Shown in pieces: positions 1-64,000 of a stretch of DNA of 64,000 nt. Source of the DNA: Pseudanabaena mucicola str. Chao 1806. Lineage in GTDB: Bacteria; Cyanobacteriota; Cyanobacteriia; Pseudanabaenales; Pseudanabaenaceae. Position numbers and translations under genes: made by a program. The stretch is taken from NCBI RefSeq assembly GCF_030323025.1, contig NZ_CP097329.1, positions 3,396,001 through 3,460,000 of the forward strand, written 5' to 3'. The notes beneath the pieces are model-generated. The model was given only the letters and a program-made list of their open reading frames with translations, was not told the DNA's origin and did no database searches. Every line of letters starts with the position of its first letter. Position 1 is the first letter of the stretch.

Positions 1-69
1 TGTTGGGCTTTTTCTTCGGGGCTTTGGCTTGCTCAGCTCAATCCCCTCAAACCTAAAAAGCACGGTCGC

Positions 70-307
70 TTACCTAAGAGCATTTTTCGTCTTGGCTTTG
101 ATTTTCTGCGTCATATCATCTTTGACATCCATCTCAATTCCGAGGCTTTCTTCAACTCCATTAAATTTTTGTCCTGTACTTAGCCGTGGCACTCAAATTA
201 TTTCCATCAATCTTCACAGAGATAACTCCATTACTAGGAATAATCACCCCATTCCAAACCTGAGCGCAAGAACCAGTGATTTCTGCTGACTTCAATCTAC
301 TTGTCAT
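70..307 (-). pseudogene. possible frameshifted small gene, unknown family
   Basis: On the minus strand an ATG at 307 opens a 48-codon frame ending with TAA at 161-163 (it starts MTSRLKSAEITGSCAQVW). A second frame picks up where it ends and runs to TAA at 70-72, ending KIKAKTKNALR. Both halves have protein-like composition and join without a gap, which suggests one short gene with a frameshift near 165-190. I do not recognise the family. It could also be chance reading frames. Confidence 0.25.
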
Positions 308-540
308 CTTATTTGTAATTATTTGTAACCAAATACTTTAAGGATAAATTTTTAGAGACCTTAGCTATGCTAAATTTATTCAAGAATAGCCATAAATTTA
401 TTAGATATCTTTAAATCAATCAAATTTTGTCCGTAAATCTCTATAAACAGATAGTTGCAAAGAAAATAAGATTAGACAAGAGCTAAATCTATTAAAGTAT
501 ACGGACACTTTTTATAAAAAAAGTATATCTAATCCTTACT

Positions 541-735
541 AATGTGGTTAGAATATGGGACAGCGATCGCGGTCATCTCGATCTCAAAAATGTGAACTTG
601 CCTACCTGCTATGCTTAATGTCGATGGCGACTCTCTAACCCCACCGACACCGATAATCGCGATCGCTATGTTGAACCTAATCGGCGTAAACAAATTGAGG
701 AGATTTTAAGAAAATTAGGTTGTCAAATAATTTAA
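541..735 (+). other. gene-less stretch with a possible C-terminal coding remnant
   Basis: About 440 bases before the Fic gene hold no complete gene. The last part, roughly 640-735, reads in one frame as a plausible C-terminus (NPTDTDNRDRYVEPNRRKQ and onward, ending RKLGCQII) and stops at TAA 733-735, 13 bases before the Fic start. No start codon or family is recognisable, so it may be the tail of a lost gene. Confidence 0.25.
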
Positions 736-748
736 AGGTATCCAACTC

Positions 749-1510
749 ATGCAAGATCTAGAATCAATCCTAACCAAGATTAATCAATGCAAATCTGAGC
801 TGGATATTTTGCGGCACAATCTTGATAATGCCACAATTAAAGAAGCCTTAAAAGTTGAATTTTTGTACGAAAGTAATCGCATTGAAGGAAATACATTAAC
901 CTTGCGCGAAACTCAACTTGTCATTAATGAAGGGATGACGATTAGTGGCAAGAGTATGCGCGAACATTTGGAAGCAATTAATCATAAAGAAGCAATTTTG
1001 TTTATTGAAGATCTAGTTACTCAAAAAATGGAGCTATCAGAGTATGTACTCAAACAAATTCATGGGATTGTTTTGTATGGCATAGATCGAGAGAACGCTG
1101 GAGTTTATCGCAAGTTACCTGTCGCGATCGCAGGAAGTAAACACTTACCGCCACAGCCCTATTTATTACAGGATTTAATGGAAGATTATTTTCGATTTTA
1201 TGAACTCCATAAAAATGATTTACATCCCGTAGTTTTAGCTGCCGAAATGCACGAAAGATTAGTTTCCATTCATCCTTTTATTGACGGAAATGGTCGCACT
1301 TCTCGTTTAATTATGAACTTAATTTTATTACAGCACGGCTTTCCCTTAGCAATTATCGGTGGTGATTATGAAAGTCGCATGGCTTACTATGATGCTTTAG
1401 AAAAAGTCCAAACTGAGAATGACAAACAGTCCTTTATTTTGTTGATTGCCGAAAAAGTTCTATTTGCCTTAGAACGTTATATAAATATACTTAGTTCTAA
1501 CAGGAGCTAA
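749..1510 (+). CDS. Fic family protein (AMPylation-type)
   Basis: Fic proteins transfer a nucleotide phosphate, usually AMP, from ATP onto hydroxyl side chains of target proteins in the cytoplasm. The 253-residue product carries the complete active-site motif HPFIDGNGR at about residues 175-183. Near the N-terminus, SNRIEGN (about 42-48) fits the [S/T]xxxE[G/N] inhibitory helix of self-inhibited (class II type) Fic proteins, so the enzyme probably controls itself without a separate antitoxin. The ATG follows a short leader. The gene is 5 bases upstream of a nuclease-like gene and may be co-transcribed with it. The target is unknown; the family call is secure. Confidence 0.9.
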   Translation: MQDLESILTKINQCKSELDILRHNLDNATIKEALKVEFLYESNRIEGNTLTLRETQLVINEGMTISGKSMREHLEAINHKEAILFIEDLVTQKMELSEYVLKQIHGIVLYGIDRENAGVYRKLPVAIAGSKHLPPQPYLLQDLMEDYFRFYELHKNDLHPVVLAAEMHERLVSIHPFIDGNGRTSRLIMNLILLQHGFPLAIIGGDYESRMAYYDALEKVQTENDKQSFILLIAEKVLFALERYINILSSNRS

Positions 1511-1515
1511 AACAG

Positions 1516-2133
1516 ATGACTACTATTGCTGTTACAGATGCAATTAGATCTTTTACTGAGGTGGAGTCGAGATTTGGACTAACGAGATCGCTTGATCCTG
1601 ATTTCTTTTCGGAATGGCAACAGAATTTTGAGCCTCTCACCCAAATCGAAAAATCAACTCTGGATCGGATTAAGCATTCCTATTTGCGCCACATTAATGA
1701 AGGGTTTCTCTCGGAAGGTGTGGTTAATTTATTAGTAGTTTCACCTTTGCTATTTCTAGCGAATTTTCTGGATGCTCCTTTCAGCCTTCGCAGTGAAGAA
1801 GCGATCGAGATTGTCGATCAAGATCTAGATATTACCTATAAAGGGCGGATCGATGCTTTGGTATTTAAAGAAAGTATTTGGATTGTGTTAGTAGAAGCTA
1901 AACGTTCTAGCTTTTCGTTTTTAGTGGCAGTTCCTCAAGCCTTAACCTATATGATGGCAAGCCCCAATGAAAATTTACCAACCTATGCTCTAGTCACCAA
2001 TGGCGATCATTTTATGTTTGTGAAAAAACATGGTTCTCAATACGATCTTTCTGATGACTTCTCTTTGTTTAAGCGATCGCAAAATGAGCTTTATCCCGTT
2101 CTACAAATTCTCAAGTCTCTTGCAAATATCTAA
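1516..2133 (+). CDS. PD-(D/E)XK nuclease-like protein, type I restriction R N-terminal type
   Basis: A 205-residue protein resembling the isolated N-terminal nuclease domain of type I restriction R subunits that cyanobacterial genomes carry as small stand-alone genes. The likely catalytic residues are Asp113 (GRIDALVF) and the Glu127-x-Lys129 pair (VEAK), followed by a conserved ALTYM/VTNGDHFMF region typical of this group. There is no helicase and no HsdM or HsdS nearby, so it is not a full restriction system. It starts 5 bases after the Fic stop, suggesting one transcript. Whether it cuts DNA is inference from the fold motif. Confidence 0.75.
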   Translation: MTTIAVTDAIRSFTEVESRFGLTRSLDPDFFSEWQQNFEPLTQIEKSTLDRIKHSYLRHINEGFLSEGVVNLLVVSPLLFLANFLDAPFSLRSEEAIEIVDQDLDITYKGRIDALVFKESIWIVLVEAKRSSFSFLVAVPQALTYMMASPNENLPTYALVTNGDHFMFVKKHGSQYDLSDDFSLFKRSQNELYPVLQILKSLANI

Positions 2134-2205
2134 TAGCACTATTGTAGGCGATCGCATAGAAAATCAAAGTGTTAATATCAGGTTAATTGGCTAAAGATAT
2201 TTGTT

Positions 2206-2442
2206 ATGAACATATCGGACAAATTGCGATCGCTTACTTACAGTCTAGATATTCAAATGGCTGGGTTGTATTTTTGGTGTGGTAATTTTGTGATTCAGTT
2301 GGGTGGTACTGAGGTGGATGATGAGCCTTTTTATTATCCTTTTGTGGTTCCTACGTTTATCGGTTTTGGATTTGTGCTTCCTAATGGGTTCTCTTGGCAT
2401 ACTCCTTTTACTCAGTTTAAGCGGTTTTACCAGATTAATTGA
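2206..2442 (+). CDS. hypothetical small protein, doubtful
   Basis: A 78-codon frame with an ATG start, aromatic-rich, with no domain I recognise. It overlaps the 3' end of the convergent VapC-type gene by 16 bases. No clear ribosome binding site is visible. It may be real or a chance open frame. Confidence 0.3.
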   Translation: MNISDKLRSLTYSLDIQMAGLYFWCGNFVIQLGGTEVDDEPFYYPFVVPTFIGFGFVLPNGFSWHTPFTQFKRFYQIN

Positions 2443-2813
2443 ACTGGATAGTTAGGAAAGAATTGATCGCAACTGATTAATGGAAGATTCTCGCTAATTG
2501 CTTGAGATATCATGATGCGGTCAAAAGGATCATTATGGTGCGCTGGGAGTAAAGATAGGGCTTCAAGATGAGATATTTCTACAGATAGAAGTTGAAAGCC
2601 TTGTATAGAAAGCTTTTGTCTGGCGTATATAGCTGCTGTGGTTTCCAAATTAAGCTTGCCTCTAGCTTGTTTGATGGTCTTTTCCCAAATGCTGGCAATG
2701 CTGATAAGCTTAGTTACTTCGACATCATCAATAATCGTTTTTGCGGGTTGGCTCAATTTGTTGTCGCCAGCGAAAAACCAGAGCAGTGCGTGAGTATCAA
2801 GCAAAACTCGCAT
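2427..2813 (-). CDS. VapC-family PIN-domain toxin
   Basis: PIN-domain RNase of a type II toxin-antitoxin pair; such toxins cleave tRNA or other RNA with Mg ions held by acidic residues. The 128-residue product starts MRVLLDTHALLW and has the expected acidic set: Asp6, Glu44, Asp95/Asp98 in HNDPFDRI, and Asp116. It lies 3 bases downstream of a Phd-type antitoxin gene on the same strand, the normal antitoxin-first order. Length and motifs are complete, so it is probably functional. Confidence 0.88.
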   Translation of the reverse strand: MRVLLDTHALLWFFAGDNKLSQPAKTIIDDVEVTKLISIASIWEKTIKQARGKLNLETTAAIYARQKLSIQGFQLLSVEISHLEALSLLPAHHNDPFDRIMISQAISENLPLISCDQFFPNYPVQLIW

Positions 2814-2816
2814 ATT

Positions 2817-3050
2817 TTAATATTCCTCAAACTCTGGCAAGGGGGCATCAAAGTCATCGGACATGAATATTTTACCTTTGTCACTGCCAAATAATGATCG
2901 CTTGGGGGCAATGGATACTAGTCGAGCTACGGGCTGATCGCCTTGGCTAATAACAATTTCTTGACCAGCGATCGCTAAGTCAAGTAAGTGAAGTAGTTGA
3001 ATTTGGGCTTCGGAAATGTCGATTTTTAATGAGGGTTCGGAGGCTAACAT
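2817..3050 (-). CDS. Phd/prevent-host-death family antitoxin
   Basis: A 77-residue antitoxin partner of the PIN toxin directly downstream. The segment IDISEAQIQLLHLLDLAIAG followed by EIVISQGDQPVARLV is the usual Phd fold that binds operator DNA. The acidic tail (SDDFDAPLPEFEEY) is the part that would wrap around the toxin. Start ATG at 3050; the 3-base spacing to the toxin indicates translational coupling. Autoregulation is expected for the family but no operator was identified. Confidence 0.82.
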   Translation of the reverse strand: MLASEPSLKIDISEAQIQLLHLLDLAIAGQEIVISQGDQPVARLVSIAPKRSLFGSDKGKIFMSDDFDAPLPEFEEY

Positions 3051-3163
3051 AACTTTGTGTGTTAACAGCTAAAACTCAGGATAGCATTATTATTTATGGT
3101 TGATGAGTTGTTTGAGTCTGTGCCGATGTCGTTTGAGTAATGCTGGTTTAGTGAGGATGGGCT

Positions 3164-3259
3164 GAGCAAATACCGAATAGTGCGGTGATGACTTTGGATA
3201 GTGATTTTAAAATCTATCGTAAGCATCAAAGTGAGGCGATCGCAGTAATTTTGCCATGA
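3164..3259 (+). pseudogene. remnant of a second PIN-domain toxin (C-terminus)
   Basis: In the intergenic space an uninterrupted frame reads EQIPNSAVMTLDSDFKIYRK and continues to a TGA at 3257-3259. The pattern of a hydrophobic strand, LDSDF, IYR and a final VILP is characteristic of the end of PIN-domain proteins. No N-terminal part or start remains. It lies beside the intact VapBC pair but on the opposite strand. Short, so the assignment is moderate. Confidence 0.5.
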
Positions 3260-3360
3260 TCGCCTCTGTGCTGTATTACAAATCTAAAGGACTAAGAGCA
3301 GTATCAGCAATCGTCATAAATTTTGCTGCGATGTGCAGTGAGTGTAATAGTTGAATACTG

Positions 3361-3404
3361 AAAGGCTCAAGCCTGTAAAATTTAGCCTACAAACTTGAGC
3401 CTTT
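3361..3404. terminator. hairpin, probable terminator
   Basis: An 11-base inverted repeat, AAAGGCTCAAG and CTTGAGCCTTT, separated by 22 bases, lies downstream of the small gene ending at 3469 on the minus strand. There is no long U-run on either side, so rho-independent activity is uncertain. Confidence 0.4.
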
Positions 3405-3468
3405 CTGGAGTTCTATTAGAATCTCCCCCTAGATAGTTGAGATTCTCGGAATACAATTCCTACAGAAT

Positions 3469-3666
3469 CTAGCCACGAGGTTTATAGTGCTGGCACTTAG
3501 CAGCTTCTTCTCGACTTTTACAATGATAGAACACAGACTGACGGCACCAAGTACAAGTTGCAGCTTGAGGTGATTCAATAACATCAAGTGTACTTTGCTC
3601 TGGAGTTTGTAGAAGCTCCAAAGCTTTTAGGTCTGCAATAGGCTTTTCTAACAACTGGCTAGACAT
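3469..3666 (-). CDS. small Cys-containing protein of unknown function
   Basis: I choose the ATG at 3666 (65 residues, starting MSSQLLEKPIADL) because AGGAG stands 8 bases before it; an upstream ATG at 3717 has no such site. The N-terminal half is acidic and helix-like. The C-terminal half has CTWC followed by two further cysteines (YHCK and AKCQHY), a pattern that could bind zinc or be modified. It could be a regulator or a peptide precursor; neither is supported by a recognised family. No partner enzyme is adjacent. Confidence 0.55.
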   Translation of the reverse strand: MSSQLLEKPIADLKALELLQTPEQSTLDVIESPQAATCTWCRQSVFYHCKSREEAAKCQHYKPRG

Positions 3667-3783
3667 TTTGAATCTCCTATAAATCTTTGAAGTGTATATT
3701 TGTGAAACTTTGCTCAAGTGCTTATAGAGCTTTTGAACATAATTACAGTTTGCTCTATGTAATTGGTATAGTCATCACACGCA

Positions 3784-3859
3784 GTTAGTTAGCAAAAATC
3801 TTTATTAGTTAGCGAAAGTAGTACAATGTGCTGACTAATTAGCTAACTCAGTTAGTTTT
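3784..3859 (+). promoter_or_regulatory. repeated operator-like sites before the STAND gene
   Basis: Two direct copies of TTAGTTAGC-(A/G)-AAA begin 20 bases apart (cores GTTAGC at 3788-3793 and 3808-3813). A palindrome CTAAC-TCA-GTTAG (3843-3855) ends 4 bases before the ATG. The 20-base phasing, close to two helical turns, suggests binding of a dimeric regulator on one DNA face. The regulator is not identified; the HTH-like N-terminus of the downstream protein makes self-control possible. Confidence 0.45.
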
Positions 3860-6316
3860 ATGGATCCTAAGTCTCAAAAAAATCTAATATCTGAACACTT
3901 TTTTCAAGAAGCTTGTCAAGACTGGGACTTGGAACGATTAATCAATGCTTTAGGCATAGCAAACTCATGTGCGCTGCAACGTAATTTAAGAGCATTGTTA
4001 TTAGGATTAACCCCAAAACAGGCAGCAAATATAATAGGGATAAAAGCCGATGGGCTAAAAGTTGGCTACTCCACTCTATATGGACTCATAAGAAACTTAA
4101 CAGGAGAAGATAAAGTTGGTGGGCTGTCGGCGGCTTTGGTGTTAGAGAAAGCTGGATATCGAAAAAACAACATATCAACACATAATGAAAATCTTGTCTC
4201 ACAACCTGAAGGGAAAAAAGAAACTCCAAATTTTGACTGCTTAGAACAAGATAAAGAAATTCATCAACCTCCCACTGAATTGGAATTTATTGGACGCGAT
4301 CGCGATCTAAATGAACTCGCAAACCTCAGCAAACAAGCCAAAATCGTCTTAATCAAAGCTGGCGGGGGCGTTGGCAAGTCAACATTAGCGCGGGAGTTTT
4401 TACAGCCGCGTTCGCATCTAAAAAAAATTATTTTGATAAAGATGGGTATGGAATCGGGGAACGTTACACCTGCGGAAGAGAAGGTAGCACAAATTTTGCA
4501 CACGAATTTTGATGAGGAGCCTAGTCGGGATTTCGGGATTAATTTGGCTATTTTGCAAGAGAAGTTAGCAGATCGAGCAAATCCCATCGGAATACTAATC
4601 GATAACCTCGAACCTGCGCTAGATGAGAATTATCGATTTCGGGAGAAGCTGCGCGGCTATGATGACTTGTTAGAGGTGTTGGGCGATCGCGATGTCTTTT
4701 CGTTTACGCTGATCACCAGTCGCCGATCTCTGATTACACCACGAGCGAAAGTCCATGAGTATTCACTTGAGGGGCTAGACATTACGGCATGGCGGCAATA
4801 TTTCCATGATTGCGAGAATGGGGCAGATTCTGAGGCGTTAATGCAGATGTGTGTTGCCTATAATGGGAATGCGAAGGTAATGGATATTCTACATGGTGCG
4901 ATTAAGAACCGTTTTGACGGTAATATTGGAGCCTATTGGAATCGATATAAGGATGCTTTGTTGGCAGATTCAGAACTAGCAACTTTAATTTCCGTGGAAA
5001 TGGATTGGTTGCGAGACAATCAGCCTGATGCTTATAAGTTGCTCTGTCGGATGGGTTGCTATCGTTATCAGGATGTCAAAACTGTTCCTTTTGAGGGGTT
5101 GATTTGTTTGTTGTGGGATGTGACTGAATCTCAACGAGTTGGAGTTATAGATTATTTGAGTAAAAGTTCTCTAATTGAATTTAAAGGCGAATACTATTTA
5201 CACCCTGCTGTTAGAGAAGCTGCTAAATCAAGATTAGAAATAAGCCAACAAGATTGGAAAACTGCGAACATTAAGGCTGGTGAATTTTGGACAGATAGTG
5301 TGAAAACAATTGATACTATTAATGATTCAATTAGAGCTTTTGAAGCTAGTTATCATTATTTTGAAATCAAAGACTTTCTTGCAGCAGGGGAAACATTAAT
5401 TAATGGTAGGGAAAGTGATCTTGAAGAAGAGAGTTATGTAAGCGGATTAGGTACAAAGTTTTTTCGTTTCGGTTTTTCAGATTACATGATTTCTGCTATC
5501 CACAAGGTTTTACCAAATATACCTTTGAATAGTTATTTGTATATGCGTCTTTTAAATTTACTTGGCAATAATTTTTTGGCTAAAGGTCAATTAAAAGAAG
5601 GCATATTACATCATCAAAAATGTGCAGAGATTTCATTCGATATAAAAGAAATATTCTGGGAAATCGTTAGTTATATTAATCTTGGTTATCTTTATCTTGA
5701 TTTATGGGAGTTAACCAAAGCATATACTTCATTCCAAAAAGCACTAAGTTTGACACCAGAAAAGTCATCGAACTTCAAAAAATTAAAATTTTATAGGAAC
5801 TATCTCTCATTTATTCTTTCCATGGTTTCGCCAGAAAAAAATTATCTAAATGTACTGCAAGAAGTGGATGACATAATTACAAACCTTTCAGTGGTTGGCA
5901 TTAGCAATCACGAGAAATCAATTGGATATATCGTGCTAGGTATAGCATATAAAGAGGTGTCTGAATTTGAAAAAGCAAAAAGTGTATTTTTAAAAGCACT
6001 TGATTACTCAAACAAGAATTCATATCCCCATATAAGATGCAAGGCTCTTAATGGAATTGCTGAATTGTATAGAATTAAGGGAGAGCTTAAAAAGTCCATA
6101 AATTTTCTTTGTGAGTCTGTAAGTAACATAGAAAAAATTGGAGCCAGAAGCGATCTAGCCAATGCATATTTTCAACTTGGGCTAACATATCAGGCAATGG
6201 GAGAACATGACCAAGCAGAAGAATATAAAGCAAAAGCACTAGAACTTTTCGAGCAAATGGAAGCACCGAAGCAAATCGAGAGAGTTAACAAAGCCTTTGG
6301 AGATAACATTCAATGA
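3860..6316 (+). CDS. STAND NTPase with HTH-like N-terminus and TPR tail
   Basis: An 818-residue signalling NTPase. The N-terminal 100 residues form a helical domain like the DNA-binding or adaptor domains of cyanobacterial NB-ARC proteins (LLLGLTPKQAANIIGIK). Residues 143-290 are the ATPase: Walker A GGGVGKST at 168-175, Walker B GILIDN at 244-249 and a TSRRS sensor near 287. The C-terminus from about 540 is a series of TPR repeats ending QAMGEHDQAEEYKAKALELF. Such proteins sense a ligand through the repeats and switch on NTP binding, in regulation or antiphage response. No effector enzyme domain is visible. Specific function unknown. Confidence 0.8.
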   Translation: MDPKSQKNLISEHFFQEACQDWDLERLINALGIANSCALQRNLRALLLGLTPKQAANIIGIKADGLKVGYSTLYGLIRNLTGEDKVGGLSAALVLEKAGYRKNNISTHNENLVSQPEGKKETPNFDCLEQDKEIHQPPTELEFIGRDRDLNELANLSKQAKIVLIKAGGGVGKSTLAREFLQPRSHLKKIILIKMGMESGNVTPAEEKVAQILHTNFDEEPSRDFGINLAILQEKLADRANPIGILIDNLEPALDENYRFREKLRGYDDLLEVLGDRDVFSFTLITSRRSLITPRAKVHEYSLEGLDITAWRQYFHDCENGADSEALMQMCVAYNGNAKVMDILHGAIKNRFDGNIGAYWNRYKDALLADSELATLISVEMDWLRDNQPDAYKLLCRMGCYRYQDVKTVPFEGLICLLWDVTESQRVGVIDYLSKSSLIEFKGEYYLHPAVREAAKSRLEISQQDWKTANIKAGEFWTDSVKTIDTINDSIRAFEASYHYFEIKDFLAAGETLINGRESDLEEESYVSGLGTKFFRFGFSDYMISAIHKVLPNIPLNSYLYMRLLNLLGNNFLAKGQLKEGILHHQKCAEISFDIKEIFWEIVSYINLGYLYLDLWELTKAYTSFQKALSLTPEKSSNFKKLKFYRNYLSFILSMVSPEKNYLNVLQEVDDIITNLSVVGISNHEKSIGYIVLGIAYKEVSEFEKAKSVFLKALDYSNKNSYPHIRCKALNGIAELYRIKGELKKSINFLCESVSNIEKIGARSDLANAYFQLGLTYQAMGEHDQAEEYKAKALELFEQMEAPKQIERVNKAFGDNIQ

Positions 6317-6380
6317 ATACTTAACTCTCCTAAAAACAAGACATAGGCTAGAATAACAACAAGATAGGAGAAATAGAGTT

Positions 6381-6638
6381 ATGCCGATCGCCCAAATTGA
6401 AAACCTTATTCGTTACGTCACCAACGCAGAAGGCAAAGCAACCGATGTGCTTGTCCCCTTAGAACTTTGGCAACAGCTTATCCATTCCTTAAACACTGAT
6501 AATGTCAGTGGACTAGCTTGGATTGACGAACAAGAACCCAAAGAAAAAATATTAGCCGACCTACAAGAATCGGTAAGGCTTGCAGCAGCAGGACAAACAT
6601 TCCCAGTATCACAACTTTGGGAAGACGCTACAGCATAA
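6381..6638 (+). CDS. RelB-like antitoxin of a cyanobacterial TA pair
   Basis: An 85-residue protein (MPIAQIENLIRYVTNAEG) of the type placed before RelE/ParE-like toxins in cyanobacteria. AGGAG at 6366-6370 precedes the ATG, and a TAGAAT -10-like hexamer lies further upstream. The toxin gene begins 4 bases after its stop codon. The acidic middle and C-terminal WEDATA are consistent with toxin binding. The assignment relies on context as well as resemblance. Confidence 0.6.
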   Translation: MPIAQIENLIRYVTNAEGKATDVLVPLELWQQLIHSLNTDNVSGLAWIDEQEPKEKILADLQESVRLAAAGQTFPVSQLWEDATA

Positions 6639-6642
6639 CCCT

Positions 6643-6968
6643 ATGATCGAAGTTCGCTTTACATTACCCTTTGTCCGCCGACTCAAACCACTAACCAAAC
6701 GTTATCGAAAAATTCAATCTGATATCCAGCCAATAATCGAACAGCTACAAAATGGAAATCTTATCGGCGATCAAATCTCTGGTCTAGACTTCACCATCTT
6801 TAAAGTTCGTGCAAAAACAGCGATATTCCCACAGGAAAAAGCGGCGGTTATCGCCTTATCTATCAAGTGATTTCACCTGAATTAATCTTGCTTTTACTCA
6901 TCTATGCAAAATCAGATCAAGCAGATGTTAGCGTAGAAGAGATTGAAGATGCTATTTCTAAGGCTTAG
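6643..6968 (+). pseudogene. RelE/ParE-like toxin with a single-base frameshift
   Basis: The frame from ATG 6643 starts MIEVRFTLPFVRRLKPLTKR and reads correctly to FKVRAK near 6815-6825. It then continues in the next frame as SDIPTGKSGGYRLIYQVISP and on to TAG 6966-6968. The switch falls in a run of five A; six would restore one frame of about 108 residues with the RelE-type GGYRLIY core. It is a mutation, a sequencing error or slippage. As read, the toxin would lose its catalytic C-terminal half. Confidence 0.7.
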
Positions 6969-7095
6969 CTAATATCGAAACACTCACGCACCAGCCTACG
7001 AAAATATCAATGGAGCAACAAAATAGCGATCGCCTATGATGAAATTATCTAAAATTATTATTCATCGGAATATTTAGCATAAACTCAGGAAATCC

Positions 7096-7953
7096 GTGTC
7101 ACGAAAAGGCGAATCGATCACACTATCTATCAAAGAACGAGATAAAGCTAACTTAGAAGCGATCGCGATCGAACTTGGCATGACATGGGGCGATCGCCCA
7201 AATATCTCTAAACTAGTCGAAGCGATCGCCCGCAAACAAATCCAAATTTCCAAAAATAATGACTGGGCAAGCGATCGCCTTGAAGCCCTATCAGGAACTT
7301 TTAGACTTTTAGTTGACTACGGTGATCGTGAAAAGGCGCAAATCATCGCCCATCTCTTATTAGAACGCAGTGAGCTCAACAAACCTTTGCGCCGTGAAAT
7401 TGAACAATTTCTCAACAAGCCCCCCGAAATCTGGCGACACACGATTGACCGCTATATCAAGCAACAACAACCCTTTCGCCTGCAATATCTCGATGCGGCG
7501 GAGCGACATCATGAGTTCTCCATTTATTACGCACAAGTCACTCCCCACGATAAACGCCTCTACCTCGACTGTTGGTGTGAAGATATCGCCGCCAGTGATG
7601 ATGTAATAGCACTCAACCATAACCGTTGTCTCAGGCTTGATCGCATCCCTGCGGAAGCTGCGATTACGCCAATTCAAGGTAAATGGCGAACGCAACTAGA
7701 TCACATCTTCGTCACGTTCAATTTATCGGGGAAACTCGCCTTTGCCTATCAGCAACGCGAAGGAGATATTGACAATACTTGGTTAGATACCGATCCCCCA
7801 ATGCGTCAAGTCATCCGCAAAATTACCAGTACATTTTGGTTCTATCGGGAAATTTTGCCCTACGCTGAAGATTGCGAAATCCTTGAGCCTGCTGATGTGC
7901 GTGAAAGGTTCAAAGCGAAAGTGCGATCACTATACATCAAATATTCAGGTTAA
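7096..7953 (+). CDS. WYL-domain regulator-like protein
   Basis: A 285-residue protein beginning at a GTG (SRKGESITLSIKERDKANLE), with an N-terminal ribbon-helix-helix-like segment that could bind DNA. A C-terminal half carries the WYL-type strand pattern (PFRLQYLDAAERHHEFSIYY; RLYLDCWCED; HNRCLRLDRI). WYL domains bind nucleotide or nucleic-acid ligands and often regulate CRISPR or defence genes. No CRISPR locus is present in the window. The gene stands alone between a TA pair and a MITE. Confidence 0.7.
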   Translation: MSRKGESITLSIKERDKANLEAIAIELGMTWGDRPNISKLVEAIARKQIQISKNNDWASDRLEALSGTFRLLVDYGDREKAQIIAHLLLERSELNKPLRREIEQFLNKPPEIWRHTIDRYIKQQQPFRLQYLDAAERHHEFSIYYAQVTPHDKRLYLDCWCEDIAASDDVIALNHNRCLRLDRIPAEAAITPIQGKWRTQLDHIFVTFNLSGKLAFAYQQREGDIDNTWLDTDPPMRQVIRKITSTFWFYREILPYAEDCEILEPADVRERFKAKVRSLYIKYSG

Positions 7954-8001
7954 TTTAATGTCCGTTCGAGTTAATCTTACAAATTTGGGTAGTCTTGCAA
8001 T

Positions 8002-8042
8002 GTAATTGTGTTGCGGGCGCTTCGCACCCGCAACACAATTAC
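8002..8042. repeat. MITE-like palindrome, family A copy 1
   Basis: A 41-base near-perfect palindrome, GTAATTGTGTTGCGGG with its complement around GCGCTTCGCA. Other copies are at 13357, 15460, 17375, 42549 and 57629. Flanks of longer copies share GTAGT-ATGCAA at one side and TTGCAGCACTAC at the other, so the element is about 80 bases with short terminal repeats. The location is always intergenic. Confidence 0.75.
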
Positions 8043-8129
8043 TAAAAAAATTACTTCGCTTGCTTGAAAAACACTATATGAGGTAATGAAGTGCTGTAAA
8101 GAGTTATTCTTTGGCAACTCATTGATAGA

Positions 8130-9095
8130 TTATACTTTTCGAGATAAAAGGATACCTAAGTATTGATGTGCTTCTGCCCAACTGGGAACAAGGTTAACTG
8201 CTGATTGAAAGCAGGCGATCGCTTCGTCAAACTTGCCAATATTATTTAAGACAAGACCAAGGTTGAAGTAGGGCTGAGCAAAATTTGGGTCAATCTCGAT
8301 TGCTTCTTTGTAAGCTAAGATGGCATCTTTCAATTGGTCACGGCGATGGAAAGTACTACCAAGATTACAGTGAGCATCAGCATAACTAGGATCAATCTGA
8401 ATAGATTTTTCAAAACAAGTGATCGCATTTCTTTCCAGTTCTTCTTTGAGCGATTCTTGGACAGAACCAATGGAACTTATCTTTTGTAAATAGGCTATGC
8501 CAAGTGCATTGTAATCCATCGCTTGCAATAGTTCTGAGCTATGATTTTCAGCACGTTTATAAATGGTATTAACTGCATCAGGATCATTGCTTTGGAAATA
8601 TATTTGGGCGATCGCTCGATAGCCATCAACATAATCAGGATTTAACGAAATGGCTCTTTCGTAGCTAGCAATTGCATCAGCGAGTCTACCTCGCTCCTTG
8701 AGACTATCACCCAACTTGCAGTGATATTCTGCCAAAAAGCGATCAGGATGTAGTTCTAATGCTTTCTGAAAATGTGTAATGGCTAATTCGCTCCATCCCA
8801 TTTGTTGATAGGCATTTCCTAAGCCTAATTGAGATTCTAAAGATTGAGGATCGAGTTGAACAGCTTTACTAAAACTAGCGATCGCTTCCATGAAATTGCC
8901 TTGCTGGTGATATATCGACCCAATACGCTCATGGGCAGCCGCAAATTCAGAATTAATCGCTAAAGCACGTTGATAATTTTTGATTGCGAGGGGGAGATTA
9001 TTGTCAGCAAGATAACGATCTCCAAATTTCAGATAGGTTTCGGGAGACTCAGGAGATAGGCTTACGGAATTGATAACATCACTCATGATAGGCAT
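8130..9095 (-). CDS. tetratricopeptide repeat protein
   Basis: A 321-residue protein built almost entirely of about eight TPR units (for example LGLGNAYQQMGWSELAITHF, then CNLGSTFHRRDQLKDAILAY). TPR arrays are protein-binding scaffolds. There is no signal peptide, membrane segment or enzymatic domain, so a cytoplasmic adaptor role is likely. It stands alone, transcribed away from the repeat-rich region at 9.1-9.6 kb. Partner unknown. Confidence 0.85.
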   Translation of the reverse strand: MPIMSDVINSVSLSPESPETYLKFGDRYLADNNLPLAIKNYQRALAINSEFAAAHERIGSIYHQQGNFMEAIASFSKAVQLDPQSLESQLGLGNAYQQMGWSELAITHFQKALELHPDRFLAEYHCKLGDSLKERGRLADAIASYERAISLNPDYVDGYRAIAQIYFQSNDPDAVNTIYKRAENHSSELLQAMDYNALGIAYLQKISSIGSVQESLKEELERNAITCFEKSIQIDPSYADAHCNLGSTFHRRDQLKDAILAYKEAIEIDPNFAQPYFNLGLVLNNIGKFDEAIACFQSAVNLVPSWAEAHQYLGILLSRKV

Positions 9096-9211
9096 GGTCA
9101 GATATTGTAGAAGAATGGGAAGAAAGATGCTTGGCGCTATGTCAAAAATTTAATAGCATAATTCCCTAAAACATTGCAGCAATTTCAGTCCTGATCTAGA
9201 TCGCGGTTGCT

Positions 9212-9317
9212 CTAAGTAGCTAGACATAAGTAAACTAAAAACCGAGAAGTTTGTTCCGCCCGCTACGCGGGCGGAACAAACTCTCGGTTTGGGTTTTAAT
9301 TAAGTTGAGCTACTTAT
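9212..9317. repeat. MITE family B (IS630-type ends), copy 1
   Basis: A ~105-base element with ends TAAGTAGCTAGACATAAG and, inverted, TAAGTAGCTCAACTTAAT. The centre is a strong palindrome (TTTGTTCCGCCCGC / GCGGGCGGAACAAA). Near-identical copies sit at 9985, 15584, 21372 and, inverted, 55216. The ends match the inverted repeats of the IS630-family element at 46632-47757. Confidence 0.85.
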
Positions 9318-9369
9318 GTCAATTATGTCAGTCAACGGTAGTCATGCAATGTAATTGTGTTGCATGACT

Positions 9370-9472
9370 ATAGCGGTTTTCATTTTGCCGTAGGCAAAAT
9401 GAAAACTCAAAACTCTTAATGGGACTGATTTTTTGTTTTCAAATGAGTGTGTACTCATTTGAAAACCGCTAT
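9370..9472. repeat. MITE family C, copy 1
   Basis: A 103-base element bounded by ATAGCGGTTTT and its complement, with two internal hairpins (CATTTTGCC/GGCAAAATG and AAATGAGTGT/ACTCATTT). The same element in opposite orientation lies at 23911-24012, and a fragment at 13291-13335. A further hairpin directly follows at 9473-9522 (CCGAAAGAATAT with its complement). Confidence 0.75.
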
Positions 9473-9530
9473 ACCGAAAGAATATAACGTTTACCCGACT
9501 GATAAACGCTATATTCTTTCGGTTTGCTTA

Positions 9531-9645
9531 AGGGACTTACGATTAATTAAAGTGCCTACGGCTTCGACTTCGCTAAGCCAACGTTGGCTTAGCGAAGTCG
9601 AAGCCATACAAACTCGGTGGTACTTTTTTTCTCGTCAAGTCCCTA
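9531..9645. repeat. MITE family D, copy 1
   Basis: A ~115-base element starting GGGACTTACGATTAATTAAA and ending CTCGTCAAGTCCC, with a central hairpin GCTTCGACTTCGCTAAGCC and its complement. A second copy is at 15269-15368. Together with families A, B, C and E it fills the gene-free stretch 9.1-9.65 kb; no gene is seen there. Confidence 0.7.
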
Positions 9646-9649
9646 ATCC

Positions 9650-9868
9650 TTATTCTTGATTTATTTCTTGAAGAGCTAATTTAGGAAAGAGAATCACGAA
9701 AAAACCCATCCATGCTGATATGGGAATTGCTACAAGAATTGTGAGCCAAAGCATCTTAAACAATAGCCAACTACCCGCAATAATTGAAAACCCAGTTAAA
9801 ATAATTGACCAAGGTTGACACCACCAAGGCTTATAATCCCAAACGCTATCAGGCTTTTCTAAGGTCAT
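9650..9868 (-). CDS. small two-helix membrane protein, DUF6737 type
   Basis: A 72-residue cyanobacterial protein with a conserved aromatic N-terminal part (VWDYKPWWCQPWSI) followed by two hydrophobic helices at about residues 22-40 and 45-63. It resembles the small family annotated DUF6737. It is probably an integral membrane protein in the plasma or thylakoid membrane; function unknown. Its 3' end abuts the family D repeat. Confidence 0.7.
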   Translation of the reverse strand: MTLEKPDSVWDYKPWWCQPWSIILTGFSIIAGSWLLFKMLWLTILVAIPISAWMGFFVILFPKLALQEINQE

Positions 9869-9903
9869 TTTTTAAAGTCCTATTTGTTAAAAGGTCGTGC
9901 TGT

Positions 9904-10096
9904 AGTGTTTTCCATTCTAGTGAAGTACAGAGGAATGTTTTCCGACTGAAGGCAGGGAAACATTCCTCTACCTCGCTTGTTTGAAAAGTGCTAAGTAGCT
10001 AGACATAAGTAAAATAAAAACCGAGAAGTTTGTTCCGCCCGCGTAGCGGGCGGAACAAACTCTGGTTTTAGGTTTTAATTAAGTTGAGCTACTTAC
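9904..10096. repeat. tandem MITEs: family E followed by family B copy 2
   Basis: 9904-9991 is a family E element (AGTGTTTTCCATTCTAGTGAAG with a central hairpin and a TGTTTGAAAAGTGCT end). It is followed at 9985-10095 by a family B element with a GTTCCGCCCGCGTAGC centre. Related E copies are at 15692-15775 and 57735-57826. This fills the space before argS; no gene is present. Confidence 0.65.
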
Positions 10097-10168
10097 AATC
10101 ACGAACTTTTTGTATTCTAACTTGAGTTCGATAATGCCATTTTTTCTCTTCGTTGAACTGACATTATT

Positions 10169-11926
10169 TTACATACGTTCTAAAACACGAATACCAAGTA
10201 GACTTAAGCCAAGCTTCAGGGCCTTGGCAGTGATGTCACAGAGACTTAAGCGGGAGAAGCGCTCGGATTCTTCCGCTTGTAGCACAGGGCATTGCTCAAA
10301 GAATTGATTGAACTTTTGACTGAGTTCAAAGAGATATTGGCAAAGACGATTGGGATAGAGTTCTTCTGCAACTGCATCGATCGCTTCCGCAAATTGCAAC
10401 AAATGCTTAGCTAACACAATCTCTGGCTCTTGCGTGAGCTTGACTGTATCCACATTTAAATTAGCAAAATCGATATCCCCTTTACGTCCAATGCCTTGGA
10501 CGCGCACATAGGCATATAGCATATAGGGAGCCGTATTGCCTTGCAGAGCAAGCATCTTATCGAAGCTGAAAATATAGTTGCTGGTACGATTTTGAGAGAG
10601 ATCAGCATACTTTACTGCACCAAGTCCAACCGCTTCGGCAACATCCCGCTTAAACTCCTCTGATGCATCGGGATTTCGGCTTTCGATGTCGGCACGGGCG
10701 CGAGTAATTGCTTCTTCGAGTAAATTTTTGAGAGCAACGGTATCGCCCGATCGCGTTTTAAACTTTTTGCCATCATCACCCATTACCAAACCAAAGGGAA
10801 CATGAGTAGTCTGTACCGTTTCAGGAATCCAATTGGCTCGTTTAGCAACTTGGAAGACTTGGGCAAAATGTCCCGATTGACCGATATCAGTAACATAAAT
10901 AATGCGCGTGGCTTTGTCCTCACGAATGCGATAACGTAGGGCCGCGAGGTCAGTAGTCGCATAGTTATAGCCACCATCAGATTTCTGGACGATCAGGGGT
11001 AAAGCTTGACCATCTTTATTAGTAAATCCTTCTAAGAATACACATAATGCACCTTGATCTTCTTGCAATAAGCCAGTTTCACGCAGATCGGTAATTACAT
11101 CTGAAAGAAAGGGATTGTAAAAAGATTCGCCACGTTCTTCTAAGTGGATATTCAGGGCATCGTAAATCTTTTGGAATTCACGACGGGACTGTTCACAAAG
11201 TAGTTGCCACGCTAGTTTTGCAGATGGTGCACCTGCCTGCAACTCCACAACGGCATTCCGTGATGTTTCCTTAAAGTTTTCATCTTCATCAAAGCGTTTT
11301 TTGGCGGCGCGATAGAGTTCTACCAAATCACCGATCGCGATCGCGTCAGCTTTGGTCAACGCATCGGGATAAACTTCGCGCAGGTAAGTAATCAACATCC
11401 CAAACTGGGTTCCCCAATCACCAACGTGGTTCAGACGGAGTACATCATGTCCCTGAAATTCTAAAATTCGCGCAATACTGTCACCGATAATCGTTGATCG
11501 CAAATGTCCGACATGCATTTCCTTAGCAATATTCGGACTAGAGAAATCGACAATCACACGCTCGGGTTGATCAACTTTAGCGATCGCTAACCGATCACTT
11601 TTTTGCATTTTTGCTAATTGGGTTTCTAAATAACTAAGTTTGAGCTTTAGGTTAATAAAGCCAGCCCCCGCAACCGTCGGAGTCTCAAAGATTTCATTTA
11701 TCGATGCATTGGCTAGTAAATTTTCAATAATTTTGGCAGCTACATCTTGCGGCTTTTGTTTTAGTTTCTTGGTCAATCCCAGAGCTGCATTACATTGATA
11801 ATCCCCAAATTTCGCATCCTTAGAAGGAGCCACGGCAGGATCATAGTTGGCATATTCTTCACCAAAGGCGGAAGCGATCGCCTTAGAAAAGCGAATTTTC
11901 AGATCAGATAGGACGGAAGTAGTCAT
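10169..11926 (-). CDS. argS: arginine--tRNA ligase
   Basis: Class I aminoacyl-tRNA synthetase that charges tRNA-Arg in the cytoplasm. The 585-residue protein has the N-terminal additional domain, the HIGH-type signature [15 protein letters not shown] at 130-144, the KMSKS-equivalent region [13 protein letters not shown], and the C-terminal anticodon-binding helical domain ending [12 protein letters not shown]. Full length for the family. It stands alone, with a TnpB element upstream. Essential housekeeping gene. Confidence 0.97.
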
Positions 11927-11944
11927 GGGTTAATAATTGCTTTG

Positions 11945-12080
11945 AGCATAGGTCGATCAATTTGACACTCCCCGCACTGAAGTGACGGGGATTCCTGATT
12001 CAGCGAGACAACTTACCAGATAGACTTGCATCTAATTGGTAGAGGTCGAACTCTCCACAGGCGTGAATTTGGGTATGCCC
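11945..12080 (-). ncRNA. predicted omega-RNA scaffold of TnpB
   Basis: By analogy with characterised IS605 elements, the guide RNA scaffold comprises the last part of tnpB plus the right-end hairpin, and the guide is the flanking sequence after the element (minus strand, below about 11961). The hairpin at 11970-11990 is seen directly; transcript limits are inferred. Confidence 0.4.
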
Positions 12081-13250
12081 TACCCTATTTAGACCAATAG
12101 CTAAAATATTCAGAGCCGCATTGTGGTCACGGTCTAATACAGTGCCACAAAGCCCACAGTGATGAGTACGCTGACTCAATGTTTTGACAACTTGCTTACC
12201 GCAGTTTGAGCAATTCTGGCTTGTATATTGGGGCGGTACAGCCACAGTAACCTTGCCAAATACCTTGCCAAAATACTCAACCCATTGGCAAAACATTGAC
12301 CAGCTTGCATCACTGATCGACTTAGCTAATTTGTGGTTTTTAACCATGTTGCGAATTTGCAAATCTTCATAGGCAATCAGGTCGTTAGACCTCACTACGC
12401 ACCTTGCAGTCTTTACCGCAAAGTCTTTACGCTGCCTACTTACTTGCAAATGCTTTTTAGCTAATCGTTTAATTGCTTTTCTACGATTAGCAGATCCCTT
12501 TTTGCACTTAGAAACCTTGCGCTGCAATTTTTTGAGTTGACGCTCTGACTTTCTAAGATAGCGAGGATTCTCAACTACTTCGCCTTTTGAGTCAGTGTAG
12601 AAGTGATTAAGTCCAACATCCAATCCGATTGTGGTTTGAGTCGGCTCTATTTCTTCTCTCCGATCAACATCAACACAGAATTGAGCATAGTAACCATCAG
12701 CCCGTCTTACCAGTCTGATTCGTTTTATCTGCTCTATCTGGTAGAAATTAAGGTCACGTGAACCGATTATTTTGAGTCTGCCAATCTTAAAGCCATCAGT
12801 CAAAGTTAGATGTTTCCGATCTTCACTAAGCTTCCATCCTGAAGTTTTGTATTCTACAGAATGACCACGCTTTTTGAATTTTGGATATCCTTTCTTGCCT
12901 GATACTTTCTTCTTGCAATTTTCAAAGAACCGATTAATCGCTGACCATGCTCTCTCAGCACTGGCTTGTCTGGCTTGAGAATTTAGCTTTTTCGCAAACT
13001 CAAACTCTTTGGCAAGTACAGCACAATACTTATTGAGATCGTACTTGTCGCTATCCTTTACATCCATCCATAGCCTTAAAGCCTTATTACGCACAAACAA
13101 AGCAGTACGAATCGCCTCATCGATGAGGTTGTACTGCTCTGTCTTGCCTTTAAGTTTTGCTTCAAGTACTAACATGGATTTAGTAAGTCTTATGCTGTAT
13201 ATTATAGCATAGATTAATACAAAGCCGTCCTAGAAGGACGGGGTTTTAGA
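11962..13250 (-). mobile_element. IS605-type TnpB-only transposon (no TnpA)
   Basis: The unit contains the tnpB gene and both palindromic ends but no Y1 transposase. Right end: hairpin CCCCGCACTGAAGTGACGGGG at 11970-11990, directly after the tnpB stop on the minus strand. Left end: hairpin CCGTCC-TAGAA-GGACGG at 13225-13241. Elements of this kind are moved by TnpA in trans. Exact cleavage points are not certain. Confidence 0.75.
12000..13175 (-). CDS. tnpB: TnpB RNA-guided endonuclease (IS200/IS605 OrfB)
   Basis: A 391-residue protein with the split RuvC nuclease: Asp186 in IGLDVGLNHF, Glu270 in AYEDLQIRNM and Asp350 in LDRDHNAALN. A zinc ribbon lies between with Cys322, Cys325, Cys340 and Cys343. 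All catalytic and zinc residues are present, so it should be active. TnpB is the ancestor of Cas12 and uses an omega-RNA made from the 3' end of its own gene and the right end. Start ATG at 13175. The stop lies 10 bases before the right-end hairpin. Confidence 0.93.
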   Translation of the reverse strand: MLVLEAKLKGKTEQYNLIDEAIRTALFVRNKALRLWMDVKDSDKYDLNKYCAVLAKEFEFAKKLNSQARQASAERAWSAINRFFENCKKKVSGKKGYPKFKKRGHSVEYKTSGWKLSEDRKHLTLTDGFKIGRLKIIGSRDLNFYQIEQIKRIRLVRRADGYYAQFCVDVDRREEIEPTQTTIGLDVGLNHFYTDSKGEVVENPRYLRKSERQLKKLQRKVSKCKKGSANRRKAIKRLAKKHLQVSRQRKDFAVKTARCVVRSNDLIAYEDLQIRNMVKNHKLAKSISDASWSMFCQWVEYFGKVFGKVTVAVPPQYTSQNCSNCGKQVVKTLSQRTHHCGLCGTVLDRDHNAALNILAIGLNRVGHTQIHACGEFDLYQLDASLSGKLSR

Positions 13251-13356
13251 CCCAATTTCCCGATAAAAAAGACCTAGACCTTTTTATTATGGTTTTCAAA
13301 TAAGTGCGTACTCATTTAAAAACAAATTTAAAAACAAAAAATAGTAGTCATGCAAC

Positions 13357-13397
13357 GTAATTGTGTTGCGGGTGCTTCGCGAACGCAACACAATTAC
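13357..13397. repeat. MITE-like palindrome, family A copy 2
   Basis: Palindrome GTAATTGTGTTGCGGGTGC with an imperfect right arm (GAACGCAACACAATTAC). It lies next to a fragment of family C at 13291-13335 in the gap between the TnpB element and the TolC-type gene. Confidence 0.65.
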
Positions 13398-13445
13398 TAA
13401 CCCATACCACTAGAATAATAATTTGCCTCAGACAAATTGCTGATT

Positions 13446-15008
13446 CTATAGACCCGCAACAGCCCGTTCGAGGTTGGCTCGCGCTTGATTATAGCCAATA
13501 ATTGCCTGAACTCGATTAACATCAGCGCGGGTGAAATCGGACTCAGCCGTGAGTACCTCAAGCTGTGTACCCACACCTGCATCCAGACGCAAACGCGCTA
13601 AACGAAGGGCTTCTTCAGCTTGTTTGACAGCTTTTGTGGCAGTGCCAATTTGTTGGAAGCGCGATCGCTGATTGATATATGCTGACTCCACATCAAAACG
13701 GGCTTGACGGGCTGCTTGCTCAAACTTACTTTCGGCAGTGGCTTGATCGGCTTTAAATTGGTCAACTTGGGCAGCCGTTTTGCCACCGTCATAGAGAGTC
13801 CAGCTTATAGTTGCACCAATTTGATAGCCAGTACCAATTCCGCCACCACTAGTAAATTCCGAAGCGGTATTGAAGTTAGCAAATACACCGACCTGAGGAC
13901 CTAACTTGGCTAGAGCTGCATTCGCATTACTGCGAGCTACCTCTCGTTGTAATTTTTGGGTATCTAGTTCAGCCCGATTCCTAACTGCGAGTAGAATCGA
14001 TTCTTCTAAAGGCATCTTCCACTCAGCTACGGGTGCTATTTTATCCGCAGCCGTGATTTCTACTGTAGGAGGGTAGTTAAGCTGACGCGACAGCTCCCGT
14101 CTTGCCACTAGTTGAGCCGCTTCTGCATTCAGCAAATCCTGCTTAGCATTGGCAAGGGAAACCTCCGATTGCAGAACATCAAATTTTGTACCCACGCCTG
14201 CGCGTTCTCTGGCTTGAGTATCTTTTAAGCTTCTTTCGGCATTTTTAACAGCTTGTCGTTGAATGCGGATCGTTTCGTCGGCATTTTGGAGATTGTAGTA
14301 GGCTGTAACGATATTGAGGCGCAAGGTTTGGCGAGCTTGATTGAGATTAGACTCAGCAATGCGGAGGTTATTTTCGGCGGCGGCGATGGTCGCGTCATTT
14401 ACCCCAGAGTCAAATAGGGTGTAGTTAATCCCTACAGTACCCGTGAGGGGATTACTAATCGTATTACGTGGCGATAATGGTGGTGTTGAGGGATTATTGA
14501 TATTACTTAGCCGAGTTTGTGCCGAGTCGTTGTAACTATATTGAACTGTCCCTGATACTGTTGGCGATCGCCCTGCTTCCGCGCCTTGTAATGCAGCTCG
14601 AGCCTTATCTACGGCAATACGAGCTTGAATCCAGTCCGAGTTCGTCTTTTCTACTAACTCAAGGACTTCTGCGAGGGTAACAGACTTAGTAATCTCTAGT
14701 TTGACTTGACTAGGTGTTGTTGGAACAACTAGCGGTTGCTCTGGGTTTAGTTGCCCAGGAGTAGATACGGATGCACTAGGCAAAACTCTTGTAGGTTCTG
14801 TAGAACTGATAAATTGAGACTGCGATGGCTTGACATCTCCTACTACTGCGGGGGTAATAGGAGGTTTGCTGGTCTCTGGCGTGGTGGATTCAGAAATGAC
14901 AGCAAATTTTAATTTTGATGGGGTAAATTCTTGAGCATTGGCTGTCCAAGCTGGAATCAGAAGCGATAAACTCGCACCAAGCGTCAACCAACTGGAAGAA
15001 ATTCGCAT
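13446..15008 (-). CDS. TolC-family outer membrane efflux protein
   Basis: A 520-residue outer-membrane channel component of tripartite export. It starts with a Sec signal peptide (MRISSSWLTLGASLSLLIPA, cleavage after ANA near residue 25), then a Pro/Thr-rich linker (30-105). Two homologous OEP domains follow, each with long coiled helices (LAEVLELVEKTNSDWIQARI and, in the second half, ESILLAVRNRAELDTQKLQR). It ends with the repeat QARANLERAVAGL. No inner-membrane partner is adjacent, so it probably serves several exporters, as single TolC homologues in cyanobacteria do. Confidence 0.92.
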   Translation of the reverse strand: MRISSSWLTLGASLSLLIPAWTANAQEFTPSKLKFAVISESTTPETSKPPITPAVVGDVKPSQSQFISSTEPTRVLPSASVSTPGQLNPEQPLVVPTTPSQVKLEITKSVTLAEVLELVEKTNSDWIQARIAVDKARAALQGAEAGRSPTVSGTVQYSYNDSAQTRLSNINNPSTPPLSPRNTISNPLTGTVGINYTLFDSGVNDATIAAAENNLRIAESNLNQARQTLRLNIVTAYYNLQNADETIRIQRQAVKNAERSLKDTQARERAGVGTKFDVLQSEVSLANAKQDLLNAEAAQLVARRELSRQLNYPPTVEITAADKIAPVAEWKMPLEESILLAVRNRAELDTQKLQREVARSNANAALAKLGPQVGVFANFNTASEFTSGGGIGTGYQIGATISWTLYDGGKTAAQVDQFKADQATAESKFEQAARQARFDVESAYINQRSRFQQIGTATKAVKQAEEALRLARLRLDAGVGTQLEVLTAESDFTRADVNRVQAIIGYNQARANLERAVAGL

Positions 15009-15120
15009 AATCTTAGTTTACAACTCCTCAGATTTAAATAGCAGCCAAAATAACTTACTTAGGGCATATTCTGATAGCGCATGGATGACAATCATCATCC
15101 AATTGGGTTAAATATCTGAA

Positions 15121-15807
15121 ATTAAGCCCTTAGTGTATTAAGTAGCTATGCATAAATAACTTTAAAGCATAGAAGCATTGGTCACCCGCTACAAATTTTC
15201 AAATACGGAGCTTTGTACTTTTGTACTTACTTAAAACCCAGAAATATTTCTGTAATACTCAAAACCTCAAGAGACTTGCGATTAATTAAAGTACCTACAA
15301 CTTCGACTACGCTGAGCGTAGTCGAAGTTGTACAAACTCGGTGGTACCTTTTTTCTCGTCAAGTCCCCAATAGGATTTAAGCCAAAAAATTTAGCGCCCT
15401 CTCAGCATGTGCTAAATTTTTTGGCTTAAATCTGGTTTCGTAATGGGTAGTTATGCAATGTAATTGTGTTGCGGGCGCGAAGCGCCCGCAACACAATTAC
15501 TAAAAAAATCACTTTGCAGCACTACACTTAATGTTCCTGACAGTTGGGAAATATCAATATATTTAAGAGATATATTTAAATGTAATAAGTAGCTAGACAT
15601 AAGTAAACTAAAAACCGAGAAGTTTGTTCCGCCCGCGTAGCGGGCGGAACAAACTCTCGTTTTGGGTTTTAATTAAGTTGAGCTACTTATAGTGTTTCTC
15701 AGTCTAGTGAAGTTCAGGTTGTTTCCCCGCCAAAGACGAGGAAAATTTGGACTTTTCTTGATTGAAAATCGCATATATAGCCAGAAAACTTACAGACTTT
15801 CCATACA
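15121..15807. repeat. cluster of MITE-like repeats, no gene
   Basis: This 0.7-kb gap is almost entirely repeats. It holds an IS630-type end (TTAAGTAGCTATGCATAAAT at about 15139), a short family F derivative (15215-15268), family D copy 2 (15269-15368), and a 22-base perfect hairpin GATTTAAGCCAAAAAATTTAGC at 15372-15433. These are followed by family A copy 3 (15460-15500), family B copy 3 (15584-15690) and family E copy 2 (15692-15775). No coding frame is supported before pepA. Confidence 0.7.
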
Positions 15808-17349
15808 ATGAAAATTCTTACATCGGAAACTGCGACCCACTTTTGGCGAGGAGATGCCCTTGCGATCGCTGTTTTTGCCAACCCTAAAGATCCTAATGAG
15901 ACAACTACTGATCATGCAGAGGAGAAAGTAGTTAAAACCATAGAACTATCCGATACTATCAAGCAGCTAGATATCAATGTTTTGGCTTGCACTTTGACTG
16001 ATCTAATCACTGAGGGAGAGTTTACGGGAGAAAACGGGACATCGGTTAGTGGTCGTGTTGGTGTTGACTATGCCGTGCGTAAGGTGATCTTGATTGGATT
16101 GGGTGATCCCGCTAAGGCAAATGTGGATGAATGGCGCAAAGCTGCGGCAACAGCCGTGAAATGGGCTAATAAGGAAAAAGCCACCAGTTTAGCGATCGCT
16201 TTTCCTGAATATAACCAAGATGCCAGTGTCACAGCACAAGCAATCTCAGAAGGTTTATTGCTAGCAGCACATCAGGATAAGCGCTTTAAGTCAAAAAATA
16301 ATCAACCTTGGCGCGTTGAACAGGTGGAGATTTTGGAAACGAAACCTGAAGTCGCTGATCCTGCGATCATCAAGGCTCAGCAGATCGTTGATGGTGTAAT
16401 TTTGGCTCGGGAACTAGTATCGGCTCCAGCCAATATTGTCACCCCGATTACATTGGCGGAAACTGCCGTGGCGATCGCCTCTGAATCCGAGCAATTCACC
16501 GCTAAAATCCTTGAGCAAGCTGATTGTGAAGCGTTAGGCATGGGTTCATTCCTTGGTGTGGCGAAAGCCTCCGATATTCCGCCCAAATTTATTCACCTCA
16601 CCTATAGCAACGGCATACCGAAGCGCAAATTAGCGATCGTCGGTAAGGGCTTAACCTTTGATTCTGGTGGTTTAAATCTGAAAACAGGCATTGGTAGTAG
16701 TATCGAACTAATGAAAACCGATATGGGAGGTTCCGCTGCCGCATTGGGTGCAGCGAAAGCGATTGCCCATCTGCAACCCACCGATATTGAAGTTCATTTC
16801 ATCGTCGCAACATGCGAAAACATGGTCAATGGTAGCGCTATGCGTCCAGGAGACATCCTCACGGCTTCAAATGGTAAAACCATTGAGGTGAATAATACGG
16901 ATGCGGAAGGTCGCTTGACTCTTGCCGATGCGCTTGTCTATGCCGATAAGTTAGGTGTTGATGCGATCGTTGATCTCGCCACACTCACAGGTGCTTGTGT
17001 GGTTGCCCTTGGGGAAGATATCGGCGGTATGTGGTCGATTGATGATGATTTTGCCGAGGCGATCGCTAAAGCCGCCAAATATGCGGGCGAGAAGTTCTGG
17101 CGGATGCCTCTTGAAACGCCTTACTTCGATCAGTTGAAATCAGTTGTTGCCGATTTCAAAAACACAGGTTCCCGTGCAGGTGGCGCGATTACGGGTGCTT
17201 TATTCCTGAAGCAATTTGTGGAAAAAACGAAGGCATGGGCACACCTTGATATTGCTGGTCCAGTCTGGACAGAGCGAGAGTCAGGCTATAACAACGCTGG
17301 CGGTACGGGATTTGCAGTGCGTACCTTGGTGAATTTAATTATCAATTAA
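15808..17349 (+). CDS. pepA: leucyl aminopeptidase (M17)
   Basis: A cytosolic dinuclear-metal aminopeptidase of 513 residues. The M17 signature NTDAEGRL lies at 363-370; metal ligands are Lys280, Asp285, Asp305, Asp365 and Glu367 by motif. The N-terminal domain (1-180) is the usual poorly conserved M17 domain that mediates hexamer formation. Full length, ATG start, single-gene unit ending in a family A repeat. Confidence 0.96.
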
Positions 17350-17351
17350 CG

Positions 17352-17422
17352 GTAGCTGCAAAGTAATTTTTTTAGTAATTGTGTTGCAGGCGCGAAGCGC
17401 CTGCAACACAATTAAATTGCAT
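17352..17422. repeat. MITE-like palindrome, family A copy 4 (inverted)
   Basis: An inverted copy, with the AAAGTAATTTTTTTAGTAATTG side first, then the hairpin GTGTTGCAGGCGC / GCGCCTGCAACAC. It follows the pepA stop directly and may act as its transcript end. Confidence 0.65.
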
Positions 17423-17554
17423 GAATACCCGCAAATTTTGCAATCATCATACTCAAAACATCAAGCAGCCCCCTAGCTCAAACTTAACATAACTTTGCTT
17501 GACATCATACTTAGGTATAAGGTCTAGGATGATGCCATTAAAATTTGTGAGTAA

Positions 17555-18112
17555 ATGTTGATGAGTCACCTAGCTAAGCGTCTGCGCGAAGGTACACAGA
17601 AATCTCATACTGCCGCTGAGAATACCGCATTTATGAAATGCTTTCTTAAGGGAATAGTGGAGACTGTTCCTTTTAGGAAATTATTAGCAAATCTCTACTT
17701 GGTTTATAGCACCCTCGAAGAGGAATTTCATCGGCATCAGCAACATCCTATTGTTGGCAAATTATATTTCCAAGAACTCAATCGCCAACAAAATTTAGAA
17801 CAGGATTTAGCCTTCTATTATGGTGAAAATTGGCATTCCGAAATTGTGCCTTTAAAAGCAGGGCAAGCCTACGTCGATCGCCTCAGGGAAATATCCAATA
17901 GGGATCCTGTATTGCTGATTGCTCATTCCTATACCCGTTATATGGGTGATTTATCTGGTGGTCAATCTCTCAAGCATATCGTGCGATCGGCTCTCGACTT
18001 ACCCGATGAATGTGGTACAACTTTTTATGAATTTGACCAATTGCCAACGTTAGAGGCAAAGAAGAACTTTAAAGATAGATATCGTCAGGCTTTAGATTCC
18101 CTTTCAGCCTGA
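17555..18112 (+). pseudogene. heme oxygenase, C-terminally truncated
   Basis: Heme oxygenase opens heme to biliverdin for bilins. The 185-residue frame has the proximal His18 (KSHTAAEN) and the distal-helix GDLSGGQ at 131-137, but stops after DSLSA, about 55 residues short of cyanobacterial enzymes (about 240). The stop arises where heme oxygenase sequence joins hemN sequence near 18106, so a deletion removed its tail. Upstream, TTGACA (17499-17504) and TATAAG lie within an imperfect CATCAT/ATGATG repeat, possibly the old operon promoter. Residual activity cannot be excluded. A second ATG at 17561 is an equally good start. Confidence 0.85.
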
Positions 18113-18935
18113 AAATATGCTCGTTGATGGCATGGGCTGGATGCATGAGTTGGGTTTTGAAGGCATAAATGTAGATCTAATCTATGGATTGCCCTATCAA
18201 AACCTAGAGACATTCCGTGAAACCCTCACCAAAACCATTGCTCTCAAGCCTGATCGCATTGCTGTCTTTAACTTTGCCTATGTACCTTGGTTAAAGCCCT
18301 TACAAAAGAAGAAAATCGATCCTGCAACTTTACCTTCCCCTGAAGAGAAGTTGCAAATCATGGAAATGACGATTGAAACCTTGACTAAGCATGGCTATGT
18401 GTTCATTGGTGTGGATCACTTCGCTAAGCCCAATGATGAATTAGCGATCGCTCAGCGTCAGGGAAAACTTCACCGTAATTTTCAGGGATATACCACCAAG
18501 CCTGAATCTGACCTCTTAGGATTTGGGATGACTTCGATCAGTATGCTGCAAAATGTCTATACTCAAAACCATAAGGGCTTACAGGACTTTTACAAGGCGA
18601 TCAATGCATGTGAGTTACCGATTGAGCGTGGTGTCAAGCTAAATGCTGATGACATTTTACGTCGTTCCATCATTATGGAATTGATGTGTCAATTTAAACT
18701 TTCGCAGAAGGAAATTGAATCTAAATATTATCTCACCTGCGATCGCGATTTTGGTAAATACTTTGCCGATGAACGCTCAAAGTTGTACCAAATGGAGGCT
18801 GATGGCTTGATTGAACTGAGACAAGACCACATTGAGGTGAAGCCTGCGGGTAGGTTGCTGATCCGTAATATTGCCTCAGTCTTTGATAGCTATCTCAGCA
18901 AAAATGAGACAGGTCGATTCTCCAAATCTATTTAA
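18106..18935 (+). pseudogene. hemN: hemN (oxygen-independent coproporphyrinogen III oxidase), N-terminus missing
   Basis: The frame reads QPENMLVDGMGWMHELGFEG, then DLIYGLPYQ, YVPWLKP and the HemN C-terminal domain to residue SKSI. It is the last ~275 residues of a ~460-residue radical-SAM enzyme that makes protoporphyrinogen precursors without oxygen. The CxxxCxxC cluster motif and SAM-binding first half are absent, so it cannot be catalytic. An ATG at 18117 could give a 272-residue product. It is fused at its 5' end to the truncated heme oxygenase. Confidence 0.85.
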
Positions 18936-18955
18936 TCCTTCACGCTCTAACTTCT

Positions 18956-19213
18956 ATGACATTGACTTTGACGAAACTGATCGCTTATTGGCATTCAGAT
19001 TATGAAACTGGCAACTTACAGGTAGATCAAGAACATCAAGAAATCTTTGAAATTGTGAATACTTTGAAGGAGGCTGTGGTCACCAAGCAAAACTTTGGCA
19101 TCATCGATAAAATCTTGTATCGCTTAGCTAGTCACGCAATTGAGCATTTTCAGACTGAAGAAACCTTATCGTCATGGCGATCTCTTCAAAGTGCTATTGC
19201 GATCGCAACCTGA
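18956..19213 (+). pseudogene. hemerythrin-like protein, truncated
   Basis: The N-terminal two-thirds of a bacteriohemerythrin, an O2-binding diiron protein: YWHSDYETGN, DQEHQEIFEIVN and HAIEHFQTEE are conserved. The fourth helix with its final metal ligands is missing; after ETLS the sequence switches to acsF sequence in another frame near 19160. The product would be 85 residues and probably unable to hold the diiron site. Context with hemN and acsF suggests an oxygen-sensing or oxygen-supply role in the original operon. Confidence 0.75.
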
Positions 19214-19610
19214 TCTATGGGGGACATGGCAAGCCAAACTCTGGGCACAATTCTTCCTATTGACGGTATTTGCCACCCACACAATCACTGTATTTGAACG
19301 GGCAGATTTCTATAAATCCATTAGCTTAGATGCCCGTCAATACAATAGGCAAGTAGTGGTGAATACCAATCACACCGCGATTAGTGCCTTTCCTGCGGTG
19401 CTTGATACAAGCCATCCTGACTTTTTCCCAAGATTAGAAAAATGTGCGGACTGCAATTTCCAACTGATAGCAATTAATGATAGCGATCGCCATCAGTTTG
19501 TAAAGACTTTACAAAAATGGTCTCTGTTCATCGCTATTTTCTGACAATTGTTGTTAATCTATCTTCTCAAGCCCATTGATGCTGAAGCTCAACGTGTTAC
19601 TGTTCATTGA
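19165..19610 (+). pseudogene. acsF: acsF/chlA-type Mg-protoporphyrin ester cyclase, C-terminal remnant
   Basis: Reads YRHGDLFKVLLRSQPDLWG, KLWAQFFLLTVFATH, DFYKSISLDARQYNRQV and LDTSHPDFFPRLEKC, matching the last ~140 residues of the oxidative cyclase that forms ring E of chlorophyll. The N-terminal diiron part is gone. An in-frame TGA at 19542-19544 interrupts the tail, which continues QLLLIYLLKPIDAEAQRVTV to the natural stop at 19608-19610. It is clearly non-functional. Genes of this set (chlA-II, ho2, hemN) form the low-oxygen operon in other cyanobacteria. Confidence 0.85.
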
Positions 19611-19648
19611 TGGAGCTTGTCTATAACTACAGAAGGAAAAGAACAGTG

Positions 19649-19821
19649 ATTAAGTAGCTAGACATATTCATCGACTCAATAGCGTTGGTGAGGTAAATCG
19701 CTGTGTGGATATCCATGGGGAAAGCAAAGAAAGGAATTACCTGCATCTAGTGACTCAGCTAAGACTTGCTAATCGTGAGATAATTCAGAGAATTTCTAAC
19801 CAGATGCACAATAGCCATTGA
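19649..19821 (+). pseudogene. unidentified coding remnant after an IS630-type end
   Basis: An isolated MITE/IS630 end (TTAAGTAGCTAGACATA at 19649) runs into an open frame, HIHRLNSVGEVNRCVDIHG and on through HLVTQLRLANREIIQRISNQ, ending with TGA at 19819-19821. The frame has no start and no recognised family. It probably records an insertion followed by deletion at the end of the decayed operon. Confidence 0.35.
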
Positions 19822-19906
19822 CAATTTATCTTTGCGTTTAGACCTCATCTAGGATTACTGATTAGCTAGTTTTTGGTCGCGATATTATCCCTAAACAGGC
19901 TAGGAT

Positions 19907-19997
19907 ATAGCAGTCCTAAATCATTTGTAGATTTTTGGTTTTTGAGAGACACATCCCGAAGGGATACGCATCCAAAACTCATTTAGGATTGCTATAC
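19907..19997. repeat. MITE-like repeat, family J
   Basis: Bounded by TATAGCAGTCCTAAATCATT and the complementary CATTTAGGATTGCTATA, with an internal CATCCCGAAGGGATACG hairpin. One end of the same family (GGCAATCCTAAATCATTTG) recurs at 59681. It separates the operon remnant from the next gene. Confidence 0.55.
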
Positions 19998-20024
19998 AAT
20001 ACATTAAGTAATTAGGAATTAACA

Positions 20025-20318
20025 ATGGTAGAACGCCCTATTAAAAAAGCAGATCGTCAACCTCAACCAGAAGGTAGCGAAAATACTAGTACAAGACGGT
20101 CTGACGACTCCGACAAAAAGCGTTCTAACCGTGATGGGGGTAAAGGTGGCAAGCGAGATAAAAAAGGCGGCAGGGATGAACAATTGAAAACACCCGTAAA
20201 TCTTGCTTTGGTAAGAGGACCCAAGCCAACTAAGACAAAACCAGTTGCTGAGGAAATTGTTGCTGAAGAATCTGCAGTTGTAGAAGAAAGTGCGACTGAA
20301 GAAACAACTGAAGCATAA
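20025..20318 (+). CDS. basic, low-complexity cyanobacterial protein
   Basis: A 97-residue protein: Lys/Arg/Gly/Asp-rich middle (about 25-50), a conserved-looking core LKTPVNLALVRGPKPTKTKP (55-74) and an acidic Glu/Ala tail. It is probably disordered and may bind nucleic acid; that is inference from composition. ATG after AGGAATTAACA. A strong terminator follows. Function unknown. Confidence 0.65.
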   Translation: MVERPIKKADRQPQPEGSENTSTRRSDDSDKKRSNRDGGKGGKRDKKGGRDEQLKTPVNLALVRGPKPTKTKPVAEEIVAEESAVVEESATEETTEA

Positions 20319-20331
20319 ATATTTTGTGATC

Positions 20332-20368
20332 AAATAAAAAAGTTGCGCCTAAGCCAGCTTTTTTATTT
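20332..20368. terminator. bidirectional rho-independent terminator
   Basis: Stem AAATAAAAAAG / CTTTTTTATTT enclosing a GC-rich loop. It lies between the convergent genes ending at 20318 (+) and 20363 (-) and has T-runs in both directions. Confidence 0.75.
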
Positions 20369-21247
20369 GGTGCGTGTTAGTAATCCTTGGCTGGGACTAA
20401 AGACGAGAGTTAATAAAAATAAAACGAGAACAGATAGGACGATCGCAGGTCCTGAGGGCAAATTTAAATAGTAGCTGGCATATAAGCCAATCACACTTGC
20501 CATCACGCCTATCCCCGCCCCAACAAAAATCATGTGATGCAATTCTTTCACTAATAAATAGGCGGTAATCGCAGGTCCAACGAGGAGAGACACCACTAAA
20601 ACTACGCCCATTGTCTGCATACTGGCAATAATCGTCAAAGTTACTCCTGCCATTAAGCCTAAATAGATAAGATTAACAGGTAAGCCTAATGCTTGCGCCC
20701 CAGTGCGATCAAAAGTGTAGAAAAGCAGTTGCCTATAGAACATAGCGATCGCTACTAATACAATCCCTGTAATAATTGCGACTCGTATTGTGTCGATTGA
20801 GGAGACGCTAAGAAGATCGCCGAATAAAAAGCCATGCAAGTCGATTTTAATTTTCAGCAGAGAAATTAACAAAATACCGATCGCGAAAAAACTTGAAGAT
20901 GTCAGAGCCATTGCTGCATCAACCTTGACGCGAGTTTGTGATCGCAACCATGCAATTAAAAATGCGCTACCGATACCAGAAATAAACGCCCCAATCACTA
21001 CATCAATTTTATAAAAAAAAGCGATCGCCATCCCTGGCATTACTGTATGTGTCATCACATCCCCAAGTAATGCCATGCGCTGCACAATCAAAAAGCACCC
21101 GATGATCGGACAGATAATTCCTGCTAAACCACCTACAATTAATGCATTTCGCATAAATTCTAATCCAAGTGGTTCAGTGACCCATTGCCAGAAGGGAAAG
21201 TGAGCTAATTGGGCAAATAATGGCGTAAGTATTGATGTGGATATCAA
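20363..21247 (-). CDS. metal ABC transporter permease (ZnuB/MntB family)
   Basis: A 294-residue integral membrane permease of the ABC-3 family for Zn, Mn or Fe uptake. About eight to nine hydrophobic helices; the loop GDVMTHTVMPGMA and the helix VVLVVSLLVGPAITAYLL are characteristic. The ATPase and solute-binding genes that usually accompany it are not adjacent: upstream lies only a MITE and a transposase remnant, so the rest of the operon may have been separated. Metal specificity cannot be read from the sequence. Confidence 0.9.
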   Translation of the reverse strand: MISTSILTPLFAQLAHFPFWQWVTEPLGLEFMRNALIVGGLAGIICPIIGCFLIVQRMALLGDVMTHTVMPGMAIAFFYKIDVVIGAFISGIGSAFLIAWLRSQTRVKVDAAMALTSSSFFAIGILLISLLKIKIDLHGFLFGDLLSVSSIDTIRVAIITGIVLVAIAMFYRQLLFYTFDRTGAQALGLPVNLIYLGLMAGVTLTIIASMQTMGVVLVVSLLVGPAITAYLLVKELHHMIFVGAGIGVMASVIGLYASYYLNLPSGPAIVLSVLVLFLLTLVFSPSQGLLTRTK

Positions 21248-21371
21248 AGCTATTTATTGGGTGAGTTATACATGTCGCTATGTCAATTTTGTCATAGGCA
21301 CTCATCTAATTTAGTGAATCATTTGTAGTTTCGTGGCGATCGCATTCAAGATCCTCTCTGCTTTTACTATT

Positions 21372-21475
21372 AAGTAGCTAGACATAAGTAAACTAAAAAC
21401 CGAGAGTTTTGTTCCGCCCGCGTAGCGGGCGGAACAAAACTCTGGTTTGGGTTTTAATTAAGTTGAGCTACTTAG
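21372..21475. repeat. MITE family B, copy 4
   Basis: Same structure as the copy at 9212, with the centre TTTTGTTCCGCCCGCGTAGC. It lies upstream of the metal permease, between it and a transposase remnant. Confidence 0.8.
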
Positions 21476-21477
21476 AA

Positions 21478-21738
21478 TATGTCGTTAGAGACCAATGACT
21501 AATGCCACCATCAAGACCAACTTCTTCAGGTGATGCTAATCGATTAGCGATTTTAGCTGATTGACTGTCAATACATCCTGTACAAGGCATAGCTTCTCTT
21601 CCTGCACTGACAACACGATACCATTACTGCAATTGTCCTTTTGCGACCTCCTATTCCTGCTGCGGATATCAAGTCATTTATCAGTTTCCACTGGTTATCG
21701 GTTAAGTCTGTGGGGTATGATTTCTTGGTTGCTTCCAT
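21478..21738 (-). pseudogene. IS5-family transposase remnant
   Basis: From ATG 21738 the frame reads MEATKKSYPTDLTDNQWKLI and GGRKRTIAV, the N-terminal part of an IS5-family (DUF4096) transposase. In another frame, 21478-21600 reads GREAMPCTGCIDSQSAKIAN, the DDE first-Asp region of the same family. The middle is deleted and frames do not join, so it is a fossil. Confidence 0.75.
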
Positions 21739-21882
21739 AAGGCTGTCTTTGTTTTTTGTATATTGACAGGCTATACCTTTGGAAGCTTTTTTGATCTTTT
21801 TTATCCCTAATATCTTCTCAAACACGCTCTTTTACAACAAAGCCTCAATTAAATACTCGAACTTGAAAATTAGTAGTTGGTT

Positions 21883-22698
21883 ATGAGTTACTTTCCCGAT
21901 CATCGTTATTTCGCTTACCTGACTTCACCTGCGATCGCCTCTATGACCAATAAGGAGAATGTAGTCATTATTCAGCCGATGGGTGCGATCGAACAGCATG
22001 GAGCACATTTACCACTGATTGTTGATGCTGCGATTAGTATTGAAGTATTGGCAAGAGCTTTAGATAAGTTAGATTCTGCTATTCCTGCCTATGCTCTACC
22101 ACCTTTGTACTACGGCAAATCCAATGAACATAGTACATTTGCAGGAACGATTACAATGAGTACACAGACTATGCTGGCGGTATTAACAGATATTGCTGAA
22201 AGTGTTTATCGGGCAGGCTTTCGCAAATTAGCTTTGATGAATTCTCACGGAGGACAGCCGCAGATTTTGGAAATAGTTGCTCGCGATCTGCATGAGAAAT
22301 ATTCAGATTTGATGATTTTTCCTCTCTTTACTTGGCGCGTGCCTAATGTGGCAAAGGATTTATTAAATGCAAAGGAATTAGAGCTAGGAATTCATGCTGG
22401 AGATGCAGAAACTAGTTTGATGTTGGCACTTTTACCTAAACAAGTGGACATGGACAAGGCAGTAACAGAATACCCCTATGGATTGCCTGAGCAAAGTATG
22501 CTGAGTATGGAGGGGGCGAATCCCTTTGCATGGGTGACACGAGATTTGACTAGAAGTGGGGTTTTGGGTGATGCAAGGGTGGCAACTAAAGAAAAGGGAG
22601 AAAAGATTTTGGCTTCTTTAGTTGAAGGTTGGACAGAATTGATCGAAGATATCTATAAATTTGAGCAACCTAAGGCGTATGGCAATCATTTCCTCTAA
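21883..22698 (+). CDS. creatininase family amidohydrolase
   Basis: A metal-dependent amidohydrolase of the creatininase superfamily, about 271 residues. The metal-binding elements [16 protein letters not shown] (Glu, His), a central SHGGQP and [13 protein letters not shown] are all present. The substrate in cyanobacteria is unknown; relatives act on creatinine, cyclic imides or formamidopyrimidine compounds. I choose the ATG at 21883 (MSYFPD) over an upstream TTG. The 3' end overlaps the ruvB start by 20 bases, so the two are translationally coupled. Confidence 0.88.
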
Positions 22699-23881
22699 AT
22701 CAAGTCCCAATCCTGATGGCAATCAGCCAGACGATCAAACTGCTCAAAATTCTGTCCCTGCGAAAAAATCAACTCGTCGCAGTTCTAAAAAAGCTACTCC
22801 ATCGCCCGAAATTCAACAGGCTCTCGATTTGTTGCAAGCAGAGGCTACTCCAGAGGAGAAGTTAGCCGATCAATTAGCGAAAGATGATGCGACAACGGCT
22901 CAAGTTGGTACAGATATAAATATTCGTCCTAAAAATCTGCAAGATTATATTGGGCAAAAAGATTTAAAGGAATTGCTGCATATTGCGATCGCAGCGGCAA
23001 AGTCACGCTCATCAGCACTCGATCATTTGTTGCTCTATGGTCCTCCTGGATTAGGGAAAACTTCACTAGCTTTGATTATTGCTCAAGAAATGGGTGTGCA
23101 GTGCAAAATCACCTCTGCGCCTGCCCTTGAGCGTCCCCGTGATGTCGCAGGTTTGTTGGTTTCTCTACAGCAGGGAGATATTCTATTCATTGATGAAATT
23201 CATCGTTTACCGAACGTGACAGAAGAGATTCTTTATCCTGCAATGGAAGATTATCGCCTTGATATTACGATTGGCAAAGGACAAGGGGCAAGAATTCGCA
23301 GTGTACAGATCAATAAATTTACGCTGATCGGTGCGACTACCCGCATCGGGGCTTTGTCTTCACCATTGCGTGATCGTTTTGGCTTTGTACAACATTTCCG
23401 TTTCTATGAGCAGGATGAACTAACACAAATTGTGTCGCGTAGTGCCAAGATTTTGGCAACACCAATTGATGATGATGGGGCTGTGGCGATCGCCGCGAGA
23501 TCGCGTGGTACGCCTCGGATTGCCAATCGTCTCCTAAAGCGAGTACGGGACTATGCCGAAGTCAAGGCAAAGGGCGAATCGATTACAGGGGCGATCGCGG
23601 AATCTGCATTAGAATTGTTTAATGTCGATCCCAAAGGATTAGATTGGATTGATCGCAAGTTGCTAACGGTATTAATCGAAAACTTTAATGGCGGTCCTGC
23701 AGGTTTAGATACCTTGGCAGCAGCGACGGGTGAGGATGCTCATACGATTGAAGAAGTATATGAGCCATATCTGTTGCAAATTGGCTATATAAATCGCACC
23801 CCACGCGGTCGCGTCGCCACTGCCGCCGCATGGAAGCATTTGGGCTATCCTGTGCAAACAACAATCTCAGGTTTGTTATAA
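22679..23881 (+). CDS. ruvB: Holliday junction branch migration helicase RuvB
   Basis: Hexameric AAA+ motor that with RuvA drives branch migration of Holliday junctions. ATG 22679 gives 400 residues with a ~75-residue Ser/Lys-rich N-terminal extension common in cyanobacteria. Then come Walker [10 protein letters not shown], Walker B DEIHRL and the C-terminal winged helix ([20 protein letters not shown]). The start codon lies inside the end of the creatininase gene. Confidence 0.96.
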
Positions 23882-23910
23882 ATCAGGCAATTCCTGCTAA
23901 TCTCCTGCGT

Positions 23911-24012
23911 ATAGCGGTTTTTAAATGAGTGTGTACTCATTTGAAAACAAAATATCAGTCCTATTAAGAGTTTTGAGTTTTCATTTTGCCTACGGCAAAA
24001 TGAAAACCGCTA
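23911..24012. repeat. MITE family C, copy 2
   Basis: Opposite orientation to the copy at 9370-9472, with the same ATAGCGGTTTT ends and the two internal hairpins. It fills the gap between convergent ruvB and the S9 peptidase gene and could serve as a transcript barrier. Confidence 0.75.
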
Positions 24013-24034
24013 TAGCAGAGATCAACAGGAATTG

Positions 24035-25978
24035 CTATTTAGCATTTTCAATGGTGATCGCTTCAATCGCATCGGCAGGGGTAAATCCAAAGATCTGCGA
24101 ATAGAAATAGAACTCACCATCGAGAGCCCGTTTAATATTTTCAGCCTTTCGGAAACCGTGCTGCTCACCTTCAAAGGGAACATAGGCAACGGGCAAACCT
24201 TTTTTGCGTAAAGCTTCCACCATCATTTCTGCTTGATTGGGCGGCACGACTTTATCTTCTAGCCCTTGGAAAAAGGCGATCGCACAGGACAGCTTATCGG
24301 TGAAATGAATGGGCGATCGCTGAACATATAAATCCTTTTGTTCAGGATATTTGCCAATGAGGCTATCGAGATAGCGCGATTCAAATTTATGGGTATCAGT
24401 GGCAAGGGCTTCCAAATCACAAATGCCATAGTGACTTGCCCCTGCTTTGAAATCATTGCGGAATGTTAAGGCACAAAGGGTAGTGTAGCCACCTGCACTA
24501 CCGCCTGAAATCGCTAAGCGATCAACATCGACTAAACCTTTCTCCGCCAGAAACTTTGCACCATTGGCGCAATCATCCACATCAACGATTCCCCAATTAC
24601 CCTGGAGGCGATCGCGATATTCTCGACCATAGCCTGTGCTGCCTCCATAGTTGACATCTAGCACCGCAAAACCGCGACTCGTCCAATATTGAATACCGAG
24701 GCTCAAACTGCCTGAAGCGGATGCGGTGGGACCTCCATGACTTTTGACTAATAGCGGTGGCTTCTCATAGGTTTCCGCTTGGAAGTCTTTATTTTTGGGT
24801 GGATAGAATAAACCATGAGCAGTTTTGCCATTCTCTGTCGGAAATTCCACAGGCTGAGCTGTCGAGATATAATCGGGATCAAGCTGTAAGTCTGAGGCAA
24901 CTCGAATTTTTTGCCAAGTTCCTTGAGTAATATCTAGCAAAATAATTGCGGTCGGTTCCGTTGCTGAACCTCCATGAAAGACAGCGTGATCACCTTCACA
25001 CTTAACCCCTGAAATGGAAGTAAAGGGCAAATTAATCTCTTTTAATCCTGCTTCCAGATTTTCAGGATCAAGAAGTGCTAAATGAGATTTACCATAATGC
25101 GTATAGGAACAGAGGATTTTGCCATCACCAGTAAAGTCATAGGTAGACATTCCAAATACCCATTGCGGCAAGCCAAATTCTGCTTCCATCGGTGCAAGCG
25201 CTTGAATTGTTAAATTATCTGTGGCGCGATAGAGATTCCACCAACCTGTAAGATCGCTGACAAAGTAGAGATTACCATCGGCTGACCAACGTGGCTGAAA
25301 GATGGATTCCCGTTCACCCCCCGCCACTAATTGCGGATTCTGAATCGTGAGTACACCTACATCCGTTTCAACTAAATCCGCAACCCATAATTCTGTTCCA
25401 TCCCAAGGCATATTCGGATGATTCCAACTAATCCATGCCAGCTTGTCACCCATCGGATTCAAACTAGGCGAAGCGTAGAAATCTGCACCTGAGACTAAGA
25501 CTTGAATATCTTCCCCATTGCTGGTATTCACAGCAACTAGAGAATTAATAGGTTCTTCCCCTGCACTATGGTCTTCACGCACACAAATTAATTTGCCATA
25601 GAGCCGATTCCAGACAAAATCTGCATAGCGATAGGCACTTTCAGTCGTTAAAGGTTTACAAGAACTACCACTAACTTTGCGATAGATACATCGATCGCAA
25701 AAGTTTGAGAAATAGATTCTCCCATCATCTACTAGATATTCACCGCCGCCATATTCATGAACTAGTGATCGCACATTTAAGGTGGCAGGAGTCATCTCAC
25801 GATAGTTACCTTCGCTGTCGTAGCGCATAATCACATTGCGCCCCCCTTCGGTTGGTCGACCCTCATTCCAATAGACATAACCACCATCAATGGCGATCGC
25901 GCCGATGCGAATGCTGCTAGAAACAATTAAATCAGAACTAATTGGCGATTTCCAAGAACCGTATGGAGCTATTACCAT
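24035..25978 (-). CDS. S9 family serine peptidase (prolyl oligopeptidase-like)
   Basis: A 647-residue peptidase: an N-terminal beta-propeller (about 1-370, with WD/TolB-like strands such as PRWSADGNLYFVSDLTGWWN) and a C-terminal alpha/beta hydrolase with nucleophile Ser in GGSAGGY. The Asp in GLEDKVVPP and the His in EGEQHGFRK complete the triad. There is no signal peptide, so it should be cytoplasmic. It resembles acylaminoacyl-peptidase/dipeptidyl-peptidase branches. Monocistronic. Confidence 0.92.
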   Translation of the reverse strand: MVIAPYGSWKSPISSDLIVSSSIRIGAIAIDGGYVYWNEGRPTEGGRNVIMRYDSEGNYREMTPATLNVRSLVHEYGGGEYLVDDGRIYFSNFCDRCIYRKVSGSSCKPLTTESAYRYADFVWNRLYGKLICVREDHSAGEEPINSLVAVNTSNGEDIQVLVSGADFYASPSLNPMGDKLAWISWNHPNMPWDGTELWVADLVETDVGVLTIQNPQLVAGGERESIFQPRWSADGNLYFVSDLTGWWNLYRATDNLTIQALAPMEAEFGLPQWVFGMSTYDFTGDGKILCSYTHYGKSHLALLDPENLEAGLKEINLPFTSISGVKCEGDHAVFHGGSATEPTAIILLDITQGTWQKIRVASDLQLDPDYISTAQPVEFPTENGKTAHGLFYPPKNKDFQAETYEKPPLLVKSHGGPTASASGSLSLGIQYWTSRGFAVLDVNYGGSTGYGREYRDRLQGNWGIVDVDDCANGAKFLAEKGLVDVDRLAISGGSAGGYTTLCALTFRNDFKAGASHYGICDLEALATDTHKFESRYLDSLIGKYPEQKDLYVQRSPIHFTDKLSCAIAFFQGLEDKVVPPNQAEMMVEALRKKGLPVAYVPFEGEQHGFRKAENIKRALDGEFYFYSQIFGFTPADAIEAITIENAK

Positions 25979-26041
25979 GAGTTTTACTAAATTTTTTCTA
26001 TCTATAAATGATTATATCGCGATCAGTAATTCTTATTATGT

Positions 26042-26077
26042 AACCGATTTTAGTGTTAACGCCAAAATCGGTTTTTT
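26042..26077 (+). terminator. hairpin with T-run
   Basis: AACCGATTTT / AAAATCGGTT stem with a 12-base loop and a TTTTTT tail reading rightward. No plus-strand gene ends here, so it may insulate the divergent peptidase promoter or be left from a lost gene. Confidence 0.5.
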
Positions 26078-26164
26078 GAAAGCCTGTCTACGGTGGACTT
26101 TCAAAAACATGACTCAGCGATTGTGATAAAATTGGAATGTAGGCTTAAACCCTTACTGAGAACT

Positions 26165-26478
26165 ATGAACGATTTAACGATCAGCCTAAAGTCTGTAATC
26201 GATCTTACCGATGAACAGTTTTTTCAACTTTGTCGCAAAAATAGTGACCTCAGATTCGAGCGCAATGCTCAAGGAGATATCACAGTCATGGCTCCCGTAG
26301 GTAGTGAAACAAGCGCTCGCAACTCTGATTTAAATGATGATCTTGTATTTTGGAATCGACGCACAAAGTTAGGTATAGTCTTTGACTCTTCGGGGGCTTT
26401 AAACTTCCTAATGGTAGCGATCGCTCTCCTGATGCGTCATGGATTTTAAAGGAAAGATGGGAAGCTTTAACACCAGTT
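26165..26478 (+). pseudogene. Uma2 family protein, frameshifted and cut by an IS
   Basis: The N-terminal half of a Uma2 (DUF820) PD-(D/E)XK-like protein from ATG 26165 (MNDLTISLKSVIDLTDEQFF, FERNAQGDITVMAPVG). After VFDSSG a one-base slip moves the frame to FKLPNGSDRSPDASWILKER, and the coding sequence ends where the IS at 26479 begins. An intact relative lies at 43128. Not functional. Confidence 0.8.
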
Positions 26479-27552
26479 GGACTTACGCAAGAACTATAGG
26501 AATAGAAGGATTTTTAAGTTGGGATTTTAAATAATCAGATAAAAGTCCAGATTTAAGTTATTAAATAGTGTTACCCAATTGAAAAGCTAAGCGTTTAAGC
26601 TGATTCCAAACGAGCATGGCACAGGCGATATGATTACGTTGAATTCTAGACTTGCGGCACTGGCAAGACTGAATACCCGTCAATTGTTTGAGTTCACGAT
26701 GAAATTCCTCAATATTCCACCTGATAGAGCAAATAGCATGTACTTCAGGGGTGTAGTCTTGAGTTAAGTCGTTAGTCACGACATATTCTGTCCTGCTAGG
26801 AGAAACAGTGACCCAGAATAGTTTCACCTTTTTGTCTTTGGGGAATTTATTGATTTTGATCAATTTTCCTTGCAATAATTCTTTCTCAGACCAAGCTAGC
26901 TGGTCAATCTGCATATATTTTTTTACTCCACCACTCTGATCGACTAAACGATTCGACTTGAGTGGACAGTAATAGAGCTTGTCGAGGTTATCAATTTCTG
27001 CCATTAATCTTTGCGTGGCATACCAACTATCCATCAACATGGTTTGAAAGGGTAGTTGTTTGCTATAGACTAATCCTTGCAACATATCAGATACATGGTC
27101 TAGTTTGCTTTTCCCATCGCCTTTGGGGTCATAAATCCGATAGTCTACTACCCAAAATTCATGCCGTTTGAAATTGACATAGATACTGGTGACTATCCCG
27201 ATTCCTTGGACGACTCCATGCTCGTTACCACTGTATTGTCTTTGTGCCATCTCAATCTGCTTAGCTAACACTGTGTCATCAAAAAGCATGTACATGTACT
27301 TGGCTTCATCCGTAACGAAGCTCGGTTCTACGTTTTGCCAGAGTATCCTTGGGGTCAGTTTTTGTCCTCTCATATATCGGTTGATTTGGTCATGACTGTA
27401 TCCCTCTATGTGTTCCACTAAGTTCGTGATCGTATAGTTTATCTGGCTACTCAGCAGATACTGGCAATAGTTTAGGATGCTAAATTTCTTTGCCATTTGG
27501 CTTTGCCTAACTCTTCTTCCTTTTTACCTCTTTTCCGACACTGCGTAAGTCC
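26479..27552 (-). mobile_element. IS701/IS4-like insertion sequence
   Basis: A 1074-base element with inverted ends GGACTTACGCA (26479 and complement at 27552). It holds one transposase gene. Left flank is a broken Uma2 gene, right flank a broken integrase gene, and no target duplication is visible, so sequence was probably lost next to it after insertion. Confidence 0.8.
26561..27496 (-). CDS. DDE transposase, IS701/IS4-like
   Basis: A 311-residue transposase with Asp in MLFDDTVLAK, Asp in MLMDSWYATQRLM and Glu in WNIEEFHRELKQ, the DDE triad with the YREK-like spacing of the IS4 superfamily. An intact frame, so possibly still active. The family assignment between IS701 and IS4 is by resemblance only. 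Confidence 0.8.
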   Translation of the reverse strand: MAKKFSILNYCQYLLSSQINYTITNLVEHIEGYSHDQINRYMRGQKLTPRILWQNVEPSFVTDEAKYMYMLFDDTVLAKQIEMAQRQYSGNEHGVVQGIGIVTSIYVNFKRHEFWVVDYRIYDPKGDGKSKLDHVSDMLQGLVYSKQLPFQTMLMDSWYATQRLMAEIDNLDKLYYCPLKSNRLVDQSGGVKKYMQIDQLAWSEKELLQGKLIKINKFPKDKKVKLFWVTVSPSRTEYVVTNDLTQDYTPEVHAICSIRWNIEEFHRELKQLTGIQSCQCRKSRIQRNHIACAMLVWNQLKRLAFQLGNTI

Positions 27553-27623
27553 TAAGGCTGTAAGCTTAGCCAAGATTGAAAAACGATTGGGATGTAATAC
27601 CTTGAGGCATAGCTTTGCTACAC

Positions 27624-27734
27624 ATTACAGCGCTTTGCGCTTACTTAAACCCCAGAAATATTTTTGAAAGTGGCGCGAAGCAAAACTTTCAAAAATATTT
27701 CTGTACTACTCAAAGCCTCAATAGGCTGTAATTA
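27624..27734. repeat. MITE family F, copy 1
   Basis: About 110 bases with ends ATTACAGC / GCTGTAAT and an internal perfect hairpin AGAAATATTTTTGAAAGT with its complement. It is inserted inside the integrase remnant. A second copy lies at 63392-63503 and a short derivative at 15215. Confidence 0.75.
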
Positions 27735-27802
27735 CAAAATTTCGTACAGTGCAGGAGTTATTAGGGCATAAGGATGTGAAAACAACCATGATTTATACAT
27801 AT

Positions 27803-27894
27803 TAGGACTTACGCAAACCGAACGAATTTATTAGGCTTGAGGTAGATGTGGTGCGGGCGAAGCCCGCACCACATCTACCCAATGTGTAAGTCCT
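27803..27894. repeat. MITE family G (ends like the adjacent IS)
   Basis: An insert bounded by AGGACTTACGC and GTAAGTCCT with the central hairpin GATGTGGTGCGGGCGAAGCC. It is flanked by ACATAT on both sides; removing the insert and one copy restores the integrase reading IYTYVLN. The ends match the IS at 26479-27552. Confidence 0.75.
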
Positions 27895-27950
27895 ACATAT
27901 GTACTTAATCAGAATAGTAAGGAAGTAATTAGTCCACTCGATCGCATGAA

Positions 27951-29828
27951 CTAAGCATCATCAACAAGATGAAAGTGATTGTAAATATGTTGAGCTAGCT
28001 TTTTACCGATGCCGTCAGTTTCAGCAATTTGTTCAACTGTAGCTTGACGAATATATTCAACGGAATGGAACTTCTCCAGTAGGACTTTTTGGCGATGATG
28101 TCCTAAACCTGTAATTTGATCGAGATGCGATCGCTGCATCCTCTGACTGCGTTTTCGGCGATGAAACGTAATTGCAAAACGGTGGGCTTCATCGCGTAAG
28201 CGTCGCAGTAACTGCACCCCTGCTCGTTCTGGATCGCTACTGACTAAAGGTTCTGAATGCTCAGGCAAGAAAATTTCCTCACGCTTTTTGGCAAGGCTAA
28301 TGACAGTTAGGCGATCGCGTAAGCCTAACTTATCAATTATTTTCATCACCGATGATAATTGTCCTTTGCCACCATCGATCATCACCACATCGGGGCAATC
28401 AGGTTCTGAATTGGGGATTGGGGATTGGTAATTGGCGTGGTTTTTAAATCTTCTAGCGATGACTTCCGCAAGGCTGGCGAAATCATCGGAATGTCCTGAT
28501 TTAATATCAGGGTTACGGATTTTGTAATGGCGATAATGTTGCTTAGCGGGAATTCCATCGATAAAAACGACTTGGCTTGCCACTGCGTCAGAGCCTTGGA
28601 TATGGGAAATATCGTAACCTTCTATACGGTGTGGCAAACTATCAAGATTGAGGAGTTCAGCTAAATCTTCTAAGCCTTGCAAATTACGATCGCTTTGTTT
28701 TTGAATCCTTGCTAATTCATACTGGGCATTGCGTTCCACCATCTCGATTAACTCGGCTTTAAGTTGTCTCTGGGGAGTGGCGATCGCGACTTTACGACCT
28801 TTGCGATCGCTGAGCCATGCTTGCAAAATTTCTACTTCAGGCAGTTCCAATTGTGTATGGATTTCATTGGGAATTTCTACAGGATCGCAATTTTGATAAT
28901 GGGACTCGAGAGTACGTTGCAAAATCGCCTCTGGCGTATTGCTCTGACTATCCGCGACAAATGCTAATCTACCAACCAAGCGTCCTGCCCTGATCTGGAA
29001 TAGCTGAATACAGGTATGTTGATCGTCATAGGCTAAGGCGATCGCATCGCGAGAAATCGTATCATCAGGTAGGGAAACCTTTTGATCGGAGCCAAGATTT
29101 TTCAGCACTTGAATGCGATCGCGAAGATCGGCAGCCTTCTCAAATTCTAAATTTTCCGCCGCCGCTTCCATCTTTTCCGTAAAAGCTTCCACTAATTCAC
29201 TAGAGCGCCCCTGAAATACCATCGCTACCCGTAACATTGTTTTGCGATATTCTTCTGGCGAAATCTTCTCCTGACAGACTCCCGGACATAAACCCATGTC
29301 ATAGTTTAGGCAGGGACGATCCTTAAACATCGGTACAGGTCGCTGTCGTAATGGAAAAGCCCGTTTAATGATTCCTAAAGTCCGTTTGAGATTAAAGACA
29401 TCTACATAGGGTCCATAGTATTTGTCCTTGGTGTTGCCCATTCTCCGTTTGCGCGTAATAAAAATGCGTGGATAGTCCTCTGACCAAGTAATGCAAACAT
29501 AAGGATATTTTTTGTCATCCTTTAAGAGAACGTTGTAATAGGGCTGATATTGCTTAATTAAATTTGCTTCGAGGGCAAGGGCTTCTGCTTCGGAGTCAGT
29601 GACAATAAACTCAATCTCATGCACCAACTGCACCATCATGGCAATGCGTGGGGACAAGTCCTGACTACTGCGGAAGTACGATCGCACGCGATTGCGGAGC
29701 GCCTTGGATTTGCCAATATAGATCACCCCATCATGGCGATCGCGCATAAAGTAAACCCCTGCTTCGAGAGGGATTTCCTTTAAACGTGCTTGTAATTTTT
29801 CAGGGTTTTGCAATAGTGGCTCAGTCAT
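27951..29828 (-). CDS. uvrC: excinuclease ABC subunit C
   Basis: Endonuclease of nucleotide-excision repair that makes both incisions around a lesion in the UvrB-DNA complex. 625 residues: GIY-YIG domain near 23-52 ([20 protein letters not shown]), a Cys-bearing segment ([14 protein letters not shown]), UVR domain about 205-245, RNase H-like nuclease region ([21 protein letters not shown]) and C-terminal double HhH. Complete. Its stop overlaps the end of the integrase remnant on the other strand. Confidence 0.97.
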
Positions 29829-29835
29829 GCTCAGA

Positions 29836-30063
29836 TCATAGCAAAAGCGCGATGCGACGTTGTTCTAGCATTGTGTTTATTTGAGAGTCAGTTGGGGCTG
29901 GTTGACTGTTTTTTAGTAAGCCTTTCATACGTCTGATTGATTAGGTTTGTTTAGGGCTTGAGATGGTAATTTCTTGAATAGAGTCGATGATAGAGCGTAC
30001 TAGTTCTAGGCGATCGCTTACAGGTAATTTATTTGCCTGATTTTTAAGTTCTTGCAATAGCAT
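29836..30063 (-). pseudogene. orphan antitoxin gene with in-frame stop
   Basis: From ATG 30063 the frame reads MLLQELKNQANKLPVSDRLE and on to SSPKQT, then TAA (29941-29943). It continues in the same frame MKGLLKNSQPAPTDSQINTM and [10 protein letters not shown] to TGA at 29836. The two halves resemble one addiction-module antitoxin of about 75 residues in which codon 41 became a stop. No toxin gene is adjacent. It lies just outside the repeat-delimited TA array. Confidence 0.6.
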
Positions 30064-30180
30064 ATTTTTACTCTGGTTAGCAGATTTTGAGAGGCTAAGG
30101 TGATTTTACCATTTTCCAAAAAATGTAAATTGTAAGAGTCTTCGATCGCCTATCTAATCGACACGTTGACAGTTTAAATG

Positions 30181-30270
30181 GGTAAGTCTCGCAAGTAGTA
30201 AGAGCGATCGCCTTTTTCTCCTATCACTCTTAACTCTTCCCAAATATCCCGCCAATGTTGAAGAAAGCTC
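30181..30270. repeat. TA-array direct repeat H, copy 0
   Basis: Begins GGTAAGTCTCGCAAGTAGTA, then a HIP1 site GCGATCGC and a pyrimidine-rich segment ending TCTTCCCAAATATCC. Seven copies (30181, 30961, 31613, 32362, 33144, 33814, 34131) alternate with TA units up to 34.2 kb. Copy 0 closes the array at the uvrC side. Confidence 0.85.
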
Positions 30271-30611
30271 TATTTACTAGGACGATTTACACGAATTAGT
30301 GTGTTATTTAGATCGCCTGCATTGGTGATTGCTTCATGAATTTGGTTAGCTAGTCTTTGTCTATTGAGGTCTTCTGTACAAACGATAATACCTGCATGGA
30401 TAGGTTGTGAATTATGCAATCGAATGAAGTCGCCTCGATTAATTGTTAATACAGCACGGTTGTTAGCGATCGCAAAGGCTAATACGTCTTCATCGGGAAT
30501 TTTTTAGTTGGCTTTTCCTGCTTCTTGGACTGTCAAAATATCATGCCCTAGTGCGCGTAGTAGTTTGACGACAATTCTAGGGAATTGCTCATCGGCATAA
30601 AGACGTGCCAT
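30270..30611 (-). pseudogene. DUF5615 PIN-like toxin, nonsense copy
   Basis: A duplicate of the gene at 32452-32793, same length (114 codons). The codon for Gln36 (CAA in the intact copy, within KANQRIPDED) is TAA here, so the protein would stop after 35 residues. It lacks only this residue and a few silent or conservative changes, so the damage is recent. Its DUF433 partner upstream remains intact. DUF5615 proteins are Mut7-C/PIN-like RNases paired with DUF433 antitoxins. Confidence 0.88.
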
Positions 30612-30612
30612 A

Positions 30613-30939
30613 TTAAGCTGCCTCTTGTCTATGAATGGCTGCTTCTATCTCATCAATGTGAGTTTCGGCGTAACGCCATGCGTTTACTAGGTCTGTTGCG
30701 GATAGGGTGGGATAGTCTTCGAGGATGTAGGCTTCGCTTGCGCCTTGACGTTGGAGGCTTACTAGTAGCCATACGGGTATGCGGGTTTGTCGAATGCAGG
30801 CATCGCCGCCCATGACTCTAGGATTTTTTTCGATGCCTTGCCATGTGTTGCTGAGGCTTTGTACTAATATTTGGATTGCTTGAGATTTTTCTTCGGGGGT
30901 TAGGGCTAGTAGTTGTGGTTGTAGTTCTCTTAGTGTCAT
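30613..30939 (-). CDS. DUF433 antitoxin, copy 1
   Basis: A 108-residue protein with an extra N-terminal segment (LALTPEEKSQAIQILVQSLS) followed by the DUF433 domain (GGDACIRQTRIPVWLLVSLQ, ILEDYPTLSATDLVNAWRYA). DUF433 is a helical DNA-binding antitoxin for DUF5615 toxins. ATG start with AGGAGAC 7 bases upstream. Almost identical to the copy at 32795. Because the neighbouring toxin is broken, this copy could now act only against the intact DUF5615 protein. Confidence 0.85.
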   Translation of the reverse strand: MTLRELQPQLLALTPEEKSQAIQILVQSLSNTWQGIEKNPRVMGGDACIRQTRIPVWLLVSLQRQGASEAYILEDYPTLSATDLVNAWRYAETHIDEIEAAIHRQEAA

Positions 30940-30960
30940 GTTATGTCTCCTTTTCTATTT

Positions 30961-31040
30961 GTAAATCACGCAAGTAGTAGAAGCGATCGCCTGTTTCTCC
31001 ATTACCCTTAACTCTTCCCAAATATCCCTCTAATGATGAA
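30961..31040. repeat. TA-array direct repeat H, copy 1
   Basis: GTAAATCACGCAAGTAGTAG, GCGATCGC and ACTCTTCCCAAATATCC. It lies between the DUF433 start and the next unit's 3' end. Its left edge supplies the AGGAG before the DUF433 start. Confidence 0.8.
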
Positions 31041-31049
31041 AAGATCGGA

Positions 31050-31268
31050 TTAGGCGGCATAGCTATAAACAGGTGTCTGAATTACACGCTTTGGTTCTTG
31101 ACCATCCAAAATAATTTTTTGCAACAACATCACAGTTGATGGAGCAAAGAATTGTTCTCCTGTTTCTTCGTTTACGCGAGCAGGAACGTTCTCAATCAGG
31201 ATGAATTTGCCATTTAGTTCTAATGAGTAGGTTACATACTTTTCGACAAGTTGCTCTTCATTATTCAT
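31050..31268 (-). CDS. YgiT/MqsA-like antitoxin without zinc finger
   Basis: A 72-residue protein: the central NVPARVNEETGEQFFAPSTV segment is that of YgiT/MqsA-type antitoxins, but the N-terminal Cys residues that bind zinc are absent. It overlaps the upstream DUF4258 gene by 8 bases in a toxin-first order, as in MqsRA. Expected to bind the DUF4258 protein and DNA; that is inference. Confidence 0.7.
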   Translation of the reverse strand: MNNEEQLVEKYVTYSLELNGKFILIENVPARVNEETGEQFFAPSTVMLLQKIILDGQEPKRVIQTPVYSYAA

Positions 31269-31584
31269 TGTTTTTTCTCCTTACTGTGAAATCGTTATTC
31301 CATTTATTCGGATCGGGTTCATAGACTGTAATGATTTTAACCAATGGGCGGCTAGGATAACTGGTTTGGATATGAATTGTTCTACCAGTTTGAGTTATGC
31401 CACAAATGAGACAGCTAGGAGCGTATTTGTCATTGGGATATTCTTCAATGATTTGACCGTTAGCGATCGCTTCTACGATCTCGTGCAAACGAATTTGGCG
31501 AATAATGGATTGATCGACGGCATGTTTAGAAAACTCATATTGTTCGTTGGCAATTTTGGTCTGAATATCTTCAATCATAGGCAT
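31261..31584 (-). CDS. DUF4258 protein, probable toxin partner
   Basis: A 107-residue protein (EFSKHAVDQSIIRQIRLHEI, IIEEYPNDKYAPSCLICG, VKIITVYEPDPNKW) typical of DUF4258, a BECR-fold group related to RelE/MqsR-type ribonucleases. It is followed, with overlap, by a YgiT-like gene. The final VYEPDPNKW motif is strongly conserved in the family. Probable mRNA interferase by analogy. Confidence 0.78.
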   Translation of the reverse strand: MPMIEDIQTKIANEQYEFSKHAVDQSIIRQIRLHEIVEAIANGQIIEEYPNDKYAPSCLICGITQTGRTIHIQTSYPSRPLVKIITVYEPDPNKWNNDFTVRRKNNE

Positions 31585-31612
31585 GAGTATATATTGAGTA
31601 GTTTTTTAAATC

Positions 31613-31695
31613 TGTAAGTCTCGCAGGTAGTAAAAGCGATCGCCTATTTTTCCATCACCCTTAGCTCTTCCTAAATATCTTAGGCTAATGAGAAA
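31613..31695. repeat. TA-array direct repeat H, copy 2
   Basis: TGTAAGTCTCGCAGGTAGTA, GCGATCGC and CTCTTCCTAAATATC. This copy has the alternative flank TTAGGCTAATGAGAAAA, also present at copies 4 and 5. Confidence 0.8.
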
Positions 31696-31698
31696 ATA

Positions 31699-32097
31699 TT
31701 AATCCCATATACGTGAAACTGGATAAGAATCAAAAGCGGTATCTTTGCTTACTAAGTTGAAGGAATAGTTTATTGCTTGGGCAATTAATATGCGATCAAA
31801 TGGATCTCGATGTTTTATAGGTGTGTTTGGTAATGGAAGACTGGAATATATCTCAATATCCCTAATTGTAATTGGTAGAATTTGGATATTCATATATTGA
31901 AGTTCTATTGGTAATGCTTCAATAGGTCGATTGATTTGCAGTTTACCAATATTAATTTTAATGTAAATTTCCCAAAGACTGATAATACTAAAGTGCAGTC
32001 CATTCCGTGCATCTACGATTGCTTTTGCTTTGGTACTAAGGTTAGGATCTTCGCTCAAGTACCATAAAATTAAGTGTGTATCTAGGATATATTTCAT
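31699..32097 (-). CDS. VapC-family PIN-domain toxin
   Basis: A 132-residue PIN RNase: MKYILDTHLILWYL with Asp6, a Glu in ISLWEIYIKI, and HRDPFDRILIAQA plus Asp in SKDTAFD complete the acidic set. One base separates it from the upstream DUF2281-type antitoxin gene. Complete and probably active. It is the third unit of the array. Confidence 0.88.
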   Translation of the reverse strand: MKYILDTHLILWYLSEDPNLSTKAKAIVDARNGLHFSIISLWEIYIKINIGKLQINRPIEALPIELQYMNIQILPITIRDIEIYSSLPLPNTPIKHRDPFDRILIAQAINYSFNLVSKDTAFDSYPVSRIWD

Positions 32098-32098
32098 T

Positions 32099-32323
32099 TT
32101 ACATATATTCCTCTAGTTCTTCCAATGGTTCATCAAAATCACTTGACATAAAAATTTGACCAGCCCAACTACCATAGCCATGCTGTTGTTTTATAGGTTG
32201 CTCCTCAACGGTTTTGGCTATTGGATATTTGTTAAGTAGATATTCTGCATAATGCAAAAGTTCTGTTTTGAGTGTGTCTGGCATATTGATGACAACTTGC
32301 CATAAGGCGGTATCGGTATTCAT
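32099..32323 (-). CDS. DUF2281-type antitoxin (VapB-like)
   Basis: A 74-residue protein beginning MNTDTALWQVVINMPDTLKT. The ATG at 32323 is chosen because AGGAGAAATC precedes it; the open frame continues upstream into repeat H, which should be leader. The segment ELLHYAEYLL is the DUF2281 core; the tail GSWAGQIFMSSDFDEPLEEL is the usual toxin-binding end of antitoxins paired with PIN toxins. Confidence 0.82.
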   Translation of the reverse strand: MNTDTALWQVVINMPDTLKTELLHYAEYLLNKYPIAKTVEEQPIKQQHGYGSWAGQIFMSSDFDEPLEELEEYM

Positions 32324-32361
32324 GATTTCTCCTTTTTGAGGTTCACTAAAATATATTAACT

Positions 32362-32452
32362 TGGCAAGTCTCTCAGGTAGTAAAAGCGATCGCCTTTTTC
32401 TCCTATCACTCTTAACTCTTCCCAAATATCCCGCCAATGTTGAAGAAAGCTC
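32362..32452. repeat. TA-array direct repeat H, copy 3
   Basis: AAGTCTCTCAGGTAGTAAAA, GCGATCGC, CACTCTTAACTCTTCCC and then CCGCCAATGTTGAAGAAAGC. It is nearly identical over its full length to copy 0, so the duplication includes the repeat as well as the DUF433/DUF5615 genes. Confidence 0.85.
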
Positions 32453-32793
32453 TATTTACTAGGACGATTTACACGAATTAGTGTGTTATTTAGATCGCCT
32501 CCATTGGTGATGGCTTCATGAATTTGGTTAGCTAGTCTCTGTCTATTGAGGTCTTCTGTACAAACGATAATACCTGTATGGCTAGGTTGTGAATTATGCA
32601 GTCGAATGAAGTCACCTCGATTAATTGTTAATACAGCTCGGTTATCTGCGATCGCAAAGGCTAGTACGTCTTCATCGGGGATTCTTTGGTTGGCTTTTCC
32701 TGCTTCTTGGACTGTCAGAATATCATGCCCTAGTGCGCGTAGTAGTTTGACGACAATTCTAGGGAATTGCTCATCGGCGTAGAGACGTGCCAT
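32452..32793 (-). CDS. DUF5615 PIN-like toxin, intact copy
   Basis: A 113-residue protein starting MARLYADEQFPRIVVKLLRA. The N-terminal ADEQFP acidic pair and the NRAVLTINRGDF motif with Asp are the PIN-like active-site elements of DUF5615. It lies 1 base after its DUF433 antitoxin gene. It is the intact template for the nonsense copy at 30270. Confidence 0.86.
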   Translation of the reverse strand: MARLYADEQFPRIVVKLLRALGHDILTVQEAGKANQRIPDEDVLAFAIADNRAVLTINRGDFIRLHNSQPSHTGIIVCTEDLNRQRLANQIHEAITNGGDLNNTLIRVNRPSK

Positions 32794-32794
32794 G

Positions 32795-33121
32795 TTAAGC
32801 TGCCTCTTGCCTATGAATGGCTGCTTCTATCTCATCGATATGAGTTTCGGCGTAGCGCCATGCGTTTGCTAGGTCTGTGGCGGAAAGGGTGGGATAGTCT
32901 TCGAGAATGTAGGCTTCGCTTGCACCTTGACGTTGAAGGCTCACTAGTAGCCATACGGGTATGCGGGTTTGGCGAATGCAAGCATCTCCACCCATGACTC
33001 TAGGATTTTTTTCGATGCCTTGCCATGTGTTGCTAAGGCTTTGTACTAGGATTTGGATTGCTTGAGATTTTTCTTCTGGGGTTAGGGCTAGTAGTTGTGG
33101 TTGTAGTTCTTTGAGTGTCAC
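32795..33121 (-). CDS. DUF433 antitoxin, copy 2
   Basis: 108 residues, nearly identical to copy 1. The start here is GTG at 33121, at the position of ATG in copy 1, preceded by AGGAGACATAAAC. The frame also runs upstream through repeat H (ending at 33190) but that part has no conserved match in copy 1, so the GTG is preferred. It pairs with the intact DUF5615 gene downstream. Confidence 0.83.
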   Translation of the reverse strand: MTLKELQPQLLALTPEEKSQAIQILVQSLSNTWQGIEKNPRVMGGDACIRQTRIPVWLLVSLQRQGASEAYILEDYPTLSATDLANAWRYAETHIDEIEAAIHRQEAA

Positions 33122-33143
33122 GTTTATGTCTCCTTGTTCTATC

Positions 33144-33230
33144 GATAAGTCTCTCAAATAATAAAAGCGATCGCCTGTTTCTCCCGTCACTCTTATCTCT
33201 TCCCAAATATCTTAGGCTAATGAGAAAACC
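33144..33230. repeat. TA-array direct repeat H, copy 4
   Basis: GATAAGTCTCTCAAATAATA, GCGATCGC, CTTATCTCTTCCCAAATATC and the flank TTAGGCTAATGAGAAAA. Positioned between the DUF433 start and the YoeB stop. Confidence 0.8.
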
Positions 33231-33241
33231 TCAATGGCGAT

Positions 33242-33505
33242 CTACCCTTCATAATGGAATTTACAACTAATTATTGTCACAGCATCTTCATTAATCCTAT
33301 AGACCAAGCGATGCTCATCAGTAATTCGCCTTGACCAACATCCTTTTAGCTCATATTTAAGCGGCTCAGGTTTACCAATACCACTAAAAGGATTGCGTAA
33401 GATATCATCAATCAAGCCAACAATTTTGCCGTAAATTTTCTTATCTTCCTTTGCCCAGTTATTAAAATCCTGAAACGCTTGCGGCTCAAATGCTATATTT
33501 CTCAT
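33242..33505 (-). CDS. YoeB/Txe-family mRNA interferase toxin
   Basis: An 87-residue RelE-superfamily toxin: FEPQAFQDFNNWAKEDKKIY, PEPLKYELKGCWSRRITDEH and RLVYRINEDAVTIISCKFHY contain the catalytic Glu, Arg, His and Tyr expected for YoeB, which cuts mRNA at the ribosome. The start overlaps the upstream antitoxin gene by 20 bases. Complete and probably active. Confidence 0.9.
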   Translation of the reverse strand: MRNIAFEPQAFQDFNNWAKEDKKIYGKIVGLIDDILRNPFSGIGKPEPLKYELKGCWSRRITDEHRLVYRINEDAVTIISCKFHYEG

Positions 33506-33734
33506 GCCATTCCTCAGCCGAGAAAGTTACCAATCCTTCTCCCTTTTCGACATTGGCGATCGCTTCTAACAATCTTTTGGCATTAGCAGCATTGGAGAGC
33601 AAATACTCCGTTTCGTCTTGATGATCAACCAATAAAATCACCTCAACTTTTGTACCTTCTATTAACTCTGGGGTATAAAGCTCAATTTTGCCATTCTTGC
33701 CCACAGTTCCTATTTGCTTGATTGCTGTTACCAT
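33486..33734 (-). CDS. YefM-type antitoxin of the YoeB pair
   Basis: An 82-residue antitoxin. The N-terminal half (TVGKNGKIELYTPELIEGTK) looks AbrB/strand-rich and the C-terminal half (RLLEAIANVEKGEGLVTFSA, EEWHEKYSI) is the YoeB-binding end. ATG 33734. Overlap with the toxin gene indicates coupled translation. The fold of the N-terminal part is not the canonical YefM one, so it is a hybrid-looking antitoxin. Confidence 0.8.
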   Translation of the reverse strand: MVTAIKQIGTVGKNGKIELYTPELIEGTKVEVILLVDHQDETEYLLSNAANAKRLLEAIANVEKGEGLVTFSAEEWHEKYSI

Positions 33735-33813
33735 TGGCTACACCTATCCATAGTATTTGCATTATAACGGAAAATGCTTGGATTTACATAAAATTTTAGT
33801 TTTGTGTATCACA

Positions 33814-33900
33814 TGGTAAGTCTCGCAAGTAGTAAAAGCGATCGCCTTTTCCTCCATCACCCTTATCTCTTCTCAAATATCTTAGGCTAATGAGAAAACG
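33814..33900. repeat. TA-array direct repeat H, copy 5
   Basis: GGTAAGTCTCGCAAGTAGTA, GCGATCGC and CTTCTCAAATATCTTAGGC. Its right edge overlaps the last codons and stop of the YgiT-type gene, so the repeat contributes coding sequence there. Confidence 0.8.
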
Positions 33901-34121
33901 TCAATAGCGATCGCTCTAACTGGTTTGGCTTGGCTGTGAAGCATTAGGCGAATTTGTTCTGTTGTTTGGCGGCTAAAGGTTTGTTCTCCGCATTGATTGC
34001 AAACTTTTGTGGGAATATGCTCGACTAAAACGGGTTTGCCTGAAATATAGAAAATTTCATCAATCAGTTCGTTGTGAATTTCATTTGAGCCGCATACATG
34101 ACATTTATTCATTTTATTCAT
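33882..34121 (-). CDS. orphan YgiT-type zinc finger antitoxin
   Basis: A 79-residue protein with a CHVCGS ... CNQCGEQTFS zinc finger (Cys at about 8, 11, 42, 45) followed by the YgiT helix region. Such proteins are MqsA-like antitoxins. No DUF4258 or MqsR gene adjoins it: upstream is repeat H copy 6, then the OLD-like gene. It may serve another toxin or be a leftover half of a unit. Confidence 0.8.
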   Translation of the reverse strand: MNKMNKCHVCGSNEIHNELIDEIFYISGKPVLVEHIPTKVCNQCGEQTFSRQTTEQIRLMLHSQAKPVRAIAIDVFSLA

Positions 34122-34130
34122 TTTCTATCG

Positions 34131-34206
34131 GTAAGTCTCTCAAATAACAAAAGCGATCACCCTTTTCTCTCATCACCTTTAACTCTTCCTGCTAATAGAG
34201 AATACA
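34131..34206. repeat. TA-array direct repeat H, copy 6
   Basis: The most diverged copy: GGTAAGTCTCTCAAATAACA, GCGATCACC and TAACTCTTCC. It closes the array on the side of the OLD-like gene. Confidence 0.75.
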
Positions 34207-34252
34207 TCTCAGTTTCTTATTCACGTCGCAATTATTGAATTTGCTAACGTTG

Positions 34253-35869
34253 TCATTTTCTATGAAAAATGCAATCTTCAAGCTCCTTAAATACAGACAT
34301 ATCTTCAGTTATATACATGGATAAATTTTTCTTGAAGGTTTCTGGTTTAAGAGATGGTGTTATTCCACAAAATTTTTTTATTCTTGGAGTTTCATCTTTT
34401 AGATTTTGATCTTCAATATTTGTAACGAAAGAATCATAAGCAGATTCATTAAAAGTTAGCTCATTTTTAGCACAATATTCTTTCAAAACTTCTTTGTCGT
34501 ATAGATAATTTTCAATCTCCCATCTCTTTAATACACGATGATTATTAGGATTGTTTTCAAGATATATTTGTCTCTCCTTTTCATTGACTGTTTTGCCAGA
34601 AGCCATATCTCTATCTTTTAGTACGATGATCTCTACATCATTAAATACCTTTGTTAGGATGGCAAGAGCAATCTCACTTCTTTGATCTAGTTCAGTATTT
34701 CCACCGCTTGAAACAAATTGTGTGTCATGATATTTTTCTCCAAAGATATTGTTAAATACTGTTGCATCAAGCCCTCTTTCTTCTCCTTTAGCGGTAGGCT
34801 TATCTCTTCCTTCGCAGTAAATAATTCTCTTTGGACTAACTAGATGAGTTAAATCATCTAATGCAACTTTAAAAATTTCTCTCCACTTTGCAATATTCAT
34901 TTTTTCTGGAGTAAGTACTTGATGCGTAGAGGCAAAATTAACTCCTTCTTTAAAATGGATAATTTGACACTCATCTTTTAGATCTTCTTGTAATGCTCGT
35001 AGAAATCCGATGCTATGCGTTGTTAACCACAATTGGCAGTTATCTCCGATCAAATGATTGATTTCAACCAGTAACTTTCTTTGTATTGATGTGTTTATAT
35101 GTAGTTCTGGCTCATCTAATAAGAAAACGGTGTCATCATATTCATCTTGGCGCAGATACAAATCTAAAAGTATATCTACAACCTCTTTTTCACCAGAAGA
35201 TAATACATTGAATTCAAATTCTCTAGGGTGATCGCTTTTCTTAAAATATAATGTTCCGTCTGAAGCATCAATATTGCCAATGTTGGATATCTCAATATCT
35301 AAACATTTACTTATCGATTTATTCAGATCTCCAATTATTTTTGATCTAGCTTCACTAGGTTTGCAATCATTATCGTGTATATATTTATTGTACTTTGCAA
35401 GTAAGCGTCTATAGTTTTCTTCAATCTTGTCATCAATATCAGAAGTAGTAGAAGCTCCATATTTATTTAGCCTAATTTCTTCAGTTGCTCTAGATTGAGA
35501 TATTTTTAGATGACTGTTATAGCGATGAGGGCTACGAAATGAAAAGATTGTACTTTCCTTCCCTGTACTCTGTTTTTTGTTATGCAAAGAAGAATATGCT
35601 CCTTCACCGAACTCAATAAGAACATTATTATGGTTAAAATTTGGGATACTATCCATTGAATGATATTTATGATTAGAATATTTAGAAGTCTTGTTCCCAA
35701 CTTGACTGAAAGCATTAGCATGAAATAGCATTCCATCTAGAACGCTGCTTTTGCCACAACCATTTGAACCAACTAAGGCAATAATTCGTTTTGGATTTTC
35801 TCCTAGATCTATTTTTAAATTTTTAAATCTCTTGTATCCATTTATGAATTGAATTTTCTTTATTTTCAT
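34253..35869 (-). CDS. OLD-like AAA ATPase with TOPRIM domain
   Basis: A 538-residue protein. N-terminal ABC/SMC-type ATPase: Walker A LVGSNGCGKSS near 35, signature-like LSSGEKEVVD, Walker B VFLLDEPELH and H-loop TTHS. C-terminal TOPRIM-like nuclease domain: Glu in IIYCEGRDK and Asp pair in IVLKDRDMASG. This is the layout of OLD family nucleases, some of which block phages alone or with a partner (Gabija, Septu). No helicase or HNH partner is adjacent, so it fits a stand-alone class 1-like OLD. Likely defence role is inference from family and island. Confidence 0.8.
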   Translation of the reverse strand: MKIKKIQFINGYKRFKNLKIDLGENPKRIIALVGSNGCGKSSVLDGMLFHANAFSQVGNKTSKYSNHKYHSMDSIPNFNHNNVLIEFGEGAYSSLHNKKQSTGKESTIFSFRSPHRYNSHLKISQSRATEEIRLNKYGASTTSDIDDKIEENYRRLLAKYNKYIHDNDCKPSEARSKIIGDLNKSISKCLDIEISNIGNIDASDGTLYFKKSDHPREFEFNVLSSGEKEVVDILLDLYLRQDEYDDTVFLLDEPELHINTSIQRKLLVEINHLIGDNCQLWLTTHSIGFLRALQEDLKDECQIIHFKEGVNFASTHQVLTPEKMNIAKWREIFKVALDDLTHLVSPKRIIYCEGRDKPTAKGEERGLDATVFNNIFGEKYHDTQFVSSGGNTELDQRSEIALAILTKVFNDVEIIVLKDRDMASGKTVNEKERQIYLENNPNNHRVLKRWEIENYLYDKEVLKEYCAKNELTFNESAYDSFVTNIEDQNLKDETPRIKKFCGITPSLKPETFKKNLSMYITEDMSVFKELEDCIFHRK

Positions 35870-36060
35870 TTGATTCTTTAAAAGTTGAAATTATATATTA
35901 CAGTGAATTTGTTGGTATCAATTACAATACTTACAAGTCTTTAAGCAATCGATTATGCGACATAGTTCCAAATCCATAAATCCTAACCTTCAGCCGCCAC
36001 AGACTCATCGGTAGAAGTGTTAGAAGCGATCTACCTTAGTTACAATATTCTCATCAACAA

Positions 36061-36405
36061 CTAATCAACAGACTGTCCCTGATTTTGAAGAACCAACCTC
36101 AAAGCTGCATTTGCCAAACGACTACCCACCGCCGCCCCCTCAAACGCAAAATCAGGCGATCGCAAACCACCAACTAACTTTTGCAAACCCGCATCCGACA
36201 ACGCATACTTTTCAGTACGCTTCTCCTTAGATACTGCGATCGCCCCACCATCAATCAAAGACTGCAAAGCATTCTTAAAAACAGTCGCCTTGTCCTTATC
36301 CTTACTAGCAGACCTTAGCAGCTTACCCTTATTCACCACGCCTTGACCTTCCCTCAAATCCCATAGATTTAGAAGCAAACGAATCTCAGTATTATTTATA
36401 GACAT
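36061..36405 (-). CDS. hypothetical winged-helix-like protein
   Basis: A 114-residue protein. The first 70 residues have the helix-helix-strand pattern of a winged helix (LLLNLWDLREGQGVVNKGKL, VFKNALQSLIDGGAIAVSKE, KYALSDAGLQKL). It may be a small transcription regulator. No recognised family. It stands between the OLD-like gene and a PIN/antitoxin pair. Confidence 0.55.
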   Translation of the reverse strand: MSINNTEIRLLLNLWDLREGQGVVNKGKLLRSASKDKDKATVFKNALQSLIDGGAIAVSKEKRTEKYALSDAGLQKLVGGLRSPDFAFEGAAVGSRLANAALRLVLQNQGQSVD

Positions 36406-36587
36406 CTTGATTGACTCTCGATAGACCTTGAGGACTATTCCTCAGAAATTTGCAGAAATTTAGAGCAACCCAAAACCTAAAAAACATTACACCCACTATT
36501 TTTAGGATAATACTTTTATGTCCTCTTTTCTAAATTTTTTAAGGACTAAAGATTCTTAAGGTATGTAAAATTTATAGGTTAATTGAA

Positions 36588-36618
36588 GCGATCGCCACAC
36601 TCATAAACCTATCAGCAA
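36588..36618. repeat. repeat I, copy 1
   Basis: CGCCACACTCATAAACCTA then (T/C)CAGCAA. The same sequence occurs at 37444-37483 and 40001-40035. Copies 1 and 2 bracket the PIN/antitoxin pair. Confidence 0.65.
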
Positions 36619-36631
36619 GTAAAAGGCAAAT

Positions 36632-37081
36632 CTAAATACTTTGCCATTCCCTAGCATCCGCAAACAGCGACAAATGCTTAGCATTACTTGTAGCAATAAT
36701 CACCTCATGCCCATAGCCAGCAACCAAAACTGCCTGAGCCGCCAAAATCACATCACCATCCAAAGACTTATTATCGGCTGTCGGCTTGCCAGCATTTCTT
36801 GCCCTAGCCCATAACTCCGCCGCCTTTAACATTACCTCAGTCGTAATTGGTAAATATGTAAGCTCAGACTTTAAAAGATCTAGTTTCCTAATGCTCGATA
36901 ACTTGTTTGCCCGTAAAAGCTCCCGTCTAACTTCATAATCAATGATTTCCGATAGAACTACATTAATATTTCTAGCTAAGAGGCTATCCAGCCATTGCTG
37001 ACATTGCAAAGCCAAAGGAATTGCTTTCGGATTCGTAATCAATCCAACAGGCGTAGAATCCAAAAAGATGATCTGACTCAT
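36632..37081 (-). CDS. PIN-domain nuclease, TA toxin
   Basis: A 149-residue PIN protein: IIFLDSTPVGLITNP with Asp8, a Glu in VVLSEIIDYEVRREL, and acidic residues in SLDGDVILAAQAV and the C-terminal SNAKHLSLFADA. This group is annotated as type II TA nuclease in cyanobacteria. The start overlaps the antitoxin stop by one base (coupled). Complete. Confidence 0.8.
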   Translation of the reverse strand: MSQIIFLDSTPVGLITNPKAIPLALQCQQWLDSLLARNINVVLSEIIDYEVRRELLRANKLSSIRKLDLLKSELTYLPITTEVMLKAAELWARARNAGKPTADNKSLDGDVILAAQAVLVAGYGHEVIIATSNAKHLSLFADAREWQSI

Positions 37082-37377
37082 TAGATCGAAACACCTTCAA
37101 CAGATTCAATAACTTTCAAAGCTTCTTTCTGCTCATCTTCACTATCCAACACAGCCCATGTTGTAAATAATTGATTGATTCTTTGTCTTCTAAGATTTTG
37201 CTTTTCTGGATTGCTACTATTAATCTCACTCATGGCAACATCCCAAGCACTTGCCGATGAAGATTTGGTGATTCGCTGTTGATGAAAAAAATGTACAAAA
37301 TTTAACAACTCAGGAATGTATTCTTCGGGAGTTTGCTCGATCGCATCTAATAGTTCAAGCCTTTGTCTAGTTAGCAT
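37081..37377 (-). CDS. antitoxin partner of the PIN nuclease
   Basis: I choose ATG 37377 (98 residues, MLTRQRLELLDAIEQTPEEY); a GTG at 37401 is possible. The IPELLNFVHFF helix resembles DUF2281-type antitoxins. The central WDVAMSEINSS and C-terminal acidic part probably bind the toxin. A shortened duplicate of this gene with its upstream region lies at 39883-40035. Confidence 0.65.
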   Translation of the reverse strand: MLTRQRLELLDAIEQTPEEYIPELLNFVHFFHQQRITKSSSASAWDVAMSEINSSNPEKQNLRRQRINQLFTTWAVLDSEDEQKEALKVIESVEGVSI

Positions 37378-37443
37378 ACACAGATTCTCCAAGCGATACA
37401 CTGAAATATTGAATTTACCAGATATTTTAGCAATACTCGCTAT

Positions 37444-37483
37444 GCGATCGCCACACTCATAAACCTACCAGCAAACAATCAAG
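37444..37483. repeat. repeat I, copy 2
   Basis: GCGATCGCCACACTCATAAA and ACCTACCAGCAAACAATCAA. It is part of a longer stretch (37360-37483) repeated at 39923-40035, so it marks the edge of a duplicated segment. Confidence 0.65.
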
Positions 37484-37744
37484 CATCGCGTATACTGAAC
37501 TGACAAATATCACTTCACGCTTTGAATTTGTGCCTGCCAGAGACATTTACCACAACACTGTCAAAACAGCCCTAGAAAAAGATGGCTGGACAGTCACCCA
37601 CGATCCATTTCCACTGCAAATTGGGAAAAAGCGTTTATCTGCTGACTTAGGAGCAGAACGTCTCATCAGCGCAGAAAAGAATCTTCAAAAAATTGTGGTT
37701 GAAGTAAAAAGCTTTGTAGGTCAGTCTGATGTTAAGGATTTAGA

Positions 37745-39333
37745 GTAACTACTCAGGCTGGAGATTTGGGAAGAAATGGTTTCCAAGAAACACTTGTTTG
37801 AGAGACTCCAGAACATTAACACCTTGCTTTCTGAGAGTCGAAATATAGCCACGAATGCGACAGAACATTTGAGCGCCCTCAAGAGAGCGAAAAGTGCCAG
37901 ATACTTTCTGTTTGAGTTTCATCATACGTAAATCACGTTCCGCCTGATTGTTATCAAAAGGAACACGAAAATCATACATAAAAGCTAAAACAGCCGATTG
38001 ATTTTTTTGAAGACGGTCGAGTAAGTTCTTGGCTGGACTTTGTTTAAGACGACCTTTCCTTGGTGGGATATCTGGATCTATGGGAGGCGGCGGATTAGCT
38101 TTAAGTCCTTGGTCAATTAGTTCCTGATAACGTCGCTCAAAATCTGCTGATTTTTCTGAGGGTAAAGCGCTGAGTCCATCAGTTTTGGCAACTCCTATCT
38201 GGTCTTTGATTTCAACCAATAACGAGAGCATCAACTCTGCCCATGGCTGTTGGTAACGTTCAACGATAAACGTCAATTCCCGTAAATGATGTGCATTGCA
38301 CAAAGCATGTTTACAATCATATTGGGCATAACTAGATAAACCATCATGGACACTGATACCGTCAAAGTTGGGCAGAATATCCATCGCATCCATAGCTATT
38401 TGACCCCGTTTGGTATGCATAAAGTAGTAGGTTAACCCTGATGTACTTGCCACATGCAACCACATCAGTTTTCCTTTGACCCGCATCCCTGTTTCGTCAA
38501 AATGTCCTACTTCGGCAGCTTGTATCCCCTCTTTTAGATACTGTTCTACGGTTTCTAATTGCCCATAGCAATATTCTCTTGCGTTGTAGATTGTCCCTTC
38601 CGATAGTTTGCAGTCAAATATTTCGCTGATTAGTTCCCGCACCCTCTCTGTTGGCAGTAATTGTCCCTCCATCAGATAGACTATTAATCCCTTTAGTCCT
38701 GATCCATACTGCACTACGTTGCTCACATCGGCTGGAAATTTTCCGCGATTTAATAATCCGCAGTGGTTACAGCATTTTACTTCGGCTTGATGTTCTGTTA
38801 CTTTTAGGACTATTGGTGGTAAATCATGCACTTGTCTCAAGTCCCAATTTAATATCTCTGTGCCTACTAACGAGGCTCCGCAACTTTCGCACTGGTCTAC
38901 CCGATGCACGATGGTTTCATCGATTTCTTCTCGCCACTCTAAGGTGTTGCCTTCATGCCCAATTTGTCCTCCGCTTTGCCGTTCACTTTTTCCTCGCAAG
39001 CTTTTTGTTCGCTTTCCAAATCCGTCACTTGATGGTGGTTTGCTACTGTTTTGACTATCTTTCTTTGCCTGATTTTCTAATACTTCTAATCGCTCTTCTA
39101 GTTGCTCTATCTTGTGCAATAGTCCTTCCACCAAAGCAATAACAGCTTCTTCGCCTTGTTGATAGATCCCTCGGATCTCTTCTCTACTGATTCTTTGCTT
39201 TGGTGGACTCTCTTTCATCTCGATTACGATTCGCTCTGGCTTTATTCTTCAAATCCTACTTCTTCCTTGATTACTTCTTGGAAAATATTATTAAATCTTT
39301 AGCTTGAATTAAATCTTTAGCCTGAGTAGTTAC
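37745..39333 (-). mobile_element. IS66-family insertion in xisH
   Basis: A 1589-base element with terminal inverted repeats GTAACTACTCAGGCT and a flanking 8-base direct duplication GATTTAGA at 37737-37744 and 39334-39341, the target size of IS66. It has a single transposase gene (no TnpA/TnpB accessory frames). The insertion is clean and recent. Confidence 0.93.
37749..39218 (-). CDS. IS66-family transposase
   Basis: A 489-residue transposase: N-terminal coiled coil (about 15-55), SSKPPSSDGF linker, zinc-binding CESCG ... CCNHCG region, then DDE core with Asp in VGHFDETGMRVKG, Asp in ISVHDGLSSYAQYDCKHALC and Glu in FDNNQAERDLRMMKLKQKVS. The stop codon lies inside the terminal inverted repeat. 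Intact. Confidence 0.93.
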   Translation of the reverse strand: MKESPPKQRISREEIRGIYQQGEEAVIALVEGLLHKIEQLEERLEVLENQAKKDSQNSSKPPSSDGFGKRTKSLRGKSERQSGGQIGHEGNTLEWREEIDETIVHRVDQCESCGASLVGTEILNWDLRQVHDLPPIVLKVTEHQAEVKCCNHCGLLNRGKFPADVSNVVQYGSGLKGLIVYLMEGQLLPTERVRELISEIFDCKLSEGTIYNAREYCYGQLETVEQYLKEGIQAAEVGHFDETGMRVKGKLMWLHVASTSGLTYYFMHTKRGQIAMDAMDILPNFDGISVHDGLSSYAQYDCKHALCNAHHLRELTFIVERYQQPWAELMLSLLVEIKDQIGVAKTDGLSALPSEKSADFERRYQELIDQGLKANPPPPIDPDIPPRKGRLKQSPAKNLLDRLQKNQSAVLAFMYDFRVPFDNNQAERDLRMMKLKQKVSGTFRSLEGAQMFCRIRGYISTLRKQGVNVLESLKQVFLGNHFFPNLQPE

Positions 39334-39530
39334 GATTTAGAACAAGCTTTAGGGCAGTACATTTTATATCGCCAAATTCTCAACGAAACAAAAATTGACA
39401 GAGAACTCTATCTTGCAGTTTCCCGCTTAACATTCAATAGCGTATTTACGATACAATTAGGGCAGATGCTACTTACAAATCAGATTATCAAATTAATTGT
39501 TTTTGATGATGAACGTGAGGTAATTGTCCA

Positions 39531-39869
39531 ATGGATACCCAATTAAAATATCGTCAGATTATTAAACAAGTACTCCAAAATCACGCCGAATACCGCTCTA
39601 CTATTCCTGACGCTTACACATCTCAAGTCTTATTTGATGATGAGCGCGGACAATATCTAGTTCTCGACATTGGCTGGAACGACGATCAATACCTTCACAG
39701 TACCCCCATTCATCTGAGTTTAGTCAATGACAAAATCTGGATTCAGTACGATGACACCGAAGAAGGAATAGTAACTGACTTGATCGATGCAGGTGTGTCT
39801 AAGAATGATATTGTCCTTGGATTTCGTCATCCCAAGGTTCGACAATATACAGGATTTGCCGTTGCATGA
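39531..39869 (+). CDS. xisI: XisI protein
   Basis: A 112-residue XisI family protein (KYRQIIKQVLQNHAEY, YLVLDIGWNDDQYLHSTPIH, GIVTDLIDAGVSKNDIVLGF). It is the constant partner of XisH in cyanobacteria, where pairs often sit among TA genes. The frame is intact although xisH upstream is split; its ATG lies inside the 3' end of xisH. Expression now depends on any promoter in the IS or the 3' part of xisH. Confidence 0.92.
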   Translation: MDTQLKYRQIIKQVLQNHAEYRSTIPDAYTSQVLFDDERGQYLVLDIGWNDDQYLHSTPIHLSLVNDKIWIQYDDTEEGIVTDLIDAGVSKNDIVLGFRHPKVRQYTGFAVA

Positions 39870-39882
39870 TGAGTGAATCCAA

Positions 39883-39940
39883 TTAGATCGAAACACCTTC
39901 AACAGATTCAATAATTTTCAAGCCTTTGCCTAGTTAGCAT
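39883..39940 (-). pseudogene. deleted duplicate of the 37081 antitoxin
   Basis: Both ends of the antitoxin gene at 37081-37377 are present (stop side AGATCGAAACACCTTCAACA; start side CTAGTTAGCATACACAGATT), but about 240 internal bases are missing, so 58 bases remain and the frame is lost. The upstream region is also duplicated, through repeat I copy 3 at 40001-40035. Confidence 0.8.
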
Positions 39941-40000
39941 ACACAGATTCTCCAACCGATACACTGAAATATTGAATTTACCAGATATTTTAGCAATACT

Positions 40001-40035
40001 CGCCACACTCATAAACCTACCAGCAAACAATCAAG
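40001..40035. repeat. repeat I, copy 3
   Basis: CGCCACACTCATAAACCTAC then CAGCAAACAATCAAGC. It follows the deleted antitoxin copy and overlaps the 3' end of the DUF5615-type gene, so the duplication ended in or beside that gene. Confidence 0.65.
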
Positions 40036-40361
40036 CGATCGCATTCTGCAACAATCGTAACTTGACCTTTACATGCAGAATCCAGAACTACTAAAAGCTT
40101 TGCGGCTAGAGGTTTGAGCGCCGCCAAACTATTTGATAGTGCTTGTAAAACTACTACTGCAATATCAAATTGAGGTATATTTTGCTGAAAAGACAAATTG
40201 CGATCAACCGTCACAAATACATCAAATTCCTCTACAGCAAGGGCTAAAAGCTTTCCATTCTTTACTCCTGCCCAGCCCATTTGAAGAACTGTTTTTACTT
40301 CATAGCCAATTATCTTTCTAGCGAATCGGCGATCAATACATTCATCCAAAAGAATCCTCAT
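40017..40361 (-). CDS. DUF5615-type PIN-like toxin without DUF433 partner
   Basis: A 114-residue product from ATG 40361 (MRILLDECIDRRFARKIIGY). LLDECI, then KNGKLLALAVEEFDVFVTVD and RNLSFQQNI, fit the Mut7-C/PIN-like DUF5615 group. No DUF433 gene lies upstream; the next gene is serS on the other strand. The last residues fall within repeat I and may have been altered by the rearrangement. Confidence 0.7.
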   Translation of the reverse strand: MRILLDECIDRRFARKIIGYEVKTVLQMGWAGVKNGKLLALAVEEFDVFVTVDRNLSFQQNIPQFDIAVVVLQALSNSLAALKPLAAKLLVVLDSACKGQVTIVAECDRLIVCW

Positions 40362-40523
40362 ATCATGCCGACACACTCAACAAACTTCTTCCATGCGAAA
40401 GGTTCTATTAGATTCCAACATAATTTCCTAAGTCTTGCGGGGTGAGCCATCTGTAATCACAGAACTGGAAAAACACCAAATTGGGGTATGATCCTCTGAG
40501 TGCGTTTAGGTAAATAAAAGTCC

Positions 40524-41798
40524 GTGTTAGACATTAAGCTCGTGCGATCGCAGCCCGAACAGGTGCAAGCTCGCCTCAACAGTCGAGGCAAAGGTTATGA
40601 CATTAGTAGATTGGTCGAACTAGAGCAGGAAGTTCGTGCATTGGAAACTCAGCGATCGCATTTACAAGCCGAAAGCAATGACATCGGCAAGCAAGTTGGT
40701 ATCAAAATGAAAGCTGGTGCGCCCGCCGCCGAAATTGAAGCACTCAAAGGGCGATCGCCAGAAATCAAACAACAACTCGCAGAGCTAGAACCTAAGGAAA
40801 GAGCATTGCGAGAAGAAAGCAATGCTATCTTGATGACCTTGCCCAATTTGCCGAGCGAAACTACTCCTATCGGTGCAAATGAAACCGAAAATGTGGAAAT
40901 TCGACGTTGGGGTGATGAATATAAAACTACACGCACCGATATTCTGCCCCATTGGGAAATTGGTGAAAAGCTAGGCATTCTCAACTTTGAACGCGCCGTT
41001 AAAATTGCTCAAACTCGTTTTGTCAATCTCATTGGTGCAGGAGCCGCCCTCGAACGCGCCCTAATCCAGTTCATGCTAAATATCCATACCGCCAATGGTT
41101 ATGTGGAAGTTGCACCGCCACTTTTGGTGAATACCGCAAGCATGACAGGCACAGGGCAATTACCCAAGTTTGCGGAAGACCTATTCAAATGTGCAGAAGA
41201 TGAACTCTGGCTCATTCCAACGGCGGAAGTTCCAGTGACAAATCTGTATCGCGATGAAATCCTTGATGAAGAAAATTTACCAGTTCATCATTGTGCCTAT
41301 ACGCCCTGTTTCCGTCGCGAAGCAGGAAGTTACGGACGGGATACTAGAGGTCTGATTCGTTTACACCAGTTCAACAAAGTGGAATTGGTTAAATTTGTCC
41401 ATCCTGAAAAATCGGCGGAAGAGCATGAAAAACTGGTGCGTGATGCCGAATCAATTTTGCAAGCTTTAAAACTTCCCTATCGTGTACTGGAACTCTGCAC
41501 AGGTGACATCGGTTTTAGTGCCGCCAAATGCTATGACCTTGAAGTATGGCTCCCTTCCGCAAATACCTATCGCGAGATTTCTAGTTGCTCGAACTTCCTT
41601 GATTTCCAAGCCCGTCGCGCCAATATTCGCTTTAAGAGTAAGGGCAAAAAGGGAACGGAATTTCTGCATACGCTTAATGGCTCAGGATTGGCAGTCGGAC
41701 GCACCATGTCCGCGATTCTGGAAAACTATCAGCAACCTGACGGAAGCGTCTTAATTCCTGAAGTGCTACAACCTCTACTTAACAGACAATACCTCTAG
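40524..41798 (+). CDS. serS: serine--tRNA ligase
   Basis: Class II synthetase, 424 residues. The N-terminal antiparallel coiled coil that binds the long tRNA-Ser arm spans about 28-100 ([20 protein letters not shown]). Motif 2 is in [20 protein letters not shown] and motif 3 in [20 protein letters not shown]. Start is at 40524 with [18 protein letters not shown] as usual. Essential; it marks the right edge of the TA island. Confidence 0.97.
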
Positions 41799-41843
41799 AG
41801 AAAGCATAGCGTGTTTTTCTAGAGAACTATCCAAGGCTCAACT

Positions 41844-42515
41844 ATGGCAACCATCCATCGACTGCATCCAGATAATCCCCAAGCAAGGACGATCGCTCAG
41901 ATCGTGAATGCTTTACGCGATGGCGCGATCATGCTCTATCCGACGGATACAGTCTATGCGATCGGATGCGACTTGATGTCAAAGCCTGCCGTGGAACGTG
42001 TACGCAAACTCAAACAAATGTCGAACGATAAGCCCCTGACATTTCTCTGTTCTTCTTTATCAAATATCTCAGAATATGCGATCGTCTCTAATGCCAACTA
42101 TCGCACCATGAAAAGTCTTGTTCCAGGTCCCTATACTTTCATTTTGCCAGCCACAAAACTTGTGCCGAAGTTGGTATTAAATCCTAAACGCAAAACTACT
42201 GGGATTCGCGTACCCGATCATAGCGTATCTCAAACTATTATTGAAGCATTAGGCAATCCGATTATTTCCACATCGGCAAATCTAGCGGAAGATGATATTG
42301 ATGCAGATGATTTTAGTCATCAGCCTAAAAATGCTAAGCAACGTAATGTGTGTGAATTGCCAAAGATAGAGTTATTCGATCGCTTTTCTAAATTAGTAGA
42401 TTTCATTGTTGATGATGGCTCTGATCATAGCTATGAAGTCTCTACCATCCTCGATTTAACTGATGATCTAAATCCCGTCATATTGCGCCAAGGGTTGGGG
42501 GTAGTACCTTTTTAA
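41844..42515 (+). CDS. Sua5/YciO/YrdC family protein (threonylcarbamoyl-AMP synthase type)
   Basis: 223 residues with the YrdC fold: GAIMLYPTDTVYAIGCDLMS, KRKQMSNDKPLTFLC-type core, GPYTFILPAT, TTGIRVPDH and NPIISTSANLA. YrdC/TsaC makes threonylcarbamoyl-AMP for t6A modification of ANN-decoding tRNAs. The KxR/SxN elements are present, but distinguishing TsaC from the YciO paralogue is not possible by eye. It follows serS by 45 bases on the same strand, a plausible translation-related operon. Confidence 0.87.
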   Translation: MATIHRLHPDNPQARTIAQIVNALRDGAIMLYPTDTVYAIGCDLMSKPAVERVRKLKQMSNDKPLTFLCSSLSNISEYAIVSNANYRTMKSLVPGPYTFILPATKLVPKLVLNPKRKTTGIRVPDHSVSQTIIEALGNPIISTSANLAEDDIDADDFSHQPKNAKQRNVCELPKIELFDRFSKLVDFIVDDGSDHSYEVSTILDLTDDLNPVILRQGLGVVPF

Positions 42516-42548
42516 CTAAAGCATTTATCTAAAAGACAATCATTCAAT

Positions 42549-42610
42549 GTAATTGTGTTGCGGGCGCTTCGCGCCCGCAACACAATTACTAAAAAAATTA
42601 CTTTGCAACA
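42549..42610. repeat. MITE-like palindrome, family A copy 5
   Basis: A perfect-arm copy GTAATTGTGTTGCGGGCGC with loop TTC, and the usual tail CTAAAAAAATTACTTTGCAA. It lies directly after the Sua5-type gene. Confidence 0.75.
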
Positions 42611-42657
42611 CTACCATCTAAAAAAATGCGAAATTTCTTACTATAGAGATATGAGAT

Positions 42658-43059
42658 ATGCGTACTTTATTAAAACTGCCAATCCTGTCGCTAGCGCTTG
42701 TATTTTTTGGGTATATTGCCTATGGGTGGTTACTATCAATTCATAGGGCTGATTGGCGGATCTGGATTCCTACTGGGGCGATCGCCTTTGGTGCAGAGTG
42801 GCTATTTTCAATAGCTTGGGCGATCGCGGCGGTAATTTTTGTATTTATCAAAAAAGAGCAATTTTTATTATCCCTTGGCATTAGCGTGGTTTGGGCTATG
42901 CTGATGTATGTGGCGCGAACTGAACTCCGTGCATTTATGAATAATCGCGGTTGGAATTTCTTTGTACTTGCTCTGATTGCTGGTGCAGGTTTAGGGTTGG
43001 GATGGTTTACGGATACATTACCGACAATTCGCACTTTCGGAGAATCCTTGATTAAATAA
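42658..43059 (+). CDS. hypothetical four-helix membrane protein
   Basis: A 133-residue integral membrane protein with hydrophobic segments near 5-25, 40-65, 70-88 and 100-118. It contains WIPTGAIAFGAEWLF between helices. No domain recognised. ATG preceded by a weak GAGAT. Cyanobacterial in style; function unknown. Confidence 0.65.
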   Translation: MRTLLKLPILSLALVFFGYIAYGWLLSIHRADWRIWIPTGAIAFGAEWLFSIAWAIAAVIFVFIKKEQFLLSLGISVVWAMLMYVARTELRAFMNNRGWNFFVLALIAGAGLGLGWFTDTLPTIRTFGESLIK

Positions 43060-43127
43060 AAGGGAAAAATATGCAGCAAAGTTGATATTTTGATGTAGAT
43101 TTTTCCCATGATGTGGAGAGATAAACC

Positions 43128-43700
43128 ATGGCGATCGCATTATCAAATCCCCAAAAGCTTTCTCTTACAGAATTTTTGGCAATGCCAGAGACTAAACCCG
43201 CACATGAATTTATTGATGGTCAAATCTATCAGAAAATAATGCCACAGGGTAAACACAGCAGATTACAGACCAAGTTTGCATCACTAATTAATGAACGTGG
43301 TGAGCCTAATTGCTTGGTCTCAGCATTTTGTGAATTACGCTGTACCCTTGGTGGACGCTCAATTGTGCCAGATATATCAGTGTTTGAGTGGCAAAATATT
43401 CCTCTTGATGAGTATGACGAACCATTAGACAGAATCGAAGTTGCGCCTGATTGGGTGATTGAGATTCTTTCACCTGATCAGTCAACAGTTTTAGTAATTG
43501 ACAAAATTAGATTTGCTTTAAAGCATGGTTCAAAATTAGGTTGGCTCATTGCACCGAATGAGAGAAAAATTTTGACATTTAGTACTAACGGGTTTGATAG
43601 TTATCAAGGTAATGATATTTTACCAATGTTGGGGATACTGAAGGATTGGCAGTTATCTGTTAATGATGTGTTTAACTTACTGATTTTTACGAAGAGTTAG
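43128..43700 (+). CDS. Uma2 family endonuclease-like protein
   Basis: 190 residues, the DUF820/Uma2 family that is highly expanded in cyanobacteria and has a PD-(D/E)XK fold. Seen: LTEFLAMPETKPAHEFIDGQ, GRSIVPDISVFEW, APDWVIEILSPDQS (Asp and Glu of the active site) and KLGWLIAPNERKI. No DNA cleavage has been shown for most members. Intact, unlike the copy at 26165. A terminator follows. Confidence 0.88.
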   Translation: MAIALSNPQKLSLTEFLAMPETKPAHEFIDGQIYQKIMPQGKHSRLQTKFASLINERGEPNCLVSAFCELRCTLGGRSIVPDISVFEWQNIPLDEYDEPLDRIEVAPDWVIEILSPDQSTVLVIDKIRFALKHGSKLGWLIAPNERKILTFSTNGFDSYQGNDILPMLGILKDWQLSVNDVFNLLIFTKS

Positions 43701-43704
43701 CATT

Positions 43705-43733
43705 AAAAAGGGACGCTTTGCGTCCCCTTTTTT
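43705..43733. terminator. bidirectional terminator
   Basis: AAAAAGGGGACGC-type stem (GGGACGC TTT GCGTCCC) flanked by A-run and T-run, between the convergent Uma2 and DUF1361 genes. Confidence 0.8.
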
Positions 43734-44364
43734 ATACAGAAACTTGATTGGAGCGATTGTGCCAGTAGAAGGCGATCGCCAAATTAATCCATTTAAAAAT
43801 GTAGTAGAGACTTGTAAAGATCACAAAAAATAAGATCGTTCCAAAGAAGAAGTTAGGATTTTCGAGATTGCTAATGGCTGTTTCCAAAACTCTCCTTGGT
43901 TGCGTCATTACATGCCAACTATTTAAGCGATTGAATCTTCCCCAATACACACCAACGGCACAGATAAAGTTCATGCTGATTTCTATGAAAGGAATATTTC
44001 TAATCAGCTTCAGCCAGCCTAGGTAATGCACAAGTTTGATCAAAGAGATTACATAACATTGGAAGCCTAATAGGATGAAAACTATATATTGAGGGATAAT
44101 CAGAAAAATAACACCATTATGGGAAATTTCAGGTGTACGCACATCATCCACAAAATGAATAATATCGGTAATTATGTAAGGGGCATTAGGCAGAAAGAGG
44201 ATAAAAGTTACTAGCCCTAACCACCACATAGGATTTTGAGATAAGTGCTTTGGCGATCGCTTCGTAAATAAGATCAAGCTAAGTAAACAGGGAATGATTG
44301 CTAAAGATAAGTTCCACCCCATCCACCGAAAATTTCCTAAAAAATTTTCAAATGCTTCTGTCAT
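43732..44364 (-). CDS. DUF1361 membrane protein
   Basis: ATG 44364 gives 210 residues (MTEAFENFLGNFRWMGWNLS); the longer upstream frame lacks support. The protein has about six hydrophobic segments and the DUF1361 hallmarks FLPNAPYIITDIIHF and VYWGRFNRLNSWHV. Predicted plasma-membrane protein of unknown function. Transcribed divergently from the DUF92 gene. Confidence 0.88.
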   Translation of the reverse strand: MTEAFENFLGNFRWMGWNLSLAIIPCLLSLILFTKRSPKHLSQNPMWWLGLVTFILFLPNAPYIITDIIHFVDDVRTPEISHNGVIFLIIPQYIVFILLGFQCYVISLIKLVHYLGWLKLIRNIPFIEISMNFICAVGVYWGRFNRLNSWHVMTQPRRVLETAISNLENPNFFFGTILFFVIFTSLYYIFKWINLAIAFYWHNRSNQVSV

Positions 44365-44500
44365 TATTTTAACTCCATAGTATTTTGAATATAATGTTGA
44401 GTCTACTTCCACGCCAAAGGCGCACAGAGAATCTATACTTTGCTGAAAAGCCCTATATAGGGTCAATTATTACTTACTTATTTTTCTAAGATTGACTACC

Positions 44501-45265
44501 ATGATAAATATTTTCCCCATTTCACAGGGTTGGTTGATCGCGATCGCCCTAAATACTTTTCTGGGTGCGATCGCCCTAATCTTACCTCGCAAGGTTTTAA
44601 CTACAGCAGGAATTTACCATGCGTGGATTTTGGGAATTGTGATCTGGGGCTGTTTAGGATGGCAAGGTTATATCGTTATTTTAAGCTATCTGATCATTGG
44701 ATCTGGCGTAACCCGCATCGGTAAGGAAATCAAAGAGGCTAAAGGTATTGCCGAAAAACGCGATGGGGCAAGAGGTCCTGAAAACTTATGGGGTTCGGCG
44801 GCAACAGGTGCAGTTTGTGCAATTGGTTATGCGATCGAGCCAAGTCCTCTATGGCTAATTGCCTATGTTGCTAGCCTGAGTACCAAGCTAGCCGACACAA
44901 CTGCTAGCGAGATTGGCAAGGCATATGGCAAAAGCACATTTCTGATTACCACATTTAAACCAGTACCCGCAGGGACTGAGGGTGCTGTCAGCCTCGAAGG
45001 CACAATCGCAGGGATAATTGGTTCACTTTTGATTGCAGCGATCAGCTGGGCGGTGAGTTTATTAGCGAGTCCTTGGGATTTGCTGTGGTGCGCGATCGCG
45101 GCTCTTATTGCCACAAATATCGAAAGTCTGATCGGCGCAACTTTGCAAGAAAAATATGATTGGCTCACGAATGAACTAGTCAATGGAATTAATACAACGA
45201 TTGGTGCAGCGATCGCGGTTTTAATTACACAGTTATTACTAATTTTTAATCTAAAATTAACTTAA
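44501..45265 (+). CDS. DUF92/TIGR00297 membrane protein, phytyl-phosphate kinase type
   Basis: A polytopic membrane protein of 254 residues from ATG 44501. It matches the DUF92 group with GIYHAWILGIVIWGCLGWQG, KRDGARGPENLWGSAATGAV, DTTASEIGKAYG and the PVPAGTEGAVSLEGT signature. Cyanobacterial and plant members (VTE6) phosphorylate phytyl-phosphate to phytyl-diphosphate for tocopherol and chlorophyll salvage. The function is assigned by family; the catalytic residues are not established by eye. Confidence 0.85.
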   Translation: MINIFPISQGWLIAIALNTFLGAIALILPRKVLTTAGIYHAWILGIVIWGCLGWQGYIVILSYLIIGSGVTRIGKEIKEAKGIAEKRDGARGPENLWGSAATGAVCAIGYAIEPSPLWLIAYVASLSTKLADTTASEIGKAYGKSTFLITTFKPVPAGTEGAVSLEGTIAGIIGSLLIAAISWAVSLLASPWDLLWCAIAALIATNIESLIGATLQEKYDWLTNELVNGINTTIGAAIAVLITQLLLIFNLKLT

Positions 45266-45408
45266 ACTTAACCCAAAAAAGACTGACATATATTAACGTA
45301 AATGGCTTGATATTTTGTAGGCTAAGTTTGGTAGTAGATGAAATAAAGTAGTCAAATTACAATTACAATAAATGCTATATTTTAATTGATTTTTATACAA
45401 AGTAGAGA

Positions 45409-45783
45409 TTGACTTTGACTACAATCAATTTGTTTAATAATGCTAAAGACTTCATTATTATTCCCGCAGGTGAGGTGATCTTTGAGAAGGGTGGTATTGC
45501 TGATTATATGTATGTGGTTATTGAAGGAGAAGTCGAAATTTTGATAGATGGTAAATTCCTAGATATCACCAGTGATGGTGGTATTATTGGTGAAATGGCA
45601 CTAATTGACTCAAGTCCAAGAAGTGCAACGGCTATTGCCAAAACTGAATGTAAGCTGGTTCCTGTGGATCAAAAACGTTTTGAATTTCTAGTGCAACAAA
45701 CTCCTAACTTTTCAATTAATGTTATGAAGATTATGGTTGAAAGAATTAGAAAACTAGATGCACTGGTTGTGTCACTTCGATAA
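45409..45783 (+). CDS. cyclic nucleotide-binding domain protein
   Basis: A 124-residue single CNB domain, TTG start (45409). The glycine turns of the CAP-type barrel are seen in IIIPAGEVIFEKGGIADYMY and the phosphate-binding cassette region GGIIGEMALIDSSPRSATA, which keeps Glu and Arg. There is no DNA-binding or enzymatic domain, so it should act as a small cAMP- or ligand-sensing adaptor. It is followed by an IS66 end fragment. Confidence 0.88.
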   Translation: MTLTTINLFNNAKDFIIIPAGEVIFEKGGIADYMYVVIEGEVEILIDGKFLDITSDGGIIGEMALIDSSPRSATAIAKTECKLVPVDQKRFEFLVQQTPNFSINVMKIMVERIRKLDALVVSLR

Positions 45784-45799
45784 GTATTTAATCTCAAAA

Positions 45800-45904
45800 T
45801 AGATATTTCGACTCTCAGAAAGCAAGGTGTTAATGTTCTGGAGTCTTTCAAACAAGTGTTTCTTGGAAACCATTTCTTCCCAAATCTCCAGCCTGAGTAG
45901 TTAC
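45800..45904 (+). mobile_element. IS66 end fragment (solo terminal remnant)
   Basis: 105 bases nearly identical to the complement of 37745-37850, i.e. the transposase C-terminal codons and the terminal repeat AGCCTGAGTAGTTAC. No other part of the element is present. It sits between the CNB gene and the attC-like site. Confidence 0.85.
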
Positions 45905-45928
45905 AAGTAATCGCCGATAACTTCTCGG

Positions 45929-46015
45929 GTCTAAACAACGAAGCGAATCATTTTGCTTGCGTAATCTCGACTAGAAACAGACAGCCTTAATGGGCGTATC
46001 GTTTTGACGTTAGGC
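45929..46015 (-). other. attC-like recombination site (degenerate), downstream of the SRPBCC gene
   Basis: On the minus strand it begins with GCCTAAC (46015-46009), which contains the stop codon of the SRPBCC gene, and ends with a GTTTAGAC core-like box (45936-45929), 87 bases in all. Inner arms AACGATACG and AACGAAGCG are partly complementary. It fits the layout of an integron attC but with weak inner symmetry. Confidence 0.45.
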
Positions 46016-46423
46016 TGATTCTATTTTCTTTTTAAGCCCTTCAAGTGTCACGGGGAATGATTCATATATCTGCTTGCCTATGATTTTTGAAAATAGAAAG
46101 GCGGTCAGACCATAGAACTCTACACCGTGTGTAACCTTAGTGGTATCCCCCTCTTGAATTAATTCATGCGTAAACTTCATGATACAAAGGGGAAGTTTGC
46201 TTTCGACAGTAAATGAACGATTAGTATTTATCTCAGAAATCTTGATTGATGCGGAAAAACCGTTCCGAGGCTTAAGTCGCCCAGTTGCTCCTTGCCTGAA
46301 TATGCCATCTAAAGAGGAAGATAAAACTTCTGGATCCCAGGATTTCCAGTCGGCGACATTAGTATATTCGGCAAAAATTTTCTCTGGTGCCGCATTAATT
46401 TGGATTGAACGATGTAGTGACAT
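46010..46423 (-). CDS. SRPBCC (START-like) family protein, cassette-borne
   Basis: 137 residues of the polyketide cyclase/START-like helix-grip fold: SIQINAAPEKIFAEYTNVAD, WDPEVLSSSL and the long C-terminal helix FPVTLEGLKKKIESA. Such proteins bind hydrophobic ligands; ligand unknown. The ATG is 29 bases after a GTTAGGC site and the TAA stop is within the following GCCTAAC, exactly the geometry of integron gene cassettes. It has no own promoter in view. Confidence 0.85.
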   Translation of the reverse strand: MSLHRSIQINAAPEKIFAEYTNVADWKSWDPEVLSSSLDGIFRQGATGRLKPRNGFSASIKISEINTNRSFTVESKLPLCIMKFTHELIQEGDTTKVTHGVEFYGLTAFLFSKIIGKQIYESFPVTLEGLKKKIESA

Positions 46424-46451
46424 AAAAGTTGGTAAGGAATTATGTGTTTCT

Positions 46452-46535
46452 GCCTAACGGCTTAATTGAGCGGATGAGAACTTTCACTCTGGACTGAAAT
46501 ATTAGCACTTAGTCCGCTCCAATGATTTGTTGTGC
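46452..46535 (-). other. attC-like recombination site upstream of the SRPBCC gene
   Basis: 84 bases: on the minus strand it runs from GCACAAC to GTTAGGC. Inner arms TTGGAGCGGA and TCCGCTCAA pair with one unpaired extra base, the asymmetry typical of integron attC hairpins. The GTTAGGC end faces the gene start. It agrees with the consensus GTTRRRY at the cassette side; the other box deviates at one position. Confidence 0.6.
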
Positions 46536-46631
46536 ACCGATCGCTTATCAATTATTTATCTTTGCGATCGCCAACAATCTATCGGAACTCATCAACGAAG
46601 CTGACAATATTTGCTTGCTTAAACTTGGCTG

Positions 46632-47757
46632 ATAAGTAGGTAGACCAAAGAAAAGTTAAGATAAAAAAGTTCAGTAACTGCCCAAAATATGCCAGCCGCC
46701 CTCAAAGTAAAACTGAGTCTAGAAGAAGACAAAAGGCTGCTGGAAATCAGCCAAAGAGAAGCAACAGGAAAACGAGTCAAGCAAAGAGCCGAAGCGATAC
46801 GGCTAAGCAGTCATGGGTGGAAAGTCGCCCAAATAGCAGCATATTTCGAGTGGCATGAACAAACAGTCCGAGAAATCATCCAAAGATGGAAACGGGATGG
46901 CGAACAAGGGTTGTATGACCTGCCCAAGACAGGAAGACCAAAACAATGGCAAGAGTCAGACCTGAAATATCTAGAAACCTGTCTGGAAGAAGATGGTCAG
47001 GTATACAACAGTCAGCAATTATCCGCCAAGCTACGAGAAGAAAGACAAGTAAACCTAAGTAGTGACCGAATTAGGAAACTACTAAAAAAAAGGGTTGGGT
47101 ATGGAAACGGGCGCGAATTTCCCACCAAGACAAGCAGGATCAAGAAACTAAAGCAATGAAACAAGCCGATTTAGACTTCTTAAAATTAGCGGCGGCAAGC
47201 AGAGGAGATTTGTTTGAAATATTTAGATGAGACGGGATTTAGTTGTTGGTCACCTGTGCAGTATGGTTGGATTCGACAATGGCAGAGTAAACGCCTTGAA
47301 CAAACAGCATTGCGGGGTAAGTGAGTCAGTTTAATTGGTGTGTTGGAGCCTGAAGTGAGTTTTGATGCTGCTTATCGTGTCGGTAGTATCACCATCAAGG
47401 AATATATTGAAATTATGGATCGACAGGCTGATTTAGCTGCGGATTTATTCCTACTTAACCGTGTGATTACCGTCATTGGGCAAGACAATAGCTCTACCCA
47501 TACCTCTAAGGCGGTACAACTCAAAATTCCTGAGTGGGAGCGTAAAGGCTTATTTTTATTTCAGTTACCCCCCTACTGCTCTGAGATGAATCCCATTGAA
47601 TTGGAGTGGTTACATTTAAAGCGTGACCATCTTTCTGGTCAAATGTTTGACTCTGAGGATTTTTTAATGTGGGGTATCGAAGATGTTCTTCTTTCCCGTT
47701 ACGATTCTCTTGGTTTTGACACTTCCTATTTTGAGTTTTCTTATGCCTAGCTACTTA
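46632..47757 (+). mobile_element. IS630-family element, decayed
   Basis: 1126 bases with inverted ends TAAGTAGGTAGACCAAAGAA and TAAGTAGCTAGGCATAAGAA (complement of 47757 leftward) and TA at both edges, the IS630/Tc1 target. The transposase gene is broken. The ends match MITE family B. Confidence 0.8.
46689..47750 (+). pseudogene. IS630-family transposase, multiple frameshifts
   Basis: Frame 1 (46689-47159) reads the HTH domain (RAEAIRLSSHGWKVAQIAAY, RWKRDGEQGLYDLPKTGRPK). Then pieces YLDETGFSCWSPVQYGWIRQ (first Asp) at about 47215-47320 and a final frame from 47340 with VIGQDNSSTHTSKAV (second Asp) and SEMNPIELEWLHLKRDHLSG (Glu). The DDE triad is spread over at least three frames. The gene cannot make an active enzyme. 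Confidence 0.85.
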
Positions 47758-47782
47758 CCTTAATTTTTTCCTGTACTTAGCT

Positions 47783-48823
47783 TTAATTTAATATTTTTTT
47801 GTGAATGAAAGCCTGTTGTTTAAACTGATTAATACGGTAAGTGATCGCCTTATCTTTACTCTCTAAATCCTTAATCCAAACATCTGTAATTGATTGAGCG
47901 TCATCAGGTAAACTCTCTAACTGCCAACCTGAAAGGTCTAATTCTTCCATTAAATAGGAAACCTTTGGATCATAACTGATTGCCGAACATTGACAACCCT
48001 CACTAGCCGCCATAATCACTCCATGTAAACGCATAGCGATCGCTAAATCCACACCTTGAAAAATCCCCTTCAGTTTGCGAGGATCTTTTTGAATGATGAT
48101 TTGGCTATGTTTAGGAAACTTGTCATTAAGAGAATCATAAATTGCCTGAGCGATTGCTTTATCCTGAGATGGCTGAAATGGAACTAGTAAAATATATGCA
48201 TTGGTTTGCGCTTGTAAGTTTTTCAAAGCTTCTGTAATCGTGGCGAGGCGACAGGATGTTAAGGCAGGATGTGCGCGCAAAACTACTGCCACAATAGGTG
48301 CATCCACATCACAATACATATCCACCAGTATAGATTCCAAAGCCCAAACAGGATCGGGCGCAATCATACTTTTGATTTGCCAATCAGCTAGTAACTCGGC
48401 AGAGCGGTGGTCACGTACAGATACCGCCTGACATCCCTGAAAAGCACGTTTCGTAATCCATTTACTTAACCCACTTTTTAGGGGACCAACCCCCTGCGCC
48501 CATGCGACTGTCTGCAAACCCATCCCCTGTGCTAAGCCCATTAAACCACCATAATAAATGGGATTTCTGGCACTAGTGGCATCCTGCATCAGGCTGCCGC
48601 CTCCCCAAATAAATAAATCTGATTGCTTGAACGCATTAATTAATCCAAATACCGAATAGCGATCACTAGCCTCGACGTGATGTAAATTTTCGGTAACTTT
48701 TGGGCTAGCCGATAAAACAAGCGGTTGGATATCCTGAGGCAACATTTGTAGCAATGTGGCAAGCAATGCTTCATCCCCACCATTGCCCATCCCATAATAT
48801 CCACATAAAACCGCACGTCGCAT
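47783..48823 (-). CDS. csaB: polysaccharide pyruvyl transferase CsaB
   Basis: 346 residues. CsaB adds pyruvate from PEP as a ketal to cell-surface polysaccharide, which creates a binding site for SLH-domain proteins. The glycosyltransferase-B-like N-terminus (VLCGYYGMGNGGDEALLATL), the WGGGSLMQDATS segment and the HGVIMAASEGC region with a conserved RLH are present. Cyanobacteria use it for S-layer/outer-membrane anchoring. Single gene, ATG at 48823. Confidence 0.9.
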   Translation of the reverse strand: MRRAVLCGYYGMGNGGDEALLATLLQMLPQDIQPLVLSASPKVTENLHHVEASDRYSVFGLINAFKQSDLFIWGGGSLMQDATSARNPIYYGGLMGLAQGMGLQTVAWAQGVGPLKSGLSKWITKRAFQGCQAVSVRDHRSAELLADWQIKSMIAPDPVWALESILVDMYCDVDAPIVAVVLRAHPALTSCRLATITEALKNLQAQTNAYILLVPFQPSQDKAIAQAIYDSLNDKFPKHSQIIIQKDPRKLKGIFQGVDLAIAMRLHGVIMAASEGCQCSAISYDPKVSYLMEELDLSGWQLESLPDDAQSITDVWIKDLESKDKAITYRINQFKQQAFIHKKILN

Positions 48824-48934
48824 ATTATTCGCCTAAATTGCTTAAATAATTTTTAGATTTTCTGCATTACTCCAGACTCCTATTGTCGCGTATTAACGCC
48901 AAAAGACGTTACTTAGTGCCGTCTTTTGACCAAG

Positions 48935-49426
48935 TTATTCCCATGTACCAGCTATCACCAGCACTAAACCAATCAATAACCAAATAAGGGGCATTAAGTC
49001 AAAATTAATTGAACCATTGCTAAACTGCAACAAAGCGATCGCGATACCTGTTACACTCGCAATCGCGATCGCCATTAGCCAACGCCAACCAGATTTACCT
49101 GAATGCCGAGATGATATTTTTGTTGGTTTTGTAAAGGTTTTGGGATGATAAAATTGCGTTTTTTGCGGAGGAATGTGATTCGTATTGACATTGTAACGAT
49201 GTGATGCTGTAGCTGCCATGATTTTTTTTGACATTTTGGGATAATTCCTAGAGGCAAGTCTCTTGTTTAGATGCTTACGACTCAGGTATATGCGTTTTTC
49301 GAGTTTTTTGAGTCTCAGCCAAAACAATAATCCCATGGTGATCGCAATTAGACCTAATGCGATCGCCACTTTAACTAACGTAAGCAGCAATTCGATGTTG
49401 TCTTGATTTGATAAAACAATAGCCAT
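48935..49426 (-). CDS. hypothetical membrane protein with basic linker
   Basis: 163 residues with three hydrophobic segments (about 12-36, 110-127 and 140-158) and a long Lys/Arg/His-rich cytoplasmic linker (38-108) between the first two. No family recognised. It follows csaB-direction transcription but is 110 bases upstream of it, so an operon is possible. Real gene judged by hydrophobic pattern. Confidence 0.55.
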   Translation of the reverse strand: MAIVLSNQDNIELLLTLVKVAIALGLIAITMGLLFWLRLKKLEKRIYLSRKHLNKRLASRNYPKMSKKIMAATASHRYNVNTNHIPPQKTQFYHPKTFTKPTKISSRHSGKSGWRWLMAIAIASVTGIAIALLQFSNGSINFDLMPLIWLLIGLVLVIAGTWE

Positions 49427-49639
49427 ATTTGCTGCAATTAAGCCAAATTGCTAATTTAGTAGGCATCATTCTTCCATCTAGCTCCAAACTAGACGGACTA
49501 GAAATAATCAGAAAAAATGTCAGCAAAAACATGATAAAAAATCGATGCCTAATTATTATTATTATGTGGCTCGGTAGTCCTAAACCAGTAAGGATGAATT
49601 GTAGTGATGAATAAAGAACCAGATAGCAGCAATGCCTAG

Positions 49640-49990
49640 GAAGCAAACAGAGAGACAAACAAGCCACCCAATAACTAACAGTGACAGTTCGACAAGCTCT
49701 CTGACCGCGTAAGCAAGTTTGTGCTGACCTCAATACGATTTATGCGGCAGCGACTAAATTGAAATTTCACCTTGAACTCTTTGCTGAAAAATGGCACAAA
49801 CAATTTTCCCCTCAGTGGTCAGTGTGCTTGTCGAACTGATTGCGCTCCTTTCAAGCTGGTTTACTTGGCAATGCGGAATATAATATTCCGAAGAAATGGT
49901 CTATGTCGATTTGGGATTGGATGCCTGCCCTTAATCACTTATCTATTCTATTCAAGGATCGTCTCCACTTCTTCTAGACTTTAATAATAT
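49640..49990 (+). pseudogene. transposase fragments, possibly IS256 type
   Basis: In the 600-base gap between two genes, 49710-49838 reads QVCADLNTIYAAATKLKFHL and FAEKWHKQF, resembling the end region of IS256/mutator-type transposases. 49912-49977 reads WDWMPALNHLSILFKDRLHF in another frame. No complete gene or clean ends are visible. The rest of the gap shows nothing recognisable. Confidence 0.45.
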
Positions 49991-50033
49991 CTGCTTGACA
50001 GTCTCTCATTCGGCAATTAGAAAAGATCAAGAC

Positions 50034-51182
50034 TCAAATCAAACTATCTTTTCCCAGTAAGACCGATCGCTTAGCTCCTGTGACACTGGGTAAATTGCCA
50101 TAGCGTTCTTTAATTCGCAAATATCCTAATATCGCAAAAGCGATCGCCTCTTTACTATCGCCACTCAAACCAAAATCATCGGTACGTTTCACGATCGCAG
50201 GCTTAAGCAAGTCCTGTAAGCGTTCCATCAAATAACTATTGCGCCCACCGCCGCCACCAACTAAGACCTCTTCAGGAAATACAGGCAGAAAATCCCGATA
50301 GCTCTTAGCGATCGCCCTTGCAGTAAATTCTGTTAACGTGGCAAGAATGTCGTAATTACTTAAATCTTGGCATTCCTCTAAACGCGCTTCTAAATAATCT
50401 GGACTAAATAACTCGCGACCTGTCGATTTTGGCGGAGGGATGAGAAAAAATTCTTGCTTTAGCCATTGATTGATTAGCTCTAAATTAGCTTTACCTTGTC
50501 GTGCGATCGCCCCATCGCGATCAAAAGGCTGACCAAATAATTTCTGAACTGCCATATCCATTAGCACATTACCCGCCCCATTATCAAAACCAAATATTTG
50601 CTCTGGAATCGCTCCAGCATTGGGTGGTAAATAAGTGACATTACTAATCCCGCCAATATTTTGACAAGCCCGATATTTCGTGGGATGGGCTAACAACAAA
50701 GCATCTACCATCGGCACTAGCGGCGCACCTTGCCCCCCCACTTCAATATCCGCAACCCGAAAATCGCTGACCGTCTTAATTCCTGTTAACTCAGCAATGA
50801 CTGCACCTCGCCCCAGTTGCACCGTATAGCCCATCTTTTGACCTGCGGGTGGACGATGAAATACAGTCTGACCATGAGAACCAATTAAATCTGGCTGGCG
50901 ATCACTCTTCTCCCTAATCGTTAAAGCTGCTTTAGCAAAACTCTCAGCAATGCGATCATCGAGTTCACATATTTGTTGCAGCGATCGCGGCGCACCTGCA
51001 CAAACGGCAAGGATTTCTTTTTTTAAATCTGCCTCATATTCATAGGTATGTCCTGCAATCAGGTTAGTGCTGAGGATACCTTGGCGATCGCAAATTTCTA
51101 CAAGCGCAGCATCAATCCCATCTACTGATGTACCACTCATCAAACCGATCGCTAATATTTTGTCCGTTGGCGCATTAGTCAT
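50034..51182 (-). CDS. anmK: anhydro-N-acetylmuramic acid kinase
   Basis: 382 residues. It phosphorylates 1,6-anhydro-MurNAc from cell-wall turnover to MurNAc-6-P. The signature IGLMSGTSVDGIDAALVEI, HGQTVFHRPP, VSDFRVADIEVGGQGAPLVP, FDNGAGNVLMD and VGGGGGRNSYLM (ATP site) are all present. Complete, cytoplasmic. Upstream is a coiled-coil gene on the same strand, 54 bases away. Confidence 0.95.
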   Translation of the reverse strand: MTNAPTDKILAIGLMSGTSVDGIDAALVEICDRQGILSTNLIAGHTYEYEADLKKEILAVCAGAPRSLQQICELDDRIAESFAKAALTIREKSDRQPDLIGSHGQTVFHRPPAGQKMGYTVQLGRGAVIAELTGIKTVSDFRVADIEVGGQGAPLVPMVDALLLAHPTKYRACQNIGGISNVTYLPPNAGAIPEQIFGFDNGAGNVLMDMAVQKLFGQPFDRDGAIARQGKANLELINQWLKQEFFLIPPPKSTGRELFSPDYLEARLEECQDLSNYDILATLTEFTARAIAKSYRDFLPVFPEEVLVGGGGGRNSYLMERLQDLLKPAIVKRTDDFGLSGDSKEAIAFAILGYLRIKERYGNLPSVTGAKRSVLLGKDSLI

Positions 51183-51235
51183 GAGTTGTAGGTAAAAAGA
51201 TATTGGAGATCGCTTTGAGACATCGTTTTATATTA

Positions 51236-51592
51236 CTAAGCTTGCTTTCGATTTAGCATTTCAATCATCAGTCTGATACTTTCGGCTTGAGTTTGAGCAA
51301 CAATAGCTTGCTGTCGGGTAATTTCCTTGATTTCTAGCAATTCGTTGTGAAGAGATTCGCTTTGAGCTTGTGATTTAATGGCTTGCTGTTTAATAATCTC
51401 CTTTATTTCAACAAGTTCGGCATGGAGAGTTTCACGTTGCTCTCTTGCCTCCTCTCTGACGCTGTTTATCTCAGCTTTGACGGTTGGCAGTTCGAGGTAC
51501 AGTGCCTGTATTAGTTGCTGAATATCATTGCTTAAGCTATCAACTTTGTCGGCAAATCGGTCTAATCGTTCATCTGTCCATTTTTCAGTCAT
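51236..51592 (-). CDS. coiled-coil protein with internal repeats
   Basis: 118 residues, predicted to be one long helix. The unit (H/L)xELxEIKEI(I/T)(K/R)QQAI occurs twice (about 58-75 and 81-97), so it grew by tandem duplication. It starts MTEKWTDERLDRFADKVDSL, a sequence common in small cyanobacterial coiled-coil proteins next to unrelated genes. Function unknown. Confidence 0.65.
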   Translation of the reverse strand: MTEKWTDERLDRFADKVDSLSNDIQQLIQALYLELPTVKAEINSVREEAREQRETLHAELVEIKEIIKQQAIKSQAQSESLHNELLEIKEITRQQAIVAQTQAESIRLMIEMLNRKQA

Positions 51593-51660
51593 TTTTTCAC
51601 TCTCTGCGATCAGTTTCTTTATATTGTCTAGGCTAATTTGGGGATGGGATAAGTTTTTAG

Positions 51661-51924
51661 CTATAGTCGTGGGGCTAAGATTTTTTCTTGAATTTTGGCT
51701 GTAACTTCATCAATCTCTTCGGATGACAGAATGTTACCAACTTTGCTGTCGGTCAAAATTTCTTTCAACTCGTCATAGCTAATGGTATTAATTTTCTCGA
51801 ATAGGTAATTACCAAGATTTGCTCCGTGGTTAATTCCTGCCCTGATGTCACAACCTGACTCGTCCTCGATCTGCACATCCCTAAGCATTTCTGCTTCGTC
51901 AATGTCAAATTCATCCGTAATCAT
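51661..51924 (-). CDS. hypothetical acidic protein
   Basis: 87 residues, acidic N-terminus (MITDEFDIDEAEMLRDVQIE) and a helical C-terminus (SSEEIDEVTAKIQEKILA). AGGTAAG precedes the ATG. No family recognised. It lies beside a possible antitoxin fragment and a HEPN-like gene, so a TA-related role is conceivable but unsupported. Confidence 0.5.
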   Translation of the reverse strand: MITDEFDIDEAEMLRDVQIEDESGCDIRAGINHGANLGNYLFEKINTISYDELKEILTDSKVGNILSSEEIDEVTAKIQEKILAPRL

Positions 51925-51957
51925 GGCTTACCTCCGCTTTTGTACTTTTGTCTGCAC

Positions 51958-52074
51958 TTAGCGCCCTATATTTTTTGTGATCGCCTCATCCAGAATTAGC
52001 CAGAGTTGATGTTTTTCTTCTAAGCTCAGAGCATTGATTGACTTAATTACAGAGTGTAATGCTTGGATCGTAAC
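51958..52074 (-). pseudogene. possible antitoxin-like fragment
   Basis: An open stretch reading VTIQALHSVIKSINALSLEE and KHQLWLILDEAITKNIGR to TAA at 51958-51960. The helix pattern with LSLEEKHQLWLIL resembles small addiction-module antitoxins. It has no start codon (TGA immediately upstream in frame), so it looks like a remnant. Confidence 0.35.
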
Positions 52075-52098
52075 TCACACATATTCCCGTTCTGTTGT

Positions 52099-53478
52099 TT
52101 AATAAGAAGACTTGTTTAAATAATTGTCAATATGTGATGTCAATTCTTTAAAGCGATTGGGAAACTTTGTGTCAAGATTTTTACGAAAATCAAGCCAGTA
52201 GCTTTGAATAGTATCACTGTTATTCATATCATAGTCAAAGAGAACTTTGATAAAGGGTGGAACATATACGGCGTTGTAAATCTGATCATTATTGAAAAAG
52301 GCATTTAAAATATCATTTTTATGTCTCAATGTTAAAAAATCAAGAACACTTCTAAGTTGATTTGAATAATCACGAGATTGGAAAAAACTGTCAGACTTTA
52401 TAAATTCCTTAACAAGGAGTTCAACGCTCCCATTTAAAACATCTTGGAAAGAAGCAATCATTTCATCTGGCAACTGTTCCTTAAAACTTAACACTGTATC
52501 TATAGAAGCCTCTCCTAATTTAGTTTTTACAGACTCTATTAAAAAATCAATATGTGCGGCATTAACTAACATTTCTGCGTTATGAAAATAAATGCGTTTA
52601 GTTACATTCATACTTTTAATGAATGTTATTACTTTCAATCTACATGGCTCACTTAAATTTTCTACAGCATTCACTCTACGGAGATATGTAACTACTTTTC
52701 CAAAATCTTTATCAGTTACTTTATCGAGAATAGCAAAGGACAATTTTTCATTTAAAATTTCTCCAACTTCACGGCGGTACATTATAGATACAGCGTTCAG
52801 AGCGGAAAACTGCCTCTCTCTTTCATCATCTTCAAAATCCTCTGTAAGAAGACTGACAGTTAATCCGATAACAATACTACTGATTAAAGATCGTCGCGCA
52901 CGAGCTAAATGCCCTTTTTGAAAATATTTAACTGCCAAATTTGGGTCTGTAGGAAAGTAAGCAGATTTGATATCTTGCCAAATTCGATCTAAAGCAGCTT
53001 TTCCTTGAACTGGTGGACGTTGCAGCAAATGAGTAACAGCACTGCGTACATGATAACGTGCAAGCTCTGCTGTAGCCTCAAAAGGTTCGTCTAGAGATGC
53101 CATTGAAGGGTGAGCGCAGCGACTTCGATCTTCAAATAATCTTGTAATGTCTGCTTTTTCTATAGGTGAAATAAGCTCAAACTTACTAAGAGCAAAGTCA
53201 GGTATCTTTGACTCAAACTCCCAAAGCTTTCTAACCTCAGAGTTTTGACTATGGTTTGCAAAATCTTGTAGTAGTTGAGTAGCCTCACCATTGCCTACTT
53301 GTTCCAACTGCCTTAACTTATGGATAAAGTCGAATACAACAGCGTTCCAAGTCGAGACTATACAAGAACGGTAAGCTCCAGCACGATAACAATCTACAGC
53401 CTCTTGAATAAATTTTTTGGCTGACTTATCACGACATAAAACTATTAACTCATCAAGATCAATGAACGTTTCATACAT
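52099..53478 (-). CDS. large protein with HEPN-like N-terminal domain
   Basis: ATG 53478 gives 459 residues (MYETFIDLDELIVLCRDKSA). Residues about 10-150 look like a HEPN domain: helix AVDCYRAGAYRSCIVSTWNA and the Rx4-6H motif in DRSRCAHPSM near 125. HEPN proteins are often ribonucleases in TA and antiphage systems. The remaining 300 residues are helical and unrecognised. There is no MNT nucleotidyltransferase partner next to it. Codon use is AT-rich relative to gnd, compatible with an accessory origin. Confidence 0.6.
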   Translation of the reverse strand: MYETFIDLDELIVLCRDKSAKKFIQEAVDCYRAGAYRSCIVSTWNAVVFDFIHKLRQLEQVGNGEATQLLQDFANHSQNSEVRKLWEFESKIPDFALSKFELISPIEKADITRLFEDRSRCAHPSMASLDEPFEATAELARYHVRSAVTHLLQRPPVQGKAALDRIWQDIKSAYFPTDPNLAVKYFQKGHLARARRSLISSIVIGLTVSLLTEDFEDDERERQFSALNAVSIMYRREVGEILNEKLSFAILDKVTDKDFGKVVTYLRRVNAVENLSEPCRLKVITFIKSMNVTKRIYFHNAEMLVNAAHIDFLIESVKTKLGEASIDTVLSFKEQLPDEMIASFQDVLNGSVELLVKEFIKSDSFFQSRDYSNQLRSVLDFLTLRHKNDILNAFFNNDQIYNAVYVPPFIKVLFDYDMNNSDTIQSYWLDFRKNLDTKFPNRFKELTSHIDNYLNKSSY

Positions 53479-53534
53479 AAGTGAGATTTTACAGTAATTT
53501 AGCCATAACCAAATTACCTTAAACATTGATTGAT

Positions 53535-53575
53535 TAAGCAAATGGGGCAGTTTATTAGGTTGCCCCATTTGCTTA
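53535..53575. terminator. 15-bp perfect hairpin after gnd
   Basis: TAAGCAAATGGGGCA and its exact complement with an 11-base loop, 3 bases from the gnd stop. No U-run follows on the minus strand, so it may be an RNA stabiliser or non-canonical terminator. Confidence 0.6.
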
Positions 53576-53577
53576 GT

Positions 53578-55002
53578 TTACTTCATCCATTCGGTGTGGA
53601 AAAACTCACCTCTAGGCTTGTCGGTGCGCTCGTAGGTGTGAGCGCCGAAGTAATCACGCTGAGCCTGTGTCAAGTTTTGAGGTAGATGATCGCGACGGTA
53701 GCTATCAAAATAATCGAGAGACGCACTGAAGGCGGGAATCGGAATACCCAACTGCGCCGCCGCCGCAACCACTTTGCGCCATGCCACCTCTTTGGTGAGG
53801 ATGGTTTGTTTGAAATCGGGATCGACTAAGAGGTTAGCCAATTGAGGATTGCGTTGAAAAGCTAGCTTGATCTTGTCAAGGAAAGCCGCACGAATGATGC
53901 AACCACCTTTCCAAATACGGGCAATTTCACCAAGGTTTAAGTCATAACCAAAGTCACGAGATGCTGCACTCAAAAGGGCCATGCCTTGAGCATAGGAACA
54001 AATCTTAGAACAGTACAGCGCATCCCGAACTGCATCAATAAACTCTTGGCGATCGCCTTGATATTTACCAGAGGTCGAGCTGATCAGTACCTTCGAGGCA
54101 GCCACCCGCTCTTCCTTATAAGAAGAAATTACCCGCGCTGTCACAGCCGCGATCATCGTGGGGATCGGTACTCCTAAATCAAAAGCACTTTGCACTGTCC
54201 ATTTGCCTGTTCCCTTTTGACCTGCTGCATCGAGAATTTTATTGACAAGTGCATCCCCAGTTAAATCATCAGTCTTAGTGAAAATATCCGCCGTAATATC
54301 AATCAAATAAGAATCGAGTTCGGAACTACGCCATGCTGTAAAAGTTTCATGAAGTTCACTAGCGGATAGTCCCAAACCGTTACTGAGCAAGTCATATGCC
54401 TCAGCAATTAACTGCATATCGCCATACTCAATGCCGTTATGCACCATCTTTACATAATGCCCTGCGCTACCCTTGCCGATATAAGTGACACAAGCACCAT
54501 CATCAACTTGAGCAGCGATCTTCGTTACAATTGGCTCAATCTCCGCATAGGCAGACTTTTGGCCGCCAGGCATCATGCTCGGTCCATTGAGTGCGCCCTC
54601 TTCGCCGCCACTCACGCCCATACCAATGAATTTCAGATTGATTTTTTCTAGCTCCACCGTGCGGCGATCAGTATCGTTATAGAGCGAGTTACCGCCATCA
54701 ATGATAATATCGCCTTCATCTAGAAACGGCTTCAGTTCTTCAATCACAGCATCTACAGGTGCGCCAGCCTTGACCATGATCAGAATTTTGCGGGGACGCT
54801 CTAGGGATGCAACAAAATCAGCGATCGTAAATGTACCTTTGAAATTTTTCCCAGCCGCACGAGTGGCAAGAAACTTGTCAGTTTTGTCGCGGCTACGGTT
54901 ATAAACACTCATCGAAAAACCATTGCGCTCAATGTTTAGAGCAAGGTTTTCTCCCATCACCGCCAACCCAATCAGTCCAAAATTTTGCTTGTCAGATGTC
55001 AT
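53578..55002 (-). CDS. gnd: 6-phosphogluconate dehydrogenase (NADP, decarboxylating)
   Basis: Oxidative pentose-phosphate enzyme converting 6-phosphogluconate to ribulose-5-phosphate with NADPH and CO2, important for dark metabolism in cyanobacteria. ATG 55002 (474 residues) is chosen because GGAGAGGATTTT precedes it. Rossmann motif [15 protein letters not shown], substrate region [20 protein letters not shown] and the catalytic [17 protein letters not shown] are present, and the C-terminus is complete. Confidence 0.96.
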
Positions 55003-55215
55003 AAAATCCTCTCCATCCATTGAAATATCAGCAGATGATGATCTGCCTCTAGTCGATAAGTCTCAGGTAGATTTTCCTGAACTTGAGGACAGAAGTATCG
55101 TAAGGGCTGATTTAGTGGGGATCGCAAATCCTTTGTAAATCCTTAATACCATTTACAGAAAAAAGGCTAAAAAAGTAGGAAGATGCTGCTTAACTTATTT
55201 CTTGCCAAAGTATTC

Positions 55216-55318
55216 TAAGTAGCTCAACTTAATTAAAACCCAAACCATAGTTTTGTTCCGCCCGCGTAGCGGGCGGAACAAAACTCGCGGTTTTTAGTTT
55301 ACTTATGTCTAGCTACTT
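55216..55318. repeat. MITE family B, copy 5 (inverted)
   Basis: Opposite orientation to the other four: CTAAGTAGCTCAACTTAATT first and TACTTATGTCTAGCTACTTA last, with the GTTCCGCCCGCGTAGC hairpin in the centre. Confidence 0.85.
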
Positions 55319-55363
55319 AGGATAAAGATAGACAGAACTTAGTTCTGTCTATCTTTATCCTAG
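55318..55363. repeat. perfect 21-bp inverted repeat abutting MITE B
   Basis: AGGATAAAGATAGACAGAAC and its exact complement with a 4-base loop (CTTA/G context), starting at the edge of the MITE. It is a strong cruciform or RNA hairpin but lacks a T-run, and resembles none of the other families. Confidence 0.65.
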
Positions 55364-55894
55364 AAGGCAAAATACAGGTTTTTTGACACTACCGCAAAAG
55401 CAGCAATATGCATATTTGTTTTTTTGCTATTTTTTACTATTGATGAATATAAATGTGAATTTTTTGTTGCTTGATGTATAGTAGACAGTAAAAATTGTGG
55501 CTAAATAAACAGTTGATGAAGACTTCTAGGAATTTCTGTGTAGTCCTTAACGAGTCTGACGTAGAACAGTGTATGCTTAGATTAGTTAACATATTGTACG
55601 TATATTAGCTAAGTTTGTTTTGGAGCAAGCATAATTAATTATGCTTGAATTATAAATTCAGTTCACAGGGGTTACGTTAGAATTACCTAATACTTCATTT
55701 TTTGCGGAATTTATTTTAGGTAAATTTAAAAAATATCAAGTCAATTATAGACTTAAGCTTATATATCCATCAATTGGAGGTTATTCCATCCAAGGTTTAT
55801 GTAAGATACTTTTTTAGCTGATTAAGATATTGTTCTAATAGTTGCCCAGTAAGGTCTACTCCGCACTAGACACCTTAGTTTTCTGGAGGTTCAC
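55364..55894. promoter_or_regulatory. long AT-rich leader before the 55895 gene
   Basis: About 530 bases without a coding frame. TTCTGGAGGTTCACATG at the end gives a strong ribosome binding site (GGAGG). The length suggests an extended 5' untranslated region or distant promoter. No recognised riboswitch or leader peptide was found. Confidence 0.4.
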
Positions 55895-56977
55895 ATGAGT
55901 AAAATCAATAAGCCCAGTCAGTCCGATGACGCAAGTAGTAAGCTCACATCAAGATCTGTTACACCTAAACCTCCGATTAAAGATTTGCCTAAATTAGAAG
56001 TTCTTAAGGTTATAGCTCCTAAGTCTCCAGAACCTGATCAGCCTGAAGAGCAGAAGCCAGTACTGTCACGTATAGAGCAACCAGCGAAAAGTATCGCGAA
56101 TGTCACTCCTGCAACAAAGGTAAAGTTGCCGACTAGTCATTCCAAGGACAATCAGACAGATATCCACAGCCAGAATGACATTCCTTCCGAAAATAAAGTT
56201 TGTTTACAACCTATTCCTGCCGCTACAGAGCCGTTCCAGTACAGGGCGATTGGAGTAATTTATGGTCGTTATGTTGCCAATCCTGACAATTTTGCTAAGG
56301 GGCATATATTAACAATTGACGGTTCTCAAGTTGATGCGGTGTTACTTGGGAAAATTATTTCGATTGTCAAAAAACGCTTACAAAGCGATCACAATTATTT
56401 ATGGGTTGTTTATCCAAGAACTAATGACAAAGCTAGTAAGTTACACGTACAAATATCTGGCGTTTGGGCTCCTGTAGAACTTGGCAGATCGGATGTGCCA
56501 ATCGAACCTAATGTCCAAGATGGTTATTTCTCTGTACGTGGTGAGATATCGAGCCAATCCCTTGAAGATAACTCCGTAATTGTAAAAGTAAGGCGTACTG
56601 AGCAAAAGTTTGACAAGCAAAAAGATAAGTTAACTAAAGAGTACAGTAAATTTAAAGTTCGTTTAACGGGACTGTTGCCCGCCGATGCTGTCGGACAATT
56701 CTGGAGTGTTAATGTTCAGCGTCAAGGTGATGTGTTAACAATTATTGATGGTGAATTCATTGGCATCGTACCCCACAAAGGTAAACGCCGTCCACAATCA
56801 AAGGGTCGTCCCAGTGCTGGAGGCAAGTTTGCCCCAAAAAGGTATGATCGCCCCTACAAGCCATCAATCGGGGGCGATGGTGACAGCTTCGGCGGTTATC
56901 CCCCACGTCCCAGATTCTCTGAGGATCGTCCACCATTACCCAAGCCTTTAATTAAACGCAAAGACCCCACCGATTAA
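55895..56977 (+). CDS. conserved cyanobacterial protein with disordered ends
   Basis: 360 residues. 1-110 is Pro/Ser/Lys-rich and disordered. 115-290 is a folded core (FQYRAIGVIYGRYVANPDNF, LWVVYPRTN, GYFSVRGEISSQSLEDNSVI, FKVRLTGLLPADAVGQFW). The tail (295-360) is Gly/Arg/Pro-rich with KGKRRPQSKGRPSAGG, likely nucleic-acid binding. I have seen this layout only in cyanobacterial proteins of unknown function. A perfect terminator follows. Confidence 0.8.
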   Translation: MSKINKPSQSDDASSKLTSRSVTPKPPIKDLPKLEVLKVIAPKSPEPDQPEEQKPVLSRIEQPAKSIANVTPATKVKLPTSHSKDNQTDIHSQNDIPSENKVCLQPIPAATEPFQYRAIGVIYGRYVANPDNFAKGHILTIDGSQVDAVLLGKIISIVKKRLQSDHNYLWVVYPRTNDKASKLHVQISGVWAPVELGRSDVPIEPNVQDGYFSVRGEISSQSLEDNSVIVKVRRTEQKFDKQKDKLTKEYSKFKVRLTGLLPADAVGQFWSVNVQRQGDVLTIIDGEFIGIVPHKGKRRPQSKGRPSAGGKFAPKRYDRPYKPSIGGDGDSFGGYPPRPRFSEDRPPLPKPLIKRKDPTD

Positions 56978-56980
56978 ACA

Positions 56981-57012
56981 AAGAACCTCTTACTTCGTGA
57001 GAGGTTCTTTGT
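56981..57012. terminator. bidirectional terminator
   Basis: AAAGAACCTCT / AGAGGTTCTTT stem with a 9-base loop, between two convergent genes. Confidence 0.85.
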
Positions 57013-57522
57013 TTATGGCTGTAAGACCATGCTCCATTCTTTGTTTTGACTGTCCCAAAATGGAGCATCGGTTTCGCCAACAACATTCGGTCCCCAGTAA
57101 GTGCGGGAGCCGTCAGTAGCAAAGGCAAAAATTACATCACCTTTGCCAATCACTACTTTGTAATTTGGCAGAGATAGCAATAAGCCTTCTTTACCACCTT
57201 CATTTGGGGCAAAGTCCCAATTGAGAGGTTCGATCGCGTGCCATTCATTTTGAGAAGTAATTCGTGAAAGCAAAACAATTCGTACAGAGCGATCAGTACG
57301 GTTGCCAACGCGAAGACTGCCTATATTTTCCCCATCGTTGAGGTTGGGGCGAGCAAAAGCTGTTGGTAATGGGGGAATGATAACTTTAGAAGTTTCAGGA
57401 TTTTCGGGAAGTTCACGATTTGGTGATGGCGATAATCTTTGCCACAGGTTAACACCTGTCAGGGTAATTACTACTCCCAGACACATCGAATATGCATATT
57501 TAACATCAAGAGTCAATATCAC
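57013..57522 (-). CDS. membrane-anchored hypothetical protein
   Basis: 169 residues: one N-terminal hydrophobic segment (about 8-26), a Pro-rich linker and a beta-rich extracytoplasmic domain (GSLRVGNRTDRSVRIVLLSR, VVIGKGDVIFAFATDGSRTY, WGPNVVGETDAPFWDS). Resembles small cyanobacterial lipoprotein-like or anchored periplasmic proteins. Function unknown. Confidence 0.65.
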   Translation of the reverse strand: MILTLDVKYAYSMCLGVVITLTGVNLWQRLSPSPNRELPENPETSKVIIPPLPTAFARPNLNDGENIGSLRVGNRTDRSVRIVLLSRITSQNEWHAIEPLNWDFAPNEGGKEGLLLSLPNYKVVIGKGDVIFAFATDGSRTYWGPNVVGETDAPFWDSQNKEWSMVLQP

Positions 57523-57614
57523 AGCTTCAGTTTTGATGTTGCTATTTTTATTGTATGCCTACCCATTCCCAAATCAAAATTACACAGCAATATTTCATGA
57601 TACCTATAAAAAGA

Positions 57615-57697
57615 GGTAGTCATGCAATGTAATTGTGTTGCGGGCGCTTCGCGCCCGCAACACAATTACTAAAAAAATAACTTTGCAGCACTACCTA
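57615..57697. repeat. MITE-like palindrome, family A copy 6 (full length)
   Basis: The clearest complete copy: GTAGTCATGCAA, hairpin core at 57629-57669 and TTACTTTGCAGCACTAC-type end, giving an 83-base element with 12-base imperfect terminal repeats. A family E element follows at 57735-57826. Confidence 0.8.
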
Positions 57698-57843
57698 AAA
57701 AATATATAAAATTTCAGGGAATAATTGTTACATCTATAGCATTTACCAGTCTGGTGAAGTACAGGTTTGTTTCCCCGCTAAAGGCGGGGAAACAAACCTG
57801 TACTTCGCTTGTTTGAAAACTCTATAAGGTGTAACAATCAAAC

Positions 57844-58494
57844 CTATGCACGGGCGATCGCTACGCCATGAGATGTGCCTAAACGAGTAGCGCCAGCATT
57901 AAGTAATGCGATCGCTTGCTCTCTGGTGCGAATGCCCCCTGAAGCCTTCACCCCCACCTTACCCCGTGACATCCCTTTGAGAAATTTCACCATTTCTACC
58001 GTTGCGCCTCCAGCCCAACCAGTACCTGTTTTCAGAAAGGCAACACCTGCATCCATAGAGATTTCAGCAGCGAGTTCTTGCTCAACGGGGGTCAGTAAAC
58101 TTAATTCCAAGATGGCTTTAACGGGTTTACCTGATTCCTCACAGATTTGAGCTACATCTTGGTGTAACAAATTGGTCTGTCCAGTTTTGAGCCAACCCAA
58201 ATTGATCACCACGTCTAGTTCCGTCGCACCATTCTCAACTGCCTCCATCGCTTCATAAAGCTTTACATTTGAAGTGGTTGCTCCACTGGGAAAACCAATG
58301 ACTGTGCAAATCTCTACTTTGGTTTTAAGAAGCCTTTCCTTTGCTCGCTTGACATTACAGGGATATACACAGAGGCTAGCAAAACCAAATCGATCAGCCT
58401 GTTCACAAGCATAATCTATCTGCTCATCGCTAGCAGCAGGATCTAAGATGGCGTAATCAATATATGGGGAGAGATCAATATCATTTGGCAGCAT
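57844..58494 (-). CDS. deoC: deoxyribose-phosphate aldolase
   Basis: 216 residues from ATG 58494 ([20 protein letters not shown]). It cleaves 2-deoxyribose-5-phosphate to glyceraldehyde-3-phosphate and acetaldehyde. The TIM-barrel strands with [20 protein letters not shown], the Schiff-base Lys in [13 protein letters not shown] and the second Lys in [10 protein letters not shown] are present. Class I, complete. A GTG 12 bases upstream is also possible. Confidence 0.95.
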
Positions 58495-58639
58495 AAAACT
58501 ATACACACTTAAGCAAGCGAGAGGTTACATTGGAGTTTAGTGGCGATAACTTCTTATAATTACTTATTCAGAGTCATTTCTCTTGACTTAATTCTCGATA
58601 TATTAAATCTAAGCAAATATTAACAAACATTAAATATAT

Positions 58640-59671
58640 ATGCATATTTCTGAATTAGATGAACTGGAAGCTTCGGTTAGCGATTTGCTAACAATGGCTA
58701 AGGTGGAGTTAGAGCAAAATCGACTGCAACAACAACGCGAGCGCCAAATTCAAGAAGCAGTAGCTCAAATTGAAGGAAGGCTAAAACCATTGTTGGCAAA
58801 AGTTGAGCAGATGCTAGAGGAATACAACCGTGAAGGTGGAACTCCAGACAGCGAGACAAAACTAAGACTAGAAAAAAAAGCGGCGGATATTCGACAGGAA
58901 ATTGCAGAAGCACCTACCCTAGCAGCCCAACTAGCTGATCGCCAGTTGATCTTGAGTGAAGAAAGATTACTAGACGAGCGAATAACGGAACAAACGGCTC
59001 AATGGAGACGGGAATTAAAGGCGGATCTCTTGGAGATGATCGAAGAACAGCAGGATTTCTTTAGTGCTACGGATGCTTCGATCGCCGTAAGGGGATATGC
59101 TAATGACTTAAAAGCGATCGGTGCGTTGGAAGAAGTAGTAGAAGCGCTGATCAATCAAATAAATTCCCACAGTGAAGAAGGACCAGTAGCCCGCTTGCGT
59201 GGTAGCCATGAACAGACACTTACCTTTATTTACAATAAGGCTCTTGAAAATCGCTCCCGTGTTGATCGTGCTCCCGATGTGCAACCTAATGCGAGACATC
59301 GTAAAACTGAAAAACGCCCTGCTTTATATACCGATCTCAGTGGCAAGGTTTTAGTCTTTGGAGGACATGATCGCTTACAAACGGCTGTCAAAAATCGCCT
59401 GCGCGATTCAGCAATTAATTTGATGTGGTACACCGAACAGGATGGGTTACAGCTTGCCGCACAAGGTGAGAGTCAAATTGCAGGCGGGGATTTAATTATT
59501 ATCGTGACGGGTTATGCGAGCCACTCACTTACAGAAAGAGCGATCGAGGCTTGTCGTCGGGCTAATAAGACCTATGAAATTGTGAATACAACGGGTATGA
59601 CCAGACTATTAGAAGTAATCGAATCGGGACTAAAGGCAAAACAATTAGCACGTCATTGGAAACAAGGATAA
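58640..59671 (+). CDS. coiled-coil plus DUF2325 protein
   Basis: 343 residues: a long coiled coil (about 5-150, LDELEASVSDLLTMAKVELE), a linker, and a C-terminal DUF2325 domain from about 240 (KVLVFGGHDRLQTAVKNRLR, GGDLIIIVTGYASHSLTERA, YEIVNTTGMTRLLEVIESG). DUF2325 is a receiver-like fold. The coiled-coil fusion is common in cyanobacteria. Function unknown, possibly a dimeric signal adaptor. Confidence 0.85.
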   Translation: MHISELDELEASVSDLLTMAKVELEQNRLQQQRERQIQEAVAQIEGRLKPLLAKVEQMLEEYNREGGTPDSETKLRLEKKAADIRQEIAEAPTLAAQLADRQLILSEERLLDERITEQTAQWRRELKADLLEMIEEQQDFFSATDASIAVRGYANDLKAIGALEEVVEALINQINSHSEEGPVARLRGSHEQTLTFIYNKALENRSRVDRAPDVQPNARHRKTEKRPALYTDLSGKVLVFGGHDRLQTAVKNRLRDSAINLMWYTEQDGLQLAAQGESQIAGGDLIIIVTGYASHSLTERAIEACRRANKTYEIVNTTGMTRLLEVIESGLKAKQLARHWKQG

Positions 59672-59679
59672 ACAAATAT

Positions 59680-60055
59680 GGCAATCCTAAATCATTTGTG
59701 AACACCATTGGCTTCGACTTCGCTCAGCCGTCAGTTTATGGATGGCTGAGCGAAATTGAATCTACTCATATCTCATTGATGATTGCCGTAAATTCTTTAT
59801 AAAAACTAGAGAGTTGTCGTGGTTTGCACCGCAACCCTCTTTGTTTTTTTAACGTCCGTTTAGGTTAAGCTGGAAAACTTTCAAAGCCAGTTTTAAATCA
59901 TCCCAAACTCGCCATAGTTTAACCGAGGGCTGAGCGAAGTCGAAGCGCCTCTAAGCCTCGTTCAGTCAAATTTAGCTAAGCGAGGCTTAACCCATATCGA
60001 CATAGTGAGATTAGTGAGTCATTTAGCATCTAAACCAAGTGTTTTGAACGCTATA
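59680..60055. other. gene-less stretch with repeats
   Basis: Holds an end of repeat J (59681-59699), an inverted repeat ATTGGCTTCGACTTCGCTCA with a partly complementary arm near 59740, a terminator at 59807-59850 and further CTTCGACTTCGCT-type repeats near 59930-59950. No coding frame is supported. Confidence 0.5.
59807..59850 (+). terminator. rho-independent terminator
   Basis: AGAGAGTTGTCGTGG / CCGCAACCCTCT stem followed by TTTGTTTTTTT, 135 bases after the DUF2325 gene. Confidence 0.75.
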
Positions 60056-60754
60056 TTACCAAGCAGGATGCGAAAAAATTGCCTGCATCGTTTTATTGCC
60101 ACGCAATTGATTAGAAAGTGGCAAATGTCCCCGTGGGGCGTCCAAACTCCAAGTAAACTCATTGGGATAGCGGGTAAAAGAACCATCTTTTTTCCAGCCA
60201 ATCTTGAGCCAAAACTTTTCCCATGCCTTACCCAGACCTAGCCAGATCTTGCGCTGGACAGAAAAGCCAAACTTACCTTCAGAATAAACGAGCCAAAGCT
60301 GATTAATCGTCCGCAAGTCACTAATTGGAATTAATTGAGCTTCAGTAAAATATAGCCAACCTCGTTGTAATGCAGCTTCACCTGCTGCCTCGCATAGCTT
60401 TTTGCTAGTTAAGCGATCTGCTTCTTCAAATTCCTGTTGTGCTAATAAATTTTGAATTGGTTGATAATCAATCCCTTTTTCTGAATGTAGAGTTACCACA
60501 CCTTGAGGATAATGAGTTTGCACTAATTCGATCGCTTTAGGCAGATCGCTTTTCAAGAGGGTCTGATGGATTTTGCCATCGATCCATGTCACCTCCACAT
60601 TAGCTGATTTACAGGATTGAATAAACTCATCTAGTATTTGCAAACCCTCTTCTCCACAGTTTGCCAATTCAGCGATCGCAGGTAGTTGATTTGACTGCTT
60701 ACCCGAAAATAACTTATCTCTTAACTTGGTCAGTGTTGTATCCATCAGACTCAA
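60056..60754 (-). CDS. gun4: Gun4, Mg-chelatase activator
   Basis: 232 residues. It binds porphyrin and stimulates Mg-chelatase (ChlH), directing protoporphyrin to chlorophyll. The N-terminal TPR-like bundle (LTKLRDKLFSGKQSNQLPAI, 1-90) and the GUN4 core from about 105 (YQPIQNLLAQQEFEEADRLT, LRTINQLWLVYSEGKFGFSV, PRGHLPLSNQLRG) are complete. Cytoplasm/thylakoid face. Standard cyanobacterial length. Supports photosynthetic host. Confidence 0.95.
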   Translation of the reverse strand: MSLMDTTLTKLRDKLFSGKQSNQLPAIAELANCGEEGLQILDEFIQSCKSANVEVTWIDGKIHQTLLKSDLPKAIELVQTHYPQGVVTLHSEKGIDYQPIQNLLAQQEFEEADRLTSKKLCEAAGEAALQRGWLYFTEAQLIPISDLRTINQLWLVYSEGKFGFSVQRKIWLGLGKAWEKFWLKIGWKKDGSFTRYPNEFTWSLDAPRGHLPLSNQLRGNKTMQAIFSHPAW

Positions 60755-60781
60755 AAAATCACAAACATGAAATCAATATTT

Positions 60782-60812
60782 AAAAAGCAGCACCCAATCG
60801 GTGCTGCTTTTT
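60782..60812 (-). terminator. rho-independent terminator
   Basis: AAAAAGCAGCACC / GGTGCTGCTTTTT stem, located between the GERPI-repeat gene (ending 60827) and the gun4 start. Confidence 0.85.
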
Positions 60813-60826
60813 AAGTGCTTCAACAA

Positions 60827-61402
60827 TTAGTCGATGTAACCCATTAATCCCGCATTGTCGATCACATTAGACGCTATAGGTCTAGTTTCTCCCATCTGAG
60901 AGTAGGTTTCACTAATCACTAGCCCAGCAGAACCAACAGGGCGCTCACCTGCTGCATAGAATTTTTCGACAATTACAAAGCCATCTTCTACTACAGGACG
61001 CTCACCTGAGGATATAAATGTACCAGTTACATGTACTCCATTGCTGACAATTGGACGCTCACCACCCATAGTCGTGTAAGTGCTGCTAATAGATAATTTA
61101 CTAGCTTCGATGGGACGTTCTCCTGAACTGCTGAAATATTCAAAAGCACGGAAGCCGCCATCAACAATGGGGCGATCGCCATAATGCTTCAGAGTTTCCG
61201 TCACGATTAATGATCCCTTTTGCTCGATTGATGCAACCACAGGTTTAGACTCCTCTTTAACTGCCAAGGCTGAGATGTCTACAGTACCTGTTTTAGTGGT
61301 AGTTTCAATGTCAGTCTTAGCCTTGGAGGCACGAGGCGACTTGTCTTCGGGTTTGGGGCTTTCTGGCTTAGCGCTTTCAGATTTGGCTTCGTTTGTGCTC
61401 AT
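60827..61402 (-). CDS. protein of tandem G(E/D)RP(I/V) repeats
   Basis: 191 residues: a Ser/Glu/Lys-rich disordered N-terminus (1-65), then six units of about 18-20 residues. Each has a strand like LKHYGDRPIVDGGFRAFEYF or ISSGERPVVEDGFVIVEKFY and the turn (G/A)(E/D/S)RP(I/V). The periodicity suggests a small beta-solenoid or stacked hairpins. I do not recognise a characterised member. No signal peptide. Confidence 0.75.
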   Translation of the reverse strand: MSTNEAKSESAKPESPKPEDKSPRASKAKTDIETTTKTGTVDISALAVKEESKPVVASIEQKGSLIVTETLKHYGDRPIVDGGFRAFEYFSSSGERPIEASKLSISSTYTTMGGERPIVSNGVHVTGTFISSGERPVVEDGFVIVEKFYAAGERPVGSAGLVISETYSQMGETRPIASNVIDNAGLMGYID

Positions 61403-61889
61403 ACTTTGCTTTCCTCAAATTTATTCTTAAAAACTCTTGATTAATTTTAAATACGCTTAATTTTTTCGCGATCGCCAAAAAACTTTTAAAGTTATAACCT
61501 TGCAAGTTAATTCTACAGAAAAAGTTAATGTTATTAATTATTAATCTTTTGCCACATCGCAGGTCAATTGCTTTGTCAATTTTTTCAATTTTGATTGTTA
61601 TCAGCAATTATGCTCATGTCTATACTTATCCTTTATCCGTAGCCTCTGAGACCTTACCCCTCAGGTTTTTAGACCATTTATATAGGACATTTTGATACTA
61701 GTCATAAGTGATTTTGATTGTTTACATCACATTTGGCTAGTCACCCAAAGAAGTTAGAGCAAAGCACTGATCTCTTTGGGTTATAGTTTTTTTTGATTGT
61801 TTTCCCCCTACAAGAAGTTTTTTAGAAGAGCGGCTAAGCAGCTTTTCTGAAAAACTTCTAATTTAATTTTGAGCACAAAGCTCTATCAT
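61403..61889. other. gene-less AT-rich stretch with one hairpin
   Basis: No supported coding frame in about 490 bases. A hairpin AGAAGTTTTTtAGAA with its near-complement TTCTgAAAAACTTCT lies at 61813-61859 downstream of the coiled-coil gene ending at 61890 (minus strand) and may terminate it. Promoter elements for the two divergent or neighbouring genes are not distinguishable. Confidence 0.4.
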
Positions 61890-62444
61890 TTATCCCAAGG
61901 CAGGTACAACTCTAGGTAGCTCCAAACGATGTGGCGAGTTAGAACGACGGGCAGTCCGACCCGATAAACGGAAACTAAGACTTTGTAGCTCGATATGCAA
62001 TTGACGATTTTCTCTCTGTAGGGCTTCAATTTTTTGTTTGATTGGCACGATCCGCTCCGCAAACTTAGCCCGATAAATATTTGGCAACTCCTGAACTACT
62101 TGCTCCAGCATTCGATTGCGATCGCTCATTTCTTGGATAGTTTGGCGCAATTCAACGGCTTCACGATCGCGATCTTGGATTTGCGCTTGAGTTGCCAATA
62201 GCTGATTTTCGACCATAGCAAGTTTTTGTTCTAAAAACCGCATTTCTTCTGAATGTTGCTCATGCACCTCAACATTTGGCAAAAAAGCGGTATTACCCTT
62301 CACCAAACGAAAAAGCTCTTCTGAAAGCTGCTGTACGAGCAGATCCTTCTGTTCAAGCTCAACCTTGAGTAAATTGATTTCCTGTTGAAGATTTGTTGTC
62401 ATGTTATCCGATGGATTCGCAAGGGCATTTACTGTGGCATTCAT
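61890..62444 (-). CDS. coiled-coil protein, Npun_F5560-like
   Basis: 184 residues, helical throughout: QEINLLKVELEQKDLLVQQL, SEELFRLVKGN, RMLEQVVQELPNIYRAKFAE and LQRENRQLHIELQSLSFRL are features of a conserved cyanobacterial coiled-coil family (annotated after Npun_F5560). Function unknown. Divergent from the GAF gene, 54 bases away. Confidence 0.7.
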   Translation of the reverse strand: MNATVNALANPSDNMTTNLQQEINLLKVELEQKDLLVQQLSEELFRLVKGNTAFLPNVEVHEQHSEEMRFLEQKLAMVENQLLATQAQIQDRDREAVELRQTIQEMSDRNRMLEQVVQELPNIYRAKFAERIVPIKQKIEALQRENRQLHIELQSLSFRLSGRTARRSNSPHRLELPRVVPALG

Positions 62445-62498
62445 AGGTGCAATTCGTTAGGGAATTTAGGCTAAACTTTATAGCACACAAGGATTGAA

Positions 62499-63206
62499 TT
62501 GGCAATTTTTATTGATCTGCCCTCGCAAAATTTATCAGCATCTGCCCAAAATAGGGAATTGCAAATGAACTTGAAAACGATCAACTCACAAGATCCATTA
62601 ATCCATAGTCAGCTAGGTTTTATCTCTTTTCACAGTAATCTAGAAGATCACATTTTGCTAACTGTGGCGCAATCAGCGCTTCAACTACAAGCAACCTTAC
62701 TCAAAAATTCAATTTCCTATGCTCAGTCTGTTAGTGGAGAACTCATTCTCAAAACTACACTAAAAAATACAGTAGAAACCCTCACCAAATATACTGAAGC
62801 AGATAGGGGGAGTATTTTTTTGATCGATGAAGATGGTGTCATCATCGAAAGTATTTTGGCACGGGGAGCCGTTACACGGGATCACAAGGATGCCCTAATT
62901 TCTAAGGTCTTAGATAATGGACTTGCAGGATGGACTTTACGCCATCGCCAAATTGGAATTGTTTATGACGCGATCGCTGATGAGCGTTGGCTACAGTTGC
63001 CTAATCAGCCATACGCAGCCCGATCTGCGCTAACAGTCCCCCTCATATATGGCATCAATGTTATTGGGGTTATCACATTAACGCATTCACAGCCTAACCA
63101 CTTTGATGATGCGATCGCTACAATGATGCAATACAGCATGGAAAGCCTCGCCGCCATTATCCTAAACGCCCAACTTCATGCAGAATATAACTTCTCCGAA
63201 TTGTAA
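62499..63206 (+). CDS. GAF domain sensor protein
   Basis: 235 residues with one GAF domain (about 80-225): LKNTVETLTKYTEADRGSIF, GVIIESILARGAVTRDH, LDNGLAGWTLRHRQIGIVYD and RSALTVPLIYGINVIGVITL. No cysteine in the bilin-binding position is obvious, so a small-ligand or redox sensor is more likely than a phytochrome. No output domain. Start is TTG 62499; an ATG at 62565 (MNLKTINSQ) is equally plausible. Confidence 0.85.
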   Translation: MAIFIDLPSQNLSASAQNRELQMNLKTINSQDPLIHSQLGFISFHSNLEDHILLTVAQSALQLQATLLKNSISYAQSVSGELILKTTLKNTVETLTKYTEADRGSIFLIDEDGVIIESILARGAVTRDHKDALISKVLDNGLAGWTLRHRQIGIVYDAIADERWLQLPNQPYAARSALTVPLIYGINVIGVITLTHSQPNHFDDAIATMMQYSMESLAAIILNAQLHAEYNFSEL

Positions 63207-63391
63207 AGAAACTTTTAGAAGCACAGCACCTCGCTTTCAAAAGTTTCTTTAGTTAGGCATTACCGCACTTGTACCTGATGTTCCAAATGTTGAGATCCCT
63301 CTAACTAACCCTTCTAAGAGAAAAAATTTAATTTTCCCAACCTTTCAAGTGGAGCAAAGGGGAGTGAAAATTTGCATGGTGGGCTAAATAC

Positions 63392-63503
63392 ATTACAGCA
63401 CTTTACTCTTACTCAAAACCCAAAAATATTTTTGAAAGTGTTGCTTCACAGCACTTTCAAAAATATTTCTGTACTACTCAAAGCATCAATAGGCTGTTGT
63501 AAT
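63392..63503. repeat. MITE family F, copy 2
   Basis: GCATTACAGC / GCTGTTGTAATGC ends and the internal perfect hairpin AAATATTTTTGAAAGTG with its complement. It fills most of the 310-base gap between the GAF gene and the last gene; the remainder (63207-63391) shows nothing. Confidence 0.75.
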
Positions 63504-63519
63504 GCATCTAGGAATAACT

Positions 63520-63999
63520 CTAATGCGTGAGGGTTAAAGCTGTATAAATTATCCAGCTATCGATCAATAGCATTAGTAGTGTAAATACCAACAAAATTAA
63601 ATACATCCAAGGTTGGGCTAGAGGTCTGACATCACTTGTATCGATTCCTGTACGTTCCTGAACCTGTTGGACTAGGCGAGCAAATCCCACTACACGCATC
63701 GGCAACAAATAAGTCTGATCGGAATTTTTACTCACAAAATAATAAACTATGCCCCCTTGTCCCGTAATACGAGGTTTGAGCGCATTGATGTCTTGCCAAG
63801 ATAATGACCAGCCTTTACGCAACAATGAAGGAAACCAACGGGGATAAACCAAACTAATACCTTGATCATCAAGAATAACGCGATCACTTAAGGCTCCATA
63901 CAAAAATACAAATCCAATTACCAGTCCCCCACTGAGATATGATGCGGGAACTGCCGAATGCGTAAAATTGCTCAAAAATGGTAAAGGAACAGTAAGCAC
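63520..63999 (-). CDS. membrane protein, possibly 5'-incomplete
   Basis: 159 residues visible, from a GTG at 63999 to the stop at 63520; the window ends one base beyond, so the true start may lie outside. Two hydrophobic segments at the N-terminus (about 15-35) and C-terminus (131-157) flank a soluble part with SDRVILDDQGISLVYPRWFP and GWSLSWQDINALKPR. It resembles PH-like membrane proteins of cyanobacteria. Function unknown. Confidence 0.65.
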   Translation of the reverse strand: MLTVPLPFLSNFTHSAVPASYLSGGLVIGFVFLYGALSDRVILDDQGISLVYPRWFPSLLRKGWSLSWQDINALKPRITGQGGIVYYFVSKNSDQTYLLPMRVVGFARLVQQVQERTGIDTSDVRPLAQPWMYLILLVFTLLMLLIDSWIIYTALTLTH

Positions 64000-64000
64000 T

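Follow-up and report, generated by a model that had tools for sequence, protein, structure and literature searches.

The SRPBCC gene cassette analysed here likely belongs to the integron system of Pseudanabaena, either as a docking site for cassettes that has been damaged or as an outlying piece. The locus lies in the window, the whole stretch of 64,000 nucleotides that was analysed (positions 3,396,001-3,460,000 of a single-contig genome of 4.53 Mb). On the minus strand, its order would be a partial copy of a conserved element, E0, and the attC of a preceding cassette, then the SRPBCC cassette, and then E0 again (Table 1). In the mechanism that we propose, an integron integrase, probably encoded elsewhere in the genome, would insert cassettes at G^TT; the right side of this point would be the conserved E0, and the left side would in relatives often be an attI-like left element, LE. 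In the window, the left side would have been cut by an insertion, presumably of IS630 type, and the right side by the end of a second repeat.

Table 1. Coordinates, in the window, of the cassette locus and of the integrase remnant
Feature	Position	Strand	Basis
intI 3' end remnant, interrupted twice	27554..27942	+	TIGR02249; tblastn with intact IntI; sequence
Last 102 bp of a multicopy repeat (~1.6 kb), truncating E0	45803..45904	+	copies elsewhere
Truncated start of E0 (model positions 4-107), right edge of the cassette	45907..46009	-	model R1
SRPBCC (Polyketide_cyc2) cassette gene, 137 aa	46010..46423	-	ORF; Pfam PF10604, E 3.6e-9
Complete attC, 84 nt, end of the preceding cassette	46452..46535	-	covariance model; structure scan; array-site family
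E0 piece belonging to the preceding cassette, broken at a TA	46536..46634	-	R1 (model positions 35-135); sequence
Element taken to be IS630-like, frame broken, within E0 at a TA	46635..47779	+	HTH_23/HTH_32; DDE_3; sequence of both ends

The SRPBCC gene is a cassette preceded by a true attC

The 84-nt site upstream of the SRPBCC gene is a true attC, as the original prediction had it. It has the R''/R' boxes and paired inner arms, TTGGAGCGGA/TCCGCTCAA, with an unpaired base, one G, on one side, and its GTTAGGC lies at 46458-46452 on the minus strand. An attC covariance model (R3) matched the site at 40.5 bits with an E-value of 1.1e-7, the sole match in the window at E up to 1. R3 was trained on 19 attC sites beside IntI, from records not named Pseudanabaena. 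Because these sites were chosen by a pairing-based scan, the covariation counts of the model are inflated; the window test is unaffected by this selection, since the window site was left out of training. A structure-only scan, defined by the outer boxes and inner arms with one unpaired base, also gave the site as its single match in the window, and across 148 sequences, scanned on both strands for a total of 3.23 Mb, it returned 103 matches, compared with 1 in shuffled sequence. The window attC falls into one sequence family with 24 sites that a pattern search matched in the array of the window's genome. The prediction was to be given up if the covariance model found nothing and relatives lacked attC sites; this check was run, and the claim stands. 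Two other searches contributed little. GTTAGGC is not enriched in the genome and its count is uninformative (292 occurrences, against 469 of the reversed control word), and Rfam models at gathering scores gave no match within the window.

As had also been proposed, the SRPBCC gene is the cassette of an integron. Its ATG lies 28 bases past GTTAGGC, and its TAA stop (46012-46010) is inside a GCCTAAC (46015-46009), bearing out the described spacing and stop. A full cassette has a single gene flanked by two crossover points, with an attC of its own after it. Here the gene and the left crossover are present; R3 found no attC after the gene, either in the window or in the fetched contig of another genome, G026, where a complete E0 stands there. 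G026 has the same attC-gene-E0 order, and its protein is 97% identical to that of the window. Among 59 genomes, strong matches to the protein were confined to these two, with five weaker matches at 22-33% identity.

The downstream edge is the start of a conserved element

The GCCTAAC downstream of the gene had been taken for a second attC. That assignment fails: neither R3 nor the structure scan matched it, and the site is the truncated start of E0, not an attC. E0 is about 135 bp long, and the downstream site matches its first ~100 bp (R1 match at G000:C1:3441907-3442009, G000 being the window's genome); a complete copy occupies the same place in G026. The E0 model, R1, found the element in 26 of 26 genomes of the genus and in 31 of 38 genomes of the order, in four of eight genera.

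Several identities of E0 were considered. Neither an attC nor a structured RNA is supported: in 20 copies, whose mean column identity is 69%, RNAalifold gave -0.16 kcal/mol and 3 pairs, none with two-sided changes, and thus no conserved fold with covariation. Its opposite strand has a recurring reading frame, which a 21-nt indel preserves; it may be a coding remnant, although stop positions vary and conservation extends beyond the stops. In the large array of the window's genome (the home array), E0 and the attC after it make up gene-less cassettes of 213-217 bp. That role does not cover all of E0, as copies also lie outside the array, with varied attC sites before them.

Judging from the sequence at its edges, E0 starts at the predicted integrase crossover, G^TT. 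There are 114 distinct E0 copies in all (those missing the E0 start were dropped), 29 of them from the home array; the edge count covers the 65 copies in loci searched with R3 and leaves out home-array loci L156 and L182. An attC ends inside E0 in 28 of these 65, by 4 bp in 2 and by 5 bp in 26; at the other 37 the edge has no attC-model match. An attC directly follows E0 in 11 of the 65. The remaining attC ends within 300 bp lie at 216-244 bp (11 cases, with attC following E0) and, once, at 18 bp. The attC types that precede E0 are diverse, and in several genomes E0 stands directly after the main attI; L070 and L072 have another sequence there. A junction test by strict pairing proved too unspecific, with scores of at least 10 at 24 of 79 E0 copies versus 115 of 874 GTTA positions in the same loci, true attC sites included, and was replaced by R3. 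We also observed a short repeat whose ends read GCGATCGC (...TAGAAATCACGACTCACAGTAATAGCGATCGCC...) and which often lies 3' of E0, for example in L180, L205, L210 and L225.

Both sides of the window locus are damaged. The repeat that truncates the downstream E0 has nine further copies among the matches listed; its extent of ~1.6 kb is taken from the copies examined, and it is probably an IS. The frame-broken element on the other side is one that we take to be IS630-like with a TA target. The right flank seen beside SRPBCC-E0 in G026 has been lost from the window's genome.

The window's genome is rich in integrons

The window's genome is rich in integrons. It has two intact IntI genes (3,533,942-3,534,883 and 4,478,372-4,479,313; TIGR02249) and degenerate IntI pieces at 2.217-2.219 Mb (TIGR02249). 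Applied to 140 kb of this genome, R3 gave 65 attC matches at E up to 0.01: the array at 3.488-3.534 Mb accounts for 55 of them, and two groups of 5 lie at 2.22 Mb and by the second IntI. A complete integron, of intact IntI, attI and attC array, occupies 3.49-3.53 Mb, with a 323-aa integrase ORF (TIGR02249, 464 bits) and the 55 attC-model matches. IntI of this genome has a 100% identical counterpart in a Pseudanabaena sp. MAG.

No integrase adjoins the SRPBCC cassette, as had been noted from the letters. To this extent the description of it as a lone cassette is right; with two intact IntI genes and a 55-match array in the same genome, the description is incomplete. The closest of the 65 R3 matches lies some 45 kb away from the window attC. 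An integrase-like remnant had also been pointed out near 27.5 kb, and it is a real remnant of intI: TIGR02249 gives weak matches at 27,554-27,802, and tblastn with intact IntI adds 27,895-27,942. A 311-aa ORF resembling a transposase (26561-27496) lies directly before it.

The integrons of this genome differ in their make-up. The home array (G000:C1:3487952-3533691; L019-L021) has one near-identical attC family in many copies, with tandem gene-less cassettes of 213-217 bp; it also has attC sites that differ in type and in length (58-129 nt), which would suit cassettes of several origins. The second intact IntI (G000:C1:4470001-4479313, L025) has its own small attC set, and a different sequence precedes its first cassette. 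Outside this genome, L076 (JAAUUT010000049.1), labelled Candidatus Gracilibacteria, carries an IntI that shares 72% identity with its cyanobacterial counterpart; the contig is possibly mis-binned.

With a large array so near, the window piece could be a chunk of it, moved at least 45 kb by IS-mediated rearrangement, with E0 as the non-coding part of gene-less cassettes. The window attC does belong to the array's own attC family, E0 with attC does form the 213-217 bp cassettes within the array, and the piece is bounded by two repeat elements. We nevertheless consider this origin unlikely: attC-SRPBCC-E0 in G026 has a chromosomal right flank common to other species, and an attC directly follows E0 in just 11 of the 65 copies outside the array.

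A left element faces E0 in related genomes

LE is an element of about 67 bp at the left edge of one orthologous locus, locus A, with the consensus ...AATTAAACCGCAATTGCGTTAnAACTATAAGTTA. Its model gave 64 matches in 21 of the 26 genus genomes, and none in the window's genome or in G058, a genome of the same species. As a candidate for the sequence before the cassettes at the two intact IntI genes of the window's genome, LE was rejected, being absent at both.

Pairing of LE with E0 was scored against 103 E0 copies among the matches listed, with the copies of G000 and G058 not entered. On the same strand and within 5 kb, LE was followed by E0 in 17 pairs (16 LE) and E0 by LE in 3, and opposite strands gave 0; 45 of the 64 LE matches had no E0 within 5 kb among the matches listed. 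In two genomes, G020 and G027, LE and E0 abut directly, leaving two empty places. Beside the one in G027 is an intact 328-aa IntI ORF, divergently oriented, that shares 54% identity with the main IntI; in G020 there was no IntI match within the fetched stretch. LE thus adjoins intI and ends at G^TT in one clear case, G027, with a fragmentary case in G006; at the remaining LE sites examined, the fetched loci gave no IntI match. Since the intact IntI adjoins the abutting LE-E0, LE is the predicted attI of a second integrase type, the G027 locus is an integron without cassettes, and its E0 is the sequence after the predicted attI crossover.

Orthologous loci share edges and differ in content

Locus A has flanking chromosome common to 12 genomes. 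In seven of these the flanking genes are 28-164 bp apart, with neither an E0 nor an LE match. Four others, G008, G010, G024 and G027, from four species, have a common left segment ending ...CATAAG^TT (LE) and a common E0 and right flank, and between LE and E0 they hold 836, 2181, 2031 and 3395 bp, respectively; the inner stretches of G010 and G027 include extra E0 copies or pieces. In G026 the contig starts at about the left edge. When the five stretches were compared, G024 and G026 had their first 137 bp in common (99%) and then diverged at GTTA, and G024 and G027 had 31 bp in common; these were all the sharing that we found.

Locus B is that of the SRPBCC cassette in G026, where a complete E0 is followed by a right flank common to G008, G058, G004 and G030. 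In G008 the same right flank comes after another cassette and E0, and in G058, of the window's species, another gene is joined to a partial E0; G004 and G030 have no E0 match at the common right flank. Two E0 loci of the window's genome are more than 99% identical in the same-species genome, and turnover is therefore absent there.

Differences of this kind might also arise if the content were swapped by homologous recombination among the dispersed copies of E0 or of LE, rather than by an integrase. E0 and LE are indeed dispersed repeats, G005 and G028 seem to have one pair of flanks in shuffled order, and E0 persists in genomes without an IntI over the cut-off. The copies of E0, at 69% mean column identity, are diverged, the edges of the 28 copies that have an attC fall at G^TT, give or take one base, and the attC types abutting E0 are diverse; we hold this route to be quite improbable. 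Insertion of cassettes into chance chromosomal attG sites, as for IntI1, we judge to be very unlikely. Lone cassettes far from an integrase are its expected outcome, according to PMC12901181 and PMC12444791. Chance sites would lack common flanks, and so the recurrence of the same right-flank element in 28 of 65 copies, and of LE at the left, disfavors it.

Discussion

The common picture of an integron has a single integrase with a single attI and a single array. The best reading of the dispersed LE/E0 places is that they are attI-like docking sites, mostly without an integrase. Counting for docking are the attC-model match in the window, the attC ends at 28 of 65 E0 edges, the differences in content at loci A and B, the bias toward LE followed by E0, and the IntI beside LE-E0 in G027. 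There is also evidence against docking. Of 13 genus genomes tested, 6 have no IntI over the cut-off, yet all have E0; one of those without, G008, has 19 E0 copies among the matches listed and 10 LE matches. LE is absent from G000 and G058, and E0 moves in gene-less cassettes. Lastly, no attC match adjoins 37 of the 65 E0 edges, and for 45 of the 64 LE matches no E0 within 5 kb is among the matches listed.

On the docking reading, IntI would have carried out the cassette exchanges, acting in trans, and the window site would formerly have had a left element. More broadly, we give about even chances to a model in which Pseudanabaena and its relatives have a decentralized integron, with one or two integrases and dispersed LE+G^TT+E0 sites without an integrase, at which cassettes are swapped in trans. 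If so, captured genes would lie at many points of the chromosome and not in one array. In relatives, matching docking spots would lie scattered round the chromosomes, with different genes in different species. With repeated attI-like sites that lack an integrase, a captured cassette could come to lie in many positions and contexts, and some lone cassettes would be docked genes, not debris. Locus A, in its twelve genomes, supplies natural examples with and without cassettes. A search of the open-licence literature found no paper on orphan, solitary, additional or dispersed attI, which, given that scope, is weak evidence of novelty; among the matches listed in the same literature, no paper was titled for Pseudanabaena integrons.

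Integrons of cyanobacteria have been published, as has an attC model specific to this group (PMC2426708 and PMC8352920). Like the sedentary chromosomal integron of cyanobacteria, the system here has IntI, attI and attC cassettes; unlike it, many cassette places lie away from IntI, beside the conserved E0 and, in relatives, LE. CALINs are likewise made of attC cassettes without an adjoining integrase and, according to PMC12444791, need at least two attC sites and can be mobilized in trans. The original prediction offered a CALIN or an isolated cassette; the missing integrase fits, but the window has one attC, below that two-attC threshold, and so is not a CALIN. The places in relatives differ further in their recurrent LE/E0 edges, two of them empty. 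Insertion at attG resembles the present case in placing cassettes in the chromosome away from an integron. However, attG sites diverge strongly from classical att sites (PMC12901181), whereas LE-E0 is a repeat of conserved sequence that in G027 is a predicted attI.
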